A stretch of 64,000 nucleotides of DNA. It comes from Xanthobacteraceae bacterium (GTDB lineage: Bacteria; Pseudomonadota; Alphaproteobacteria; Rhizobiales; Xanthobacteraceae). The position numbers were made by a program, and so were the translations under genes. Shown piece by piece: positions 1 to 64,000 of this stretch; the first letter of the stretch is position 1, and every line of letters begins with the position of its first letter. The DNA lies in contig JAHBZE010000001.1 of the NCBI GenBank assembly GCA_019635585.1, positions 1,054,001 to 1,118,000 on the forward strand. The letters are read 5' to 3'. The notes under the pieces are model-generated. The model searched no databases. It was not told the DNA's origin and saw only the letters and a program-made list of their open reading frames with translations.

Positions 1-1119
1 CAGCGAATAGGCACGCAGGAACGCGCGGTCCATCGTCATCACGCCGCGATCGGGCGTGAGGAAGCGCTTGTTCTTTCCGAGCCGCTTGATGAAGGAGAAA
101 ATGTAGTCCCAGCGGCCGCAGTTCAGGCCCGCGATATGCTCGCGCAGCTCATAGAGGATTTCATCCATCTCGAAAGCCGCGGGCAGCGTTTCGATCAGCA
201 CGGTGGCCTTGATCGTGCCCTTCGGCATTTTCAACTTGCGCTGGGCGAAGACGAAAACGTCGTTCCAGAGCTTTGCTTCCTGGTGGCTTTCGATCTTCGG
301 CAGATAGAAATAAGGGCCGGAGCCGGCGGCGCGCGCCTTCTGCGCGCAATGGAAGAAGTAGAGACCGAAATCGAACAGCGAGCCCGACACGGGCTTGCCA
401 CCGACGGTCACGTGATCTTCCGTCAAGTGCCAGCCGCGCGGGCGGACGACCAGCGTCGCTACCTTCTGGCCAAGCTTGTATTCTTTCCTGGTCGTGGGAT
501 CGGTGAAATCGATCTTCTTGTCCCAGCGGTCCTTGAGGTTGATCTGACCTTCGATCAGATTCTGCCAGCTCGGCGAGCAGGCATCCTCGAAGTCGGCCAT
601 GAAGACTTCCGCGCCGGAGTTCAGCGCGTTTACGACCATCTTGCGGTCGACCGGGCCGGTGATTTCGACGCGGCGGTCGAGCAAATCTTTCGGCAGTTTT
701 CCGATCTTCCAGTCGCTTTCGCGGATCTTGCGCGTTTCGTTCAGGAAGTCGGGCAACTCGCCCTTGTCGAAGCGCGACTGGCGCTTCATGCGCGCGTCCA
801 TCAGCTCGGCGCGCTTCTTCTCGAATTTCTTGTGCAGCTCGGCGACGAAAGCGAGCGCTTCCTTGGTGAGGATTTCGTCGAAGCGAGGTCCGCGCGGGGC
901 GCGGATTGAAACGCCGCCGATCCGGTAGGAGCCTGAAGTCACCTTCGCGGAGGCCGCGTGCTTCTTGCCGAGCAGCTTGCCCTTCGAACGCGCGGACGCC
1001 TTTCTTGCCGCGATTTTCTTAGGCGCGGTTTTCCGGGCTGAACTCTTTCGCGTGGTCCGGGCCTTCGCTTTGGCCTTGACCTTGGCGCTTTTGCGTTTCG
1101 CTTTCTTGGCGGAGGCCAT
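1..1119 (-). CDS. aceB: Malate synthase A, N-terminal part (runs off the left edge)
   Basis: Condenses glyoxylate with acetyl-CoA to malate in the cytosol. The 373 codons in view carry family blocks such as [20 protein letters not shown] and [13 protein letters not shown], then a WHLTEDHV region typical of the A-type enzyme; the catalytic C-terminal part lies outside the window. The ATG at 1119 gives a Lys/Ala/Arg-rich leader of about 50 residues before homology starts near [10 protein letters not shown], which is unusual for this enzyme. The first 101 bases overlap the 3' end of glcF in another frame on the same strand, so either the leader is real or translation starts later. Lying downstream of glcDEF fits a glycolate-to-malate operon: GlcDEF makes the glyoxylate this enzyme consumes. 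Identity is firm, the start codon is not. Confidence 0.9.
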
Positions 1120-2473
1120 CGGCCTTCTCCCTTGAATTGAAAGTGGCCGCCTTATGCCACAAACCATCCGGGTGATTCCAGCCGTCTAAAGCCGAAGGTT
1201 GCGGCCCGCCGGTCGCCCAATCCAGCAATTCCACGGTGTGCAAGATCGGCCATTCCAATGCCGAGCCGATCTGGACCATGCAGCCGACATTGCCGGTGGC
1301 AATCAGGCCAGCCCCGGTCGAACGGACATTGGCCGCCTTGCGGTCCCGCAGCCGGGCCGCGATCTCGGGCTGGAGCATGTTGTAGGTGCCGGCGGAACCA
1401 CAGCAGAGATGGCCTTCCGGCACGTCGCGGACATCGAAACCCGCCGCGGCCAAGAGCTTCTTCGGTTCTCGCGTGATCTTCTGGCCGTGCTGCATCGAGC
1501 AGGCTGAGTGATAGGCGACCGGAACGCGGATCGGCTCGCGGCCCTGCAATTCCAGCGTCGAAAGATATTCGGTGATGTCGCGCGCGAGCGAGGAAACCTT
1601 CGCGGCCTTCTCCGCGTAGGCCTTGTCGGTGCGGAGCATGAAGCCATAATCCTTCACCGTGGTGCCGCAGCCGGAGGCGGTAATCAGGATCGCGTCGAGT
1701 CCGCCCTTCTCGATCTCGCGCGTCCAGGCATCGACATTGTTCTTCACGAAGTCATGCGCTTCGCGTTCGCGGCCCATATGATGCGAAAGCGAGCCGCAGC
1801 AGGCTTCGCCCTCGGGCAATACGACCTCGATGCCGTGGCGGGTCAAGATCCGGATGGTCGCCTCGCGGATCGAGGGCTTCACGACCTGATCGACGCAGCC
1901 GGACATCAGCGCAACGCGACCCTTCTTCGGGCCGAATGGCGGATGGATGCGGATAAGACCGGCGCTCGCCTTGGGCAACGAGCGCGGCGCGAGTTTGAGC
2001 ATCGCCGCGACGCGGTTCATGCCGAGCGCATTGGCGACCGGCGAGAGCCAGCGCGTGAATTGGGCAAGCCGCATCATCGCGCGGAAGCGCGCCGGATAAG
2101 GCATCACGAGGCGCAAGAGCGTGCGCGAAAACTTGTCCGAGAGCGGCCGGCGATAGGTTTTCTCGATGTGGTTCCGCGCGTTGTCGACGAGGTGCATGTA
2201 ATGCACGCCCGAGGGACAGGTCGTCATGCAGGAAAGACACGACAGGCAGCGGTCGATGTGCAGCACGTCGTCGTTGCGCGCAGGCCGCGCCTCCTCGAGC
2301 ATCTGCTTGATGAGATAGATGCGGCCGCGCGGGCTATCGAGCTCGTCGCCCAGCAGCACATAGGTCGGGCAGGTCGCGGTGCAGAAGCCGCAATGCACGC
2401 AGGCGCGCAATATCTTGTCCGACTCCGCAATGTTCGGATCGGAAAGCTGCGTGAGGGAGAAATGTGTCTGCAT
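1019..2473 (-). CDS. glcF: Glycolate oxidase iron-sulfur subunit GlcF
   Basis: Electron-transfer subunit of glycolate dehydrogenase, which oxidises glycolate to glyoxylate at the inner face of the membrane. Two 4Fe-4S motifs are visible, C25-x2-C28-x2-C31-x3-C35 ([12 protein letters not shown]) and C76-x2-C79-x2-C82-x3-C86. Two CCG boxes follow ([13 protein letters not shown] and [13 protein letters not shown]), as in the CCG-domain family. At 484 residues it is about 50 longer than usual; the extra tail is polar and low in complexity and is the part that overlaps aceB, so it may be a read-through of the aceB leader region. It is separated from glcE by an ABC exporter gene on the same strand. 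Confidence 0.94.
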
Positions 2474-2515
2474 GGAGAATTGGTGTCACGGCGTGCGATG
2501 GAAGGCAATGGGGCG

Positions 2516-4375
2516 TTACGGGGTCCTGGCCTCATTCTCCTGCCGCTGCTTCTTGCGCAGCAGCCTCCGGAAAAAATAGAAGCTCCGCCGGACGGGGGTA
2601 TCGATATCGATGTCTTTTGCGATCTTCGCGCCGCCCTTGTCGAGCTCGAGTACCAGCTTGCGTTCGTGGAATTCCTCGAGTTCGGGGCGATGGCCGACCG
2701 AAATAATCGTCATCTGCGGCAGACGCTCGTGGATCAGGTTCATGAGCTTTTCCTGACTGACGGTGTCGAGGGCGGATGTCGCCTCGTCGAGCACGGCGAT
2801 GTCAGGCTTGTGTACGAGCAGCCGTGCGAAAGCGAGACGCTGCTTTTCGCCGCCGGATAGCGTCTGGTCCCAGGGTTCGGGTTCTTCCAGCCGGTCGATG
2901 TGCTCCTCGAGCGAAACGGCTTTCAACGCTTCGATCACTTCGTTCTTGTCGATCTCGGACTCGTCCATCGGATAGGCGGCAGCGCGCAACAACGAACCGA
3001 CGGGAACATAAGGCCGCTGCGGAAGGAAATTCATCCGCGCACCCTTCGCGATTTCGATTTCGCCGCCACCCCAGGGCCACAGGCCCGCGATCGCGCGAAT
3101 GAGCGTGCTCTTGCCCGATCCCGACTCGCCGACGATCAGCACCCGCTCGCCGGGTTTGATGGTGACTTCGGCGTCCTTGACGACACCGGTGCCATCGTCG
3201 AGCGCCACCGACACCATATGGAGACGAAGCGCGACGCCTTCCGCCGCTTCGGCGATGTGAATACGGCGCGCGGTTTCGTCGGTCTCGGCTTTTTCCAGAC
3301 CGTCGAGCGCTACCAGCAACGAGGAAGCGCGACGCGCGCTCGCGGTCCAGTCGGCAAGCCGCGGATAATTATCGACGATCCAGTTAAACGCGGTTTGCAC
3401 CGTGACGAAGGCCGACGAAGCCTGAATGACCTGGCCCAGCGTCATCGAACCGTCGAGATATTTCGGCGCGGAGAGAACGACCGGAATGACCGGCGCGAGC
3501 AGAAAACTCGATTGTGCGACGATCGTGGTGCGCATGTATTGCTTACGGATTTCGCGCCAGCGCTTGAGCACGTCGGTGAGAATAGCCGAGAGTCCTTCCT
3601 TCTCCTCGCGCTCGCCGTCGATCAGCGCGATGCTCTCGCCGTTCTCGCGAAGCCTCGTCAGCGCATAACGCATTTCGGCTTCCGACTGCGCTTTCGCCTC
3701 GCTCGCGGTGACATAGCTCCGGCCGATGAACACCATCACCATGCTTGCGATCACGGCGTAAAGCACGGATGCGAGCACCAGATAGCCGGGAATCGTGATC
3801 TGCGTTTCGCCCCAGGTGAAGGTGAGGTCGCCGCCGACGAACCACAATACGCTGACAAAGGTCGCGGCAGAAAGAAACGCGGAAACGACGCCTACGGTGA
3901 AGTCCACCGGCGCTTCCGTCGAAATGCGTACATCTTCCGAAATCCGATACTCGGGATTCTTGTGGTCGCCTTCCATCAGGTTGAGATGGAAATAGCGGCC
4001 GTGCTCGAGCCAACGGTCGATCAGATGATTGGTCAGCCATTCGCGCCAGCGAATCTGGGTCGTCATTCGCGCGTAGACAATCGCCACCGCGAGCGCGATC
4101 GAACCGAGCGCCAGCGGCACGAAAATCAGCGCCTGCCAGGCAACGACGCCGGCGTTCTTCTGCTCGAGCGCATCGAAGATCGCCCGGTTCCAGACATTGA
4201 TCTGATACTGGATGTAAACCTGGGCGGCGACGATCGCGAGCAGCAGCGCGACCAGCGCCCAGGCATATTTATCCCCGTTCCTGCTCCAGAAGCCCTTGGC
4301 GGACATCCAGAACCGGCGGACGAGATACCTTTTCAGTCTTGCGCGCTCTTCAGCCGCGTTGTCGCCGTCCGGCAT
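2516..4375 (-). CDS. SbmA/BacA-family ABC transporter, fused permease and ATPase
   Basis: A 619-residue half-transporter. The N-terminal membrane region (about residues 30-330, roughly six helices) is of the SbmA/BacA type found in YddA, Rv1819c and peroxisomal ABCD proteins. The nucleotide-binding domain is intact: Walker A GESGSGKSTLIRAIAG, signature LSGGEKQRLAFARLL, Walker B with catalytic Glu (IAVLDEATSALD) and switch His (SVGHRPEL). Known relatives handle peptides, cobalamin or very-long-chain fatty acids; the substrate here cannot be read from sequence. It sits between glcE and glcF, 43 bases upstream of glcF, so it is probably co-transcribed with the glycolate genes. A paralogue lies at 17786-19489. 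Confidence 0.9.
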   Translation of the reverse strand: MPDGDNAAEERARLKRYLVRRFWMSAKGFWSRNGDKYAWALVALLLAIVAAQVYIQYQINVWNRAIFDALEQKNAGVVAWQALIFVPLALGSIALAVAIVYARMTTQIRWREWLTNHLIDRWLEHGRYFHLNLMEGDHKNPEYRISEDVRISTEAPVDFTVGVVSAFLSAATFVSVLWFVGGDLTFTWGETQITIPGYLVLASVLYAVIASMVMVFIGRSYVTASEAKAQSEAEMRYALTRLRENGESIALIDGEREEKEGLSAILTDVLKRWREIRKQYMRTTIVAQSSFLLAPVIPVVLSAPKYLDGSMTLGQVIQASSAFVTVQTAFNWIVDNYPRLADWTASARRASSLLVALDGLEKAETDETARRIHIAEAAEGVALRLHMVSVALDDGTGVVKDAEVTIKPGERVLIVGESGSGKSTLIRAIAGLWPWGGGEIEIAKGARMNFLPQRPYVPVGSLLRAAAYPMDESEIDKNEVIEALKAVSLEEHIDRLEEPEPWDQTLSGGEKQRLAFARLLVHKPDIAVLDEATSALDTVSQEKLMNLIHERLPQMTIISVGHRPELEEFHERKLVLELDKGGAKIAKDIDIDTPVRRSFYFFRRLLRKKQRQENEARTP

Positions 4376-4448
4376 ATGCCGCTCCGCCGTATCAGGCAGG
4401 AAACAATCTCAACCAATTCGCCGCGCGCGGCTTCGTTCCTGCTTAAAA

Positions 4449-5660
4449 TCAGCCTTCCGCGTAAATGCGTCCTGGGTTGAGGACGCCTTTCGGATCGAAA
4501 CTGCTTTTCAGCCGCTGCGAGATCGCGGCGCGTACCGGATCGAGCGGCTCGAAGACTTCCGCCGACGCGCGGGCTGCGGCCGACGCGCGGATCAGGGTCG
4601 CGTGGCCGCGCCCCGCGAGCGTGGTACGCACCGCGTTTTCCTCCGGCTTGTCGCCGGGCATTTCCAGCCACAACAGCCCGCCCGCCCAATCGTAATAATA
4701 ATGCGCGCCGGTCGCGGCGTTGATGCCGGCGGCAATCCCGGGCGCCAGCGACGGCGTGGTCGAGATCTTCCACACCGTGCGCTCGGTTCGGTCCGCGAAC
4801 GGCGCCACGTCGCGGATGCTTTTCCAGAATGCGCGCGATTTCGTTGCGTCGAGTGAGCCGAGCGCACCGAACGGTCTCAGCAGTTCTTGGAGCTTTGTTT
4901 TGCGATAGGCGACCGACTGCGGAACGCCTTCGAGCCGGAGCGCGGTGACGGATTTACCGGGTGCGTCGAGTTCGGCGACGTTGTCGGCGGGCCATTGCGG
5001 AAGATGCGCCGCGGCCGAGACTTCGCAAGACGAGCCCATCGCCGCGGACATCGCTTCGTTCGCATGGCTATCCGAAGCGCCGAACAGAAGCACCGTCGCG
5101 CAGTCTTCCGCGCGTGGCAGCACTTTCAGCGTGATGTCCGTCATCACGGCAAGCGTGCCCCAGGAGCCTGCGAGCAGCCGCGGCAGGTCGTAGCCGGTGA
5201 CGTTCTTCACCACGCGCCCGCCGGCCTTGAAGATTTCGCCGCGCCCCGACACCGCGGACACGCCGAGCATGAAGTCGCGCGCGGAGCCGACCTTGATCCT
5301 GCGCGGACCGGAAAGACCCGCCGCGATCGCGCCGCCGATCGTGCCTTCGCCCCGCGCCTTGTTCAGGAGCGGGCCGTAATCCATTGGCTCGAAGGCAAGC
5401 TCCTGCTTGCGTTCTTCGAGCGCTTTCTCGATTTCCGAAATCGGCGTCGCGGCGCGCGCGGACAACACGAGTTCTTCCGGCTCATAGAGCGTGATGCCGG
5501 AAAGCGCGGAGAGATCGAGCGTGGCGTCGGTCTGGACTGCGCGGCCGAGTTCGCGCTTCGAGCCGCGGCCGATCAGTTCCAGACGCTTTTCGCCAGCCGC
5601 AGCCGAGGCGACGGCTTCGGCGACGTCGTTTACGTCGCGGGGTTTGATTGCGTCCTGCAT
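4449..5660 (-). CDS. glcE: Glycolate oxidase FAD-binding subunit GlcE
   Basis: A 403-residue protein with a PCMH-type FAD-binding fold. It resembles the N-terminal half of GlcD (for example VVKNVTGYDLPRLLAGSWGT) but is shorter, as is normal for GlcE. Its C-terminus ends with the FDPKGVLNPGRIYAEG motif typical of the family. Together with GlcD and GlcF it forms the membrane-associated glycolate dehydrogenase. Its ATG follows directly on the glcD stop codon (TAAATG), so the two are translationally coupled. Confidence 0.94.
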   Translation of the reverse strand: MQDAIKPRDVNDVAEAVASAAAGEKRLELIGRGSKRELGRAVQTDATLDLSALSGITLYEPEELVLSARAATPISEIEKALEERKQELAFEPMDYGPLLNKARGEGTIGGAIAAGLSGPRRIKVGSARDFMLGVSAVSGRGEIFKAGGRVVKNVTGYDLPRLLAGSWGTLAVMTDITLKVLPRAEDCATVLLFGASDSHANEAMSAAMGSSCEVSAAAHLPQWPADNVAELDAPGKSVTALRLEGVPQSVAYRKTKLQELLRPFGALGSLDATKSRAFWKSIRDVAPFADRTERTVWKISTTPSLAPGIAAGINAATGAHYYYDWAGGLLWLEMPGDKPEENAVRTTLAGRGHATLIRASAAARASAEVFEPLDPVRAAISQRLKSSFDPKGVLNPGRIYAEG

Positions 5661-7151
5661 TTAGAATCGCGGCAGATCGGGAAACGCGGTCTTGCCGCCA
5701 TGAACATGCATGCGGCCCATTTCGGCGCAGCGATGCAGTTCGGGAAACACCTTGCCGGGATTGAGCAATCCCTTGTCGTCGAAGGCGCACTTCACGCGAA
5801 GCTGCTGGTCGAGATCGGTCTTGTTGAACATCGACGGCATCAGGTCGCGCTTCTCGACGCCGACGCCATGTTCGCCGGTCAGCACGCCGCCGACCTCGAC
5901 GCAAAGACGAAGGATGTCGCTGCCGAAGTTCTCGGCGCGCTCAAGCTCCCCTTCCTTATTCGCATCATAAAGAATGAGCGGATGCAGATTGCCGTCGCCG
6001 GCATGAAACACATTGGCGACCAGAAGCCCGTATTTCTCCGAAAGCTCGCGCATGCGCGACAGCACGAGCGGCAGCTTGGCGCGCGGGATCGTCCCGTCCA
6101 TGCAGTAGTAATCCGGCGAGATGCGGCCGACTGCGGGAAACGCCGCCTTGCGGCCCGCCCAGAACTTCAGCCGCTCTTCCTCGCTGGTCGAGGCGCGCAG
6201 CGTAACCGCACCGCAACCCTTCGCAATCGCAGACACGCTTTCGATCAGGTGATTGCACTCGGCTTCCGGGCCGTCGAGCTCGACGATCAGGAGCGCTTCC
6301 ACGTCGAGCGGATAGCCGGCATGGACGAAGGCTTCGGCCGCGTGAATCGCGGGCTTGTCCATCATCTCCATGCCGCCGGGAATGATGCCCGCGCCGATGA
6401 TCTTTGCGACGCAATCGCCCGCCGCTTCCGAAGTCGGGAAGCCGACGAGCAGCGCACGGGCGGTTTCCGGCTTCTTCAAAATCCGCACCGTCACTTCGGT
6501 GACGACGCCGAGCAGCCCCTCGGAGCCAATGATGAGGCTCAGGAAATCATAGCCTTCGGCATCGAGGTGCTTACCGCCGAAGCGCACGATCTCGCCGGTC
6601 ATCAGCACCATTTCAACGCCGAGCACGTTGTTCGTGGTCAGGCCGTATTTCAGGCAATGCACGCCGCCGGAATTTTCCGCGACATTCCCGCCGATGGTGC
6701 AGGCAATCTGCGAGGACGGGTCCGGCGCATAATAGAAACCGCTGCCTTCGACCGCCTTGGTGATCCCGAGATTGGTCACACCCGGTTGCGCCACCACCGC
6801 GCGATTCGGATAGTCGATCTCGAGGACCTTGTTGAACTTGCCCATGCCCAGAAGCACGCCGTCGGCGAGCGGCAGCGCACCGCCCGAGAGTGAAGTCCCG
6901 GCGCCGCGGGGCACGACCTTGATGCTGTTTTCGTAGCAATAAGAGAGAATCTTCGAGACCTGCTCGGTGGTCTCTGGGAGCACGACCACCATCGGCAACT
7001 GGCGATAAGCGGTGAGCCCGTCGGATTCGTAAGGCCGCATCGCGACATCGTTCGCGATAACCCCTTCGCCGGGCACGATTTCGCGCAAGGCCGAGACGAT
7101 CGCCTCGCGGCGCGAGAGCACCGAGGTATCGGGAGCGGGCATTGCGACCAT
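5661..7151 (-). CDS. glcD: Glycolate oxidase catalytic flavoprotein GlcD
   Basis: Catalytic subunit that oxidises glycolate (and often D-lactate) to the 2-oxoacid with FAD. The 496 residues are the usual length. The FAD-binding block is clear (VVPRGAGTSLSGGALPLADG, near residues 95-115), as are the C-terminal FAD-oxidase motifs FHAGDGNLHPLI and GVLTGEHGVGVEKRDLM. Two in-frame ATGs exist at 7151 and 7142; a GGAA sits at suitable spacing for 7151. This is the first gene of the glcD-glcE-ABC-glcF-aceB series on the minus strand. Confidence 0.95.
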   Translation of the reverse strand: MVAMPAPDTSVLSRREAIVSALREIVPGEGVIANDVAMRPYESDGLTAYRQLPMVVVLPETTEQVSKILSYCYENSIKVVPRGAGTSLSGGALPLADGVLLGMGKFNKVLEIDYPNRAVVAQPGVTNLGITKAVEGSGFYYAPDPSSQIACTIGGNVAENSGGVHCLKYGLTTNNVLGVEMVLMTGEIVRFGGKHLDAEGYDFLSLIIGSEGLLGVVTEVTVRILKKPETARALLVGFPTSEAAGDCVAKIIGAGIIPGGMEMMDKPAIHAAEAFVHAGYPLDVEALLIVELDGPEAECNHLIESVSAIAKGCGAVTLRASTSEEERLKFWAGRKAAFPAVGRISPDYYCMDGTIPRAKLPLVLSRMRELSEKYGLLVANVFHAGDGNLHPLILYDANKEGELERAENFGSDILRLCVEVGGVLTGEHGVGVEKRDLMPSMFNKTDLDQQLRVKCAFDDKGLLNPGKVFPELHRCAEMGRMHVHGGKTAFPDLPRF

Positions 7152-7221
7152 AAGCGGGTTCCGGGCAGGCGCGGCCCGGTTGGGCGCGCGGCTTCTTTAT
7201 ATCAGAACCGTTCCAAAGGCG

Positions 7222-7261
7222 GAAAAGAGAAAGCCGGTCCCGCGGAATGCGGTACCGGCTT
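7222..7261 (-). terminator. Rho-independent terminator after the lysine-rich gene
   Basis: Read on the minus strand, AAGCCGGT and ACCGGCTT (8-bp perfect arms, 15-base loop) are followed by a T-rich run (TCTCTTTT). It lies just downstream of the gene ending at 7293 and upstream of glcD, so it should separate the two transcripts. Confidence 0.7.
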
Positions 7262-7292
7262 CGTCATTCGTAACAGGCGCGTTATGCGCGAA

Positions 7293-7559
7293 TTAGTTCG
7301 AGCCGAACGGCGACCAGGGCTTCGGCGCGGGCTGCGGCGTAACCGGGACCGGATCCGATGCCGGGAAGGTCTGCGCCACCGCCTTGTCGAGTTTCTTGTC
7401 GGCCTTCTTCTTCGGAGCGGACTTCTTCTTCGCGGACTTCTTGGCCTTCTTCGCTACTTTCTTCGTCTTCTTCGCGGCCTTGCGCTTCGGGGCTTTCGCC
7501 TTCTTCGCGTTTTTCGCCTTCTTCTTTTTCGATTTCTTCTTCTTCGATTTCTTCGCCAT
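7293..7559 (-). CDS. Small lysine/alanine-rich histone H1-like protein
   Basis: An 88-residue protein. Residues 1-58 are almost entirely Lys, Ala, Ser and Arg, like bacterial histone H1-type tails. A short non-repetitive C-terminus follows, with QTFPASDPVPV, a motif I recall at the ends of small rhizobial proteins. No membrane segment or enzyme fold is visible. A role in nucleic-acid binding or nucleoid packing is inferred from composition only. It has its own terminator downstream and a 57-base gap from lutC upstream. Confidence 0.75.
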   Translation of the reverse strand: MAKKSKKKKSKKKKAKNAKKAKAPKRKAAKKTKKVAKKAKKSAKKKSAPKKKADKKLDKAVAQTFPASDPVPVTPQPAPKPWSPFGSN

Positions 7560-7616
7560 GACTGACCTCTACGATTTACCGCCGTTTAATGCGGCCGGAA
7601 CGGCCGCGGTGAAATT

Positions 7617-8294
7617 TTACGAATTGCGCACGACGAGTACGTGCAGGCTACGCGGACCGTGCGCGCCGAGCAAATGCGTCTGCTCGATGTCGCCCGACCG
7701 GGACGGGCCGGTGATCCAGTTGACGACGCGAGGCATTGCTTTCGCGCCGAGCCGTTCTCGAAGCCTGTCCCAGATCGTCTCGTAATCGCCCGCTATATCT
7801 CGTTCGTCAACTACGACCAGATGATGATCGGGCAGGAAGTTGAGCGTAGTCGGGTTGTCCGCACCCGAAAGCATGACAAGCGTCCCGGACTCCGCGACGC
7901 CCGCGAAGGAATAGGAAACGGAAGCGAGCTGCGCGCCGTCGGATGCACCTTTCGTGACCTCCAGCGTGCGTTCTTTTGCCCAAGGAATGAGCGAAAGCCG
8001 TTCGTCGTCGCCGTGGCGGATCGACTGCGGCAGATTTTTCGAACGCAGATAAGCGGCGACGGCGGCGGGAACGTCATCCTTGCTGTCCAGTATGACGATC
8101 GAGGCCTTCGCGTTCTCGACCATCTGCCGGAAGAGCTCCGTGCGCTCGGCCTCAGGCTTCTGCCCGCGCGCCGGCACGATACCGCGCGGATGCTTTTCGA
8201 GCCGCGCGGCCACGGACTCGCGGCGCAAGCTGTCGTCGCCCGTAACCCGCAATGACTTTCGGATGGTGGCGAAGATCGCGTCCCGGCCGCTCAT
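7617..8294 (-). CDS. lutC: Lactate utilization protein C (LUD domain)
   Basis: A 225-residue LUD-domain protein, third gene of lutABC, which oxidises L-lactate to pyruvate through an iron-sulfur flavin-independent complex. The region GVAESGTLVMLSGADNPTT and the C-terminal GPSRSGDIEQTHLLGAHGPR are hallmarks of LutC/YkgG. Its ATG overlaps the lutB stop by 4 bases (ATGA). Confidence 0.93.
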   Translation of the reverse strand: MSGRDAIFATIRKSLRVTGDDSLRRESVAARLEKHPRGIVPARGQKPEAERTELFRQMVENAKASIVILDSKDDVPAAVAAYLRSKNLPQSIRHGDDERLSLIPWAKERTLEVTKGASDGAQLASVSYSFAGVAESGTLVMLSGADNPTTLNFLPDHHLVVVDERDIAGDYETIWDRLRERLGAKAMPRVVNWITGPSRSGDIEQTHLLGAHGPRSLHVLVVRNS

Positions 8295-9715
8295 CGCGCG
8301 GCACCCCGCTTTTTCCAGAGCGACTGGAAGGTTTCGCCTTCAGGCGCGGGAAAATCCCGATACTCCGTCCAGCCGGACGCGAGCGGAAGCCGGCGCAGAC
8401 GTCCCTTCCCGCCGAACAGGCGCAGCATCTTCATCGCAAGCGAAGTCGCCGCGCGATAGACCGCCGGACGTTTCGCGAATGCCGCCCATACTCCAAGTCC
8501 GTAGCGCGCGGCAGCCGGCTGCAAATGGCGCTCGAACTCGCGCTCACGCCAGTTGCGCATCAGTTTCGGCAGCGGAATCCGCACCGGGCAGACTTCCTCG
8601 CAGCGGCCGCAGAAGGTCGAGGCATTCGGCAGCTGCCCGCCCTTCTCCACGCCGACCAGCGACGGGGTCAGCACCGCGCCCATCGGCCCCGGATAGACCC
8701 AGCCATAGGCGTGGCCGCCGACCGCATGGAACACCGGGCAATGGTTCATGCACGCGCCGCAACGGATGCAGCGGAGCATTTCCTGGAATTTGCCGCCGAG
8801 CATGTTGGAGCGGCCGTTATCGAGTAGCACCACATGATATTCGAGCGGCCCGTCGGGATCGCCTTCGCGCCGCGCGCCGGTCGAAAACGTCGTGTAGACC
8901 GAGAGATCGAGCCCCGAGGCGGTGCGCGCCAAGAGGCGCAGGAAAGTGCCGGCATCCTCGCGCGTCGGCACCACCTTCTCGATGCTCGAAATCACGATAT
9001 GCGCTTTTGCGAGCGTCTGGGAGAGATCGCCGTTGCCTTCGTTGGTGACGATGACCGAGGAGCCGGTTTCCGCGATCAGGAAATTCGCGCCGGTGATCCC
9101 GACGTCGGCGGCGAGAAACTTCTCGCGCAGCATGGCGCGGGCTTCGGCGAGCAGCGACGTCGGCTCATCGAGATTGCGCTCCGGCGGCAGGTCGACATGC
9201 GCGCGGCGGAAATCCGCTTCGATCTGCTCTTTCGTGACATGCAGCGCGGGTGCGATCAGGTGCGAAGGAGTCTCGCCGCGCAACTGGATAATGTATTCGC
9301 CAAGATCGGTCTCGATGGGGCGAATGCCGTTTTCCTCGAGGTAGGCATTCAAGCCCGTCTCCTCCGAAATCATCGACTTGCCCTTGGCGACTTTCTTGGC
9401 GTCGAGGCGCTTGCAGATGGAAAGAATGATTTCGTTCGCTTCATCGGCGTTCGCCGCCCAATGCACATGGCCGCCGGAAGCGATCACGTTCTTCTCGTAG
9501 GCTTCGAGATAAAGATCGAGATGCGCGAGGATATGATCCTTCAGGTCGCGCGCACTGTCGCGTAGTGCGTCGTATTCGGGCAACTTTTCGACCGCTGCCT
9601 TGCGGCGCTCGATGAAACCTTTTTCCGATCGCGCGAGGGCTTTTTGCAGGAAAGCGTCGTCGAGCGCCTTGCGTGCGTTCGCGTTGAAGTGCGGCGAGTT
9701 GACGGGTTGGCTCAT
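8291..9715 (-). CDS. lutB: Lactate utilization iron-sulfur protein LutB
   Basis: A 474-residue protein with an N-terminal LUD domain and a C-terminal ferredoxin-type domain. Its two 4Fe-4S motifs are CIRCGACMNHCP (about residue 315) and CGRCEEVCPVRIP (about residue 365). I chose the ATG at 9715 (MSQPVNSP) because upstream codons belong to lutA in another frame and show no family similarity; this start also gives the usual ATGA overlap with the lutA stop. Confidence 0.94.
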   Translation of the reverse strand: MSQPVNSPHFNANARKALDDAFLQKALARSEKGFIERRKAAVEKLPEYDALRDSARDLKDHILAHLDLYLEAYEKNVIASGGHVHWAANADEANEIILSICKRLDAKKVAKGKSMISEETGLNAYLEENGIRPIETDLGEYIIQLRGETPSHLIAPALHVTKEQIEADFRRAHVDLPPERNLDEPTSLLAEARAMLREKFLAADVGITGANFLIAETGSSVIVTNEGNGDLSQTLAKAHIVISSIEKVVPTREDAGTFLRLLARTASGLDLSVYTTFSTGARREGDPDGPLEYHVVLLDNGRSNMLGGKFQEMLRCIRCGACMNHCPVFHAVGGHAYGWVYPGPMGAVLTPSLVGVEKGGQLPNASTFCGRCEEVCPVRIPLPKLMRNWREREFERHLQPAAARYGLGVWAAFAKRPAVYRAATSLAMKMLRLFGGKGRLRRLPLASGWTEYRDFPAPEGETFQSLWKKRGAAR

Positions 9716-10491
9716 CGTTCCGGCTCGCCGATCGCGGGAGCGTCGCCCATGTCCGCCAGCACTTCGGCGACATGCCGTACTTTGACGTCGCGGCCTTCGC
9801 GCGAGAGCTTGCCCGCCATGTTCATCAGGCAGCCGAGATCGCCCGCGAGCAGCGTTTCCGCGCCGCTTGCCGCGATGTTCTCGGTCTTCTTCCCGACGAT
9901 CTTGTTCGAGACATCCGGGTATTTCACGCAGAAGGTGCCGCCAAAGCCGCAACAGACATGCGGGTCTTTCATCTCTATGAGATCGAGCCCTTCGACATTC
10001 GCGAGCAGCTTGCGGGGCTGCGCGGCGATGCCGAGTTCGCGCAAGCCCGAGCAGGAATCGTGATAGGTGACGCTGCCCTCGAACCGCGCCCTCGGCGTCA
10101 CCTTCAATATGTCGCTTAAGAAAACCGTCAGTTCGAAGGTCTTGGCGGCAAGCGCCTTGGCGCGCGGCGACCATGCCGCGTTGCCGTCGAACAATTCCGG
10201 ATAATGCAGGCTCACCTGCCCGGCGCAGGAGCCCGACGGCAGCACCACGTAGTCATAGCCTTCGAACGCTTCGATTACCTGTGCGGCAAGTTCGCGCGCG
10301 GTCTTGCGGTCGCCGGAGTTGAACGCCGGCTGGCCGCAACAGGTTTGCTGCGGCACTTCGACCGTGCAACCGGCATCCTTGAGCAACTTCGCGGCTGCAA
10401 AACCGATACGCGGCCGGATCAGATCGACGAGACAGGTCGCAAACAGGCCGACGCGGAGCGGCTTCTTGGCGGCGGGGACTTGATCGGACAT
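9712..10491 (-). CDS. lutA: Lactate utilization protein LutA (CCG-domain)
   Basis: A 259-residue protein with two CCG domains that bind iron-sulfur cofactors: PQQTCCGQPAFNSGD in the first half and DPHVCCGFGGTFCVKYP in the second, as in LutA/YkgE. It is the first gene of a tightly coupled lutABC unit, divergent from lldD across a 93-base gap that holds a palindrome. Confidence 0.94.
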   Translation of the reverse strand: MSDQVPAAKKPLRVGLFATCLVDLIRPRIGFAAAKLLKDAGCTVEVPQQTCCGQPAFNSGDRKTARELAAQVIEAFEGYDYVVLPSGSCAGQVSLHYPELFDGNAAWSPRAKALAAKTFELTVFLSDILKVTPRARFEGSVTYHDSCSGLRELGIAAQPRKLLANVEGLDLIEMKDPHVCCGFGGTFCVKYPDVSNKIVGKKTENIAASGAETLLAGDLGCLMNMAGKLSREGRDVKVRHVAEVLADMGDAPAIGEPER

Positions 10492-10539
10492 CGCGTGAGA
10501 CTTCGCTGCTGCCGCTGGCAGTATTCGGGAAAAGTGCTA

Positions 10540-10554
10540 TCAGTCGCCGACTGA
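10540..10554. promoter_or_regulatory. 15-bp perfect palindrome between lutA and lldD, candidate operator
   Basis: TCAGTCG-C-CGACTGA, 7-bp arms around one base. It is the only strong dyad in the 93-base divergent lutA/lldD gap and lies about 30 bases before the lldD start used here. A lactate-responsive repressor of the GntR/LldR kind often controls such genes, but this sequence does not match an LldR consensus I know and no such regulator gene is nearby. Confidence 0.4.
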
Positions 10555-10584
10555 CATCGAAGTCTAATGTTTCGGGGCCGTGCC

Positions 10585-11724
10585 ATGCAAACCATCACCT
10601 GTGTCGAAGACCTCCGCGCGATCTACAAGACCCGCGTCCCGAAAATGTTCATCGACTATGCCGAGAGCGGCTCCTATTCCGAGCAGACGCTGCACTGGAA
10701 CCGCGAAGATCTCCAGAAGATCAAGCTCAAGCAGAAGATTCTGACCGACGTTTCCAAGCGCGACACCAAGACCACGATCGCGGGCAAGCCGGTCGACGTG
10801 CCGCTGGTGCTGGCACCGATCGGCCTTTGCGGCATGCAGCATGCGAACGGCGAAATTCTCGCGGCGAAGGCGGCGGCCGAGGCCGGCGTTCCGTTCACGC
10901 TTTCCACCATGTCGGTCTGCTCGATTGAAGACGTTGCCAGCGAAACCGGGAAGCCGTTCTGGTTCCAGCTTTACGTGATGAAGGACCGCGAATTCATCCG
11001 CAATCTGATTGCGCGTGCAGCCGCCGCGAAGTGTTCGGCGCTGGTGCTGACCGTCGACCTGCAGATTCTTGCGCAGCGTCACCGCGACATCAAGAACGGC
11101 CTCACCGTGCCGCCGAAGATGAAGCTCGCGAATATCCTCGACATCATGACCAAGCCGCGTTGGGCAATGGGTATTCTCGGCACCAAGCGCCGCAGCTTCG
11201 GCAACCTCGTCGGCCACGTGAAGGGCCTGACCAATACCGGCTCGCTCGGCGCGTGGACCGCGGAACAGTTCGACCCGGCGTTGAACTGGGAAGACGTGAA
11301 ATGGATCCGCAAGCTCTGGAAGGGCAAGCTGATCATCAAGGGCATCATGGAAGTGTCCGACGCGCGGCTCGCGCTGAAACACGGCGCCGATGGCATCGTG
11401 GTATCCAACCACGGCGGACGCCAGCTCGACGGCGCGCCCTCCTCGATCTCGGCGCTGCCGAAGATCGTCGATGCGATCGGCGAGAAGACCGAAATCCTGT
11501 TCGACGGCGGCGTGCGCACCGGTCAGGACCTTATGCGCGCGCTTGCGCTCGGCGCGAAAGGTGCGCTGATCGGGCGCGCGTTCATCTACGGCCTCGGCGC
11601 GAACGGCCAGGAAGGCGTGAAGACCGCGATCGAATGCATCCGCAAGGAACTCGACATGTCGATGGCGCTTTGCGGCGTGAACAAGATTTCGGACATCGAC
11701 GAAAGCGTGCTCGTCAGAGACTGA
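10585..11724 (+). CDS. lldD: L-lactate dehydrogenase (FMN, cytochrome-linked)
   Basis: FMN-dependent alpha-hydroxy-acid dehydrogenase that passes electrons from L-lactate to the respiratory chain. The family active-site signature SNHGGRQLDGAPSSI holds the catalytic His; FDGGVRTGQDLMRALALGA is the FMN phosphate-binding end. I start at the second ATG (MQTITCVEDLR, 379 residues), where family similarity begins; an ATG 18 bases upstream at 10567 is also possible and neither has a strong Shine-Dalgarno. Because lutABC is divergent, the locus carries two unrelated L-lactate oxidation systems. A glycolate or other hydroxy-acid substrate cannot be excluded. Confidence 0.9.
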   Translation: MQTITCVEDLRAIYKTRVPKMFIDYAESGSYSEQTLHWNREDLQKIKLKQKILTDVSKRDTKTTIAGKPVDVPLVLAPIGLCGMQHANGEILAAKAAAEAGVPFTLSTMSVCSIEDVASETGKPFWFQLYVMKDREFIRNLIARAAAAKCSALVLTVDLQILAQRHRDIKNGLTVPPKMKLANILDIMTKPRWAMGILGTKRRSFGNLVGHVKGLTNTGSLGAWTAEQFDPALNWEDVKWIRKLWKGKLIIKGIMEVSDARLALKHGADGIVVSNHGGRQLDGAPSSISALPKIVDAIGEKTEILFDGGVRTGQDLMRALALGAKGALIGRAFIYGLGANGQEGVKTAIECIRKELDMSMALCGVNKISDIDESVLVRD

Positions 11725-11731
11725 CGCCGCG

Positions 11732-12193
11732 CTACATCCCGAGATCGCTGAGGCCCGGATGATCCGCGGGGCGCGGGCCTGACGGCCAGCGGAATTTCCG
11801 CTCGCTTTCCTTGATCGGCACGTCGTTGATGCTCGCCTCGCGGCGGCGCATCAGCCCCTGCCCGTCGAACTCCCACTGCTCGTTGCCGTGCGCGCGGAAC
11901 CAGTTGCCGCCCTCGTCGTGATATTCATAGGCGAAGCGCACGGCGATGCGGTTTCCGGTAAAGGCCCAGACTTCCTTGATGAGCCGGTAATCCTGTTCCT
12001 TCGCCCACTTGCGCGTGAGAAAGTCGACGATCGCCGGACGGCCGGAGAAAAACTCGGAGCGGTTTCGCCACCCGCTGTCTTCGGTATAGGCGAGCGAGAC
12101 GCGCGACGGATCGCGCGAATTCCATGCGTCCTCCGCCATGCGCGCCTTCTGCGCCGCGGTCTCGGCCGTAAAAGGCGGCAATGGCGGACGCAT
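11732..12193 (-). CDS. NTF2-like protein, DUF1348 family
   Basis: A 153-residue soluble protein of the nuclear-transport-factor-2-like superfamily, DUF1348 type (core [22 protein letters not shown] and [13 protein letters not shown]). Family members have no assigned function. It begins six bases after the cyanase stop, so it is the last gene of the cyanate operon, and it converges on lldD with a 7-base gap. Confidence 0.8.
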
Positions 12194-12199
12194 GACGCC

Positions 12200-12688
12200 T
12201 CAATCTTCCTTGAAGCCGTATTCGGGAATGTTGCCGGTGTTGCCGTAATATTTGTACGGCAGGAACTTACCCGACATCGCGATCTTGACGCGGTCGCCCT
12301 TCGGATTGGGCAGACGCTCCATCTGCATGTCGAAGTCGATCGCCGACATGATGCCGTCGCCGAACTCCTCCTCGATCAGCGCCTTCCACGCCGGCGCATT
12401 GACCATCACGAGTTCGTAGAAGCGATAGATCAGCGGATCGGTCGGCGGCATCGGCGTGCCGGTGCCGCGATAGGGCACCTCGTTCAGCATCGCCTGTTCG
12501 GCCTTGGAAAGCCCGAACAGTTCGCCCGCCTTCGCGGCCTGCGGCTTGGTCAGTTTCATCTGACCGAGGATCGCGCCGACGAGCAGCACATCGGAGTAGC
12601 CGCCAATCTGCTGACAAATATAACTCCACTTCCACCCCTTCTCGCGCTTGATGTCGAGCAACTTCTCGGTGAGGTCTTCGCGTTTCAT
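12200..12688 (-). CDS. cynS: Cyanate hydratase (cyanase)
   Basis: Converts cyanate and bicarbonate to ammonia and CO2. The 162 residues match family length. Counting residues, the catalytic triad falls at R89, E92 and S115, the same spacing as R96, E99 and S122 of the E. coli enzyme. An N-terminal helix-turn-helix-like segment (residues 1-75) is present. A good Shine-Dalgarno (AAGGAAG) precedes the ATG. Its place behind an NrtA/CynA-type transporter indicates use of cyanate as a nitrogen source. Confidence 0.97.
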   Translation of the reverse strand: MKREDLTEKLLDIKREKGWKWSYICQQIGGYSDVLLVGAILGQMKLTKPQAAKAGELFGLSKAEQAMLNEVPYRGTGTPMPPTDPLIYRFYELVMVNAPAWKALIEEEFGDGIMSAIDFDMQMERLPNPKGDRVKIAMSGKFLPYKYYGNTGNIPEYGFKED

Positions 12689-12715
12689 GATGAGCTTCCT
12701 TCTTGAAAAATAAAA

Positions 12716-13606
12716 TCAGGCGCGCTTGCGCAACGGCTCTGGCGCGGACGGCGGCGCTGCCACCGGCCGTACCAGAGGCACGTTCTTCGGATCCCAGGGC
12801 TTGCCCCTGATCTCGTCCTTGAAAGTGCGCGAGCGGCTCACCAGAAAATCGATCAGGTGATTGCGGATCGCGTAATAATCGGCGTGCTTGTGAATCTGGT
12901 TGCGGTCGCGCTCTTTCGGAAGCGGATTCTCGACGATCTCCGCGATCTGCGCTTCCGGTCCGTTGGTCATCAGCACGATCTTGTCGGCTAGATAGATCGC
13001 CTCGTCGACGTCGTGCGTAATCATGAACACGGTCTGGCCGGTCGAGAGACAGATACGGCGTACCTCATCCTGCAAGGTGCCGCGCGTCAGCGCGTCGAGT
13101 GCGGAGAACGGCTCGTCCATGAGCAACATTTTCGGCTCGAGCGAGAGGGCGCGCGCAATGCCGACACGCTGCTTCATGCCGCCGGAAAGCTCCGAGGGCT
13201 TTTTATATTCAGCGCCCTTCAGCCCCACGAGCTCAATGAACTTCTCGGCGTGTTCCTTGATCTTGGCCTTCGACCAGTCCTTGTGCTTCGCACCGACCGC
13301 GTAAGCGACGTTGCCGAGCACCGTGCGCCACGGCAAGAGCGCGTGGCTCTGGAAGATCACTGCGCGGTCGAGCGCCGGCCCTTCGATCGCAACGTTGTCG
13401 ACGATCACGACGCCTTCGGACGGCGCGTCGAGTCCTGCGAGAATGTTCAGTACCGTGGTCTTGCCGCAACCCGAATGGCCGATCATGCAGACGAACTCGC
13501 CGCGCTCGATGCCGAGCCACAGGTTCTCGAACACGGCCGTCTCGCCGCCTCCGGGCGCAGGATAACGCTTCGCGATCGCTTCGATAGAGATCAGTTTTTC
13601 GGTCAT
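12716..13606 (-). CDS. Cyanate/nitrate ABC transporter ATP-binding protein
   Basis: A 296-residue ATPase of the NrtD/CynD/SsuB/TauB group. Walker A is GHSGCGKTTVLNILAGL, the signature is LSGGMKQRVGIARAL, Walker B is MLLMDEPFSALD and the switch His is in MITHDVDEAIYLAD. I start at 13606 (MTEKLISIEAI), where the ATPase fold begins; an in-frame extension of nine codons is less likely. It energises uptake with the permease and binding protein upstream; cynS downstream favours cyanate over nitrate as the substrate. Confidence 0.92.
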   Translation of the reverse strand: MTEKLISIEAIAKRYPAPGGGETAVFENLWLGIERGEFVCMIGHSGCGKTTVLNILAGLDAPSEGVVIVDNVAIEGPALDRAVIFQSHALLPWRTVLGNVAYAVGAKHKDWSKAKIKEHAEKFIELVGLKGAEYKKPSELSGGMKQRVGIARALSLEPKMLLMDEPFSALDALTRGTLQDEVRRICLSTGQTVFMITHDVDEAIYLADKIVLMTNGPEAQIAEIVENPLPKERDRNQIHKHADYYAIRNHLIDFLVSRSRTFKDEIRGKPWDPKNVPLVRPVAAPPSAPEPLRKRA

Positions 13607-13621
13607 TGTCTTCGCCCCGCT

Positions 13622-13729
13622 CCCTCTCCCCAATGGGGAGAGGGTTGGGGTGAGGGGGTTCTGAAGAAATGAGTACAGTCCCCCCTCACCCGCGCCTTCG
13701 GCGCGACCTCTCCCCCATGGGGAGAGGTG
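13622..13729. repeat. Pair of inverted palindromic repeat units inside the operon
   Basis: Unit one (13622-13658) holds CCCTCTCCCC-aat-GGGGAGAGGG followed by a GTGAGGGGG block. Unit two (13680-13729) is the reverse arrangement: CCCCCCTCACC, a small CGCGCC-ttc-GGCGCG hairpin, then CCTCTCCCC-cat-GGGGAGAGG. The two units face each other and can fold into one long cruciform. This resembles dispersed GC-rich intergenic palindromes of Rhizobiales genomes. It lies between the permease and ATPase genes of a single operon. Confidence 0.8.
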
Positions 13730-13756
13730 AAATGGAATTGATGGTGCTTCATCCCA

Positions 13757-14590
13757 TCACTCCGGATAGGTCACGAGCTTCGCCGCGCGCGCGAGCAACT
13801 GGTCGAGGACCATGCCGACGATGCCGATCACGAGGATCGCGTTGATGACGTTCGTGATCGAGAGGTTGTTCCACTCGTTCCAGACGAAGTAACCGATGCC
13901 GGTGCCGCCGACGAGCATCTCGGCAGCCACGATCACGAGCCAGGCGATGCCGATAGAAATGCGCATGCCGGTAAGAATCGTCGGCGCCGCCGCGGGCAGG
14001 ATCACGGTGAAGGCGCGCTTCAGCGGACCGACTTCAAGCGTGCGCGCAACGTTGAGCCACTCTTTACGCACGGTCGCAACGCCGAACGCGGTGTTGATCA
14101 GCATCGGCCATACCGAGCAGATGAAGATCACGAAGATCGCGGAATAATTCGAATCTTTGATGGTGTAGAGCGCGAGCGGCATCCAGGCGAGCGGCGAAAT
14201 CGGTTTCAGTACCTGGATGAACGGATCGAGCGCGCGGCTCATGAGCTGCGACATGCCGATCAGGAAGCCGAGCGGGATCGCGACCAGCACCGCGAGCAGA
14301 TAACCGATCGCGACGCGTCCGATCGAATAGGCAAGCTGGATGCCGAGGCCCTTGTCGTTCGGGCCGTTGTCGTAAAACGGATTGGTGAGATGCTTCCAGA
14401 GCGTCGCGCCGACCTGCAACGGCCCCGGCATCGCGGATTTTCCTTGTGTCGCGGTGATCCCCATCAACTTCGCGTATTCGGGATCCATCTGCTGCACGGA
14501 ACTGGAGCCGCTGGTCGCGAGATGCCACGCGCCGAGAAACAGCACGAGGATCAGAATCGAGACGATGCCGGCACGCGCGGAAAGTGTCAT
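13757..14590 (-). CDS. Cyanate/nitrate ABC transporter permease
   Basis: Inner-membrane permease of the NrtB/CynB/SsuC type, 277 residues with about six helices. The EAA-like loop that docks the ATPase is visible (ARTLEVGPLKRAFTVILPAA). I use the ATG at 14590 (MTLSARAGIV), which has GAGG nine bases upstream; a TTG five codons earlier has no ribosome site. It is the second gene after the binding protein. Confidence 0.92.
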   Translation of the reverse strand: MTLSARAGIVSILILVLFLGAWHLATSGSSSVQQMDPEYAKLMGITATQGKSAMPGPLQVGATLWKHLTNPFYDNGPNDKGLGIQLAYSIGRVAIGYLLAVLVAIPLGFLIGMSQLMSRALDPFIQVLKPISPLAWMPLALYTIKDSNYSAIFVIFICSVWPMLINTAFGVATVRKEWLNVARTLEVGPLKRAFTVILPAAAPTILTGMRISIGIAWLVIVAAEMLVGGTGIGYFVWNEWNNLSITNVINAILVIGIVGMVLDQLLARAAKLVTYPE

Positions 14591-14608
14591 TTCATAATTC
14601 CTCAATCA

Positions 14609-14631
14609 CGGCCGGGCATTACGCCCGGCCG
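14609..14631 (-). promoter_or_regulatory. Intercistronic stem-loop after the binding-protein gene
   Basis: A perfect hairpin, CGGCCGGGC and GCCCGGCCG around a 5-base loop, lies between the binding-protein stop and the permease start. No T-run follows on the transcribed strand, so it is more likely an mRNA-stabilising or partial attenuation structure than a full terminator. Such hairpins often keep binding-protein mRNA more abundant than that of the permease. Confidence 0.6.
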
Positions 14632-14643
14632 CGCTTTTCTTCT

Positions 14644-16023
14644 TTAGACCCGCTTGATCTTGAAGCTCTTGATGTATTCCTCGGGCTTCGAAGGATCGAA
14701 GGTCTTGCCCATCACGACGAAGCTCTTCGAGGTGGAAGACGGCGGCGTTAGCCCCACTTCCTTCATCAGCTTCGTGGTGTCGGTGGCCAGGAACACCGAC
14801 TTCGCAACGTCGGCATATTTCACTTCGCCCTTGATCTGGCCCCAGCGCTTCATCTGCGTGAGGATCCAGACCGCGAAGGATTCATACGGGAACGGATCGA
14901 AGTCGATACGGTCCGGCACGTTCTTCACGTTGCCGAGGCCGTCGGCGAATTTCCCGGTCAGCACCTGCTCGACCACCGTCACCGGCTGGTTGAGGTAATT
15001 CGCGGGCGCGATCGATTCCGCGATCTGCTTGCGGTTCTCCGGCTTCGTTGCAAACGCGGTCGCGTCGATGATCGCCTTTAAGAGCGCCGCGTAAGTGTTC
15101 GGCGAGCCTTTGACGAATTCCTGCGAGGCCGCAAACGCGCAGCACGGATGCCGGTCCCAGATTTCCTTCGACAGGATGTGGATGAAGCCGACGCCGTCAT
15201 AGACCGCGCGCTGGTTCACGGGATCGGGTGCCAAGAAGCCATCGATGTTGTCGGCGCGAAGGTTCGCGACCATCTCCGGCGGCGGCACCGCGCGGATCTG
15301 CACGTCGGTATCGGGATCGAGCCCGTGCTCCGCGAGATAGTAACGCAGCAGATAATTATGCATCGAATAATCGAACGGCACTGCGAACTTGAAGCCCTTC
15401 CACGACTTCGGATCGCGCTTGTCCTTGTGCTTGACCGCGAGCGTGATCGCCTGGCCGTTGATATTTTCGACCGCCGGCATCGTATAGGGGATCGGGTTCG
15501 AGCCCGCGCCGAGTGTGATCGCGATCGGCATCGGCGAAAGCATGTGCGCCGCGTCGTATTCCTTGTTGATGGTCTTGTCGCGCACCACCGCCCAGCCGGC
15601 GGTCTTGATGACATCGACGTTCAACCCATGCTTCTCGTAGAAGCCCATGGGCTTGGCCATGATGATCGGCGTTGCGCAGGTGATGGGAATGAAGCCGACC
15701 TTGAGGTCTTTCTTCTCGATCGGCTTGGCCTGGGCGAAAACTTCGGTCGCGGTCGAGAGCGGAAAGAACTGCGAGATCGCGGCGAGCGCGGTCGACGCAC
15801 CGACAGTCTTCAGAAATGCGCGGCGTGCTGCGTCCTGCGGAAACATCGCGCGCAGCACTGTGCCGGCCACGACGTTCTCGTAACGTTTGTCTTCGCTGGC
15901 GGCGACTTCCTGCGCCTGCAATCGCGCGGCTTGATCATGTTCCGCAACGCTTTTGTGCTGGCCACAGGGGCAGCCCGAGGTCAGACGGCGCTTGGGATCG
16001 AACGGGTTATCGAACATAGGCAT
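14644..16023 (-). CDS. NrtA/CynA-type substrate-binding protein
   Basis: A 459-residue periplasmic binding protein for cyanate or nitrate. The N-terminus is long and carries GCPCGQHKS before a twin-arginine-like export signal (RRAFLKTVGASTALAAI, about residues 67-83), so it is probably exported folded. The mature part has the CmpA/NrtA domain (GFIPITCATPIIMAKPMGFYEKH). It is the first gene of the operon, with a GAGGAG ribosome site at 5-base spacing and the sigma-54 promoter about 35-50 bases upstream of the start. Nitrate and cyanate binding proteins cannot be told apart by eye; cynS in the operon argues for cyanate. Confidence 0.92.
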   Translation of the reverse strand: MPMFDNPFDPKRRLTSGCPCGQHKSVAEHDQAARLQAQEVAASEDKRYENVVAGTVLRAMFPQDAARRAFLKTVGASTALAAISQFFPLSTATEVFAQAKPIEKKDLKVGFIPITCATPIIMAKPMGFYEKHGLNVDVIKTAGWAVVRDKTINKEYDAAHMLSPMPIAITLGAGSNPIPYTMPAVENINGQAITLAVKHKDKRDPKSWKGFKFAVPFDYSMHNYLLRYYLAEHGLDPDTDVQIRAVPPPEMVANLRADNIDGFLAPDPVNQRAVYDGVGFIHILSKEIWDRHPCCAFAASQEFVKGSPNTYAALLKAIIDATAFATKPENRKQIAESIAPANYLNQPVTVVEQVLTGKFADGLGNVKNVPDRIDFDPFPYESFAVWILTQMKRWGQIKGEVKYADVAKSVFLATDTTKLMKEVGLTPPSSTSKSFVVMGKTFDPSKPEEYIKSFKIKRV

Positions 16024-16057
16024 AGCAACTCCTCTCGAACGAGTCAGAGTGCTTCAG

Positions 16058-16073
16058 AGCAACATCGGTGCCA
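16058..16073 (-). promoter_or_regulatory. Sigma-54 (RpoN) -24/-12 promoter for the cyanate operon
   Basis: On the minus strand the sequence reads TGGCAC-CGATG-TTGCT, an exact match to TGGCAC-N5-TTGCW, preceded by C as in the extended consensus. Transcription would start near 16047, giving a leader of about 24 bases with the GAGGAG ribosome site. This points to control by nitrogen limitation through NtrC or a dedicated activator. Confidence 0.8.
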
Positions 16074-16139
16074 GTCTTCGGCCACACGAAGTAAATCCGG
16101 AGAATTCCGCTTTTCTCTTTTCAGGGCATAGCTTTGCCT

Positions 16140-16174
16140 GCTACGATTTTTCGTACAACACGAAACTTCGTAGC
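16140..16174. promoter_or_regulatory. 35-bp dyad, candidate enhancer/operator between regulator and cyanate operon
   Basis: GCTACGA at the left and TCGTAGC at the right frame an imperfect palindrome whose 14-base halves agree at 12 positions. Each half is itself a small dyad (ACGA-N4-TCGT at 16143-16154 and 16160-16171), with centres 17 bp apart. It lies roughly 95-125 bases upstream of the predicted sigma-54 start, the usual place for an activator site, and 24 bases before the divergent regulator gene, where it could also serve in autoregulation. Confidence 0.65.
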
Positions 16175-16197
16175 TGCGCTACAGGGCCTGCACCCGA

Positions 16198-17685
16198 ATG
16201 GCAAAAGTGCCGCCGAAAAAAGAGGCAGCGGATCAGGAGAGCGAACGCTTCTTCCGCGATGTCGCGCACGACAATCGCCTGATCCTGGCTGCGGCGGGCG
16301 AAGGCATCTATGGCGTGAACGCCGACGGCAAAACCACCTTCGTCAATCCGGCCGCCGCGCGCATGCTGGGCTGGGACGCGGACGATCTCGTCGGCAAGGA
16401 CATGCACGAGACCGTGCATCACAGCCATTCCGACGGTTCGCATTATCATAACCACGACTGTCCGATTTACGCGGCGTTCCGCGACGGCGCAGTGCATCAG
16501 GTCGCCGACGAAGTGTTCTGGCGCAAGGACGGCTCGTTCTTCTTCGTCGAATACACTTCGACGCCGATCCGTGACCGCGGCGTCGTGGTCGGCGCGGTGA
16601 TCGTATTTCGCGACGTGACGCAGCGCTACGAGGCGGACGCGAGGCTGCGCGAAGCGCTTTCGGAAGTCGGCAGACTCCGCGAGAAACTGGAGCGCGAAAA
16701 CGCCTACCTGCAGGAAGAAATCCGCATCGAAGGCAACCGCCGCGACATCATCGGCAGAAGCCCGGCGATGCAGCAGATCCTGCGGCAGATCGAGATCGCC
16801 GCGGCCGCGCGATCGAGCGTATTGATCGCGGGCGAAGCCGGCACCGGCAAGGAGCTGATCGCACGTACGATCCACGAAGCAAGCTTGCGCGGCGAGCATC
16901 CGTTCATCCGCGTGAATTGCGCGACACTCTCGCGCAGCGGCGACGAGTTGTTCGGCACGCCCGGAAAGCCCGACACCGGCCGTGTCGAGCTCGCGGACGG
17001 CGGCACGCTGTTTCTCGACGAAGTCGGCGATCTTTCCCCCGACGCACAGGACCGCCTGCTCGAATTCCTGACGCAGGAAAGCGCCCGCGCGGAAGGCGGC
17101 GCAAAGCGCGGCTTCGACGTGCGCGTGGTCGCGGCGAGCAACCGCGACCTGCGCGCAGCGGCGAGGCGCGGCAGTTTCCGGGGCGAGTTGTTCTATCGCC
17201 TCAACGTGATTGCGATCGAGGCGCCGGCGTTGCGCGAGCGGCGCGAGGATATTCCGCTGCTCGCGGCGCATTTCATAAGCGGCGTTTCGCGCAAGCTGCG
17301 CGTGTCTTCTACATTGAAAATCGCCGACGCCGACATGCGGCGCATGTGCGAATACGACTGGCCGGGCAACGCGCGCGAATTGCAGAACGTGATCGAGCGC
17401 GGCGCGATGCTCGCAAAAGGCGGCGCCATGCGGATCGACCTGCCGAAACCCGCGACCGCGCACCGGAGCGCGAACGCCGCCGCCCGCGTCGTAACCGAGG
17501 ACGCGCGTCGCGAGCGCGACCGCGCCAATATCCTCGCCGCACTCGAAGCCTGCGGCGGCAAGATTTTCGGCCACGGCGGCGCGGCGGAATTGCTCGACAT
17601 CAAGCCAACGACGCTCGCCTCACGCATCAAGTCGCTCGGCATCCGCTACCGCAAGGGTGGCGCGCGCGAACAGCGCACGCACTAG
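16198..17685 (+). CDS. PAS / AAA+ / Fis-HTH transcriptional regulator lacking the GAFTGA loop
   Basis: A 495-residue regulator shaped like a sigma-54 activator. It has a PAS domain (about residues 22-145) with a His-rich stretch (HHSHSDGSHYHNHDC), a coiled linker, an AAA+ domain (about 180-415) with Walker A GEAGTGKE and Walker B GGTLFLDEVGD, and a Fis-type helix-turn-helix at the C-terminus. Where GHEKGAFTGA should stand after ELFG, the sequence reads ELFGTPGKPDTGRVELADGG, so the L1 loop that touches sigma-54 is gone. Such proteins (compare TyrR or Rhodobacter NtrC) act without sigma-54. It is divergent from the cyanate operon. The His/Cys run in the PAS domain could bind a metal; that is inference. 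Confidence 0.88.
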   Translation: MAKVPPKKEAADQESERFFRDVAHDNRLILAAAGEGIYGVNADGKTTFVNPAAARMLGWDADDLVGKDMHETVHHSHSDGSHYHNHDCPIYAAFRDGAVHQVADEVFWRKDGSFFFVEYTSTPIRDRGVVVGAVIVFRDVTQRYEADARLREALSEVGRLREKLERENAYLQEEIRIEGNRRDIIGRSPAMQQILRQIEIAAAARSSVLIAGEAGTGKELIARTIHEASLRGEHPFIRVNCATLSRSGDELFGTPGKPDTGRVELADGGTLFLDEVGDLSPDAQDRLLEFLTQESARAEGGAKRGFDVRVVAASNRDLRAAARRGSFRGELFYRLNVIAIEAPALRERREDIPLLAAHFISGVSRKLRVSSTLKIADADMRRMCEYDWPGNARELQNVIERGAMLAKGGAMRIDLPKPATAHRSANAAARVVTEDARRERDRANILAALEACGGKIFGHGGAAELLDIKPTTLASRIKSLGIRYRKGGAREQRTH

Positions 17686-17744
17686 AACTTCGCTGCATTG
17701 CAGCGGTACCCGGCCGTCCCGGTATCCCTCGGCGCCAGCGCCTG

Positions 17745-17750
17745 TATAAT
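17745..17750 (+). promoter_or_regulatory. Possible -10 element for the 17786 gene
   Basis: A perfect TATAAT in an otherwise GC-rich 100-base gap, 36 bases before the ATG at 17786. No good -35 hexamer is found at 16-18 bases upstream, so this is only a candidate. Confidence 0.3.
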
Positions 17751-17785
17751 TCGCATAACTTCTCCGGCTGACTGGCTCCCCCGAC

Positions 17786-19489
17786 ATGAAACAGATCGTC
17801 GATGTGCTGCGGACGTTCTTCGCGCTCGCAGTTCCCTACTTCCGCTCGGAGGAGCGATGGCGCGCGCGCTTCCTTCTGCTCGGCGTGATCGCAGCGGAAT
17901 TCGGGGTGGTTTATGGCCTCGTCGCCTTCAACCACTGGAACGCCTATTTCTTCAACGCGATCGACAACCGCGAATGGGATCGCTTCGTCTTCGCCCTTGT
18001 GCTGTTCGGCGGGATCGCGCTCTGGACCGCTATTGCCACCATGGCGCAGTTCTATTTCGGCCAGATGCTGATCATGTGCTGGCGGCGCTGGATGACCGCG
18101 CAATATGTGAACCGCTGGATGGCCGCCGGGCGGCATTACCAGATGCGCGTACTCGGGCATGACGTAGACAACACGCATCTGCGCATCGCCAACGACATCT
18201 TGATATTTCTCCAGAAGACGCACGACCTCGGCTACAACTTCCTCGGCAGCCTGATTGCGCTCGTTTCCTTCGCCTATATTCTCTGGGGACTGTCGAGTGT
18301 CGCGCCGTTCGTCGTGTTCGGCGTCGATCTCGCCTTCCCCGGCTATCTGTTCTGGATCGCAATTCTATACGCCGCGGCGGGTACGCTGATCGCGCATTGG
18401 ATCGGCAAGCCGCTGATCGGTTACAACTTCAACCAGCAGCGCTTCGAGTCCGATTTTCGCTTCGCGATCACACGCGCGTGGGATCACTCGGAGCCGATCG
18501 CACTGATGCGCGGCGAGAAGATCGAGCGCGAAGCGCTCGGTACGCGCTTCTCCAATCTGGTGCGGAACTGGACGCGGCTGATTCGGCGTCAATCCGGGCT
18601 CACGTTCTTCACCACCGGCTATACGCAGGTTTCGCTCGTATTTCCCACACTCGTCGCAAGCCCCGCCTATTTCATGGGTGCGATTCCCCTCGGCTCGCTG
18701 ATGCAAAGTTCGCTCGCGTTCCAGCGGGTCGATCTTGCCTTCGCGTTCTTCCTGCACTCCTACGCGAAGATCGCGGAATGGAAAGCGAGCATGGATCGCA
18801 TTGCGCAACTCGACGCGGCGCTCGATCAGGTCGATGCGCCGCAGGCCGCCGCGCAAATTTCTCTCGGCGATAAAAGCGCGCGCGCAATCGAAGTCGAGAA
18901 TCTTGTCGTCACGCTCCCGTCGGGCCGCGCGATCGCTTCGCTGGACAAGCTCTCGTTGCATGCGGGCGACCGCACGCTGCTCGCAGGACCGTCCGGCTCG
19001 GGCAAATCGAGTATCCTGCGCGCGCTTGCGGGCGCGTGGACGCTCGGCAAGGGCCGGGTATCGCTGCCGCGAAATGACGTGCTTGCGATGCCGCAGCGGT
19101 TCTATTTTCCGCTTGGCTCGCTCAAGGCGGTCATCACTTATCCGACGCCCGCTGCGGAAGTGAACGACGCGCGGTTGCATGATGTGTTGCGTCAGGTCGG
19201 GCTCGATCATCTGATCGAACGGCTCGGCGAGGAAGCGGAATGGGGTTCGATGCTTTCCGGCGGCGAACAGCAGCGCGTGGCATTTGCGCGCGCGATCCTG
19301 CGCCGGCCCGCAATTCTGCTGCTCGACGACGCGGTTTCCAATCTCGACGGCGATGCGACCAGGCAGATGTATGAAGCGCTGGAACGCAATCTTCCGGACG
19401 CGATGGTGATTTCGCTTGCGCGCACCGATGCGCTGCGGACACTGCACAAACAAACGGTAATGTTGTCGCCCGCGGGGCGAACGAATTAA
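17786..19489 (+). CDS. SbmA/BacA-like ABC protein with degenerate ATPase motifs
   Basis: A 567-residue fused membrane and ATPase protein, paralogous in layout to the one at 2516-4375, with about six helices over residues 25-320. Walker A (GPSGSGKSSILRALAG) and signature (LSGGEQQRVAFARAI) are good. Walker B reads ILLLDDAVSNLD, with Asp in place of the catalytic Glu, and the switch-His position reads SLARTDAL with no His (the other copy has SVGHRPEL). ATP hydrolysis may therefore be weak or depend on a partner. The next gene starts 12 bases later and is probably co-transcribed. Confidence 0.88.
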   Translation: MKQIVDVLRTFFALAVPYFRSEERWRARFLLLGVIAAEFGVVYGLVAFNHWNAYFFNAIDNREWDRFVFALVLFGGIALWTAIATMAQFYFGQMLIMCWRRWMTAQYVNRWMAAGRHYQMRVLGHDVDNTHLRIANDILIFLQKTHDLGYNFLGSLIALVSFAYILWGLSSVAPFVVFGVDLAFPGYLFWIAILYAAAGTLIAHWIGKPLIGYNFNQQRFESDFRFAITRAWDHSEPIALMRGEKIEREALGTRFSNLVRNWTRLIRRQSGLTFFTTGYTQVSLVFPTLVASPAYFMGAIPLGSLMQSSLAFQRVDLAFAFFLHSYAKIAEWKASMDRIAQLDAALDQVDAPQAAAQISLGDKSARAIEVENLVVTLPSGRAIASLDKLSLHAGDRTLLAGPSGSGKSSILRALAGAWTLGKGRVSLPRNDVLAMPQRFYFPLGSLKAVITYPTPAAEVNDARLHDVLRQVGLDHLIERLGEEAEWGSMLSGGEQQRVAFARAILRRPAILLLDDAVSNLDGDATRQMYEALERNLPDAMVISLARTDALRTLHKQTVMLSPAGRTN

Positions 19490-19501
19490 AGGGGAACTGC
19501 A

Positions 19502-20068
19502 ATGGGAAAGATGAGCTACTACACTGACTTCTGGGGCATGAACTACGACATGTGCCCCTGCGACGTGCACGTTACCGATTATCTGGAAGCGCGCGACGTG
19601 AAGGATGCCAACGTCTTTCACTTCGGCACCGGCACGCATCATCACGTCGGTGTCCGTTGTCACGAGAACGGCTCGGGTAACCGCGTGCTCGGCATCACCG
19701 CGTCGATCGAGGAAGCCGAAGCCTATGTGAAGCTCGCGATCGAGCGGCCGGAAGTCTCGAAAAGCTACAAGGCTTTCTTCGGCGACATCTACGTGCTCGA
19801 ACCGAAACTGCTGCCGAACTTCGACGCGGTCGCGCTCGTTCACCTGTGTGAATTCCGCGCGCCGGCGATGGACGACTATGGCGGCCTTACCGACCGGCAG
19901 CTGATCGATCTGTTCACCGCCAAGCTCAATCCGGGCGGCCACATGATCTTCTACACGAAGTCGATGGCCTGGGACCGCGCGCAGCCGGTCGTCGAGCAAT
20001 GGGCAAAGGATGCGGGCTTCGAGAAAACGGAGGAGTTCAAGACGCTCGCGATCTATCGCAAGAAATGA
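19502..20068 (+). CDS. Uncharacterised protein, possibly methyltransferase-like
   Basis: A 188-residue soluble protein that I do not recognise with certainty. FHFGTGTHHHVGV near residue 40 has the place and shape of a SAM-binding motif I, and LNPGGHMIFYTKS near residue 140 resembles the post-motif strand of class I methyltransferases. The N-terminus has a CPCD pair. A GGGGAA ribosome site precedes the ATG. It follows the degenerate ABC protein with a 12-base gap, suggesting a joint role. Confidence 0.7.
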   Translation: MGKMSYYTDFWGMNYDMCPCDVHVTDYLEARDVKDANVFHFGTGTHHHVGVRCHENGSGNRVLGITASIEEAEAYVKLAIERPEVSKSYKAFFGDIYVLEPKLLPNFDAVALVHLCEFRAPAMDDYGGLTDRQLIDLFTAKLNPGGHMIFYTKSMAWDRAQPVVEQWAKDAGFEKTEEFKTLAIYRKK

Positions 20069-20164
20069 CGCGAGCCCTGCCGTCCTCACAGTACCGGCAT
20101 TGATCGAACGCAATAGCCGCCACAATTCTTTGCGTTACTGTCGGACAAGAAAAGGATCCGGATT

Positions 20165-20623
20165 TTGAGCATTCCCGTGACCAGCGCCGCACCCTCGCCG
20201 CTCGACGGCGCGCGTCTTAGTTCCGTGAACGAGGACACGATTCACGCGCTCGTTCACGGCTTCTACGACGCCGTTCGGCGCGATCCGCTGATCGGGCCGA
20301 TTTTCGACCGCGAGGTCGCTGCGGAAAAATGGCCGGTCCATCTCGAAAAGATGTGCGCCTTCTGGTCGTCGCTGCTTTTGAAAACCCGCCGCTATCAGGG
20401 CCGCCCGCTTTCTCCGCATCTTCGGATTCCCGAACTTTCGGATACACATTTCCAGCGCTGGCTGTCGCTGTTTCGCGCAACCGCGGCGCGGGTTTTCAAT
20501 GCGGAAGACGCCGCGGCGATCACGGCAGTCGCGGAAAAAATTGCGCAAAGCTTTCGGCTTTCGATTGCCTTTCAGCGCGGCGAGGATACGACACGACTCG
20601 TGCCGCTCTCGGCCGGCGCCTGA
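20165..20623 (+). CDS. Group III truncated haemoglobin
   Basis: A 152-residue globin of the short 2-on-2 type (LVHGFYDAVRRDPLIGPIF, then HLEKMCAFWSSLLL and HFQRWLSLFRATA). HFQRW carries the likely proximal haem His. Group III proteins are implicated in nitric oxide or low-oxygen handling, but the role varies. The start is a TTG with AAGGAT about nine bases upstream; no ATG is in frame near the family start. The following membrane gene begins 17 bases later. Confidence 0.88.
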   Translation: MSIPVTSAAPSPLDGARLSSVNEDTIHALVHGFYDAVRRDPLIGPIFDREVAAEKWPVHLEKMCAFWSSLLLKTRRYQGRPLSPHLRIPELSDTHFQRWLSLFRATAARVFNAEDAAAITAVAEKIAQSFRLSIAFQRGEDTTRLVPLSAGA

Positions 20624-20639
20624 CCCGGAGGAAAATTCT

Positions 20640-21083
20640 TTGACCCTGCAGATCGGAAATCGTGTGCTCGCGCTCTTCTGCGCGATCTGGGCCGGCATCG
20701 TGATCGGCGTTTCCTTCATCGCCACGATCGCGAAATTCGCGGCCCCCTCGCTGACCCGGCCGGTCGCGCTGGAAGTCGGCGCGCATACCTTCGACATGCT
20801 CGCCCACATCGAATGGGGCCTTGCGATCCTGCTTGCGCTTCTGATCTTCGCGGCGCGCGTCACGCGGCTGCGGCTGCTTTTCCTGTTTTTGATCGTGGCC
20901 ATTCTACTCGGCGAAGCGATCTGGTTGTTTCCCCAACTCAATACCCGCACCGCGCTGGTGATCGCGGGCGAGCCGCTGCCGCCCTCGCCGCTGCATGCGA
21001 TCTCGGTCGCGGTCGAATCCTCGAAGGTGATCCTGCTTGCGCTATTTGCCGCGATCGAACTGAAGGCGATAAGAATCCGCTGA
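20640..21083 (+). CDS. Small four-helix membrane protein of unknown function
   Basis: A 147-residue protein with about four hydrophobic helices, starting at a TTG (LTLQIGNRVLALFCAIWAG) that has a strong AGGAGG-like site (CCGGAGGAAAA) seven bases upstream. Upstream codons in frame are arginine-rich shadow of the globin gene and were dropped. It lies right after the truncated haemoglobin and may be part of the same transcript. I do not recognise a named family. Confidence 0.7.
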   Translation: MTLQIGNRVLALFCAIWAGIVIGVSFIATIAKFAAPSLTRPVALEVGAHTFDMLAHIEWGLAILLALLIFAARVTRLRLLFLFLIVAILLGEAIWLFPQLNTRTALVIAGEPLPPSPLHAISVAVESSKVILLALFAAIELKAIRIR

Positions 21084-21164
21084 TCTTTTCGTCCGGTTTG
21101 CGCTGCCGCAACGAATTCTGAAGGCTTTCGTGGAACGAAGCGGTTTCACGAAAGTTCGACGGAC

Positions 21165-21362
21165 ATGCCGGAAATCGGGAAGGACAGCTTTACCTGCTTC
21201 GTGCAAGGACACGGGGCACAATACTCGTCGAGCCCTACAGTGCAGAAGGCGGAAAAAGCCGGCCACTTGCCGGCGTCCTGGACGCTCGCAGACGCACGCA
21301 AGCGCGCAGCCGAGCAGCTCGCCTTTCAGCGGATCGCAAAGAAACTGCCTGCGAAGAAATAA
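21165..21362 (+). CDS. Possible small protein, 65 residues
   Basis: A short frame with an ATG start and a plausible, hydrophilic, helix-prone C-terminus (KAEKAGHLPASWTLADARKRAAEQ). No clear ribosome site or recognised motif. It lies between the membrane protein and tRNA-His. It may be a real small gene but could be chance. Confidence 0.4.
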   Translation: MPEIGKDSFTCFVQGHGAQYSSSPTVQKAEKAGHLPASWTLADARKRAAEQLAFQRIAKKLPAKK

Positions 21363-21376
21363 CGCCGCGGCCGGAA

Positions 21377-21453
21377 TGGTACAGCAGGGTGGACTTGAAC
21401 CACCGACCTCCGGTTCCACAGACCGGCGCTCTAACCAACTGAGCTACTGCTGC
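21377..21453 (-). tRNA. tRNA-His (GTG), CCA encoded
   Basis: On the minus strand a full cloverleaf can be folded: acceptor GCAGCAG, D-arm GCTC...GAGC, anticodon arm CCGGT-CTGTGGA-ACCGG giving anticodon GTG, and T-arm GGTGG-TTCAAGT-CCACC, ending in ACCA. The base before G1 is T, not G, and the discriminator is A73; the first pair is G1-T72. Loss of G-1 with A73 is the known alphaproteobacterial form of this tRNA. Confidence 0.95.
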
Positions 21454-21541
21454 ACAGAATGCCGCCCGGCCTTCGAAGCCGCCAGCGCGCGGAAAGTCTT
21501 ACAAACCGCCGTGCAATGCAAGGGTTTAGCCAAAAGCCCCG

Positions 21542-21577
21542 TAAAAACAGCAAAGCCCGGCCGTGACGGCCGGGCTT
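21542..21577 (-). terminator. Rho-independent terminator after the first phasin gene
   Basis: On the minus strand AAGCCCGGCCG and CGGCCGGGCTT (11-bp arms, 3-base loop) are followed by TGCTGTTTTT. It lies 23 bases past the stop of the gene at 21600-22025. Confidence 0.88.
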
Positions 21578-21599
21578 CGGGATTTTGAGCGATCTCGGT

Positions 21600-22025
21600 T
21601 TAGGCCGAAAACTTGAAAGTCTTCGACACGCCGGTCTTGATCGGCTCCGAAGTCTCGGTGGCGATCTTCTGGGCGAGCGCGGAGAGTTCCTTGGCTTGCG
21701 CGGAAAGCGCCTCGAACTGCGTGCGGAAATGCGCGGTCGAGAGCTCGGCGGCTTCGGCCAGCGTCTTCGTGCCGAACATCGCGGTCGTGAAGTCGAACGA
21801 CGCGTTGACATTGGCGCGGAGCGCTTCGAGCGCCTTCATGTTGAACTCGGTCGCACCCTTGGAAGCAGCGGTATAGGTGGTCTCGAGCAGGTCGGTCGTC
21901 TCTTCAGCGGCCGACTTCAGCTTGTCGTAGCCTTCCTTGGCCTGCTTCACGCCCTTCTCGGCGATCTCGCGAACCATCTCGGGCACTTCCATTTTCGGCA
22001 TTTCGAATTTGGGCATCTCGGTCAT
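21600..22025 (-). CDS. Phasin family protein
   Basis: A 141-residue, mostly helical protein of the phasin_2 kind. Phasins coat polyhydroxyalkanoate granules, although many alphaproteobacterial members have broader stress roles. The central part (YDKLKSAAEETTDLLETTYTAASKGATEFNMKALEALRANV) and the C-terminus (EPIKTGVSKTFKFSA) are typical. I chose the ATG at 22025 (MTEMPKFEMPKMEVPEM); upstream in-frame codons lack phasin character. Confidence 0.88.
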   Translation of the reverse strand: MTEMPKFEMPKMEVPEMVREIAEKGVKQAKEGYDKLKSAAEETTDLLETTYTAASKGATEFNMKALEALRANVNASFDFTTAMFGTKTLAEAAELSTAHFRTQFEALSAQAKELSALAQKIATETSEPIKTGVSKTFKFSA

Positions 22026-22167
22026 GGCTATGGTTTCCCTGCCTGGACAAAAACACGCGCGGGTCACATGGCCCACGGCTCCACCAGTATTGGGATAACC
22101 ATCTAGCACGAATTTTGTTGCATCGCAACATAAACTATTGCGATGCACTAAAAGGTAGAAAGACCGC

Positions 22168-22548
22168 CTAGCCGCGCGGCTTGGTGGCTTCGCGTGCCGC
22201 GGTCTGCATCTGTTCGCCCATGACCTTCGACTGGTCGGCGAGCTTCTGCATGGTCTGTTTCGCGAATTCGCTCTGGAGCTGCATGATCTCCTGCGGATCG
22301 CGCGCCCGCACCAGCTTCTCCGCGAAGGCGAAGGCGGCAGCCACGTTTTCTTCCGCGAATCCAAGCGCCTGACGGCCCACATCGCGGGCGCCGCTAGTCG
22401 CGGCATCGGCTTGGCTCTCGGCCGTGCTCATCGCCTTGGAAGCCTGGCTGATGTAGTTGTCGAAAGCGGTCTTGGCCTGCTCGACGCTTTTCTCGGCGAA
22501 AGCCCGCATCTCCTGCGGAATCTCGAAACCCGGAACCTTTCCGAACAT
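22168..22548 (-). CDS. Phasin family protein, second copy
   Basis: A 126-residue amphipathic helical protein (FEIPQEMRAFAEKSVEQAKTAF, then FAEKLVRARDPQEIMQLQSEF) matching the phasin family. It is diverged from the neighbour at 21600 and is not a recent duplicate. The two are 142 bases apart on the same strand. No PHA synthase or depolymerase is in the window. Confidence 0.88.
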   Translation of the reverse strand: MFGKVPGFEIPQEMRAFAEKSVEQAKTAFDNYISQASKAMSTAESQADAATSGARDVGRQALGFAEENVAAAFAFAEKLVRARDPQEIMQLQSEFAKQTMQKLADQSKVMGEQMQTAAREATKPRG

Positions 22549-22785
22549 CGTTTTTCTCCCGTCCTCGCTCCCGATCCCGTAACGCTACGCGGCCTGAAGT
22601 CCGCGCTCAACCGTTTTGAAACGGGATGCGGCGGATTAACCTTGCGGGACAAAGGTTTCGGGGACCGTCCGGGCTGGAATAGCTTTCCGGGCAGGCCCAA
22701 ATTATGAAGAAAGCGTAAATCCGGGCTTTAAACTTGGCCAAGTCAGCGGCCACGTCAGGCCCGGACCCCGCGTTTGGAAAGTTGG

Positions 22786-25700
22786 ATGAGTTCGTTTCCG
22801 GCCTTCGCCGAACTGATCGCCGAGCCGAAACTGACGGCGCTGATCCTCGATCCGGCGCCGGTCTTGGTGTTCGATCCGCGAGGCAATCTGCGCTTTGCGA
22901 ACCGCGCGGCGGTTTCGGCCTACGGCGCGGAATCGCTTTCGGAACTGATCCAGAAAAGCGAAACGCTGTTCGGCGAGATGCCGGATACGGCGCGCGAATT
23001 CGCGGAAACCTTGCCGCTGAACGGACCCTATCGCCGCGAAGCGATCGCACTTGCAAAGAATACCGAGACCTTCCGCTGCGAGCGGATCGGTCTTTCGGGC
23101 GGCGCGAACGCGGTCGTATTCACCGGACTCGCGCGCGAGCGCTCCGACGGAAATCTCGGCAAGGCATTCCTGCCGCTGATCGGCGGCGAAAACGCGCCGT
23201 TCGCGCTGTTCGACCAGGACGGCAAATCGCTCGCCGCCAATCCGATGGCCGCGGCGATCATGGGTTCGGCCGAAACGCTCGCGAACCTCAGCGCCTCCGC
23301 GGCGGCGGCGCTTGCCGACGTGAACGCCAAGGGCTTCGGCGAAATTTCCTTCGGCGTTCTCAAGATCCTGCTCCGGAAATTTGAATTCGGGTCGCGCGGC
23401 TTGCTGTTCGCATCTTTCACGCAGCCGGAGCGTGTTGCCACGCCGGAAGCCGATATGACGCCGCAGCCGGCGAATAGCGAGGAAAAGCCGAAAGCCGAAA
23501 CGTCATCGCCGATCAAGCTCTCGCCGCCCACCAACGACAATGTCGGCTGGCAAGTGCCGCCCGCGAAGGAGAGCGAGCAGGCAAGCGAACCCTCGCCCGC
23601 TTCGCAGAACGCCGCGCCAGAAATTCCGGCCGCCGACATCGGCGAGGTCACGCCCGAAGAGGTCGAGGAATTCTGGGCCGAGGTCGAAGACAAGAAAGAT
23701 GTGCCCGCCTCTCGCGTCTCGCTGCGCGAACCGCCACGGCCCGCTCCGGTGTTTACCAAGCGCGCGCCGTCGCGTTTCGTCTGGCAACTCGACGAGGACG
23801 GAAGGTTCACGAGCGTCTCGCACGATCTCGCCGAAGCGGTCGGCGACACGAATGCCGCGCGCATCGGCGAGGACTGGCACGCGCTTGCCGTACGCGCCGG
23901 ACTTGCCAATACCGATATGCTGTTTTCGGCGCTGAAGCGGCGCGATACCTGGTCCGGCGTTTCGGTGCTGTGGCCGGTTGAAGGTACGGAAACCGCGCGG
24001 CCGGTCGATCTCGCGGCGCTTCCGGTATTCGACCGCGAGCGCAATTTCCTCGGCTATCGCGGCTTCGGCGTATTCCGCGAGGCGATTCCTTTCATCGCGA
24101 AGGTGAAGGCCCCCGCCGAATCCGAAGCACCGGTTTCAGAGGAAACGACGGAGGAAACCGCGGCCAACGACGAATTTCCGCTCTCGCACGAGCCGGTCGA
24201 GGAAGCGCCTGCGCCACGGACGCTCCCGGACGAAACGCCGGAAACAAAGCCGGAAAACCCGGACGAGCCGCCGGCGCTCGAAGTGCAGGATCGCGTGGTC
24301 CGTGTGCGGCAGCCGGAAAGCGAAAACCGCTCGACGCTTTCGCCGAAAGAGCAAACCAATTTCCGCGAGATCGGCCGCGTGCTGACCCGCGAAGCGCTTG
24401 AGAAAGAACGCGAGCGCGCGAGCCGCGAACTCGGCCAAGCGATGGGCATTCGCGGCGAGCAGCCGCGCGAAGACCATGCGCCGAAATCACACGACATTCC
24501 GAGCCACGATCTCGCCAAGCCTCTGGTGCGCCGCCCGGACGAGCCGGCCCCGCTCCTGCCCGCCGCGCCCGATCTTTCGGGCGCAAGCGAGCGAGCGCTG
24601 ATGGACCGGCTGCCGCTCGGCATCGCGGTGCATCGCGACGAAAAACTGCTCTACGCAAATCGCGCGTTGCTCGACTGGACCGGCGTGGAAAACATCGAAG
24701 CGCTGGAAAAGAACGGCGGTCTCGACCGCATCTTCTCCGGTGCCGCGGCGGTGAACGAAGACGCCGACCCGACGATCCCGCGCACACTTGCCGTGCAAGG
24801 ACCGAACCACGAGCCGATTCCGGTCGAAACACGGCTCTTTTCGACGCCGTGGTACGGCAAATCCGCGCTGGTCTATGTGCTGCGCCGCGCCAACGCCGGC
24901 TTCGACGAGCGGCGCGAGACGGTCGAGCGCGCGCTGCGCTCGGCGGAAGCGGCGACCCGCGAGCAACAGGCGATCCTCGATACCGCGACCGACGGCGTGC
25001 TGATCATCGACCGCGACGGCAAGATCACCGGCATGAACAAGTCGGCGGAAGCGCTGTTCGGCTTTGATTTCGCGGAAATCCAGAATTCGTCCTTCACGAT
25101 GCTGTTCGCGCCGGAAAGCCACCGCGCGGCGGTCGACTATCTCGACAAGCTCGCCTCGAACGGCGTCGCCAGCATCCTCAATGACGGCCGCGAAGTCGTG
25201 GGCCGCGAGCGCAACGGCGGGCTCATTCCGCTGTTCATGAATCTCGGCAAGGTCGGCGACAACAACGAGAAATTCTGCGCGGTCTTGCGCGACATCACGC
25301 AGTGGAAGCGCGCGGAAGAGGAACTCACCGGCGCGCGCCGCCAGGCCGAACAGGCGAACTCGCATAAGTCCGACTTCCTTGCGAAGATCAGCCATGAGAT
25401 GCGCACGCCGCTGAACGCCATCATCGGCTTCGCGGAAGTGATGATGGAAGAACGCTTCGGTCCGATCGGCTCGGATCGCTACCGCGACTATCTGAAAGAC
25501 ATCCACCAGTCCGGCGGCCATCTGATTTCGCTGATCAACGATCTGCTCGATCTTTCCAAGATCGAGGCTGGCAAGTTAGAGCTGAACTTCGTCAGCGTCG
25601 ATCTCAACGATATTGCGAAACAATGCATGTCCACGATGCAGCCGCAGGCGAACCGCGAGCGCATCATCATCCGTAGCGCGCTCGCCGAGCATCTGCCGCC

Positions 25701-26064
25701 GGTGGTCGCCGACGAGCGCTCGATCCGGCAGATCGTGCTCAATCTGCTTTCGAACTCGGTGAAGTTCACCAAGCCCGGCGGGCAAGTCATTCTTTCGACC
25801 TCGCTCACCGACAAGGGCGAAGTGGTGCTGCGCGTGCGCGACACCGGGATCGGCATGAATGAGGAAGAAGTGGCGGCGGCACTCGAACCGTTCCGGCAAC
25901 TCGCGACTTCGGGCCGCGATGCGCGCGAAGGCACCGGCCTCGGCCTGCCGCTCACGAAGGCGCTGGTCGAAGCCAACCGCGCAAGCTTCCACATCAAGAG
26001 TGCGGTCGATTCCGGCACGCTGATCGAAGTCGCGTTTCCCTCGACGCGCGTGCTCGCGGGCTAG
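22786..26064 (+). CDS. Multi-PAS sensor histidine kinase, PdhS/PleC/DivJ-like
   Basis: A 1092-residue kinase. PAS-like units lie near residues 19-65, 329-430, 602-690 and 724-842, with a long acidic, Pro/Glu-rich linker between them. The HisKA domain carries the phospho-acceptor His870 (SHEMRTPLNAIIGFAEVM). The ATPase domain has its N box (LLSNSVKF, near 986), G1 (DTGIGM, near 1018) and G2 (GTGLGLP, near 1048). No clear membrane segment or receiver domain is seen, so it should be cytosolic and need a separate regulator. Layout and DHp sequence resemble PdhS/CbrA kinases that control the DivK-CtrA cell-cycle pathway in rhizobia and Brucella; that link is inference. An in-frame TTG lies 12 bases upstream of this ATG. 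Confidence 0.9.
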   Translation: MSSFPAFAELIAEPKLTALILDPAPVLVFDPRGNLRFANRAAVSAYGAESLSELIQKSETLFGEMPDTAREFAETLPLNGPYRREAIALAKNTETFRCERIGLSGGANAVVFTGLARERSDGNLGKAFLPLIGGENAPFALFDQDGKSLAANPMAAAIMGSAETLANLSASAAAALADVNAKGFGEISFGVLKILLRKFEFGSRGLLFASFTQPERVATPEADMTPQPANSEEKPKAETSSPIKLSPPTNDNVGWQVPPAKESEQASEPSPASQNAAPEIPAADIGEVTPEEVEEFWAEVEDKKDVPASRVSLREPPRPAPVFTKRAPSRFVWQLDEDGRFTSVSHDLAEAVGDTNAARIGEDWHALAVRAGLANTDMLFSALKRRDTWSGVSVLWPVEGTETARPVDLAALPVFDRERNFLGYRGFGVFREAIPFIAKVKAPAESEAPVSEETTEETAANDEFPLSHEPVEEAPAPRTLPDETPETKPENPDEPPALEVQDRVVRVRQPESENRSTLSPKEQTNFREIGRVLTREALEKERERASRELGQAMGIRGEQPREDHAPKSHDIPSHDLAKPLVRRPDEPAPLLPAAPDLSGASERALMDRLPLGIAVHRDEKLLYANRALLDWTGVENIEALEKNGGLDRIFSGAAAVNEDADPTIPRTLAVQGPNHEPIPVETRLFSTPWYGKSALVYVLRRANAGFDERRETVERALRSAEAATREQQAILDTATDGVLIIDRDGKITGMNKSAEALFGFDFAEIQNSSFTMLFAPESHRAAVDYLDKLASNGVASILNDGREVVGRERNGGLIPLFMNLGKVGDNNEKFCAVLRDITQWKRAEEELTGARRQAEQANSHKSDFLAKISHEMRTPLNAIIGFAEVMMEERFGPIGSDRYRDYLKDIHQSGGHLISLINDLLDLSKIEAGKLELNFVSVDLNDIAKQCMSTMQPQANRERIIIRSALAEHLPPVVADERSIRQIVLNLLSNSVKFTKPGGQVILSTSLTDKGEVVLRVRDTGIGMNEEEVAAALEPFRQLATSGRDAREGTGLGLPLTKALVEANRASFHIKSAVDSGTLIEVAFPSTRVLAG

Positions 26065-26069
26065 GCTGC

Positions 26070-27929
26070 TTATTCACACACCTGGCGGTGGGGCTGCTCA
26101 CCCTTATTGAAATCGCCCCAGCGGCACTTCAGTCCTCGCGGCTGCGGCGCCTGATTGCGTACGACCGGCTGTTGCGGCGCCACGGGCCGAACACAGGTGC
26201 CGTTCGGCGCAAGCACCGTGCCGGGCGCGCAGATCGCAACGCAGGTTTCGCCCTGTGCGCGCTGACCGGCGGCACAAACCAGCGGGCAGACGCGGTCGGT
26301 TCTCGCCTTCACTGCGTCGAGCGCCGCATCGGTCGGCATATTGATGTCGAGTTTGGTCGCGGCGTGCTGGTTGAAAGCGGTGAGCGCCTTCTTCGATTCA
26401 TCGCCCCAAATCTCGTTCGACGAAATCACGCCGCAGCCGGCCCGGCGCAATTCCGCGTTCAGCTTCACCGTAAGTTCGCGCGTGCGTACCGCGGTCAGCC
26501 GCTGCACCTGTGCGCGCGCAAGCTGCGCGTAGAAACCGTCGGCGTGGCGTTTCAGAAATTGCTCATAAGCTTCGATGCTGTCGACTTTCTGCGCGAGTTC
26601 GAAATCCTTGCGGGCTTCGGCCTGTTGGTCGGTTTTCGTTTCCGGCTGCGGAGCAGGTGCCGGCGCAGGCGGCGTTTCCTTCGTCGCGAGTTCCGGCATC
26701 TGCGCCGGCGGCGGCGTCACAACTTGCGGCGCCGGAGGGGTTGCCGCCTGCGGCTGGCGCGTCAGTACCGGCGGCGGTTGCTGCACGATCAATGCGGGAC
26801 CGCGCGTGCCGAACAGATTGAGCGAGCTTCCGCCGATCAAAATAATCGCGCCGGCGAGCGTCGCCGTTACAACGACGGGGCCCACCCAGCGCCAGGAGGA
26901 TTTTTTCGGCTCGGCGACTTTCGCGGGCGAAGGCGCGGAGGAAGGCGTCGTCGAGAATTTCGGCTCCGGCTTCGATACCGGCGCGGCAGGCACGACCGCT
27001 GTCGCCGCGGTCGCGTGGGCGTCGCCCCAGCCGATCTCTTCGCGCAGCGCGGCGATCGAGGCCGTGCGGTTGCGTGCATTGAAGGCAAGCGCACGGTCGA
27101 TGGCTGCCGCAAAGGACGCAGGCACATCGGGCGCGAGCGTTGCAAGGGGTTTGAGCGGATCGCCATTGCCGAAAGCGATCTGCTGCGTGCGCTCCTCGGC
27201 GGAAGCAGGCGGCCGTCCGGCGAGCGCGCGGTAGATCGTCGCTGCCATCGCATAGACATCCGCGCGCATGTCGAGTTGATCCGTGCTTTCCTGCACCTGC
27301 TCGGGCGGCGAATAGAACTGCTTTGACACCATGAACGAGCGATTGGTCTTGGAGCGGGCCTGGGTCTGCTGTTCGATCAGCTTGATCGCGCCGAAGTCGA
27401 TGATGACCGGCGTGCCGTTCTGCCGGATCATGATGTTGTCCGGCGCGATGTCGCGATGGATCAGTTTCTGCGCGTGCAGATATTCGAGCGCGCCAAATAC
27501 CGGCTCGAGCAGCGGCCGCAACTCGTCCGGGCGCGGCGGCGTTTCGCGCTGCTTCAGCCAGCCTTCGAGGGTTTCGCCCTCGACATACTCCATGATCATG
27601 TAGCCGGTATCGTTGTCCTTCACATAGTGAATGACGTCGACGATGTTCGGATGCTTGAGGCGGCACTGGTCGGTGGTGGAGCTTTCGAAACGCTTTAGCG
27701 CCCATGCGGCGAGATCGGCGTCGCGCGCGGCAAAGATGATGCGCGTGCTTTCCTCGCGCGAGGCGATGCCGCGCGGGAAGAATTCCTTGATCGCGACATG
27801 CTTGCCGGTAATCGGGCTCGACGCCTCGTACGTGATGCCGAAGCCGCCGGAGCCGATCACGCGCAAGATCTCGTAGCCCGCGATTTTCGAGCCCAGTCTC
27901 AGCGCATTCGGATCATTCTGGATCGCCAT
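26070..27929 (-). CDS. Membrane Ser/Thr protein kinase, paralogue 1
   Basis: A 619-residue Hanks-type kinase. In the kinase domain (about 19-300), GSGGFG is at 26-31, the catalytic Lys is K48 (VAIK), HRDIAPDN has D160 and N165, and DFG is at 178-180 (IIDFGAIKL). One membrane helix follows near 345-370, then a Pro/Gln-rich linker. The periplasmic end has an AYEQFLKRHADGFYAQLA repeat-like helix, a peptidoglycan-binding-like segment (RRAGCGVISSNEIWGDESKKAL) and a Cys-rich RVCPLVC...CVAIC tail. It ends 5 bases from the convergent histidine kinase and is in tandem with paralogue 2. Substrates are unknown. Confidence 0.92.
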   Translation of the reverse strand: MAIQNDPNALRLGSKIAGYEILRVIGSGGFGITYEASSPITGKHVAIKEFFPRGIASREESTRIIFAARDADLAAWALKRFESSTTDQCRLKHPNIVDVIHYVKDNDTGYMIMEYVEGETLEGWLKQRETPPRPDELRPLLEPVFGALEYLHAQKLIHRDIAPDNIMIRQNGTPVIIDFGAIKLIEQQTQARSKTNRSFMVSKQFYSPPEQVQESTDQLDMRADVYAMAATIYRALAGRPPASAEERTQQIAFGNGDPLKPLATLAPDVPASFAAAIDRALAFNARNRTASIAALREEIGWGDAHATAATAVVPAAPVSKPEPKFSTTPSSAPSPAKVAEPKKSSWRWVGPVVVTATLAGAIILIGGSSLNLFGTRGPALIVQQPPPVLTRQPQAATPPAPQVVTPPPAQMPELATKETPPAPAPAPQPETKTDQQAEARKDFELAQKVDSIEAYEQFLKRHADGFYAQLARAQVQRLTAVRTRELTVKLNAELRRAGCGVISSNEIWGDESKKALTAFNQHAATKLDINMPTDAALDAVKARTDRVCPLVCAAGQRAQGETCVAICAPGTVLAPNGTCVRPVAPQQPVVRNQAPQPRGLKCRWGDFNKGEQPHRQVCE

Positions 27930-28063
27930 CGCCGTATCCTTCGAGCCGCCGCATCTTGCGCGGCCTGTAAAAATAACGCTACTCCCGGCGGCTCCAAAAC
28001 TGTGTGACGAGGGTCACAAGTCCGTTCACGGCCGCGCGATGGAACCCGCGTCCGGTCGCGGAC

Positions 28064-29770
28064 TTACCGGGGCGCGGGCGGAAATTGGGGCTGGGCGCTG
28101 ACGGCGGCAACGGCGGTAAAAGAGCCGAAACAGGAGCCTCGCTCCACCGTGTTCGCATAGGTCGCTTCGATTTTCTGCGGCGTGATCCTGCCCGCGAGCT
28201 TGATCTTGTTTAGCAGCGGGCGGCCGTTCGCGCCGGTATCGTCGATGCCGCCGCTGTAGTCGAACGTGCCATCGGCATTGATATCGACAAAATACGTATT
28301 GCCGCCTTGCGAGACGCGAAGCTTCTGGCCTTCGACCAGAATGATGAGCGGCACGCGCCTGCCGGGAACGCAGGCTGTCAGCGGTAACGACGGATTGACC
28401 GGCTCCGCGCGAACCAGCGTGATCTCCCCGGTGAACCACTTGGGAAAAGCCGTAACCGGCGACGCACACTTGCCGTTCAATTCTTCTTGTCCCGGCGGGC
28501 AAACCATGGCGGGTGGAACGAGCGTCTGTTGCTCGTTCCGCGGCTCGGGCTGTTCCTTTTTCGGCTCGCTTTCTTTTGCCGTCTGCTCCTTCGGCGTTTC
28601 CTGTTCGGGTGGCGTGTGCACCTGCATTTGCGGCACGACTTTCATTTCATCGAACTTGGGTGCTGGCGGCGGCGTTTCGACGACTTCCTTCTTCGCCGGA
28701 AGCGTGATGACGCCGCTCAAAACGAGCGCCGCCACCAACACAGCTGCAATGCCCGCGAGCGGCAAAAGCCAGGGCAATTTCGAGCGCTTTGCTTTCTGCC
28801 CGCGCGGCGTGGTTGCCGCCCGCATATCCGCGCCGCGCGGCAGTGCGATCGTCGGCGCAAAGCCTTCGCCCTCCCCCCAGCCCAGCGCCGCGCGCAATTC
28901 GCCGATCCTCGGCTGTCGATTTTCCGCGTTGAAGGAAAGCGCGCGGTCGATCGCGGCTGCGATTTCGCGCGGCAGTTCAGGCGCGAGCGCCGCGAGCGGT
29001 TTAATCGGGTCTGGCTTGCCGAAAGCAAGCTTCTGCATCCGGTCTTCGGCGTTCGCGGGCGGCTGGCCGGCGAGCGCCCGATAAAGCACCGCCCCGGTCG
29101 CATAAATATCCGCGCGGCTGTCGAGTTCGCCATCGGCGTCGATCTGTTCCGGCGGCGAGTAGAACTGCTTCGAGACAAGAAAGGACTTTTCGGTCCGCGA
29201 ACGGATCTGCGTTTCCTGCTCGATCAGCTTGATCGCGCCGAAGTCGATGATCATCGGCTGGCCGTCAGCGCGGATCATGATGTTGTCGGGTGCGATGTCG
29301 CGATGGATCATCTTGCGGCCGTGCAGATATTCGAGCGCGGACAGCACCGGTTCCATCAGCGGGCGCAATTCTTCCGGTGTGGGCTTTGTCCGGCGTGCGC
29401 GGAGCCAATGTTCGAGGGTTTCGCCCTCGACATACTCCATGATCATGTAGCCGGTGCCGTTGTCCTTCACGTAATGAATGACATCAACGATGTTCGGATG
29501 CTTCAGCTTGCACTGGTCGAGCGTCGAACTCTCAAAGCGCTTCAGCGCCCACTGTACGACATCTTCGTTCTTCGCGGCATAGATCAGGCGCGTGCCCTCG
29601 CCGCGCGAGGCGATCCCGCGCGGGAAGAATTCCTTGATCGCGACGCGCTTGCCGGTGAAGGGGCTGTCGGCTTCATACGTGATGCCGAAGCCGCCCGCGC
29701 CAAGCACGCGAATGATATTGTATCCCGCGATCGACGCTCCCGGCGGAAGCGCGTGAGGGTCGTCCGACAT
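28064..29770 (-). CDS. Membrane Ser/Thr protein kinase, paralogue 2
   Basis: A 568-residue Hanks-type kinase starting at MSDDPHALPPG; the same opening in paralogue 3 supports this ATG over one ten codons upstream. GAGGFG is at 24-29, catalytic Lys is K46, and HRDIAPDN and IIDFGAIKL are intact. A single membrane helix (WLLPLAGIAAVLVAALVLSG) follows the kinase domain. The outer part differs from the other two: after a short linker there is a compact domain with VPLIILVEGQKLRVSQGG and an Asp-rich DINADGTFDYSGGIDD segment, possibly a carbohydrate or ligand-binding fold. It lies upstream of paralogue 1 with a 134-base gap. Confidence 0.92.
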   Translation of the reverse strand: MSDDPHALPPGASIAGYNIIRVLGAGGFGITYEADSPFTGKRVAIKEFFPRGIASRGEGTRLIYAAKNEDVVQWALKRFESSTLDQCKLKHPNIVDVIHYVKDNGTGYMIMEYVEGETLEHWLRARRTKPTPEELRPLMEPVLSALEYLHGRKMIHRDIAPDNIMIRADGQPMIIDFGAIKLIEQETQIRSRTEKSFLVSKQFYSPPEQIDADGELDSRADIYATGAVLYRALAGQPPANAEDRMQKLAFGKPDPIKPLAALAPELPREIAAAIDRALSFNAENRQPRIGELRAALGWGEGEGFAPTIALPRGADMRAATTPRGQKAKRSKLPWLLPLAGIAAVLVAALVLSGVITLPAKKEVVETPPPAPKFDEMKVVPQMQVHTPPEQETPKEQTAKESEPKKEQPEPRNEQQTLVPPAMVCPPGQEELNGKCASPVTAFPKWFTGEITLVRAEPVNPSLPLTACVPGRRVPLIILVEGQKLRVSQGGNTYFVDINADGTFDYSGGIDDTGANGRPLLNKIKLAGRITPQKIEATYANTVERGSCFGSFTAVAAVSAQPQFPPAPR

Positions 29771-29846
29771 GAACCTGGCCCCTGAAACCGGCGCGGACAT
29801 TATGCCCCGGAGCCGTCAGGGTCGAGTAGCGGTTCCGTGAGCGGCG

Positions 29847-30221
29847 CTACCGTTTCGGCCACAGGCTCTCGAACTGGTCCGCCACCGGGCGCAGAGGGAT
29901 CTCGGCGCAGGAGAAGCTCCGGCGGAACGGCGTGCCGCGCAGGCCGATCTCCATACGGGACGCGGCATGGTCCCAGACAAAGTCGGTGAAGTCCGGGCCG
30001 ATCATCTGCACGCTGAACAGGAACGAGCGCCCATAGGAGCGCAGGATCGTGCCGGGCAGCGGGCGAGCCTGCGCCGGCGACTCGTAAATCGCCTTCTGCG
30101 CCGCGGTGTCGAAGGTAAAGAGGAGCGGCTGGTGTGGGCCATCGTCGCAGCGGAGCGAGAATTGCTCCGCAGCGGCGGGACAGGCGAACAACAGAAATGC
30201 GGCGGCGAAGGCGAACCTCAT
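29847..30221 (-). CDS. Secreted hypothetical protein
   Basis: A 124-residue protein with a clear signal peptide (MRFAFAAAFLLFACPAAAEQ, cleavage likely after AAA-E). Two cysteines remain in the mature part (LRCDDGP and FSCAEIP) and could form a disulfide in the periplasm. No family recognised. It sits between a Ser/Thr kinase and an aldehyde dehydrogenase with no tight coupling to either. Confidence 0.75.
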   Translation of the reverse strand: MRFAFAAAFLLFACPAAAEQFSLRCDDGPHQPLLFTFDTAAQKAIYESPAQARPLPGTILRSYGRSFLFSVQMIGPDFTDFVWDHAASRMEIGLRGTPFRRSFSCAEIPLRPVADQFESLWPKR

Positions 30222-30280
30222 TCCCGGAAACTAGCACGCCGCGCGAGTTACCCCGCGCGGCGCGTCGAAGAAAGGTGAAC

Positions 30281-30297
30281 GCGGCGATAAGCGCCGC
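30281..30297 (-). terminator. Possible terminator after the aldehyde dehydrogenase
   Basis: GCGGCG-ATAAG-CGCCGC hairpin just past the stop at 30310; on the minus strand it is followed by a moderately T-rich stretch (TTCACCTTTC). A second GC-rich dyad lies further downstream at about 30238-30262. Confidence 0.4.
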
Positions 30298-30309
30298 GCA
30301 GAAAGCCGG

Positions 30310-31743
30310 TTAAAGGCCGAGTTGCGAGATGAATTTGGTGTTGAGGTAGCTCTCGATTGCTTCCGAGCCGCCTTCGGAACCGTAGCCGGAATCCTTCACG
30401 CCGCCGAAGGGGACTTCGGGAAGCGCGAGGCCGTGATGATTGATCGACACCATCCCGCTTTCGAACGCCGCGCCGATCGCGGCGGCCGTCTTCGCCGACG
30501 AAGTGTAGGCATAAGCCGCAAGCCCGTAAGGCAAGCGGTTCGCTTCCTCCACCACCTTGTCGAACGAAGTGAACGGCATGATCGGCGACAGCGGCCCGAA
30601 CGGCTCCTCGTTCATGATCTTCATGTCGTGATTGATGTTGGTGAGCACGGTCGGCTCGAAGAAGCTGCCCTTGTTGCCGATTCGCTTGCCGCCGGCTTCG
30701 ATCTTCGCACCCTTCTGCACAGCGTCGGAGACAATCGCTTCCATCGCATCAACGCGGCGCGGCCCGACGAGCGGGCCCATGCGCGTATCCTTGTCGAGAC
30801 CGTCGCCGACTTTGAGCTTCTTCGCCGAGTCCGTGTATTTCTGCACGAAGTCGCCATAGACCTTTTCGTGCACGAGGAAGCGGGTCGGCGCGACGCAGAC
30901 CTGACCCGCGTTGCGGTGCTTGTTCGCAAACAGCACCTTCACCGCCTGATCGACATTCGCATCCTCGAACACGATCGCGGGCGCGTGACCGCCGAGCTCC
31001 ATCGTGATGCGCTTCATGTGCAGGCCGGCGAGCGACGCAAGCTGCTTCCCGACGGGAGTCGAGCCCGTGAACGTGATCTTGCGGATCACGGGGTGCGGAA
31101 TGAGATAAGACGAAATCTCCGCGGGGTTGCCGTAGACGAGTTGCAGCACACCCTGCGGCACGCCCGCGTCGAGATAGCACTTCACGAGTTCGGCGCAGGA
31201 AGCCGGCGTATCTTCGGGACCTTTCAGGATGATCGAGCATCCGGCAGCGATCGCGGCGGAAACCTTGCGCACCGCCTGATTGATCGGAAAATTCCACGGC
31301 GTGAAGGCCGCGACCGGACCCACCGGCTCCTTCACCACGAGCTGATAGATATTTTCGCCGCGCGCCGGAATCACGCGGCCATACGTGCGGCGCGCTTCCT
31401 CGCCGAACCAGTCCATGATGTCGCCGGCGAGCAGCGTCTCGCCCTTGGCTTCCATCAAGGGCTTGCCCTGCTCCTGCACCATGATTTTCGCGATGTCGTC
31501 GGCGCGCGAGCGGATGATGTCGGCGGCCTTACGCAGGGTCTTGTAGCGCGTGTCGGCGGGCGTCTTCTTCCAGACCTTGAAGCCGTCGTCGGCCGCCTGC
31601 AACGCCATGTCGAGATCGGGCTTGGTCGCGTGCGACAGCGTGCCAATCTTCTCGCCGGTCGCGGGGTTAAAGATCGGCTCGCTCTTGCCTTCCGCGCCTT
31701 TGGTCCACTGGCCGTTGATATGCAGGGAAACGTCCGGATACAT
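30310..31743 (-). CDS. NAD(P)-dependent succinate-semialdehyde dehydrogenase family protein
   Basis: A 477-residue aldehyde dehydrogenase, closest by eye to GabD-type enzymes. Catalytic residues are present: N151 in FTPWNFP, E249 in MELGGHAP and C283 in AGQVCVAPTR; the FTGSTPVGKQ motif binds the cofactor. I start at MYPDVSLHINGQW (ATG at 31743), where family similarity begins. The exact substrate (succinate semialdehyde, glutarate semialdehyde or another aldehyde) cannot be fixed by reading. A hydratase/decarboxylase-like gene is divergent from it 99 bases away and may act on related intermediates. Confidence 0.88.
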   Translation of the reverse strand: MYPDVSLHINGQWTKGAEGKSEPIFNPATGEKIGTLSHATKPDLDMALQAADDGFKVWKKTPADTRYKTLRKAADIIRSRADDIAKIMVQEQGKPLMEAKGETLLAGDIMDWFGEEARRTYGRVIPARGENIYQLVVKEPVGPVAAFTPWNFPINQAVRKVSAAIAAGCSIILKGPEDTPASCAELVKCYLDAGVPQGVLQLVYGNPAEISSYLIPHPVIRKITFTGSTPVGKQLASLAGLHMKRITMELGGHAPAIVFEDANVDQAVKVLFANKHRNAGQVCVAPTRFLVHEKVYGDFVQKYTDSAKKLKVGDGLDKDTRMGPLVGPRRVDAMEAIVSDAVQKGAKIEAGGKRIGNKGSFFEPTVLTNINHDMKIMNEEPFGPLSPIMPFTSFDKVVEEANRLPYGLAAYAYTSSAKTAAAIGAAFESGMVSINHHGLALPEVPFGGVKDSGYGSEGGSEAIESYLNTKFISQLGL

Positions 31744-31842
31744 TGTGCTTCTCTCGCCTAGACTGTTCTGAAAATTGGCCGGGATGGGGCTACGAAAGGC
31801 AGCCGCTGTCAACACCGGCGATGCAAGGCTGATCTTACCGCA

Positions 31843-32643
31843 ATGAGCACGATCGACACACCCTTGAAGGCCCGCGAAATCCTCGACGCGCTCGATCATC
31901 AAAAGCGGCTTGCCGCTTTCGGCGGGATCGAATTGCCGCAGGCTTATGCCGTGGTCGCCGAAATGAAGCGGCTTCGCACCGCGCGCGGCGAGAAGGTGCT
32001 GGGGCGGAAAATCGGCTTCACCAACCGCACGATCTGGGACGAATACAAAGTGTTCGCGCCGATCTGGGGCTATATGTACGACACCACGCTCAGCGACGCT
32101 TCCGCTGCGCGGAATGTCGACCTGTCGCGGTTTGCCGAACCGCGGCTGGAACCAGAGATCGCGTTCGGTTTCGCGCGGGCGCCCGAGGCCGGCATGAGCC
32201 CTTCACAAATCTTCGACTGCGTCGAATGGGTTTCGCACGGCTTCGAGATCGTGCAGTCGCATTATCCGGACTGGAAGTTCTCCGCGCCCGATACGGTCGC
32301 GAACAACGCGCTGCACGGCGCTTTCTTTCTGGGCGAGAAAGTCTCCGCCATCATGAACCGCGCGGCGTGGGTCGAGGCGCTCGCCGGGTTCGAAATTTTT
32401 CTCTTTCGCAACGACGTGCTCATCGACCGGGGAGATGCAACCAACGTGCTCGACGGACCGCTATTTGCCATCAAACATCTGCTCGAGCTTTTGAAAGACG
32501 ACCCGCATAATCCGCCGGTCGCGGCCGGCGAAATCGTCACCACCGGGACGGTAACGAGAGCATGGCCGGTCGCGAGTGGAGAAACCTGGCGCACCGAAGT
32601 CAGCGGACTGAAACTGCCCGGAATCGAGATCAGCTTTTCCTGA
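31843..32643 (+). CDS. 2-keto-4-pentenoate hydratase / oxalocrotonate decarboxylase family
   Basis: A 266-residue member of the fumarylacetoacetate hydrolase superfamily, MhpD/DmpH group. Key pieces are GRKIGFTN near residue 50, metal-ligand Glu residues in RLEPEIAFGF, and the C-terminal GEIVTTGTVTRAWPV. These enzymes act in meta-cleavage of aromatics, but no other such genes are close. Its 3' end overlaps the convergent aquaporin gene by 14 bases. Confidence 0.85.
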   Translation: MSTIDTPLKAREILDALDHQKRLAAFGGIELPQAYAVVAEMKRLRTARGEKVLGRKIGFTNRTIWDEYKVFAPIWGYMYDTTLSDASAARNVDLSRFAEPRLEPEIAFGFARAPEAGMSPSQIFDCVEWVSHGFEIVQSHYPDWKFSAPDTVANNALHGAFFLGEKVSAIMNRAAWVEALAGFEIFLFRNDVLIDRGDATNVLDGPLFAIKHLLELLKDDPHNPPVAAGEIVTTGTVTRAWPVASGETWRTEVSGLKLPGIEISFS

Positions 32644-33298
32644 CAGCCTCGCCGCGCCACAGCCAACGGCAAAAAAGAACGGCGATTCCCATCCCCGCCA
32701 ATTGGCAGAGAATGAACAACGGCGCGCTCGACGGCGCGATTCCCGCGAACGTATCGGAAAGCGAACGCGCAAGCGTGATCGCCGGATTGGCGAAAGACGT
32801 CGAGGACGTGAACCAGTAGGCCGACGTTATATAGAGGCCGACCGCGAGCGGCAGCTTCGCCGCGTCTTTGTCCTTTAACCCCAGAATTGTCACCACCAGC
32901 CCGAACGTCGCAACGGCCTCGCCGATCGCGGTTCCCGTTGCGGCACGAAGCGTTCCCGAAATCTGAAACACGGGCAGCCCAAACATGAGATGCGCGAGCC
33001 ACGCACCCGCGATCATGCCGCAAATCTGCGCCGCAATATAAAGCGCGCAAAGCTGCCACGGCAGCTCGCCGCGGAAAGCGAGCGCAAGGCTTACCGCCGG
33101 ATTGAAGTGCGCACCGGAAACCGGTGCGAAGACCGAAATGATCACGAAGAGGATACAGCCGGTCGCGATCGCATTCGCGAGCAGCGCCAGTGCGATATTG
33201 CCTCCGGAAAGATTTTGCGCCGCAATGCCCGAACCGATCACGGTCGCCGCAAGAAAGGCGCTGCCGATAAACTCGGCCGCGAGTTGCCGCGTGCTCAT
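32630..33298 (-). CDS. aqpS: Aquaporin/aquaglyceroporin of the arsenic operon
   Basis: A 222-residue MIP-family channel with six helices and two NPA boxes (HFNPAVSLAL and FANPAITLAR). It is the last gene after arsR and arsC, its start overlapping the arsC stop by 4 bases. In Sinorhizobium meliloti the same arrangement lets AqpS release arsenite made by ArsC, replacing an ArsB or Acr3 pump; no such pump is in the window. Symbol assigned from context. Confidence 0.85.
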   Translation of the reverse strand: MSTRQLAAEFIGSAFLAATVIGSGIAAQNLSGGNIALALLANAIATGCILFVIISVFAPVSGAHFNPAVSLALAFRGELPWQLCALYIAAQICGMIAGAWLAHLMFGLPVFQISGTLRAATGTAIGEAVATFGLVVTILGLKDKDAAKLPLAVGLYITSAYWFTSSTSFANPAITLARSLSDTFAGIAPSSAPLFILCQLAGMGIAVLFCRWLWRGEAVRKS

Positions 33299-33819
33299 GT
33301 CGCTTTCATCGCTTTCTCGGTGGCGCCTTCTTCGCGGCCGATTTCGCGCAGCCGCGCCTTCAGCGTGATCGTATCGAGGCCGCTGATCGGCAAGGCCGCG
33401 AACAACTCAATGCGGCGATAGAGCAGCCGGTAGGCTTCCTGAAAAGCGCGAGCGATTTCCAGTTCGCTTCCTTTTGCGGCGGAAGGATCGGCAACGCCCC
33501 AATGCGCGGTCATGGGCTTGCCCGGCCAGACCGGGCAGACCTCGCCTGCGGCGTCGTCGCAAACCGTGAAGATGAAATCGATTTCCGGCGCGCCGGGCTT
33601 TGCGAACTCGTCCCACGATTTCGAGCGGAAGTTCGCGGTGTCGTAGCCGAGACCCCCGAGAAGTTTCAGCGTGTTCGGATTGATCGCGCCGCGCGGCTGG
33701 CTGCCCGCGCTGTAGGCGACGAATTTTCCCGCGCCGATGCGGTTCATGATCGCTTCCGCCATCACCGAACGCGCGGAATTATGCGTACAAAGAAATAATA
33801 CGTTGTATGGCTTATGCAC
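33295..33819 (-). CDS. arsC: Arsenate reductase, LMW-phosphatase type
   Basis: Reduces arsenate to arsenite in the cytosol. The 174-residue protein has the CX5R active-site loop at residues 11-17 (LFLCTHNSARS) and a second-half Cys pair (FTVCDDAAGEVCPVWPG), both typical of the thioredoxin-linked family. It overlaps arsR upstream by 8 bases and aqpS downstream by 4. Confidence 0.93.
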   Translation of the reverse strand: MHKPYNVLFLCTHNSARSVMAEAIMNRIGAGKFVAYSAGSQPRGAINPNTLKLLGGLGYDTANFRSKSWDEFAKPGAPEIDFIFTVCDDAAGEVCPVWPGKPMTAHWGVADPSAAKGSELEIARAFQEAYRLLYRRIELFAALPISGLDTITLKARLREIGREEGATEKAMKAT

Positions 33820-34174
33820 GTTTGCGCTCCGTTTCCCTGCGCTGCGGCGCGCAGGACGCGCCGCCGAATACCTGGCCGCAAATCTCGGGTTTGCCGCCGC
33901 AACAATCGCGGGCGAGAAAATCGACGAGCATGCGAAGTCCGCCGATATCGGCGGAATAGATGACCTCGCGCCCCTGCTTTCTCGAGCCGATCAGGCCCGC
34001 GCGCTCGAGGATCGCGAAATGCGTGGACATGGTGTTGTGCGGCACCTTGCAGCGCCGCGCGATTTCGCCCGCGCTTTTTCCGTCCGGCGAACAGGCGACG
34101 AGATGTCGAAACGCGGTTAGCCGCGTTTCCTGCGCCAGCGCGGAGAGGCTTTCGATCGCTTTCTTCTTGTCCAT
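33812..34174 (-). CDS. arsR: ArsR-family arsenite-responsive repressor
   Basis: A 120-residue winged-helix repressor (SLSALAQETRLTAFRHLV, recognition helix VPHNTMSTHFAILERAGLI). A C-terminal cysteine cluster (ARDCCGGKPEICGQ, then SCAPQ) likely binds As(III), unlike the classical CVCDLC site in the DNA-binding helix. I use the ATG at 34174 (MDKKKAIESL); in-frame starts at 34186 and a GTG at 34204 would add up to ten residues and place the operator inside the gene. First gene of arsR-arsC-aqpS. Confidence 0.9.
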   Translation of the reverse strand: MDKKKAIESLSALAQETRLTAFRHLVACSPDGKSAGEIARRCKVPHNTMSTHFAILERAGLIGSRKQGREVIYSADIGGLRMLVDFLARDCCGGKPEICGQVFGGASCAPQRRETERKRA

Positions 34175-34185
34175 AATTCTCGACA

Positions 34186-34196
34186 TATCGACGATA
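34186..34196. promoter_or_regulatory. Candidate ArsR operator
   Basis: TATCG-A-CGATA, an 11-bp palindrome 12 bases upstream of the arsR start used here. Its position suits autoregulation of the ars operon. The sequence is not a close match to a textbook ArsR site. Confidence 0.4.
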
Positions 34197-34204
34197 CATG
34201 ACAC

Positions 34205-34966
34205 CGGCGTGACAGTTGCCTCCGCGATTCAGCCGGAAACGGGGATAAATAATTCGAGGGGCGGGGATTTCCCGGAAACCGCAAATGCTTATGCGCAGCA
34301 GGAAAAGATTTATCCCCGCCGCGAATTTCCTTTTTATGTTCGGAGCGCCTCGATCCACGAGGGGCGCGGAGCGCTCGCGTGGTTCTCGCGCGGATCGGGG
34401 GCGGTGGCCGCAAGACTCGCGTTACGCGCGCGGGATTTGCGGCGGCTGAAGTCGCATGGTTCCGGCGAGCCTGCCGCTCGTCACGAGGGCCTTTCTTGGC
34501 GGCTTTGTCCGGAACGCGTGCCAACGCAAGTACGGCAAGGCAGAGAAGGCCCGCCAGCGGTGGATAAACGGTAAGTCCACCGGGGATTGTGCGAAGCAGG
34601 CCGTAACCCATCGCGCGTAGTCGGCGCGAATGGCCAACGCGCGTGTCGCTTGCGACATTCGCGTCAATAAGGCCACGCGCGCTGCGGGACGCCGGGATTT
34701 TGCCGGCACCCGTGACGACGACGCGTCTGCACTGCTTGTTGTTTGCGCCGAGGGCGCGAACACCAGGCACACGCTTCGTGCAGGCGGTCACGAGGGACCG
34801 GAAGGTCCCGGCGTCCCCGCCGCCCTTTATGTTTGCGCGAATGGGGTAAACCCCAAGCGCGCGAACAGAAACGGACGGCGCAGATCAGGTAAACCTCGGC
34901 TCGATGGAGCGCGAGAACGATCGCCCCTGCCTGCTGTTTGAAAATCGAATCCGCCGCTCGCGTCTC
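34205..34966. other. Intergenic block without a convincing gene, several small hairpins
   Basis: About 760 bases between arsR and the acetyltransferase. Both strands have open frames, but they are Arg-rich, lack ribosome sites and show no domain I recognise. Small perfect stems are visible, for example GGGACC-ggaa-GGTCCC (around 34795-34811) and GGGG-taaa-CCCC (around 34845-34856). The stretch from about 34450 to 34870 reminds me of multi-copy intergenic sequence in Bradyrhizobium-like genomes; that is recall, not a search. The right end near 34200-34260 should hold the ars promoter. Confidence 0.5.
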
Positions 34967-35545
34967 TCAGGACGAGAGTTCCTTCACCATCAGAATCCAG
35001 TTTTCGGTGTCGGTGTCCCAGTCTTCGGTGACGGCCTTGCGCGCCGCGCGCTCGCGCATGCCGTATCGGTGATAAAGCCGCCGCGCATCGTGATTGTCGT
35101 CGGCAACGATAAGACTGGTTGCGCGCAAGCCCATGTTGCGCGCGGTGTCGTCGGCCAGCGCAAGCAATTTGCCGCCCAATCCCAGATTGCGGAACCGCTC
35201 GTGAACGCCGACGACATTGATGTACCAGGTCGAAGGCGCAAGGTTTTCGAGTTCCTGCAGGGGCACAAACATCGCGGGCATTTCCGGCGGAATTGGCTCG
35301 GGCTTTTCCGGGATCGCGTAGCCGATCAGGCAGCCCGCGCATTCGCCGTCATGCTCGACCACGGTCGTATTGCGATAAGAGAAGGCACCTTCCTCGCGCG
35401 CGGCGCGTGCGCGGCCGATTTCCCACGGATCTTCGCCCGCTTTTGCGAGCTTGCTCCAGAGATAATGCGGCATGCCGTGGCCCGCGTAATTCATGAATTC
35501 GGCGAGCGATGGCGCATCTTCTTTTCTGGCGGGGCGAAATGTCAT
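34967..35545 (-). CDS. GNAT-family N-acetyltransferase
   Basis: A 192-residue acetyl-CoA-dependent acyltransferase. The acetyl-CoA binding motif is in the region VVGVHERFRNLGLGGKLL, followed by LIVADDNHDARRLYHRYGM, the usual C-terminal motif B. The substrate is unknown. Its ATG overlaps the stop of the ketopantoate reductase gene by 4 bases, so the two are co-translated. Confidence 0.88.
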   Translation of the reverse strand: MTFRPARKEDAPSLAEFMNYAGHGMPHYLWSKLAKAGEDPWEIGRARAAREEGAFSYRNTTVVEHDGECAGCLIGYAIPEKPEPIPPEMPAMFVPLQELENLAPSTWYINVVGVHERFRNLGLGGKLLALADDTARNMGLRATSLIVADDNHDARRLYHRYGMRERAARKAVTEDWDTDTENWILMVKELSS

Positions 35546-36543
35546 CGGATTATTTCCGCGATTTCTTCGCGCGAAAGAAATTTTCCGGTCTGTTCGATCC
35601 GCCGGATATTTTCGACGACCGCGCGGTTGATCGGCGCCGGATAGCCGGTCCTGTCGCTAAGCCGGACGAATTCGCCGTTGAGATAGTCGATCTCGGTCGG
35701 CTGTTTGCGCAGAATGCTTTGCAGGGTCGAGGTCATGATCGACGCCTGATCGCTGCTGCCGAGATTTTTGCGCAGGATCATCCTGCCAACGAAGGCGGGC
35801 AGCATCAGCGCACGCGAGAACAATTTCATCGGCGCGCCGGGCATATTGATCAGCGAAATTCCCGCCGCACGCACGACGCCGAAAGATTCTTTCAGTTGCG
35901 CGACCCCGAACTGCACGATCACGCGGTCGTTCACGCATTCGTTGAGCGGTTTCCCGGTGAGCGCGTTCATTGAATTCGTCATCGCGTTGATGACGAGCTT
36001 CGACCACATCGCCCCTTCGATCTCATCCGTGACGAAGACGGAGGCGACCATCGCGAACAGCCGCTTCAATTCGGAAAGTTTGCTCCGCAGTTCGGGTGCC
36101 GCAGCACCAAGCACGGTGACGCCCTCGCGGTTGTAGCGCACCTCTCCGGGAGCCAGCGAGGACGAGTTGAGGAGCAGGATCGCCGAAGCCGGCTCCCGCC
36201 CGCATTCTGCGAGCACGATCTCGCGGGCACGGACGCCATTCTGCGCCGTCACGATGGTCGCCTTGCCGAGGGAAGCCTTTTGCGCACGGATCGCTTCCGC
36301 CAAGTCCTGCGTCTTCATGGTGAAGACCGCGAAATCCGTATCCGGCGGAATTTCCGCGGCGACTTTCGGCGTCACATGAAAATCGCCAGCAATCCCGCTC
36401 GCTCGCAGGCCCGACGCGCGCAGGGTCTCAACCCGGTTAGGCCGCACCACGAGCGTCACATCCTCGCCCGCGCGCGCCCATAAGGCGGCCAGGAGATTGC
36501 CGATGGCGCCAGCGCCGATAACCGCGATCTTTGACTTGGTCAT
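35542..36543 (-). CDS. panE: 2-dehydropantoate 2-reductase (ketopantoate reductase family)
   Basis: NADPH-dependent reductase of pantothenate synthesis or a close relative. The 333-residue protein opens with the dinucleotide motif AVIGAGAIGNLLAALWARAG and has the ApbA/PanE C-terminal domain with a conserved Lys (MWSKLVINAMTNSMNALTG). I start at MTKSKIAVIG (36543); the 56 codons upstream are not family-like. Several PanE paralogues are usual in rhizobia, so the symbol is tentative. Confidence 0.85.
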   Translation of the reverse strand: MTKSKIAVIGAGAIGNLLAALWARAGEDVTLVVRPNRVETLRASGLRASGIAGDFHVTPKVAAEIPPDTDFAVFTMKTQDLAEAIRAQKASLGKATIVTAQNGVRAREIVLAECGREPASAILLLNSSSLAPGEVRYNREGVTVLGAAAPELRSKLSELKRLFAMVASVFVTDEIEGAMWSKLVINAMTNSMNALTGKPLNECVNDRVIVQFGVAQLKESFGVVRAAGISLINMPGAPMKLFSRALMLPAFVGRMILRKNLGSSDQASIMTSTLQSILRKQPTEIDYLNGEFVRLSDRTGYPAPINRAVVENIRRIEQTGKFLSREEIAEIIR

Positions 36544-36715
36544 TCCGGCCGAAACCCCATCTATTGAGACGTAAGGAGAAGGTAAGGAAGGCGAATGCGG
36601 CTGCCTTGCATAGCCGTCGGGTAAGGAAAAAACCGAAGAATCCACCGCGCGTGGGCTCGCGTGCTTGACCGCCCCGGAGCCGTCTGCGAGAAAAATCATA
36701 AGAGAGATCAATAGG

Positions 36716-36730
36716 TTAGAAAAATTCTAA
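36716..36730. promoter_or_regulatory. Irr box (iron control element) upstream of bfd
   Basis: TTAGAA-AAA-TTCTAA, a perfect dyad matching the rhizobial Irr/ICE motif, 22 bases before the bfd start. Irr represses iron-storage genes when iron is low. Confidence 0.8.
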
Positions 36731-36751
36731 TCTAGCTAAAAAGCGGCGCCC

Positions 36752-37048
36752 ATGATCGTCTGTTCGTGTAACTGCCTGACCGAAGCGCAAGTCCGCGAGT
36801 CCTGCACGCGGACCGAGGGTGCCGCGCGCTCGACCTTCGAGGTCTACAAGTGCCTCGGCTGCAGCCCGAAATGCGGGACCTGCGCCCGGACCATCCGCAA
36901 GATCATGGACGAAACCCTTGGCGGAGCCGCCTGTAATGCTTGTCCGGCGGCTACGAACAGTGCCTGCGGCGCGGCCAAGATCGCCGATGCCCTGAATGCC
37001 GCGATCGAGCCCCTCCCGGCGGCTGCGGCGCTCGTCGCCGCCGAATAA
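36752..37048 (+). CDS. bfd: Bacterioferritin-associated ferredoxin
   Basis: A 98-residue [2Fe-2S] protein that helps release iron from bacterioferritin. Likely cluster ligands are C4 and C6 (IVCSCN) with C41 and C44 (PKCGTCARTIRKIMDE). It is longer than the 64-residue E. coli protein, with an extra Cys/Ala-rich tail (CNACPAATNSACGAA) and two further cysteines at 34 and 37. It is followed by bfr, each gene having its own Irr box. Confidence 0.92.
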   Translation: MIVCSCNCLTEAQVRESCTRTEGAARSTFEVYKCLGCSPKCGTCARTIRKIMDETLGGAACNACPAATNSACGAAKIADALNAAIEPLPAAAALVAAE

Positions 37049-37098
37049 TCCTGATTCTCCGGCCTTTCGATCTCCCTAGAGACCTGTTTGCCTTCTCC

Positions 37099-37113
37099 TT
37101 AGAACTATTCTAA
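37099..37113. promoter_or_regulatory. Irr box upstream of bfr
   Basis: TTAGAA-CTA-TTCTAA, a perfect dyad of the same type as the one before bfd, 37 bases upstream of the bfr ATG. A separate box suggests that bfr has its own promoter besides any bfd read-through. Confidence 0.8.
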
Positions 37114-37150
37114 ATGATTGAAACCACCGGTTTCAAGGAGAACGGCCGCC

Positions 37151-37630
37151 ATGAAGGGCGATCCCAAAGTCATCGAATATCTCAACAAGGGTCTTCGCTC
37201 GGAGCTGACCGCGATCAACCAGTATTGGATTCATTACCGCCTGCTCGATGACTGGGGCTATCTCGACCTCGCCAAGAAGTGGCGAGCGGAGTCGATCGAG
37301 GAGATGCAGCACGCGGACAAATTCACGCAGCGCATCATCTTTCTCGAGGGTCTGCCGAACATGCAGACGCTGGACCCGATCCGCATCGGCCAGAACGTCA
37401 AGGAAGTGCTGGAGGCCGACTTGAAAGCCGAATACGAGGCACGCGCGCTCTATCAGGAAGCCGCCACTTATTGCCATTCGGTCAAGGACTATCCGTCCAA
37501 GGACCTGTTCGAAGAACTGATGACGGACGAGGAAGGCCATATCGACTTCCTCGAAACGCAACTCGATCTCGTCGAGAAGCTCGGCCTGCAGCTCTACTCG
37601 CAGCATCACATCGGGAAACTCGAAGACTGA
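37151..37630 (+). CDS. bfr: Bacterioferritin
   Basis: A 159-residue haem-containing iron-storage subunit that forms a 24-mer. Ferroxidase ligands E18, E51 and H54 and the haem ligand M52 are at the canonical positions. I start at [11 protein letters not shown] (37151), with AAGGAG at suitable spacing; an upstream TTG in frame (37118) precedes that ribosome site and is less likely. Confidence 0.97.
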
Positions 37631-37667
37631 GAAATCAGGCGACGACGGAAATATCGAAGCGCAAATG

Positions 37668-37701
37668 AAAAAGGCCGGGGAAAATCATCCCCGGCCTTTT
37701 C
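37668..37701. terminator. Bidirectional terminator between bfr and a kinase gene
   Basis: AAAAGGCCGGGGA and TCCCCGGCCTTTT (13-bp arms) around a 6-base loop. The A-run and T-run flank the stem on both sides, so it can end both the bfr transcript (+) and the convergent kinase transcript (-). Confidence 0.9.
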
Positions 37702-37717
37702 ACTTCGGATAAGAAGC

Positions 37718-39529
37718 TCAGTTGCCGACGCAGATGCCACGGACGCAGATCGTACCGCGCGGCATGTTAAACTGCTGCTGTTGCTGCTGTTGTTGCTGCG
37801 GGCGCTGCTGATATTGCTGCTGCGGCTGCTGCACCTGTCGCGGAACCGCGACACAGCTATCGCCGCGGGCGACGAAGCCCGGACGGCAGACCAGCGGGCA
37901 GACGCGGCGATCGCGGTCCTTCAGATCACGCAACAGATTCTGGTTCGGCTCGCCGTCATATTTCGTTTTGGCGTACTTGTTATAAAGATCGAGCGACTTG
38001 CGCGCGGAATCGTCCCAGTCCCCGTCGTTGTTTTCGGGACCGCAGCCTACGCGCTGCAATTCGGTGATGACATTGCGCGTGAGCGTTTTCTGCACGCGCT
38101 CGGTTTCGATCGCCGCCAGTTTGGTTTTCTGGGCGCGCGCGAGCGTCGCATAAAATCCGTCCGGATAGCGAGACAGGAAAGAATCGTAGGCGTCGATCGT
38201 GTCGATCTTCTGCGCAAATTCGAAATCGATGCGCGCGGCCGCCTGCGGATCCACCTGCGGCACCGGCATCTGCTGCAAGGCCGGGGGAATATCCGCTTTC
38301 GGCTGCTCGGCTTCCGCTTTCGGTTCGACCACCGCGACCTGCTGCGGATTTTGCGCCGGAGTTTGCGCCGTGTTCTGGCTCTGTGGCTGCGGCACGTCGG
38401 TCTTGACGACGGCGACCTGAGGGCCTTGTCCCTGCCCTCGGAACGACGTCATTGCGAAAGCCGCGCCGACGACGAGAAAGACTAGGCCGGCCGCGATCGC
38501 AGCCCACTTGCCCATGCCGCGTTTGCCCGGCTCGAGTTGCGGCGCAGGCGCGCGAAGATAAGACGGATTGGCGCCCGGGTTCGGCGCGGTGCGGATCACC
38601 GGCATCGTCGGCGCGGTCGAACCGGTCGTGCCCTGCCAGCCCAGCGCCTGCCGGAATTCCTCGATCGAGGCCTGCCGCTCGGACGCGCGGAACGAAAGCG
38701 CCTTCTCGATCGCCTTCGCGAAGTTCTCCGGGATGTGGGGAGCTGCGACCGAGAGCGGAATCAGCGAGTCGCCCTCGCCGAATGCGATCTTGCGCGCGCG
38801 CTCTTCGGTGTCGGCCGGCGGCTTTCCCGCAACCGCGCGATAGAACACGGCGCCAAGCGCGTAAATATCGGCGCGGGCATCGAGCGACTCGCCCTCGCGG
38901 GTCTGTTCCGGCGGCGAATAATGCTGCTTGCCGACCATGAACGAATGCACGGTCTTAGCCTGCAACAACGTGCGGTTCTCGATCAGCTTGATCGCGCCGA
39001 AGTCGATGATCACCGGGCGGCCGTCCGCCGTGATCATGATGTTGTCGGGGGCAACATCGCGGTGAATGAAGTTCATGTTGTGCAGGTAGTCGAGCGCGTC
39101 CATCACCGGCTCGAGCACCGGACGGATTTCATCCATCGTCGGCAAATTCGGACGTTCGCGGAGCCAGTGTTCGAAGGTCTGACCTTCGACATAGTCCATG
39201 AACATGTAGCCGGTGTCGTTCTCGGCGAGGTAGTGAAACACCTCGACGATGTTCGGGTGCTTCAAGCGGCACTGTTCGGTGGTCGAGGACTCGAAACGCT
39301 TGAGCGCCCAGCTCACCAGCTCCGAATCGCGCTCGGCGTAGATAATTTCGGTCGCGCCCTTGCGCGAAGCGATTCCGCGCGGGAAGAATTCCTTGATCGC
39401 GACCCGGCGGCCCGTAACCGGGCTTTCGCCCTCATAGGTGATACCGAAGCCGCCCGCGCCAAGGACGCGGACGACACGATAGCCGGCAATTACCGTTCCG
39501 GCGGGTAGCGCGTGCGGATCGTTCGTCAT
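37718..39529 (-). CDS. Membrane Ser/Thr protein kinase, paralogue 3
   Basis: A 603-residue Hanks-type kinase starting at MTNDPHALPAG. GAGGFG is at 24-29, catalytic Lys is K46 (VAIKEFFPRGIASR), and HRDVAPDN and IIDFGAIKL follow. The membrane helix is WAAIAAGLVFLVVGAAFA. The periplasmic part mirrors paralogue 1: an AYDSFLSRYPDGFYATLA helix, a peptidoglycan-binding-like block (QRVGCGPENNDGDWDDSARKSL) and RVCPLVC. It then adds a glutamine-rich run (about 20 Gln) and a short Cys-containing end (GTICVRGICVGN). It is about 8 kb from the tandem pair. Confidence 0.92.
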   Translation of the reverse strand: MTNDPHALPAGTVIAGYRVVRVLGAGGFGITYEGESPVTGRRVAIKEFFPRGIASRKGATEIIYAERDSELVSWALKRFESSTTEQCRLKHPNIVEVFHYLAENDTGYMFMDYVEGQTFEHWLRERPNLPTMDEIRPVLEPVMDALDYLHNMNFIHRDVAPDNIMITADGRPVIIDFGAIKLIENRTLLQAKTVHSFMVGKQHYSPPEQTREGESLDARADIYALGAVFYRAVAGKPPADTEERARKIAFGEGDSLIPLSVAAPHIPENFAKAIEKALSFRASERQASIEEFRQALGWQGTTGSTAPTMPVIRTAPNPGANPSYLRAPAPQLEPGKRGMGKWAAIAAGLVFLVVGAAFAMTSFRGQGQGPQVAVVKTDVPQPQSQNTAQTPAQNPQQVAVVEPKAEAEQPKADIPPALQQMPVPQVDPQAAARIDFEFAQKIDTIDAYDSFLSRYPDGFYATLARAQKTKLAAIETERVQKTLTRNVITELQRVGCGPENNDGDWDDSARKSLDLYNKYAKTKYDGEPNQNLLRDLKDRDRRVCPLVCRPGFVARGDSCVAVPRQVQQPQQQYQQRPQQQQQQQQQFNMPRGTICVRGICVGN

Positions 39530-39631
39530 TTCAGTTCCCGTGATTGCGCGAATGCTATCCCAAAGGTCGCCTTGTGCAACGCACGAAGCCCTCACTCCTT
39601 GGCACAAGCGCGTGATCGCCCGAAGGGCTTC

Positions 39632-39648
39632 TTTGGAATTTATCTAAA
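39632..39648. promoter_or_regulatory. Irr-like box upstream of the Fe(III) binding-protein gene
   Basis: TTTGGAA-TTT-ATCTAAA agrees with TTTAGAA-N3-TTCTAAA at 12 of 14 arm positions. It lies about 104 bases before the ATG at 39752. The two mismatches make it weaker than the bfd and bfr boxes. Confidence 0.5.
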
Positions 39649-39751
39649 CTATTGATTTCGTTTGCCTTTTCCGCAGAGGCGCGTTTTCTTCGCCAGAACG
39701 TCCGGCACTTTACATCAAAAATACAGCCGGAATCGCCTCAGGAGCTCGCGC

Positions 39752-40780
39752 ATGAAATCTCTCGCCCGCCGCCTCGTCTTCGGCGCCACCATGCTGACGG
39801 CAGGGGCAATCAGCGCGCTGCCCGCGCAGGCGCAAGCGGTGAACGTCTATACGACCCGCGAGCCGAGACTGATCCAGCCCTTGTTCGATCTCTTCACCAA
39901 GGAGACCGGTATCAAGGTCAATTCGATTTTTATCGAAAAAGGCGTCGCCGAACGGGTCGCGGCCGAGGGAGCCAATTCGCCGGCCGATGTTCTGATGGCG
40001 GTCGATATCGGCAACGTGCTCGATTTCGTTGCGCGCGGCGTAACGCAGCCCGTGCAGTCGAAGGTCCTGACCGAAGCGATCCCCGCGAATCTGCGCGACA
40101 AGGACGGACACTGGTTCGCGCTCTCGCTGCGTGCGCGCCTGTTTTATGTCTCGAAAGATCGCGTGAAAGAGACCGCGCTCACTTACGCCGACCTCGCCGA
40201 CCCGAAATGGAAGGGCAAGGTCTGCATCCGCTCGGGCCAGCATCCCTATAACACCGCGCTGATCGCGGCCTACATCAACCACTACGGCACGGAAAAAGCC
40301 GAAGCGTGGCTGCGCGGCGTAAAGGAAAACCTTGCGCGCAGGCCGGCCGGCGGCGACCGCGAAGTCGCGCGCGACATTCTCGGCGGCATTTGCGACATCG
40401 GTGTCGGCAACTCTTATTATGTTGGCCTGATGCGCGGCGGGAAGAACGAAGAGCAGAACAAGTGGGGCGCGGCGATCAACGTGATATTTCCCACGTTTCC
40501 GGGCGGAGGGACTCACGTAAACATCTCCGGCGCTTCGGTCACGAAGAACGCGCCGAATAAGGAGAATGCGATCAAGCTGCTCGAATTCCTGGTCTCGCCG
40601 GAAGCACAGGCGGCTTATGCGAAGGTAAACCACGAATACCCGGTGCGGCCGGACGTGACACCGGATCCGATCATCGCAGCGCTCGGGACATTGAAACCCG
40701 ACCAGATCGACCTCACGGCGATTGCGAAGAACCGCAAGCTCGCCGCCGAACTCGCCGACAAAGTTGGCTTCGATCAATAA
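39752..40780 (+). CDS. Fe(III) ABC transporter substrate-binding protein
   Basis: A 342-residue periplasmic binding protein of the FbpA/FutA/AfuA group. It has a signal peptide ending in PAQAQA, then VNVYTTREPRLIQPLFDLF. The YYVGLMRGG region near the C-terminal lobe holds the tandem tyrosines that bind ferric iron in this family (GNSYYVGL). An AGGAG ribosome site precedes the ATG. The permease gene follows with a slight overlap; no ATPase gene is present next to it. Confidence 0.9.
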   Translation: MKSLARRLVFGATMLTAGAISALPAQAQAVNVYTTREPRLIQPLFDLFTKETGIKVNSIFIEKGVAERVAAEGANSPADVLMAVDIGNVLDFVARGVTQPVQSKVLTEAIPANLRDKDGHWFALSLRARLFYVSKDRVKETALTYADLADPKWKGKVCIRSGQHPYNTALIAAYINHYGTEKAEAWLRGVKENLARRPAGGDREVARDILGGICDIGVGNSYYVGLMRGGKNEEQNKWGAAINVIFPTFPGGGTHVNISGASVTKNAPNKENAIKLLEFLVSPEAQAAYAKVNHEYPVRPDVTPDPIIAALGTLKPDQIDLTAIAKNRKLAAELADKVGFDQ

Positions 40781-42458
40781 AAGCGCGCCAGCATTTCCTT
40801 TCCGGGCATTTCGCAAAAGCGTGATGCCCGGGTGGACGCTTGGCGCAATCTTCGTCGCGGCGGTCGTCGTCGCGCCAGTCATCGCGTTGATCGTCATTGC
40901 AAGCCGGCGCTCGGGCGATCTCTGGCCGCAGCTTGTGGCCTATGTGCTGCCGTCGGCAGCCGCGAACACCGCTATTCTTCTGCTCGGCGTCGGATTGCTC
41001 ACGGGCGTGATCGGGGTCGGCACCGCCTGGCTTGTTGCTACGGCAAAATTTCCGGGGCGCGGATATTTTGACTGGGCGCTGCTGCTGCCGCTCGCGATGC
41101 CGACCTATATTCTCGCCTACGCCTATCTCGACATTCTGCATCCGCTCGGGCCGGTGCAGTCATTGCTTCGCGCAGTGCTCGGCGTAAGCGATCCGCGCGC
41201 ACTGCATTTTCCCGACATCCGCTCGATGGGCGGCGTGATCTTCCTGCTCGGCTTCGTGCTTTACCCTTACGTCTATCTCGCCGCGCGCGCGACCTTCTTC
41301 ATGCAGAGCGCGACCGCGCTCGAAGCGGCGCGCACGCTCGGCGCGGGGCGCCTCGAGATTTTCTTTCGCGTCGCCTTGCCGCTCGCCCGGCCCGCCATCG
41401 TGGTCGGCGTAACGCTGGCGCTTCTGGAAGCACTCAACGACATCGGCGCCACCGAATTTCTCGGCGTGCGGACGCTGACGATTGCGATCTATTCGACCTG
41501 GCTCAACCGTTCGTCGCTGCCGGGTGCCGCGCAAATTTCTCTCTTCATGCTTGCGCTCGTGATCGCGCTGTTTCTACTTGAGCGGTGGGCGCGGCGCGAC
41601 CGGATTTTTTCCGGAAGCGGCAAGCGTACGCAGCCGCCAGCACCGGTCGAATTACGCGGACTGCGCGCGGTCAGCGCTTTCATCGCCTGCGCGCTTCCGC
41701 TCGCCATCGGCTTCCTCGCGCCGTTTGCCTATCTCGCCGATCAGGCAATCCGGAAAATCGCGGAAGCCGGCGTTTCGCCAGTGCTGTTTCGCGAAACCCT
41801 AAACACGTTGCTCTATGCGGGCGTCGCGACGCTCGTCACGCTCGCGGCCGGCATCGTGGTCGCGTTCGCGCTCCGTAACGAACGCAAGGGCTTCGCGTCG
41901 CCGGCGAGCCGCATCGCCAGCCTCGGCTATGCGATCCCCGGCACCGTACTCGCCGTGGGATTGCTGTGGCCGCTCGCGAGCTTCGATAACACGGTTGATG
42001 CCATTTTCCGCAACGCTTTCGGAATCTCCACCGGGCTTCTGATTTCCGGCTCCGGCGCGGCACTCGTGCTCGCCTATACGATCCGCTTTCTCGCGGTGTC
42101 GATCAACGGGGTCGAAGCAGGATACGCGAAGATTTCTACGAGCGTCGATCACGCCGCGCGTAGCCTCGGCGAAAACGCTTTCGGCGTGCTGCGCCGCGTT
42201 CATTTGCCGATGCTGCGGCCCGCGTTGGGTGCTGCCGCTATCCTCGTGTTTGTCGATTGCATGAAGGAATTGCCGGCGACCTTGATGCTGCGGCCGTTCG
42301 GCGTCGAAACGCTATCAACGCATATCTACGCCGAAGCGGTGCGCGGCACCTACGAAGATGGCGCGCTCGCGGCGCTCCTAATCGTGCTTGCAGGGCTTAT
42401 TCCGGTAATGCTGCTCGCGCGTATCAGCCGGAATGCGCAGGCACCCGTCACGTCCTGA
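40764..42458 (+). CDS. Fe(III) ABC transporter permease, fused double-domain
   Basis: A permease of about 564 residues with two tandem binding-protein-dependent transport domains and about 12 helices, as in FbpB/FutB. Each half has an EAA loop (ARTLGAGRLEIFFRVALPLARPA and ARSLGENAFGVLRRVHLPMLRPA). The start is uncertain: a TTG at 40764 overlaps the upstream gene, and an ATG at 40824 (MPGWTLGAIF) sits right at the first helix. The 3' end overlaps the convergent acetoacetyl-CoA synthetase gene by 11 bases. The ATPase must be encoded elsewhere. Confidence 0.9.
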   Translation: MASINKSAPAFPFRAFRKSVMPGWTLGAIFVAAVVVAPVIALIVIASRRSGDLWPQLVAYVLPSAAANTAILLLGVGLLTGVIGVGTAWLVATAKFPGRGYFDWALLLPLAMPTYILAYAYLDILHPLGPVQSLLRAVLGVSDPRALHFPDIRSMGGVIFLLGFVLYPYVYLAARATFFMQSATALEAARTLGAGRLEIFFRVALPLARPAIVVGVTLALLEALNDIGATEFLGVRTLTIAIYSTWLNRSSLPGAAQISLFMLALVIALFLLERWARRDRIFSGSGKRTQPPAPVELRGLRAVSAFIACALPLAIGFLAPFAYLADQAIRKIAEAGVSPVLFRETLNTLLYAGVATLVTLAAGIVVAFALRNERKGFASPASRIASLGYAIPGTVLAVGLLWPLASFDNTVDAIFRNAFGISTGLLISGSGAALVLAYTIRFLAVSINGVEAGYAKISTSVDHAARSLGENAFGVLRRVHLPMLRPALGAAAILVFVDCMKELPATLMLRPFGVETLSTHIYAEAVRGTYEDGALAALLIVLAGLIPVMLLARISRNAQAPVTS

Positions 42459-44409
42459 GTTCGGCAATATCGCGGTAGAGATCGAGCGCTTCCGGGTTGG
42501 CGAGCGCCTCGGTATTCTTGACGGGGCGGCCGTGCACCACGTCGCGCACGGCAAGTTCGGTGATCTTGCCCGAGCGCGTGCGCGGAATATCCGCGATCTG
42601 CACGATCTTCGCAGGTACATGACGCGGACTCGCGCCTACCTTGATCTGCTGCTTGATTTTCGCAACTAGCGCATCGTCGAGCTTCGCGCCGTCGCGCAGC
42701 CTGACGAACAACACGATCCGCGTATCGCCGTCCCACTCTTGGCCGATTGCGATCGATTCCACCACGTCAGAAATCTGCTCGACCTGCGCGTAGATCTCGG
42801 CGGTGCCGATACGCACGCCCTGCGGATTGAGGGTCGCATCCGAGCGGCCATGAATGATCATGCCGCCGTGCTCGGTCCATTCCGCAAAGTCGCCATGACA
42901 CCAGACGCCGGGAAAGCGATCGAAATAAGCGTTGTGATATTTTTTTCCGTCGGGATCGTTCCAGAACATAATCGGCATCGACGGAAACGGTGCGGTGCAG
43001 ACGAGTTCGCCGCGCTCGCCCTTGAGCGGCTTGCCTTTATCGTCCCAGACATCGACAGCCATGCCCAGCGCCGGCGCCTGAATCTCGCCCTTCCAGACCG
43101 GCGAGGTCGGATCGCCTCCGACGAAGCAGGCGCAAAGATCGGTGCCGCCGGAAACCGACGCGAGGTGCACGTCTTTCTTCACTGCGTCGTACACGTAATC
43201 GAAGCTCTCCGGCACGAGCGGCGAACCGGTGGAGGCAAGCGTGCGCATCTTCGAAAGATCATGGGTATCGATCGGACGCAAACCCGCCTTCTTCGCCGCG
43301 TCGATGAATTTCGCGGAGGTGCCAAAGAAATCGATCTTTTCATCCTGCGCATAGTCGAACATTACGTCGTTCTTCGGATGGAACGGCGAGCCGTCATAAA
43401 GCATTAGCGTCGTTTCCGCCGCGAGACCGCTAACCAGCCAGTTCCACATCATCCAGCCCATCGTGGTGAACCAGAACATGCGCTCGCCGGGCTTGATGTC
43501 GCAAAGGAGCTTATGCTCCTTCAGGTGCTGCAAAAGCACGCCGCCCGCGCAATGCACGATGCATTTCGGAACGCCGGTGGTGCCGGACGAAAACAAAATA
43601 TAGAGCGGATGATCGAACGGTAGCCGCTCGAATTCGACCGGCTTCGCCGCGAACGGCGCAATGAAGGAATCGAGATCGGTCGCGCGCGAAAGCTTCGCCG
43701 CCGTTTCCTTCGCTTCGCCAAGATAATTCACGAGCACGACCTTCTCGGCCGTCAGCAGATTTTTGATAACGACATCCAGCTTTTCCGCGATCTGGATTTT
43801 CTTCCCCGCGTACCAATAGCCGTCGCAGGAAAAGAACAGCTTCGGCTGAATCTGCCCGAAGCGGTCGATCACGCCGCGCTCGCCGAAGTCCGGCGAGCAG
43901 GACGAAAAGATCGCACCGAGCGAAGCGGCGGCGAGCATGACGGCGACACTCTCGGGCAGGTTCGGCAGCATCGCCGCGATGCGATCGCCTTTCTTTACGC
44001 CTGCGGCTTTCATCGCCTGTTGTAGACGCGACACCAGTGCGTGCAATTCGTCGCAGGAAAGCCGGTAGCTCTTCTTGTCTTCGCCGCGGAAGATCATCGC
44101 GGGCCCGGCGCCCTTCCGGCGCATCAGGTTTTCGGCGAAGTTCAGCTTCGCGCCCGGAAAAAATTTCGCGCCGGGCATGCGGTCGGGGTCGGCCAGAATC
44201 GGCGAGCCTTTCTCGCCGATGACGCCGCAGAAATCCCATACCATCTCCCAGAACGCGGGACGGTTTTCGACCGACCAGGCATGCAACTGGCGATAGTCTT
44301 TCAACGCAAGCCCGAAGCGGCGGTTGGCTTCGGCCATGAAGCGGACGATTTCGCTGTTGCGAACGGCGTCCTGCGAGGGGGTCCAGAGCGGCTTCGGATC
44401 GGAATTCAT
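42448..44409 (-). CDS. aacS: Acetoacetyl-CoA synthetase
   Basis: Activates acetoacetate to acetoacetyl-CoA with ATP, used when ketone bodies or PHB are degraded. The 653 residues match the family. The AMP-binding loop is LFSSGTTGVPKCIVH; TTMGWMMWNWLVSGL is characteristic of AacS; the C-terminal ligase motif GRSDATLNPQGVRIGTAEIY and PRTRSGKITELAVRD (acceptor Lys) are intact. I start at MNSDPKPLWTPS (44409). The phasins at 21.6-22.5 kb are the only other PHA-related genes in view. Confidence 0.93.
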   Translation of the reverse strand: MNSDPKPLWTPSQDAVRNSEIVRFMAEANRRFGLALKDYRQLHAWSVENRPAFWEMVWDFCGVIGEKGSPILADPDRMPGAKFFPGAKLNFAENLMRRKGAGPAMIFRGEDKKSYRLSCDELHALVSRLQQAMKAAGVKKGDRIAAMLPNLPESVAVMLAAASLGAIFSSCSPDFGERGVIDRFGQIQPKLFFSCDGYWYAGKKIQIAEKLDVVIKNLLTAEKVVLVNYLGEAKETAAKLSRATDLDSFIAPFAAKPVEFERLPFDHPLYILFSSGTTGVPKCIVHCAGGVLLQHLKEHKLLCDIKPGERMFWFTTMGWMMWNWLVSGLAAETTLMLYDGSPFHPKNDVMFDYAQDEKIDFFGTSAKFIDAAKKAGLRPIDTHDLSKMRTLASTGSPLVPESFDYVYDAVKKDVHLASVSGGTDLCACFVGGDPTSPVWKGEIQAPALGMAVDVWDDKGKPLKGERGELVCTAPFPSMPIMFWNDPDGKKYHNAYFDRFPGVWCHGDFAEWTEHGGMIIHGRSDATLNPQGVRIGTAEIYAQVEQISDVVESIAIGQEWDGDTRIVLFVRLRDGAKLDDALVAKIKQQIKVGASPRHVPAKIVQIADIPRTRSGKITELAVRDVVHGRPVKNTEALANPEALDLYRDIAELRT

Positions 44410-44581
44410 CGGCGTATTGTCTCGGTCCGGGTTCTTCTTGCTGCGTTTTTCATAGCCGCTCCAATCGCCGCTGTCAGGGCCATGAAAGCGACACATAAGC
44501 CCTTGAAATAGACTAAGCTTCGCTCCGGCCGGCGTCCCGCCCGCCCGATTGAGCGAATTAACCCCAGCGCCGGAAGCCGTC

Positions 44582-46552
44582 GTGAGCGTCTTGTCCCGTA
44601 TGCAACGTTTTGCGGCCGGAGCCATCGTGGCCGCCATTGTTGCGGCAGCCGCGCTGTTTTCCCTACCCTATCTCCTTTCCGAAGCGTCGATCCGCGCGGA
44701 AGTCAGCCGCTCGATCCAGGCTGCGACCGGCGTAGTGCCCCGCATCGACGGTCCGGCGCGGATCGCACTCCTGCCGCGGCCGGCGATCCAGCTTGCCGAG
44801 GTCTATCTCGACGACGGCTCGAAGAATGGTCCCGCAGTCGGCGCGCTGCAGGCGAGCCTCCAGTTCTGGCCGCTCCTGTTCGGCGAAATCAAAATCGCAA
44901 CGCTCACGCTCGAACGCCCCCGCCTTTCCATCGAACTTTCGCCGGAAGGAAAACTGATCGGCGGATTGCCGGTCAATCAGGCGATGCCGGCAGACGAAGA
45001 AGTTCCAGAACTGCGTATCGTGGATGGGACCATTTTGCTGCGTGTGCAGGGCCGCGAGCGCGTCGAGATCATCTCAAACCTGCAGGCTTCGCTGAACTGG
45101 GCCGGGGCCGCGCTTACTGCAACCGGCAGCTTCATGCTCGCCAATAAGAACGCAAACGGAAGTATCGTCATCGCCGACACCGCTGCGCTCGCGAAAGGTC
45201 AACGCAGCGCCGTGCGGCTGCGGCTGGAAACCGAACCCGGCCGAATTACGTTTGAAGGCGGCGTCGCAATGCGCGATGCGGTTCTGCAGGGCGATGGCGC
45301 GTTGAGCGCGGACGGGCGTTCGCTGCGCGACACGCTTGCGATGTTCGGCGTCGGCACTCCTTCGCCCGCCGGCTTCGGACGCTACTCGCTGAAATCGTTG
45401 ATCGCGCTCACGCCGATCGCACTCAGTTTCACAAGCCTCTCGCTCGAGCTCGACGGCAACCGCGCAGAAGGCGGCTTTACGTGGAAGCGGGACGGCAACC
45501 GCTCGATCCTGCAAGGAACGCTTGCGAGCGAGACCGCCGATTTATCGATCTATCGCAACATCGTCTCGCTACTTTCCCGAGGCGGCCATGAATGGAACCG
45601 CACACCGATAGAAACCGGCGTGTTGCGCAGCGTCGAGCTCGACCTGCGCTTCTCCTGCGGCAAGCTTACCATCGGGAAGATCGAAATCGGCAAGGCGGCC
45701 CTCGCGCTTGCCATCAAGAACAATCAGTTGATTGCGACTATCGGCGACGCGCAGTTCTACGGTGGTACGCTGCGCGGTAACGCGATCTGGAACGCGGCCG
45801 GCAACGTGCCCGAACTGAGACTCGATGCCGCCTTCACCAATTTCGATCTCGAGCGCGGGCTCGGCGGGATGACTGGCTTTACCCGTCTCGAAGGAAGCGG
45901 AACGCTCACAGTTGCGGTCGCGTCCCATGGAATGACGGTGCAGGAAATCGCTTCCGCACTTGCCGGCAAGGTGCGTCTCACCATGCTCCAGGGTGCGCTC
46001 AACGGCATCAATGCAGAAGCCGTGATGCGGCGGCTCGAACGCCGGCCACTTTCCGGCACCGGCGATCTGCGCGGGGGCCGCACGCCATTCGACCAACTCA
46101 CCGGCAATGTCGATATCGAGAATGGAGTAGCAAACCTTTCCGATCTCGATATCGAGAGCAAGATTCTCAAAATCAAGCTCATGGGCGAAACCTCGATCGC
46201 GCGCCGCGAATTCGACCTTCGCGGAGTCGCAAGCCTGATCCGCGCGGCGCAAGCCAATACGCCACAAGTCGCATTCGACTTGCCATTTCTGATTCAGGGA
46301 AGCTGGGACAATCCTTATCTCCTTCCCGATCCCGAAGCGCTGATCCGCCATTCCGGCGCCGCCGCGCCGCTTCTCGACGCGGTCCGGGGTCGCGCCGCGC
46401 GCGAAGCCATGCGAAACGTGATCGAAACCGTCACCGGTCTTCGCTCAATCGGCGAACTCCCCGCGAACCCGACGTTCGAACCGCCGTCGGCCAATGCGCC
46501 GGCAATCGCGCCGATTTCGGCACCCGCACCTTCGCCTCAGCCCGCGCAATAA
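44582..46552 (+). CDS. AsmA-family protein
   Basis: A protein of about 656 residues with one N-terminal membrane helix (FAAGAIVAAIVAAAALFSLPYLL) and a large periplasmic part. The N-terminal block with RSIQAATGVVPRIDGPARI is AsmA-like and the C-terminal region (DGTFDQLTGNVDIENG-type, here TPFDQLTGNVDIENGVANL) is the AsmA_2 domain. AsmA proteins are related to lipid-transfer and outer-membrane assembly factors. The start is a GTG with GGAAG upstream; a TTG at 44549 or the ATG at 44600 are alternatives. Confidence 0.85.
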   Translation: MSVLSRMQRFAAGAIVAAIVAAAALFSLPYLLSEASIRAEVSRSIQAATGVVPRIDGPARIALLPRPAIQLAEVYLDDGSKNGPAVGALQASLQFWPLLFGEIKIATLTLERPRLSIELSPEGKLIGGLPVNQAMPADEEVPELRIVDGTILLRVQGRERVEIISNLQASLNWAGAALTATGSFMLANKNANGSIVIADTAALAKGQRSAVRLRLETEPGRITFEGGVAMRDAVLQGDGALSADGRSLRDTLAMFGVGTPSPAGFGRYSLKSLIALTPIALSFTSLSLELDGNRAEGGFTWKRDGNRSILQGTLASETADLSIYRNIVSLLSRGGHEWNRTPIETGVLRSVELDLRFSCGKLTIGKIEIGKAALALAIKNNQLIATIGDAQFYGGTLRGNAIWNAAGNVPELRLDAAFTNFDLERGLGGMTGFTRLEGSGTLTVAVASHGMTVQEIASALAGKVRLTMLQGALNGINAEAVMRRLERRPLSGTGDLRGGRTPFDQLTGNVDIENGVANLSDLDIESKILKIKLMGETSIARREFDLRGVASLIRAAQANTPQVAFDLPFLIQGSWDNPYLLPDPEALIRHSGAAAPLLDAVRGRAAREAMRNVIETVTGLRSIGELPANPTFEPPSANAPAIAPISAPAPSPQPAQ

Positions 46553-46664
46553 CGTTTTTTTGCGAAGGCCGCCCTTGCGGTCAATCGCGAACGGCGACAA
46601 GCTGCGCGCTCTTCGGTCATAACCCTTGTCGGCGGCTTCTGCCTCGCATTCCCCGGAATCCATC

Positions 46665-47822
46665 ATGTCCTTTCGTACCGCTATGCGCGTTCGCGCTACG
46701 CTCTGCTTTCTGTTTGCAGTGTCCGTTTTCATAGAGCCGGCGCATGCGCAAAACACGCCGAAGCTTACCGTGACCGTGACGCCGCAAGGTGCCGCCGCCA
46801 AGGACAAGATGATCCCGGTCGCGGCGGCCGTAAGCGTGACCGTGACGATCAAGAACGACGGCCCCGAGCCGCTTTCTGGAATTGTGGCCGTCGCCAAACT
46901 GAACGGCGTGAAATTGTCGCCGGATGCCTCCTGGAAGGAAGACGGCGACAACGCGCGTTTCGAAATCGCTTCGCTGAAGGCGAACGAACAAATCACCCGG
47001 CCGCTCAATCTACGCGTCGAGATGGCGCCACTGCCTCCGGGAAAGCTGGCAGAGGTCAGCGTCGAGGCAAAGGCGTCGGATACGAGCATCACTGCGTCGG
47101 CCAAGTTTCCGGTCGGCGATTGTGTCTCCGCATTTCAGTCGGATCTGACGCGGCTCCGTCTCGGGCCGCTCGCGGAAGTCTGGCCGACGGCGGACGACAT
47201 GCGCAAACCCGATACTAGCTTGCCGCGCACACGCTATTTTCCGGTACGGCCCCGCAAGGGCGATCTCGCTGTTCTAGACCGGCTCGCTGTCGGCTATCAG
47301 GCACGGATGCTTGCCAATTACGAGTTTCTTCAACAGGGCACGCGTTACACCGCGCGGCGCTGGTCGGACGAATTGAATGCCTTTACTGGACAGGAGCCAA
47401 TCCCCGGCCTTTGCGCAGTGAATGAGCAGATGATCGAAGGCATCCGCAAGACCATCAGCTACGTCACGGCCCGCATCGATCCGCCGATCAAAGCCTATAC
47501 GCGCGGCATCGAATTGCTGCGCAAGCAGTTTAATGCCGGGGATAACGACGATCTGACGAAGATTGCGCTGCGTGTCGCGCAAGGCGCCGGGGCGAAGTTC
47601 GACAATCCTCCGGCAACGGCATTCGAAGTTCTCGCGGGGGCCAAAGAGCAACTGAAAGACGCGAAGTTGACGCCCGAGCAACTCGACGATCTTTCGCTGA
47701 TCGAATCGGCGGCCTGGGTCGAAGCGCAAGCGCTGCGCTCGAAGAAACTAAGCGACCTGATCGAAGGCACAATCAACGGCATCGGCGAGGCGCACAAGAA
47801 AAATTGCACTTGCGCGTTCTAG
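46665..47822 (+). CDS. Secreted protein of unknown function
   Basis: A 385-residue protein with a signal peptide (ATLCFLFAVSVFIEPAHAQ). The first part after it looks like an immunoglobulin-like beta domain (VSVTVTIKNDGPEPLSGIVAVAKL, CARDB-like); the rest is mostly helical, ending in a Cys pair (KKNCTCAF). No family recognised with confidence. It follows the AsmA gene by 112 bases and converges on the acetyltransferase at 47836. Confidence 0.7.
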   Translation: MSFRTAMRVRATLCFLFAVSVFIEPAHAQNTPKLTVTVTPQGAAAKDKMIPVAAAVSVTVTIKNDGPEPLSGIVAVAKLNGVKLSPDASWKEDGDNARFEIASLKANEQITRPLNLRVEMAPLPPGKLAEVSVEAKASDTSITASAKFPVGDCVSAFQSDLTRLRLGPLAEVWPTADDMRKPDTSLPRTRYFPVRPRKGDLAVLDRLAVGYQARMLANYEFLQQGTRYTARRWSDELNAFTGQEPIPGLCAVNEQMIEGIRKTISYVTARIDPPIKAYTRGIELLRKQFNAGDNDDLTKIALRVAQGAGAKFDNPPATAFEVLAGAKEQLKDAKLTPEQLDDLSLIESAAWVEAQALRSKKLSDLIEGTINGIGEAHKKNCTCAF

Positions 47823-47835
47823 AGGCTCGCGCGTT

Positions 47836-48444
47836 TCAGGATTTAGGCGCGAGCTTCGGCGGCAGCGGATCGCTCGAAAGCCGGGCATAGAGCAGATGGT
47901 CCTGCCAGCTTCCGGCAATGGAAAGATACTGGCGGGCCACGCCTTCGCGCACGAAATTCATCTTCTCGAGCAGCCGGATCGAGGCCGCGTTGGACAAGAG
48001 GCAGGCGGCCTCGATGCGGCGCAGCCGCAGCACGGAATGCGCGAAGGGCACGAGCGCCGCAATACCGGCGCTCATATAGCCTTTGCCGGCAAACGGCTTG
48101 CCCATCCAGTAGCCGAGGCTGCCGGCCTGCGCCGCGCCGCGCCGCAAATTCGTGAGCGTGGTGCCGCCTACCATGGCGCGGTCGGCAGTCCGGAATATCA
48201 GGAAAGCGTAGCCGCTTTCCTCATGCAGATCGTGCTCATAGCGGCGCAGACGGCGCCGGAATGCGCTGCGCGTGAGATCGTCGTCCGGCCAGACCGGCTC
48301 CCAGGGTGCGAGAAATTCGCGACTTTCGCCGCGCAGCGCGGACCATTCCTCGAAATCGCTCATGCGCGGCACGCGAAGGAAAATACCGTTTCCTTCGATC
48401 GCCGGTGCGCTGCTTGTCAGTACGAATGACTTGAAAAAGGCCAT
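47836..48444 (-). CDS. RimJ/RimL-type N-acetyltransferase
   Basis: A 202-residue GNAT protein of the RimJ group (IFLRVPRMSDFEEWSALR at the start; GSLGYWMGKPFAGKGYMSAG as the acetyl-CoA loop; ACLLSNAASIRLLEKMNFVREG near the end). These enzymes acetylate ribosomal proteins or other N-termini. It lies 14 bases after the M16 peptidase stop and is probably the last gene of the thrC-peptidase operon. Confidence 0.9.
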   Translation of the reverse strand: MAFFKSFVLTSSAPAIEGNGIFLRVPRMSDFEEWSALRGESREFLAPWEPVWPDDDLTRSAFRRRLRRYEHDLHEESGYAFLIFRTADRAMVGGTTLTNLRRGAAQAGSLGYWMGKPFAGKGYMSAGIAALVPFAHSVLRLRRIEAACLLSNAASIRLLEKMNFVREGVARQYLSIAGSWQDHLLYARLSSDPLPPKLAPKS

Positions 48445-48458
48445 CGCGATAGTTTGTT

Positions 48459-49730
48459 TCAGGCTGCCTTGTACCGCAATGCCACGGCCGCCTCACCCGC
48501 CTTTTCAAGGCTCCTGCCATCGCCCACGCCAACGAAGGTCGGGCGGCCGCCCGAGACGAGCCTTTGGCCCGCGGCGCGAACACTCTCCACTGTGATCGCG
48601 TCGATCTTTCGCTCGATCTCGTCGAACGGAATTGCACGCCCAAAAGCCAGCAAGCGGCTCCCGAGTTGATCCGCGCGGGCGGAAGCGCTTTCGAGGGCGC
48701 TTAAAAGGCTCACCTTCATCTGCGCCTTGGCGCGATCGACTTCGGCCTGTGATGCGTTCCGGGCGGCAGCGTGCAACTGTTCGATCACGACGCGCATCAA
48801 TTCTTCGGAGTCAGCGCCGTCGGCGCCGGCAGTAACGCCGAATAAGCCGCTGTCCTGATAGGACGAATGAAAAGCCTGGATCGAATAACAAAGACCGCGC
48901 TTCTCTCGCACCTCCTGAAAGAGCCGCGACGAGCTGCCGCCGCCCGCGAGATTGACGAATGCCTGCATCGCGTAGCGTTCCGGCGCGTGATACGAGACGC
49001 CCTCCAGACCAAGCACGAGATGGGTTTGCTCGAGCTTGCGCGGTCGGATTTGCACGCCACCCGAATAGCGCGCCGCGTGAGGTGCCGCGACCTCGCCACC
49101 CGGAACCGCGGCCAGACCTTTTTCTGCCGCCGCGAGCAAGGCGTCATGATCGACCGCGCCCGCCGCCGCGACCACCATGCGCGGACCGCGGTAACGCTTT
49201 GCCATGTAGGCGCGGAGTTTCTCAGGCGTAAACGAGCGCACGGTTTCCGGCGTGCCGAGGATCGGGCGGCCGATCGCTTGCGAAGGGAACGCGGTCTCCT
49301 GAAACAGATCGAAGGCGACGTCGTCCGGGTCGTCGGCGGCGCCGCCGATTTCCTGCACGATCACATTTTGCTCGCGGGCAAGCTCGTTCAGCTCGAATGA
49401 GGATTCCGTGAGGATGTCGGAGAGAATATCGAACGCGAGCGGCAGATCGCTGCCAAGGAGACGCGCATAATAGGCCGTCACCTCGATGCCGGTCATGGCG
49501 TTCAGTTCGCCACCGACATTCTCGATTTCTTCGCTGATCTGGAGCGCGGACCTCTGCTTCGTGCCCTTGAAGGCCATGTGTTCGAGCAAATGCGAGATAC
49601 CGTGCTCGTCTTTGTCTTCGTAGCGCGCGCCCGCCGCGACCCAAATGCCGAGCGAAGCAGTTTTCACATCCGGCATGGTGTCGGTTGCGACAGTAATGCC
49701 GTTAGCCAGTTTGTCGACGCGCAAGCTCAT
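48459..49730 (-). CDS. M16-family zinc peptidase
   Basis: A 423-residue pitrilysin-type peptidase. The inverted zinc motif HxxEH is H47-L-L-E50-H51 (GISHLLEHMAFKGT), with the downstream Glu in the ELAREQNVIVQEIGG segment. It resembles mitochondrial processing-peptidase beta and rickettsial RPP. I start at MSLRVDKLANGIT (49730), which gives an ATGA overlap with thrC. thrC followed by an M16 gene and a RimJ gene is a common alphaproteobacterial arrangement. Confidence 0.93.
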   Translation of the reverse strand: MSLRVDKLANGITVATDTMPDVKTASLGIWVAAGARYEDKDEHGISHLLEHMAFKGTKQRSALQISEEIENVGGELNAMTGIEVTAYYARLLGSDLPLAFDILSDILTESSFELNELAREQNVIVQEIGGAADDPDDVAFDLFQETAFPSQAIGRPILGTPETVRSFTPEKLRAYMAKRYRGPRMVVAAAGAVDHDALLAAAEKGLAAVPGGEVAAPHAARYSGGVQIRPRKLEQTHLVLGLEGVSYHAPERYAMQAFVNLAGGGSSSRLFQEVREKRGLCYSIQAFHSSYQDSGLFGVTAGADGADSEELMRVVIEQLHAAARNASQAEVDRAKAQMKVSLLSALESASARADQLGSRLLAFGRAIPFDEIERKIDAITVESVRAAGQRLVSGGRPTFVGVGDGRSLEKAGEAAVALRYKAA

Positions 49731-51142
49731 GCCACCACACCCTTCGCCGCGCGCGCATGCGAAAGCACAAAACCAGCGACGGCTTTCGCGTCGTTCGGAA
49801 GATGCGTCACACGCTCCTTGCGGCTCATCAGATCCGAGAAGGCGGCCGGAAGCTGCGGATTCACACCACAAGCCGCTTCTACCGCTTCGGGGAATTTCGC
49901 AGGGTGCGCAGTGCCGAGCACGACAAGCGGGCTTTCGCCTTTCGCAGCGCCAAGTTTGCGCGCGACCGCAATGCCGACCGCGGTGTGCGGGTCGAGCACA
50001 TAACCGGATGCCTTGTGAACGTCGCGGATGGTGTCGCGGGTTTCGTTCTCGTCGGCGCGGGAGGCGGAGAAAAGTGCACGCATATTCGCAAGTGCCTTCT
50101 CGCCGAGCGTGAAGTTGCCTTTGGCCGCAAGACTCTTCATCGCCTCGCGGACCGCCGCCGGGTCGCGTCCGGACGCATCGAATAGAAGCCGCTCGAAATT
50201 CGAGGAAACCTGAATGTCCATCGCGGGCGACGAAGTGGCGACCACGCCGCGCACTTCATAGACGCCGCTTTCCAGCGTGCGTGCGAGAATGTCGTTAACG
50301 TTGGTCGCAACAATGAGACGCTCGATCGGAAGACCCATCTTCGCCGCTACGTAGCCCGCGAAAATGTCGCCGAAGTTTCCGGTCGGCACCGCGAAAGTGA
50401 CTTTTTTCTCCGGCGCGCCGAGCGCCACGGCAGCCGTGAAATAATAGACGATCTGCGCGACAATGCGCGCCCAGTTGATCGAGTTCACTGCGGAAAGCTT
50501 CACGCGGTCGCGAAAGACATGATCGTTGAAGAGCGCCTTCACGATCGCCTGGCAGTCGTCGAAGTTTCCGTCGATCGCAAGCACGTTTACGTTCGGCTCG
50601 GTGATCGCGGTCATCATGCGTTGCTGCACCGGCGAAACGCGACCGTCGGGAAACATAAAGATCAGGTCGATGCACTCGCGACCGCGAAAAGCTTCGGTCG
50701 CGGCGCCCCCCGTGTCGCCCGATGTCGCGCCAACGATCGTGCAGCGTGCGCCGCGCGCGGTCAGTACATAGTCCATCAGCCGCGCGATCAACTGCATCGC
50801 GACGTCCTTGAAGGCAAGCGTCGGCCCGTGGAACAGTTCGAGGATATACTCGCCGCTGGAAAGCTGATGAAGCGGCGTGACGTCCCTATGATCGAAGGTC
50901 GCGTAGGCTTCCTCGATCATGCTCTTCAGATCGCGTTCGGGAATATCGCCGCCGACGAAGGGCGCGATCACGCGCAGCGCCACTTCCGCATAGGATTTTC
51001 CGCGAAAGCCCGCGATTTCCTCCTGGGAAATCCGCGGCCAGCTTTCCGGCACATAGAGTCCGCCGTCGCGCGCAAGACCTTCGATCAGCGCTTCGTTGAA
51101 TGAGGCAGTTTTTGCCTCGCCGCGGGTCGAGACGTACTTCAA
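49727..51142 (-). CDS. thrC: Threonine synthase
   Basis: PLP enzyme that converts O-phosphohomoserine to threonine. The Schiff-base Lys lies in HGPTLAFKDVAMQ, the PLP phosphate loop in TSGDTGGAATEAF. The start is a TTG at 51142 (read as MKYVSTRGEAKT) with AAAGGA nine bases upstream; 471 residues is the usual length. Codons upstream in frame are not conserved in the family. Confidence 0.95.
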   Translation of the reverse strand: MKYVSTRGEAKTASFNEALIEGLARDGGLYVPESWPRISQEEIAGFRGKSYAEVALRVIAPFVGGDIPERDLKSMIEEAYATFDHRDVTPLHQLSSGEYILELFHGPTLAFKDVAMQLIARLMDYVLTARGARCTIVGATSGDTGGAATEAFRGRECIDLIFMFPDGRVSPVQQRMMTAITEPNVNVLAIDGNFDDCQAIVKALFNDHVFRDRVKLSAVNSINWARIVAQIVYYFTAAVALGAPEKKVTFAVPTGNFGDIFAGYVAAKMGLPIERLIVATNVNDILARTLESGVYEVRGVVATSSPAMDIQVSSNFERLLFDASGRDPAAVREAMKSLAAKGNFTLGEKALANMRALFSASRADENETRDTIRDVHKASGYVLDPHTAVGIAVARKLGAAKGESPLVVLGTAHPAKFPEAVEAACGVNPQLPAAFSDLMSRKERVTHLPNDAKAVAGFVLSHARAAKGVVA

Positions 51143-51201
51143 TTCAGCCGGTCCTTTTAAATAGCGCGGCACCCTATTTTGCGGTGCCAGCCAAGGCAAG
51201 T

Positions 51202-51948
51202 TTAACCGGTTCCGCGCAGCCTCTGCCGTGCGAAGGCGGCGAACACTCCGACCAGCGTGCAGGCAAGGCCGTACCAGGTCAGCGCATAGCCGAGATGATT
51301 ATTCGTGAAGATCACACGGGTCTCGTTCGGCTGTGGCAGCATGTCGGGAAGATACTCGCCCTTGGCGTCGAGCATGAACGGCGCGACGTTCTTAAGACCG
51401 AAGGCGCGCGCGATCTCCCCAGGATCGCGGCGATACCACGTGCCCCTCGCCGGATCGTTCGGCGGCGTGAAATAATTCACCTGCTCGGGCGCACGCAAAA
51501 GGCCCGTGACGCGAACGACGCCTTCGGTCTGTCCTTCCTTGCGAGACGCAGGATCTTTCAGTTCCTGCGGAACGAAGCCGCGATTGACGATAACGATGCC
51601 GCCATCCTCGAGTTGTAGCGGCGTCAGCACCCAATAGCCCGCACCGGAAAACGAGCCCTTCGGTTCGGAGAGCACGGTGTAAATCTGCGTTTCGTTCTGG
51701 TGCAGAAAGTGTCCGCGCGCGAAAAACGGGCGATATTCATTTTCAGCGAGATCGAGCGACGCCCAGGCGGATTGCTGCGGCAGCGGCTGCGCGGGCTCGT
51801 TCACCCGCGCCGAAACGGTCGCGATCAGATTTTCCTTCCAGTGCAGCCGCTGCACCTGCCAGGTGCCGAGCGCGAGCAGAATCGCGAGTGCTACGAGCGA
51901 CAGCACGCCCGGAACGATCAGCCCGCGCAGCGCCGCTGCGCGCGTCAC
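51202..51948 (-). CDS. SURF1-family cytochrome oxidase assembly protein
   Basis: A 248-residue inner-membrane protein with helices at both ends (LIVPGVLSLVALAILLALGTWQV and YALTWYGLACTLVGVFAAFA) and a periplasmic middle with YWVLTPLQLEDGGIVIVNRGFVP, the SURF1 signature. It helps haem a insertion into subunit I. The start is a GTG at 51948 overlapping the upstream gene by 4 bases; longer frames upstream are arginine-rich shadow. Confidence 0.92.
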   Translation of the reverse strand: MTRAAALRGLIVPGVLSLVALAILLALGTWQVQRLHWKENLIATVSARVNEPAQPLPQQSAWASLDLAENEYRPFFARGHFLHQNETQIYTVLSEPKGSFSGAGYWVLTPLQLEDGGIVIVNRGFVPQELKDPASRKEGQTEGVVRVTGLLRAPEQVNYFTPPNDPARGTWYRRDPGEIARAFGLKNVAPFMLDAKGEYLPDMLPQPNETRVIFTNNHLGYALTWYGLACTLVGVFAAFARQRLRGTG

Positions 51949-52334
51949 TTGTGCTTGTCCAGCCGCGCTTCGGCGGCCTTGTGATGATACTGGAGCGCGA
52001 TCAGAAGCAATTTCAAATAGCGCAGCGGGAGGAGTGTCGCGACGAGCACCGCCGGAATGCCGACCGCAGCATGTACCCAATAAGGCGGCCGCCAGATCAA
52101 TTCGACCGCGAGCACCGCGAGCACCGCGCCAAGACCACCGAGCAGGATCACGAACACAGCGGGACCATCGCCGGAATCGGCAAAGGCATAATCGAGGCCG
52201 CAGACATCGCAGCGAGGCGCGAGCTTCAGGTAGCCGGAAAACAACTTTCCCTCGCCGCAGCGAGGACAAGAACAAGTCAGTCCCGCCTTGTAGGGCGAGA
52301 CTGAGGTTTCTTTCGTGCTGGCGGATTTTTGCAT
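51945..52334 (-). CDS. DUF983 family protein
   Basis: A 129-residue protein with an N-terminal zinc-ribbon-like pair of CxxC motifs (CSCPRCGEGKLF and APRCDVCGLDY) and two membrane helices. DUF983 proteins occur regularly between ctaE and surf1 in alphaproteobacteria and are thought to aid cytochrome oxidase assembly, but the function is not established. Confidence 0.9.
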   Translation of the reverse strand: MQKSASTKETSVSPYKAGLTCSCPRCGEGKLFSGYLKLAPRCDVCGLDYAFADSGDGPAVFVILLGGLGAVLAVLAVELIWRPPYWVHAAVGIPAVLVATLLPLRYLKLLLIALQYHHKAAEARLDKHK

Positions 52335-52364
52335 GTCCGCCTTTCTATATCGCGATTGCGGCGT

Positions 52365-53213
52365 TTAGTGCGCGAGCGGCGTGCCCGCGCCCCAGACGTA
52401 AATCCAGACGAACAGGAACAGCCACACGACGTCGACGAAGTGCCAGTACCAGGCGGCGGCTTCGAAGCCGAAGTGATGATCCGGCGTGAAGTGGCCGAGA
52501 TAAAGCCGGTACAGACAAACGGCGAGGAAGATCGTGCCGATCAGCACATGCACGCCGTGGAAACCGGTCGCCATGAAGAAGGTCGAGCCGTAGATGTGAC
52601 CACTATAGGTGAAGGCCGCATGCGCATATTCGTAGGCCTGCACGCAGGTGAACATCGCGCCGAGCGCGACAGTCAACCAGAGCGCCTGCTTCGCGGATTT
52701 TCGGTCACCCTCGAGAATCGCGTGATGCGCCCAGGTTACGGTGGTACCCGAGGTCAGCAGGATCAGCGTATTCAAAAGCGGGAGGTGCCACGGATCGAAC
52801 GTACCCTTGAAGTTATCGGTCGGATGAGGCGGCCAGACGCCGCCGGTCAAATCTTTGCGCATGTACTGGTGCAGTTCGCCCGGAAACAGCGCGACGTCGA
52901 AATAGGCCCAGAACCAGGCCACGAAGAACATTACCTCAGAGGCAATGAAGAGAATCATGCCGTAGCGCAGATGGAGCTGCACGACCTTCGTGTGATGGCC
53001 GGTCTGCGCCTCGTCGATAATGTCTCGCCACCAGACAATCATCACGTAGATGATGCCGACCGCGCCCGCGAGCGCGACCAACGAAGTGCCGCCGCGCATC
53101 CAGAGAACCGCGCCGGTCGTCACCACGAGACCGAAGAAGGCGCCGAGGATCGGCCACGGGCTCGGATTGACGAGGTGGTAATCGTGTTGCGGTTTTGCGT
53201 GCGCGTCGGCCAT
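52365..53213 (-). CDS. ctaE: Cytochrome c oxidase subunit III
   Basis: A 282-residue membrane protein with seven helices ([14 protein letters not shown] carries the conserved acidic residue; [18 protein letters not shown] and [22 protein letters not shown] are typical). It is part of the aa3-type terminal oxidase. I start at [21 protein letters not shown] (53213), where the family begins. Confidence 0.96.
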
Positions 53214-53300
53214 TTTCGTTCTCTCCACCGGCTATCCGGGCCAGCATTTGGTCGTTTCTATCAGCGCCCGGCGACGAGCCGCAAGGCGAGGTTCACTTTT

Positions 53301-53353
53301 TAGCGCATGACCTTATCCGAAAGCCGGTACCCACTTTTGGGGGTCATGCGCTA
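53301..53353. repeat. Rhizobiales-type intergenic palindrome
   Basis: AGCGCATGACC (53302-53312) and GGTCATGCGCT (53342-53352) are perfect 11-bp inverted arms around a core CTTATCCGAAAGCCGG...CCACTTTTGG. I recall very similar AGCGCATGA...CCGAAAAACCGG...CACTTTT elements scattered through Bradyrhizobium and related genomes. Its right edge supplies the TAG stop codon of ctaG. It can also fold as a stem-loop in the ctaG-ctaE transcript. Confidence 0.85.
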
Positions 53354-54010
53354 GTTGGTCCGCTCCGGTTTGGCCGTCGCCGCAACGGGCTTGGGCTTAT
53401 TCACCGGGAAAAAAGTGTAGGACAGCGTAATCGTGCTTATTTGCCGCGCCTCCGCGTCCTCCTCGATCTCGGGGCGGACGAAAAAGACCACCGGCATCGG
53501 CATTTTCTCGCCGGGGCCGAGGCGCTGCTCGGTGAAGCAGAAACACTGCATTTTCGCGAAATAGAGCCCCGCCTGCGGCGGCGAGACATTGTAGGTCGCG
53601 CTCGCTACGGTCTCGTCGCTCGAGACGTTGGTCGCAAAATATTTGACCAGAACAGTCTCGCCGATATTCACCTCGATCTCGCGCACCTCGGGCTGGAACT
53701 CCCAGGGGACGCCTGCGACGTTTGCGTCGAAGCGGACGCGGATTTTCCGGGTGAGCGGTTTTGCCGGCGCTTCGGTCGCAACCTGCGTGACGCCGCCGAA
53801 GCCGGTCGTGCGGCAGAACCAGTTGTAGAACGGTACCGCCGCGAAGGAGGCGCCGACCATGCAGGCGACGAATACGACCAGCGGCAGCGCGACGTTGCGG
53901 TGACGGCGCGTGAGCGTGGAATCGTCTTTCTTGGCTTGCGGCAGCGCGGCATTGCGGTGACTGCGCGTGCGCGCGGAATTGTCTTTCTTGGCTTTCGGTG
54001 TTCGCTTCAT
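53351..54010 (-). CDS. ctaG: Cytochrome c oxidase assembly protein CtaG/Cox11
   Basis: Copper chaperone that builds the CuB site in subunit I. The 219-residue protein has one membrane helix ([27 protein letters not shown]) and the Cox11 copper motif CFCFTEQ. The N-terminal 40 residues contain a tandem repeat ([19 protein letters not shown] and [19 protein letters not shown]), so the cytosolic tail is longer than usual. Its ATG overlaps the small gene at 54007 by 4 bases. Confidence 0.94.
53881..53994. repeat. 57-bp tandem duplication inside the start of ctaG
   Basis: Two adjacent 57-base units (53881-53937 and 53938-53994) each begin GCGGCAGCGCG and end GTCTTTCTTGGCTT. They differ at only a few bases and keep the reading frame, adding 19 residues to the CtaG cytosolic tail. 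Confidence 0.9.
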
Positions 54011-54189
54011 GCCAGCACCGTAATCGCGGGCAGTTCGGACTTCTTCATCACGCCGGGGCCGAGCTTCACGATGGTGACGACGTAGAACAGGATCACGAGG
54101 AAGGCGAGCACGAGGCCGATCGCAAGCGAGCGGCGCCGGCGGCTCTTCTTCTGCGCTTCGGTGAGTATCACGCCCTTGTCGTTCGTCAT
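54007..54189 (-). CDS. Small single-helix protein of the cox operon (CoxF-like)
   Basis: A 60-residue protein with a basic N-terminus (KKSRRRRS) and one membrane helix ([20 protein letters not shown]). A protein of this size and shape regularly lies between ctaB and ctaG in alphaproteobacteria and is called CoxF or a hypothetical transmembrane protein. Function is not established. Confidence 0.8.
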
Positions 54190-54195
54190 TTCAAC

Positions 54196-55116
54196 TCACC
54201 GCACCATGCCTTCGCCGAGCAGAACGGCAAACAGCAGGAACAGATAAAGGATCGAATAGGCGAAAAGATGCTTACAGGCGCGCTCCGCCGCCTCGCCTTC
54301 CCGCTTGCGATAGACCTGCCACGCGAACAGCAGAAAGAACGCGCCGAGCGCAATCGAGATTGCGCCATAGAGCCAACCGGTCATGCCGAGCGCGAACGGC
54401 GCTACGCCGACCGGCGCCAGCACGAGCGAATAGAGCAGAATCTGGCGGCGAGTTTCGTCATCGCCCGCCACGTTCGGCAGCATCGGGATGCCCGCGCGTT
54501 CGTAGTCGCGTTTCTTCAAGAGCGCGAGCGCCCAGAAGTGCGGCGGCGTCCAGACGAAGATCAGTGTGAAGAGAAGCAAGGGCTCAAGCGTGACATTCCC
54601 GGTCACCGCGGCCCAGCCGATGATCGGCGGCAGCGCACCGGCGGCACCGCCGATCACGATGTTCTGCGGCGTCGCGCGCTTCAGCCACATCGAATAGATC
54701 ACGGCGTAGAAGAAAATCGTGAAGGCAAGCAGCGCACCCGCGAGCACGCCGACGAGCAGGCCGAGCATCAGCACCGACGCGCCCGAAAGCAGCAGCCCGA
54801 AGACCATAGCCTCGCCCGGCTCGACGCGGCCTGCCGGAATTGGCCGCGTGCGTGTGCGATCCATGCGCGCGTCAATGTCGGCGTCCCACCACATGTTGAG
54901 CGCACCGGCGGCGCCCGCGCCGACGGCAATGCAAAGTAGTGCGACGAAGCCGATTACCGGATGAATGTCGCCCGGCGCGCGGACGATACCGACCAGCGCG
55001 GTGAAGATGACGAGCGACATCACACGGGGCTTCAGCAACGCCCAGTAATCTTCGACGCCGGCAAAACCCGAAAGGTTGTCTGCGCGGACTGTGCGTTCTT
55101 CGGAGATCAGTGACAT
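54196..55116 (-). CDS. ctaB: Protohaem IX farnesyltransferase (haem O synthase)
   Basis: UbiA-superfamily membrane enzyme that adds a farnesyl group to haem b, the first step to haem a. The 306 residues have about nine helices. The Asp-rich prenyl-diphosphate motif is [19 protein letters not shown], and a second acidic loop is seen in AGDDETRRQ. It lies downstream of ctaD, separated by two hairpins. Confidence 0.95.
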
Positions 55117-55151
55117 GACGTTCGTTCAGTTCGACTTCGACTAACTCTAGA

Positions 55152-55206
55152 GAAGCGGAACATACCGCTTCCTCGTAACAGTTCCGGCGGGCAATTAGCC
55201 CGCCGG
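55152..55206 (-). promoter_or_regulatory. Two stem-loops between ctaD and ctaB
   Basis: GAAGCGG-aacata-CCGCTTC (55152-55171) and CCGGCGGGC-aatta-GCCCGCCGG (55184-55206) are perfect hairpins. Neither is followed by a T-run on the minus strand. They may stabilise the ctaCD part of the transcript or lower read-through into the assembly genes. Confidence 0.55.
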
Positions 55207-55236
55207 TCTCAATAGGCCCGGCAGAACAACCGGAAG

Positions 55237-57754
<2,518 letters not shown>

Positions 57755-58087
57755 CTAAAACCTCGTCTTCAGAATTCTCGCCTTTGGCCAGGCGGCGGGC
57801 CCAGGAAAGCAGGCCCGGAATCTTCAAGCTAAACTAACACCGGAGTACCCGCCCCGGAACGATCCCCAAGGCGGCTCATTGCCGCGCATTCAAGGGATTC
57901 CCGGTCCAGAAGCGCCTGCAAAGCGGTGTTGCGGCACGATCAACCATACTCCGGATTACGCTGCAACGCCCGTGCCGGGGGATGAGCGGCCGCGCCCCAT
58001 TCTTGACATGAGCGGACGGCGATGTACCCGCTCTGAGCCCCGGACGGACGAACGGCCCCGCGCGATTCGCAGGGCCCGGAGAAATGG
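57755..58087. other. Divergent intergenic region between ctaC and the IalB-like gene
   Basis: About 330 bases with no gene. It must contain the cox promoter on the minus strand, which I cannot place. A TTGACA at 58003-58008 could be a -35 element for the plus-strand IalB-like gene, but no good -10 follows. Confidence 0.5.
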
Positions 58088-58621
58088 ATGCGGACTAATT
58101 CCGATGCGCGTATTTCAACCCGCGCCGCCGCGGCGGCGTTCCTGATCGCAGCCTGCCTGTTGCCGGTCCAAAGCCGCGCGCAGCAAGGCACCGTTCGGTC
58201 AGTTCATAACGACTGGCAGATCAGGTGCGAAAAAGCGCCGGGTTCGCCGAGCGAGCAGTGCGCGCTGGTCCAGAGCGTGACCGCCGAAGACCGGCCCAAT
58301 GTCGGGCTCACGGTGATTGTGCTTAAGACCGCGGACGGCAAGAACCGGATCCTACGGGTACTGGTTCCGCTGGGCGTACTCCTGCCGAAAGGCCTTGGCC
58401 TCCGGGTCGATCAGACTGATGTCGGCTCGGCCTCGTTCGAGCGCTGCCTGCAGAACGGCTGCGTCTCCAATATCTATATGGATGAAAAGCTGATCTCCCA
58501 GCTGAGGTCCGGAAAGCAGGCGCTGTTCTTGATCTATCAGACGCCGGAAGAAGGTATTGGCGTCCCGGTGAGCCTGCTGGGATTTAGCGCCGGCTTCGAA
58601 CAACTCGACAAGACCCCTTAA
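58088..58621 (+). CDS. Invasion-associated locus B (IalB) family protein
   Basis: A 177-residue secreted protein: signal peptide (AAAAAFLIAACLLPVQSRAQ), then HNDWQIRCEKAPGSPSEQCALVQ and a C-terminal SLLGFSAGFEQL, all typical of IalB. The name comes from Bartonella; in free-living alphaproteobacteria these are general periplasmic proteins of unknown role. Another ATG four bases upstream is out of frame. Confidence 0.88.
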   Translation: MRTNSDARISTRAAAAAFLIAACLLPVQSRAQQGTVRSVHNDWQIRCEKAPGSPSEQCALVQSVTAEDRPNVGLTVIVLKTADGKNRILRVLVPLGVLLPKGLGLRVDQTDVGSASFERCLQNGCVSNIYMDEKLISQLRSGKQALFLIYQTPEEGIGVPVSLLGFSAGFEQLDKTP

Positions 58622-58647
58622 CTAGTCTCGCAGCCCGCCTTCATTCT

Positions 58648-59562
58648 TCAAGCCTTCGGCTTCGGCGGAGTGGAGAGCACGATTGCGTTCCCGAGCAGGA
58701 CGAGCGCTACTCCGATCATCGCCCAGACCGTCCAGACATAACTTTCGAACAACGTCGAAAGAATCAATGCAACCAGCGGCATCAGTACGGTAACGTAGCC
58801 GGTGCGGCCGGTGCCGATGCGGCCGATCAGCGTGACATAGGCGAAGAAGCCGATCGCAGTGCCCGCGACCGCGAGCCACAGGAGTGAAAGCACGTACTTC
58901 GGCGTCCATTCGATGATGAAAGGCTGGCCGCGCAGAAGCGCTAACAGTGCGATGAAAGCTGTCCCATAAAGCATCGACCAGGCGTTCGCGGAAAGAACGG
59001 GAAGTCCCCTCGCCTGGAAGGCGGCCGAAAACATATTGCCGGTCGTGAAAATGACGATGGATAACAGCATCAAAAGCACGCCGGTCAGCGTTCCGGGCTG
59101 CGCGTCGACCGAGAGCAGTTTCGGCCCGAATAAGAGCGCGACCCCGATTACGCCGACGATTGCGCCCGCGATGACGCGAAGGTTCAAGCCGCCGCGCCCG
59201 AGCAGCGCGGCATAAAGCGGATTGATGACGGCAGTGAGCGAGAAGATGATCGCAAGTAATCCGCCGTTCAGATGGAAGCCAGCGTAATAAGCGGACACGA
59301 AGTTGAAGGAAAACATCGTCAGGCCGAGAATCGCAAAACGCAAATGATCTTCGAGCGGAAAGCGCACCCGGCCGTTCATCGCGATCAGCCAGCCGAAAAC
59401 GATCAAGCCGCCGAGTAGGAAGCGCCAGACCGCCGAAACTTCCGGCGACACCACGCCAAGTTGCAGACGCAGCGGCAGCCAGGCCGCGCCCCAGGTAATG
59501 ACGACGGTTGCGTAAAGCGCATAGTCGGCGGCGGTGAGCGTGCCGTGCGGCTGCTGTTTCAT
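58648..59562 (-). CDS. EamA-family (DMT superfamily) transporter
   Basis: A 304-residue inner-membrane protein with ten helices arranged as two EamA repeats (about residues 15-145 and 160-298). Members export metabolites or amino acids; the substrate is not readable. It starts 7 bases after the gshA stop and is probably co-transcribed with it. Confidence 0.9.
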   Translation of the reverse strand: MKQQPHGTLTAADYALYATVVITWGAAWLPLRLQLGVVSPEVSAVWRFLLGGLIVFGWLIAMNGRVRFPLEDHLRFAILGLTMFSFNFVSAYYAGFHLNGGLLAIIFSLTAVINPLYAALLGRGGLNLRVIAGAIVGVIGVALLFGPKLLSVDAQPGTLTGVLLMLLSIVIFTTGNMFSAAFQARGLPVLSANAWSMLYGTAFIALLALLRGQPFIIEWTPKYVLSLLWLAVAGTAIGFFAYVTLIGRIGTGRTGYVTVLMPLVALILSTLFESYVWTVWAMIGVALVLLGNAIVLSTPPKPKA

Positions 59563-59569
59563 GCCGGAA

Positions 59570-60940
59570 TCAATAAGCCAGCAGTTCGAACGCCGGATCG
59601 ACCGAGCCGCCCCAGACGCCGCGATAGAGCGCGAGCAATTCTTCGGCCGGTGTCTTGCCGCGCTCGATGATCTCGTCGAGCGGCTCGAGAAAATCGGATT
59701 CGTCGCGGCCGTCGTAGAGTTTGCGCTCGCGCCGTTTCAAGCCGTTGCGCGAGAGCGCGAGAATTTCGCCTGCGACTTCGCGAACCGTGCGGCCGCCGAT
59801 TTTCGCGTTCAACCCAAACTTCGGCACGTCGGCGCGAAGTTTTTCGCGCTCGGCTTCGCTCCAACCCTTGACGATTTGCCATGCCGCGTCGAGCGAAACA
59901 TCGTCATAGAGCAGACCGACCCAAAGCGCGGGCAGCGCGCAGAGGCTTTTCCACGGGCCTGCGTCCGCGCCGCGCATTTCGAGATAGCGCTTGAGCCGCA
60001 CCTCGGGAAAAATCGTGCTCAGATGATTGGCCCAGTCGGAGATCGTTGCGCGTTCGCCCGGTACGGCCGGGTGTTTGCCCACAAGCAGATCGCGGAACGA
60101 AGAACCGGCGACGTCGATATATTCGCTGCCGCGCTTGACGAAATACATCGGCACGTCGAGCGCATAATCGACATAGCGCTCGTAGCCCATGCCGGACTCG
60201 AAGGCGAAGGGCAGCATGCCGGAACGCGCGTTGTCGGTATCTTCCCAGATGTGCGAGCGGAACGAGAGATAGCCGTTCGGCTTGCCTTCGGTGAACGGCG
60301 AGTTCGCAAACAGCGCGGTCGCGATCGGCTGCAGGCTCAGCGAAACGCGGAGCTTCTTCACCATGTCGGCCTCGTTCGCGAAATCGAGGTTTGCCTGCAC
60401 GGTGCAGGTGCGGAACATCATGTCGAGGCCGAGCGAACCGACCTTCGGCATGTAGTTCGACATGATCTTGTAGCGGCCCTTGGGCATCACCGGCGTTTGT
60501 TCGCGCGTCCAGGCGGGCGACATGCCGATACCGAGAAAGCCGATGCCAAGGGGCTCTGCGACCTGACGAAGCTGCGCGAGATGCGCGTTCAATTCCGCGC
60601 AAGTGCGGTGGATAGTTTCCAACGGCGCACCGGAAAGCTCGAACTGTCCGCCCGGCTCCAGCGAGATCGCACCGCCGCCGGTGACATCGGCCAAGCCGAT
60701 GATGGTCTTGCCTTCGAGGATCGGTTCCCAGCCGAGCAGCAACTGCATGCCTTCGAGCAGCGCGCGGATGCCGCGGCGGCCCTCATAGGGCACCGGCGAA
60801 TGGTCGGCGGTCCGGAACGGGATTTTCTCGTGCTCGGTGCCGACCCGGAATTCCGACTTCGGTTTTTCGCCTTGGGCGATCCACGCGACCAGTTCGTCGC
60901 GCGTCTCGATCGGCGTCATATCGATTTGGTCGCGGGCCAT
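59570..60940 (-). CDS. gshA: Glutamate-cysteine ligase (alphaproteobacterial/plant type)
   Basis: First enzyme of glutathione synthesis, joining glutamate and cysteine. The 456-residue protein matches the class found in Rhizobiales and plants: [13 protein letters not shown] near the start, [38 protein letters not shown] and FEWDADPAF-type ends (here [15 protein letters not shown]). It is followed by the EamA gene; a second ligase-superfamily gene lies upstream on the same strand. Confidence 0.93.
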
Positions 60941-61022
60941 TCTTCAGGCGATTCCGGCAAAAGGTCGCGGACCATACAGGAGGCATCGCAGCGCCGCCAA
61001 TGCGGGGCGCGCAAAGCACGCA

Positions 61023-62144
61023 TCATTGTATGCTTGTCGCGACCAGCCAGTTTTTCACGGCTTTGAGCGCCTCGCCCCGGCTTTTGGTCCGCTCCTCGGC
61101 CTCTCCGAAGACCGTGATCTGTGCGTCGGCGCTGGTGCCGGTGTCGAAAATGGCGCCAATCAGCGACAGCTCGATTTCGCAGCCAAGCGCCTTCGCGTCG
61201 GGTGCGAGCATGTCGACGAGTTCGGACACCGCCTCCCGCACCGGCACGGCAGAACCCCGCTTCCGGTCGACGAAGCTGCCATGAATGCCGTAGCGCTGCG
61301 CGCGCCATTTATTTTCGGCGGCAATGGCATAATCGATCGGCGTCAGCGTCTCGTTGATTTTCGGATTGCGGAAAAGATACCGCAACAGGCAGCGGTAGAA
61401 TGCCGCGAGGGCGATCGAGTCGGACACGCGCGTGCAACAGTCAGGCGCGCGCAACTCGAGCGTGGGATGCGCTTCCGACGGGCGGATCGACCACCATAGA
61501 TACGTGCCGTCGGGAATGACCCGCGCGTCGATCAGCGCCTGTTTATATTGCTCGAAGTCGTCGTCGCTTTGAAACAGCGGCGGCAGTCCGGTGCGCGGCA
61601 GTTCGTCGTAAGCCGCAAGGCGATAGCCCATGAGGCCTGTGCGACGCGAATTCCAGAACGGCGACGAAGTCGAGAGCGCGATGAAATAAGGAATGAACGG
61701 CACGATGCGCCGCATGAGTTCGATGCGCCGCCCGGAATCCGGAATTTCGACGTGCACGTGGAGACCGCAAAGCATGTTGCGCTCGGCGAGCATCTGCAGA
61801 TCCTGCATCATGCCGTCGTAGCGCATGGCTTCGGTCTGGCGCGCCGAGGTCCAGGCCGCGGTCGGATGTGTGCCTGCGGCCATGATCGACAGGCCGAATT
61901 CGGAAGCGATCGACGCCATGGTTTTCCGCAGCGTGCGCAATTCACGCGCGCCTTCGGAAAAATCGACCGAAGGCTTGGTCGCGACCTCGACTTGCGATTG
62001 CAGCATCTCGCGCGTCACCGAGGGGCCGAGGCCGGTTTTCAGCGCGGCAAGAAATGCCGCGGGCATGCGGCGCTGGACGGCTTTCGTCTCCGCATCGACG
62101 ACGAAGTATTCTTCCTCAATACCGAAGCTGTAGTCGCCCGCCAT
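61023..62144 (-). CDS. YbdK-type carboxylate-amine ligase (GCS2 family)
   Basis: A 373-residue member of the GCS2 family, related to glutamate-cysteine ligase: [10 protein letters not shown] at the start, [11 protein letters not shown] in the middle, and [14 protein letters not shown]. coli YbdK has weak glutamate-cysteine ligase activity and no firm role. I start at [13 protein letters not shown] (62144). It lies 82 bases from gshA on the same strand, so this locus has two ligases of the superfamily. Confidence 0.9.
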
Positions 62145-62187
62145 CAATCTCTTCTCTTTCGAATTTCTTTTAGATCGGATTGGCGCG

Positions 62188-62928
62188 TCAGCGCCAGTCG
62201 CCACAGACCGCGTGCACCAGCGCGAGCGCCGCGACCGCCGCGGTATCGGCACGCAGGATGCGAGGTCCCAGCGACAGACGAATTACGTTTTGATGTGCAA
62301 GCAGCGCACGCCGCTCGTTTTCCGAGAACCCGCCTTCGGGGCCGACGAGCACCGACAATTCTTCGGCTTTTGCGCCGCGCAATTCCTCCACCGGAGATTT
62401 TTCCGCACTGTCCTCGTCACAAAACACGATACGGGAGGAAGCCGGCTGCGCCGCCAGCCACTTTTCGAACGTGAGCGGTTCATCAAGCGCGGGCAGCACG
62501 AGAATTCCGCACTGTTCGGCGGCCTCGATCGCATTCGCGCGCATGCGGTCCATATTCATTCGGTTCACTTGGGTGAATTGGGTGAGCACCGGCGACAATC
62601 GAGATACCCCCATCTCGACCGCCTTCTGCACCATGTAATCGAGGCGGGCCTGCTTGAGAGGTGCAAACGCATAGACTGGGCCAAAGGTTTCCGGCTGCGG
62701 GCGGATTTGTTTTTGCGGCTGCAAAACGGCGCCACGTTTGCCGCTGGCGGCGAGGCGCGCCAGCCATTCGCCATCGCGGCCGTTGAACACGATAACTTCT
62801 GCGCCATCGGCAAGCCTCATCACCTGACGCAGATAATGTGACTGTTCGGGGCCGAGGACGGCTTCTTGCGCCGCAGCGAGCGGGGTATTCACGAACAAGC
62901 GAGGGGCGCGAAAGTCGTATTTCGCCAA
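62188..62928 (-). CDS. rsmE: 16S rRNA m3U1498 methyltransferase RsmE
   Basis: SPOUT-class methyltransferase that modifies U1498 of 16S rRNA. The 246-residue protein has an N-terminal PUA-like part and the C-terminal knot motifs [17 protein letters not shown] and [16 protein letters not shown]. It precedes the YbdK-type gene by 43 bases. Confidence 0.94.
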
Positions 62929-63031
62929 GGCGTTCCTCCGGACTCCGGCTTTGGTAACCTTTTCGCCTCGATATTGCCCAAAGTCACTGGCTTTTGTTAC
63001 GGCTTATCCTGCCAACGACCGAACGGACCGC

Positions 63032-63592
63032 ATGTACGCTCGCATCCTGCTCGCGCTCGCTCTCGCCCTGCTTCTTCTCGCGGGCGACCAGGGTTTACTG
63101 TTCGCGCAGTCGATCACGGTCGATCCAGGCCCGCAGCAGCAGCCGCAGTCGCCGATCCAGATGCCGATGCAGCAGGCGCCACAGCAACAGAACCCCTGCG
63201 AAACAGAATTCAGGACTCTTCGCACGGAATTGGAAAACCGCGGCAAAAGCCTGCAGGAAGCGGGCAAGCGCAAGGCTTCGCCGAAAGAACTTTGCGCACG
63301 CCTCAGCGGGTATGCCGCCTCCGAAAGCAAGATGCTGAAGTTCTTCGTTTCGAAAGCGCAGACCTGCGGCGTTCCGCCTGAAGCGGCCGAGAACCTGAAA
63401 AAGAGTCAGGTAAAGACCGCCGAGCTGCGCACGAAGGTCTGCAACGCGGCAAACAATCCGCAGCAGCAGCAACAGCAATCGCCGAGCACGGGTCTCAGCG
63501 GTGCGCTTAACCAAAACACCGGCGCCGTTCCGGAGACGCCGCAAGGCGGCGGGATCTTCGACACGCTCTCCGGCAACGTCCTGCAGCAATGA
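63032..63592 (+). CDS. Small secreted Gln/Pro-rich protein
   Basis: A 186-residue protein with a signal peptide (ARILLALALALLLLAGDQGLLFAQS). Low-complexity Gln/Pro stretches (QQQPQSPIQMPMQQAPQQQ and PQQQQQQS) flank a helical core with three cysteines (NPCETEF, KELCARL, AQTCGVP). No domain is recognised. I start at MYARILLAL (63032), the first codon that gives a clean signal peptide. Its stop overlaps the ubiA ATG (ATGA). Confidence 0.78.
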   Translation: MYARILLALALALLLLAGDQGLLFAQSITVDPGPQQQPQSPIQMPMQQAPQQQNPCETEFRTLRTELENRGKSLQEAGKRKASPKELCARLSGYAASESKMLKFFVSKAQTCGVPPEAAENLKKSQVKTAELRTKVCNAANNPQQQQQQSPSTGLSGALNQNTGAVPETPQGGGIFDTLSGNVLQQ

Positions 63593-64000
63593 CAGGCGAC
63601 GGCCGCCCGGCGGCATTGCCGGTCGCCGACTCTACCGGCAACTGGGTCGATCGCGGTGCGCCGGCTTTCGCACAACCTTATCTGCGCCTTGCACGTATCG
63701 ACCGGCCGATCGGCTGGTGGCTGTTGCTGCTGCCTTGCTGGTGGTCGACTGCGGTGGCGGCACTCGCGCAACGCGCGCCTTGGCCGGACCCGAAGCTGAT
63801 CATGCTGTTTCTGATCGGCGCGATCGTCATGCGCGGGGCAGGCAGCACCTGGAACGACATTCTGGATCGCAAGATCGACGCGCAAGTCGAGCGCACGAGG
63901 AACCGGCCGATTCCTTCCGGTCAGGTTTCAGCTAAGGCGGCGTTCGTCTTTGCGATTTTTCTTTCGGTCATAGGGCTCGCGGTTCTGCTTCAGATGAACC
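63589..64000 (+). CDS. ubiA: 4-hydroxybenzoate polyprenyltransferase, N-terminal part (runs off the right edge)
   Basis: Membrane enzyme that attaches the polyprenyl chain to 4-hydroxybenzoate in ubiquinone synthesis. The first 137 codons are in view: LARIDRPIGWWLLLLPCWWS is the usual opening and GSTWNDILDRKIDAQVERT with NRPIPSG is the Asp-rich prenyl-diphosphate motif. The ATG overlaps the stop of the secreted-protein gene by 4 bases. The reading frame is open to base 64000. Confidence 0.94.
   Translation, partial: MTGDGRPAALPVADSTGNWVDRGAPAFAQPYLRLARIDRPIGWWLLLLPCWWSTAVAALAQRAPWPDPKLIMLFLIGAIVMRGAGSTWNDILDRKIDAQVERTRNRPIPSGQVSAKAAFVFAIFLSVIGLAVLLQMN

Follow-up and report, generated by a model that had tools for sequence, protein, structure and literature searches.

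AlphaC glutamate replaced by serine or threonine in a family of predicted membrane Ser/Thr kinases that co-occurs with a PP2C/FHA module

Three paralogous genes for membrane Ser/Thr kinases (K1, K2 and K3) are encoded in the window, the 64,000-nucleotide stretch of Xanthobacteraceae DNA analyzed here. Together with two further paralogues on the other contig of the source genome (K4 and K5), they carry serine at the position of the alphaC glutamate. Our preferred explanation, held with about as much belief as doubt, is that K1–K5 are active envelope-sensing kinases with an unusual N-lobe that feed a PP2C/FHA module in trans. The five proteins would be catalytically competent transmembrane Ser/Thr kinases, with periplasmic parts that read envelope states and cytoplasmic kinase domains that phosphorylate proteins; FHA domains would then read these phosphoproteins, and a single PP2C would reverse the phosphorylation. 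K1–K5 would be the kinase side of a rare FHA/VWA/PP2C module, multiplied in copy number and scattered away from it, with an N-lobe that functions without the salt bridge between the beta3 lysine and the alphaC glutamate.

A clade that lacks the alphaC glutamate but keeps the other catalytic residues, with at least five copies in some genomes, would amount to a natural experiment on the need for this salt bridge. The linked FHA/VWA/PP2C module supplies candidate partners and makes the salt-bridge question directly testable.

Kinase genes and their outer parts

K1 (619 aa; 26070..27929, minus strand), K2 (568 aa; 28064..29770, minus strand, with 29800 as an alternative start) and K3 (603 aa; 37718..39529, minus strand) are open reading frames that match Pkinase (PF00069) with E values of 1.6e-37, 5.1e-39 and 4.4e-36, respectively, and exceed the curated cut-off (125–135 bits vs 31.7). 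Their kinase domains are closely related, with 71% (K2) and 62% (K3) identity to K1, and the motifs VAIKEFFPRGIASR, HRDI/VAPDN and IIDFGAIKL are present in all three. A single hydrophobic peak was found per protein (mean Kyte-Doolittle >1.6 over 19 residues). The original prediction of three paralogous membrane kinases with shared motifs and one membrane helix each was therefore upheld. In K1, the kinase domain spans residues 1 to about 300, the predicted membrane helix about 352–370 and the outer part 372–619.

K1 and K3 share 50% identity across 575 aa, and this alignment includes an outer block with a CPLVC motif (K1, residues about 434–570, reckoned at 26220..26630; K3, reckoned at 37835..38242; both minus strand). 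Similarity between K1 and K2, in contrast, stops before the outer domain, save for very short weak pieces, so the division into a shared K1/K3 block and a different K2 domain was correct. The label "peptidoglycan-binding-like" for the K1/K3 block found no backing: none of eight members of the block matched PF01471 or another peptidoglycan-binding Pfam family at E up to 10, a level at which HMMER filters discard most weak matches, and nothing better than E 0.24 was obtained against PDB sequences. Helices are predicted in the block and would be compatible with a peptidoglycan-binding fold. The K2 outer domain (reckoned at 28106..28438, minus strand) has eight predicted beta strands and a cysteine pair conserved in six aligned orthologues, but the Asp richness for which it had been singled out is not conserved in the same orthologue group. 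When complete models were submitted to fold searches (K1 against the PDB, K2 against viral proteins), the 50 matches listed were kinases, apart from a few that were nameless, and the outer domains therefore gained no fold neighbor.

Outer parts of five types occur in the kinase family: the K1/K3 type, the beta type, TPR, SPOR and PDZ plus TPR. K4 and K5 carry TPR. Kinase and outer part belonged to one and the same paralogue group in 31 of 40 clade proteins; the remaining nine comprised four with another outer part, one whose outer part matched a different group only weakly and four that were short or frame-broken. Because of this agreement, swaps of the outer domain are judged to be mostly old. 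The proposal of one kinase design with exchanged outer domains holds in that several outer types sit on a shared kinase.

Upstream of K2 lies a gene for a 124-aa protein with a signal-like start as judged by eye (ORF at 29847..30221, minus strand). It adjoins the K2-type gene in all seven related loci that have this gene plus upstream DNA (L010–L014, L016 and L017, with L012 and L016 on one contig), and a Pfam search with the protein, up to E 1, was negative. Rfam and tandem-repeat scans around the kinase genes gave just one tRNA and one CTG run.

Scans with PADLOC models gave strong scores (best 6.2e-55), including to PD-T4-6 and mad6, as would be expected if the kinases belonged to an anti-phage system. 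We consider this extremely improbable: each kinase draws matches from 35 to 37 models, and those among the 25 shown mostly cover the kinase domain alone; the three module proteins scanned had no PADLOC match, and the neighboring genes of the kinases are conserved in related loci. The PADLOC matches are generic kinase matches, and an anti-phage identity was set aside.

The alphaC position

The alphaC glutamate is counted among the ten key residues of the kinase superfamily (PMC1821047). Its position is occupied by serine in K1–K5 (codons on the minus strand at 27678..27680 for K1 Ser84, reckoned from the K1 start, and reckoned at 29525..29527 for K2 and 39284..39286 for K3). The original prediction, made from the sequence alone, had not remarked on this loss. 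Across 214 compared kinase rows, the residue is glutamate in 167, serine in 44 and threonine in three divergent members. No third residue replaces glutamate, and the residue that follows the Ser/Thr is threonine in 44 of 47 rows. Forty-six of the 47 Ser/Thr rows are from the window's genus and one is from another family; 165 of the Glu rows are from outside the genus, and the two from inside it are kinases of other types. As judged from these alignments, Ser/Thr at alphaC is confined to this kinase type within the samples searched. The change recurs across different assemblies, which rules out sequence error as the cause of the missing glutamate.

In a tree, the 41 Ser/Thr rows included fall on one side of a branch with SH-aLRT support of 92, or 81 after the trait columns were deleted, and the clade seems to have lost the glutamate once. 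Clade members typically have an acidic residue at two places: E35 (41/41 rows, although also present in 9/63 Glu-bearing rows) and Asp/Glu at position 70 (39/41). Both are only candidate acidic partners for Lys48. The activation segment is also longer in this kinase type.

The remaining catalytic residues are intact. Equivalents of K72, D166, N171 and D184 were kept in all 214 rows, the last three partly owing to row selection, and the kinase type of K1–K3 has preserved the catalytic Lys, the Asp of HRD, the Asn of the catalytic loop and the Asp of DFG. K1–K5 therefore have the Hanks-type (ePK-like) Lys, Asp, Asn and DFG Asp and lack the alphaC glutamate; with the VAIK Lys, HRD Asp and DFG Asp all kept, they fall outside the three-motif definition of a pseudokinase.

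A rather unlikely alternative is that K1–K5 are pseudokinases that bind ATP, or kinases of very low activity, and that they retain the fold and the nucleotide site to serve as a conformational switch or scaffold that relays the outer signal to partners without phosphotransfer. No row of this kinase type has the glutamate, HRD+2 is Ala in K1–K5, and the DYD family, which likewise lacks the alphaC glutamate, is in large part annotated as pseudokinase (PMC12599244). The three motifs by which that review defines activity (PMC12599244) are, however, intact here. HRD+2 is also commonly Ala, Ser or Thr (124/214 rows), and PpkA itself has HRDIS. Moreover, a PP2C accompanies the family, which suggests that something gets phosphorylated.

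A more speculative idea, which we think improbable, is that the replacing Ser/Thr is itself a phosphosite. The charge of the phosphate would pair with the catalytic lysine, giving a reversible kinase switch with PP2C as the off signal. The support consists only of the residues themselves: each row lacking Glu carries Ser or Thr at this position, with Thr next to it in 44 of the 47. If true, these kinases would have traded a residue that most others keep constant for one whose charge can be added and removed.

Distribution and the PP2C/FHA/VWA module

A survey of related genomes, which had been put forward as a check, found kinase matches (E≤1e-40) in five of 119 family genomes, all from the window's genus. 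The source genome has its five paralogues, and one relative has ten kinase matches. Kinase dN/dS ranged from 0.014 to 0.119 for K1–K5 against their ACE_PRO33 orthologues; selection on the kinase domains is strongly purifying.

One PP2C and FHA/VWA gene cluster is located on the other contig of the source genome. It encodes an FHA protein, an FHA protein with a Rossmann-like part, a membrane protein, a VWA-FHA protein, a further FHA protein and the PP2C. Apart from its FHA part, the core FHA protein is without relatives in Pfam, NCBIfam or the PDB. All matches in the source genome to PF00498 (FHA) and PF13672 (PP2C), the two profiles searched, fall on that contig. The statement that no phosphatase partner or FHA protein is nearby is thus accurate for the surroundings of K1–K3 with these two profiles, but a PP2C/FHA module is present in trans.

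The PP2C was found at ≥75% identity in the same five of 119 family genomes as the kinase (split in G104 into two pieces that lie at contig ends). The module core gene was found in nine of 397 genomes of the order, and a kinase match in 8/9 of these vs 39/388 others; the co-occurrence counts ignore relatedness and score only the best few first-look candidates per genome, and the second co-occurrence test, with a cut picked afterwards, is illustrative only. Physical linkage is seen in some relatives: a kinase is present in five of 11 module loci read, with alphaC-Thr kinases in two of them (G085, G276), sister kinases that bear Glu in another two (G343, G301) and a kinase of unrelated type in G139. 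No kinase was found in the fetched module locus of the source genome or G023, or in four further stretches, and because of this, action of K1–K5 on the module in trans is a guess.

K1–K5 could instead be active kinases unconnected to the module, that is, envelope sensors that work independently, much like PASTA kinases, and each act on substrates of their own. The lack of any PF00498 or PF13672 match near K1–K3 or K4/K5 and the variation of outer parts among paralogues are consistent with this, but we consider it unlikely, given that kinase and PP2C occur in the same five of 119 genomes and that close kinase relatives sit inside the module in other genomes. A literature search recognized no paper describing the kinase clade or the module, which is weak evidence because subscription literature was mostly outside its reach.

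Comparison with known systems

A relative of the K1/K3 outer block occurs in Bradyrhizobium-plasmid proteins annotated as caspase family; among 13 records, the two annotated hits align over 64% of the query, at 45 and 48% identity. The TerY-phosphorylation triad consists of a VWA protein, a kinase and a PP2C, a similar combination of parts when compared by description only; here, however, the VWA protein also bears an FHA domain, and the core protein joins FHA to a large second part. PASTA kinases (PknB/Stk1) are one-helix membrane kinases with an outer sensor part, and K1–K3 likewise have a single predicted membrane helix and an outer part, but they score only 154–166 bits on NF033483 (cut-off 450) and have no Pfam match to PASTA repeats.

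Members of the DYD family are, like K1–K5, membrane-associated and without the alphaC glutamate; its loss is among their named defects, and about 60% are annotated as pseudokinases (PMC12599244). They differ in that Arg takes the place of the beta3 Lys and a DYD motif is present (PMC12599244), whereas VAIK and DFG are intact in K1–K3.

The closest solved structure in both sequence and fold, with K1 as the only paralogue compared, is the type VI secretion system (T6SS) Ser/Thr kinase PpkA (PDB: 5hnv, 5x1r), which is the best PDB sequence match (7.6e-33) and the best fold match of the predicted model (TM-score 0.86 by target length). The PP2C partner of PpkA is PppA. PpkA works with FHA proteins (PMC3953482). 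PpkA resembles K1–K5 in departing from HRDxK, with HRDIS in its place, but it keeps the alphaC glutamate where K1–K5 have serine.

Kinase genes and their outer parts

The open frames of K1 (26070–27929, 619 aa), K2 (28064–29770, or from an alternative start at 29800; 568 aa) and K3 (37718–39529, 603 aa), all on the minus strand, each gave a Pkinase match to the Pfam profile. In each protein, a single hydrophobic segment lies C-terminal of the kinase domain and is followed by the outer part. Kinase-domain identity to K1 is 71% for K2 and 62% for K3. Six Pkinase matches were found in the genome: K1–K3, the tandem pair K4/K5 on contig 2, which has the same kinase type and TPR outer parts, and one kinase of another type (HLDVKPSN; locus L006, C1:1161746–1162366), which by eye is fused to a Usp-like part.

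Compared with orthologues in the related genome ACE_PRO33, the kinase domains of K1 to K5 had dN/dS ratios of 0.068, 0.119, 0.014, 0.088 and 0.038, respectively. The outer parts gave 0.063, 0.272, 0.070, 0.119 and 0.044, values that are only rough because dS was 0.56–0.65 (1.2 for K2). None of the five genes is in decay, and the outer part of K2 is the fastest evolving. A CTG repeat (37772–37832), read from the minus strand, gives K3 a Gln run close to its end, and the length of this run varies among relatives.

K1 and K3 have an outer block in common (49% identity) that was found nowhere else in their own genome at E ≤ 0.001. The outer domain of K2 differs, with eight predicted beta strands and a Cys pair kept in all six orthologues aligned. 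The original prediction had called the K1/K3 block peptidoglycan-binding-like and the K2 domain Asp-rich; we found support for neither name. Relatives of the K1/K3 block occur in 13 rhizobial plasmid records, two of which are annotated "caspase family protein". The block is also present in a stand-alone membrane-like protein without a kinase, at L012:1030–1806 and in L016, which lies on one contig with L012.

Outer types were compared for 40 clade proteins, including five references, with one partial and three repeated rows left out. The outer type fits the protein's own kinase group in 31. Among the remaining nine, L112 weakly matched another group only, four were short or frame-broken, and four were unlike all five references. 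These last four comprise L017, a K2-like kinase carrying a SPOR outer domain (Pfam, E 3.9e-8); L115, with no Pfam match above the cut-off; L116, with none beyond the kinase at E 0.01; and the second kinase of L013, with no Pfam match to a query sequence that is only approximate. L113, grouped with the K5 type, has a PDZ and TPR outer part according to Pfam. In genome G085, the kinase genes L114 (within L218) and L117 (within L216) stop within the kinase domain or just past it and continue in a different frame; they are either pseudogenes or sequence errors.

A 124-aa secreted-looking protein (29847–30221) is located upstream of K2 and is kept in related loci. The row of this protein, K2 and K1 recurs in L010, L011, L012 and L013; in L014, the 124-aa protein and K2 are present, K1 is absent and transporter-like genes come next. 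L016 and L017 hold the 124-aa protein together with a K2-type gene. It is possible that this protein is a partner of the kinase outer parts. K3 adjoins an ORF (37118–37630, bacterioferritin-like by eye) in L014, L015, L016, L018, L020 and L095.

Replacement of the alphaC glutamate

Alignment with PpkA and kinases from many lineages placed Ser at the position of the alphaC Glu (E91 of PKA) in K1–K5. For a consolidated count, 254 kinase-like frames from all loci collected by then gave 213 non-identical sequences, 214 rows with the K1 reference; the set holds partial copies, near-copies and the window's own kinases a second time. The alphaC residue was Glu in 167 rows, Ser in 44 and Thr in 3. All 214 rows have the beta3 Lys, as well as the HRD Asp, the Asn and the DFG Asp; the last three counts are partly by construction, as rows were chosen on an HxD...N plus DFG pattern, a choice in which the Lys and the alphaC residue played no part. 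Ser/Thr rows came from the window's genus (46, reference included) and from G276 (one), and Glu rows from outside the genus (165) and within it (two: one in G104 and the genome's own sixth kinase). Because the loci were drawn from searches led by K1-type kinases, these figures do not represent kinases at large. K1–K5 also have Ala at HRD+2, where Lys is usual, but this is nothing special because 128 of the 214 rows have some other residue (79 Ala, 30 Ser, 15 Thr, 3 Asn and 1 His). By the three-motif rule, K1 does not qualify as a pseudokinase.

A scan of genome contigs matched 333 stretches, of which the best 80, corresponding to 77 loci, were kept. Among these, 17 loci at 55–95% identity came from six MAGs (Xanthobacteraceae, Hyphomicrobiales or unplaced Pseudomonadota), below which identity falls to 38% or less. 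In the family sample, 5/119 genomes, all of the window's genus, had a kinase match at E ≤ 1e-40; the 27 matches carried Ser (24), Thr (2, both in G085) or Glu (1, a generic HRDIK kinase in G104). The order sample gave kinase matches at 1e-45 in 47/397 genomes, and the 29 loci obtained from it, other than the window's own, carried Glu in 28 and Thr in one (G276, from another family). All 27 loci from the class sample (385 genomes) and 29 from the phylum sample (398 genomes), the window's own excluded, carried Glu; these loci represent some of the matches in each sample. The G139 kinase also retains Glu.

In a tree of 110 kinase domains, a branch with SH-aLRT 92 separates the 41 Ser/Thr rows from all others; when the columns of the trait itself were left out, the value was 81, below the level the program counts as shown. 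Their neighbours are six sister kinases that have Glu and an HRDLTP motif (join SH-aLRT 98). A single loss of the alphaC Glu would be the simplest reading.

The clade kinases keep the HRD Arg (RD type). Their activation segment has 26 residues in 32/41 rows, versus 21 in 48/63 others, and K1 position 198 is Ser or Thr in 41/41. E35 is present in 41/41 clade rows and in 9/63 others, position 70 is acidic in 39/41, and K183, D220 and R222 are further clade-typical positions.

The FHA/VWA/PP2C module

All five FHA matches and the one PP2C_2 match of the genome are on contig 2. The module there (L087) comprises, in order, PP2C, a small FHA-like protein (weak match), VWA-FHA, a membrane-like protein, a 677-aa FHA protein, another FHA protein and a secreted-looking protein. 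The 677-aa protein (L087:12162–14195; C2:820165–822195) has an FHA domain and a large conserved second part; counterparts from other families of the order share 41–48% identity with it. The second part is not covered by any match in Pfam, NCBIfam or the PDB; a GGGxG stretch in it, noted by eye, resembles a dinucleotide-binding (Rossmann-like) motif. Elsewhere on contig 2, a cation/proton antiporter-like protein (by eye; L089:8407–10116) has an FHA match at its end and adjoins a small FHA protein on the opposite strand.

Among the 119 family genomes, PP2C orthologues of at least 75% identity occur in the same five genus genomes as the kinase, and five others have matches at 28–34%. The 677-aa protein was found in 9/397 order genomes and, own genome apart, in none of a class sample of 162. 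A kinase match was present in 8/9 genomes with this protein versus 39/388 that lack it (Fisher p 1.8e-7, with no correction for relatedness). We read 11 module loci, one of which spans just 14 kb; five contain a kinase. Those in G085 (two, one frame-broken) and G276 are alphaC-Thr kinases, G343 and G301 have sister kinases that carry Glu, and the G139 locus has one of an unrelated type. No kinase was found in the module stretch read from the own genome, G023, G178, G222, G187 or G369.

Proposed working and known kinases

In the proposed and most likely working, the outer part would act as the sensor and the kinase would autophosphorylate and phosphorylate targets; phosphothreonine would be read by FHA domains, and PP2C would reset the phosphorylation. 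The same logic is described for Agrobacterium in PMC3953482, with PpkA, its target TssL and Fha. Among the papers listed by our literature searches, we saw no description of a radiated clade in which the alphaC change is fixed, nor of a tie to the module. In these kinases, whose activity is putative, the residue change stands out and can be tested. K1 is a Hanks-type kinase but not one of the PASTA kinases; among solved structures, the T6SS kinase PpkA is the nearest in both sequence and fold.
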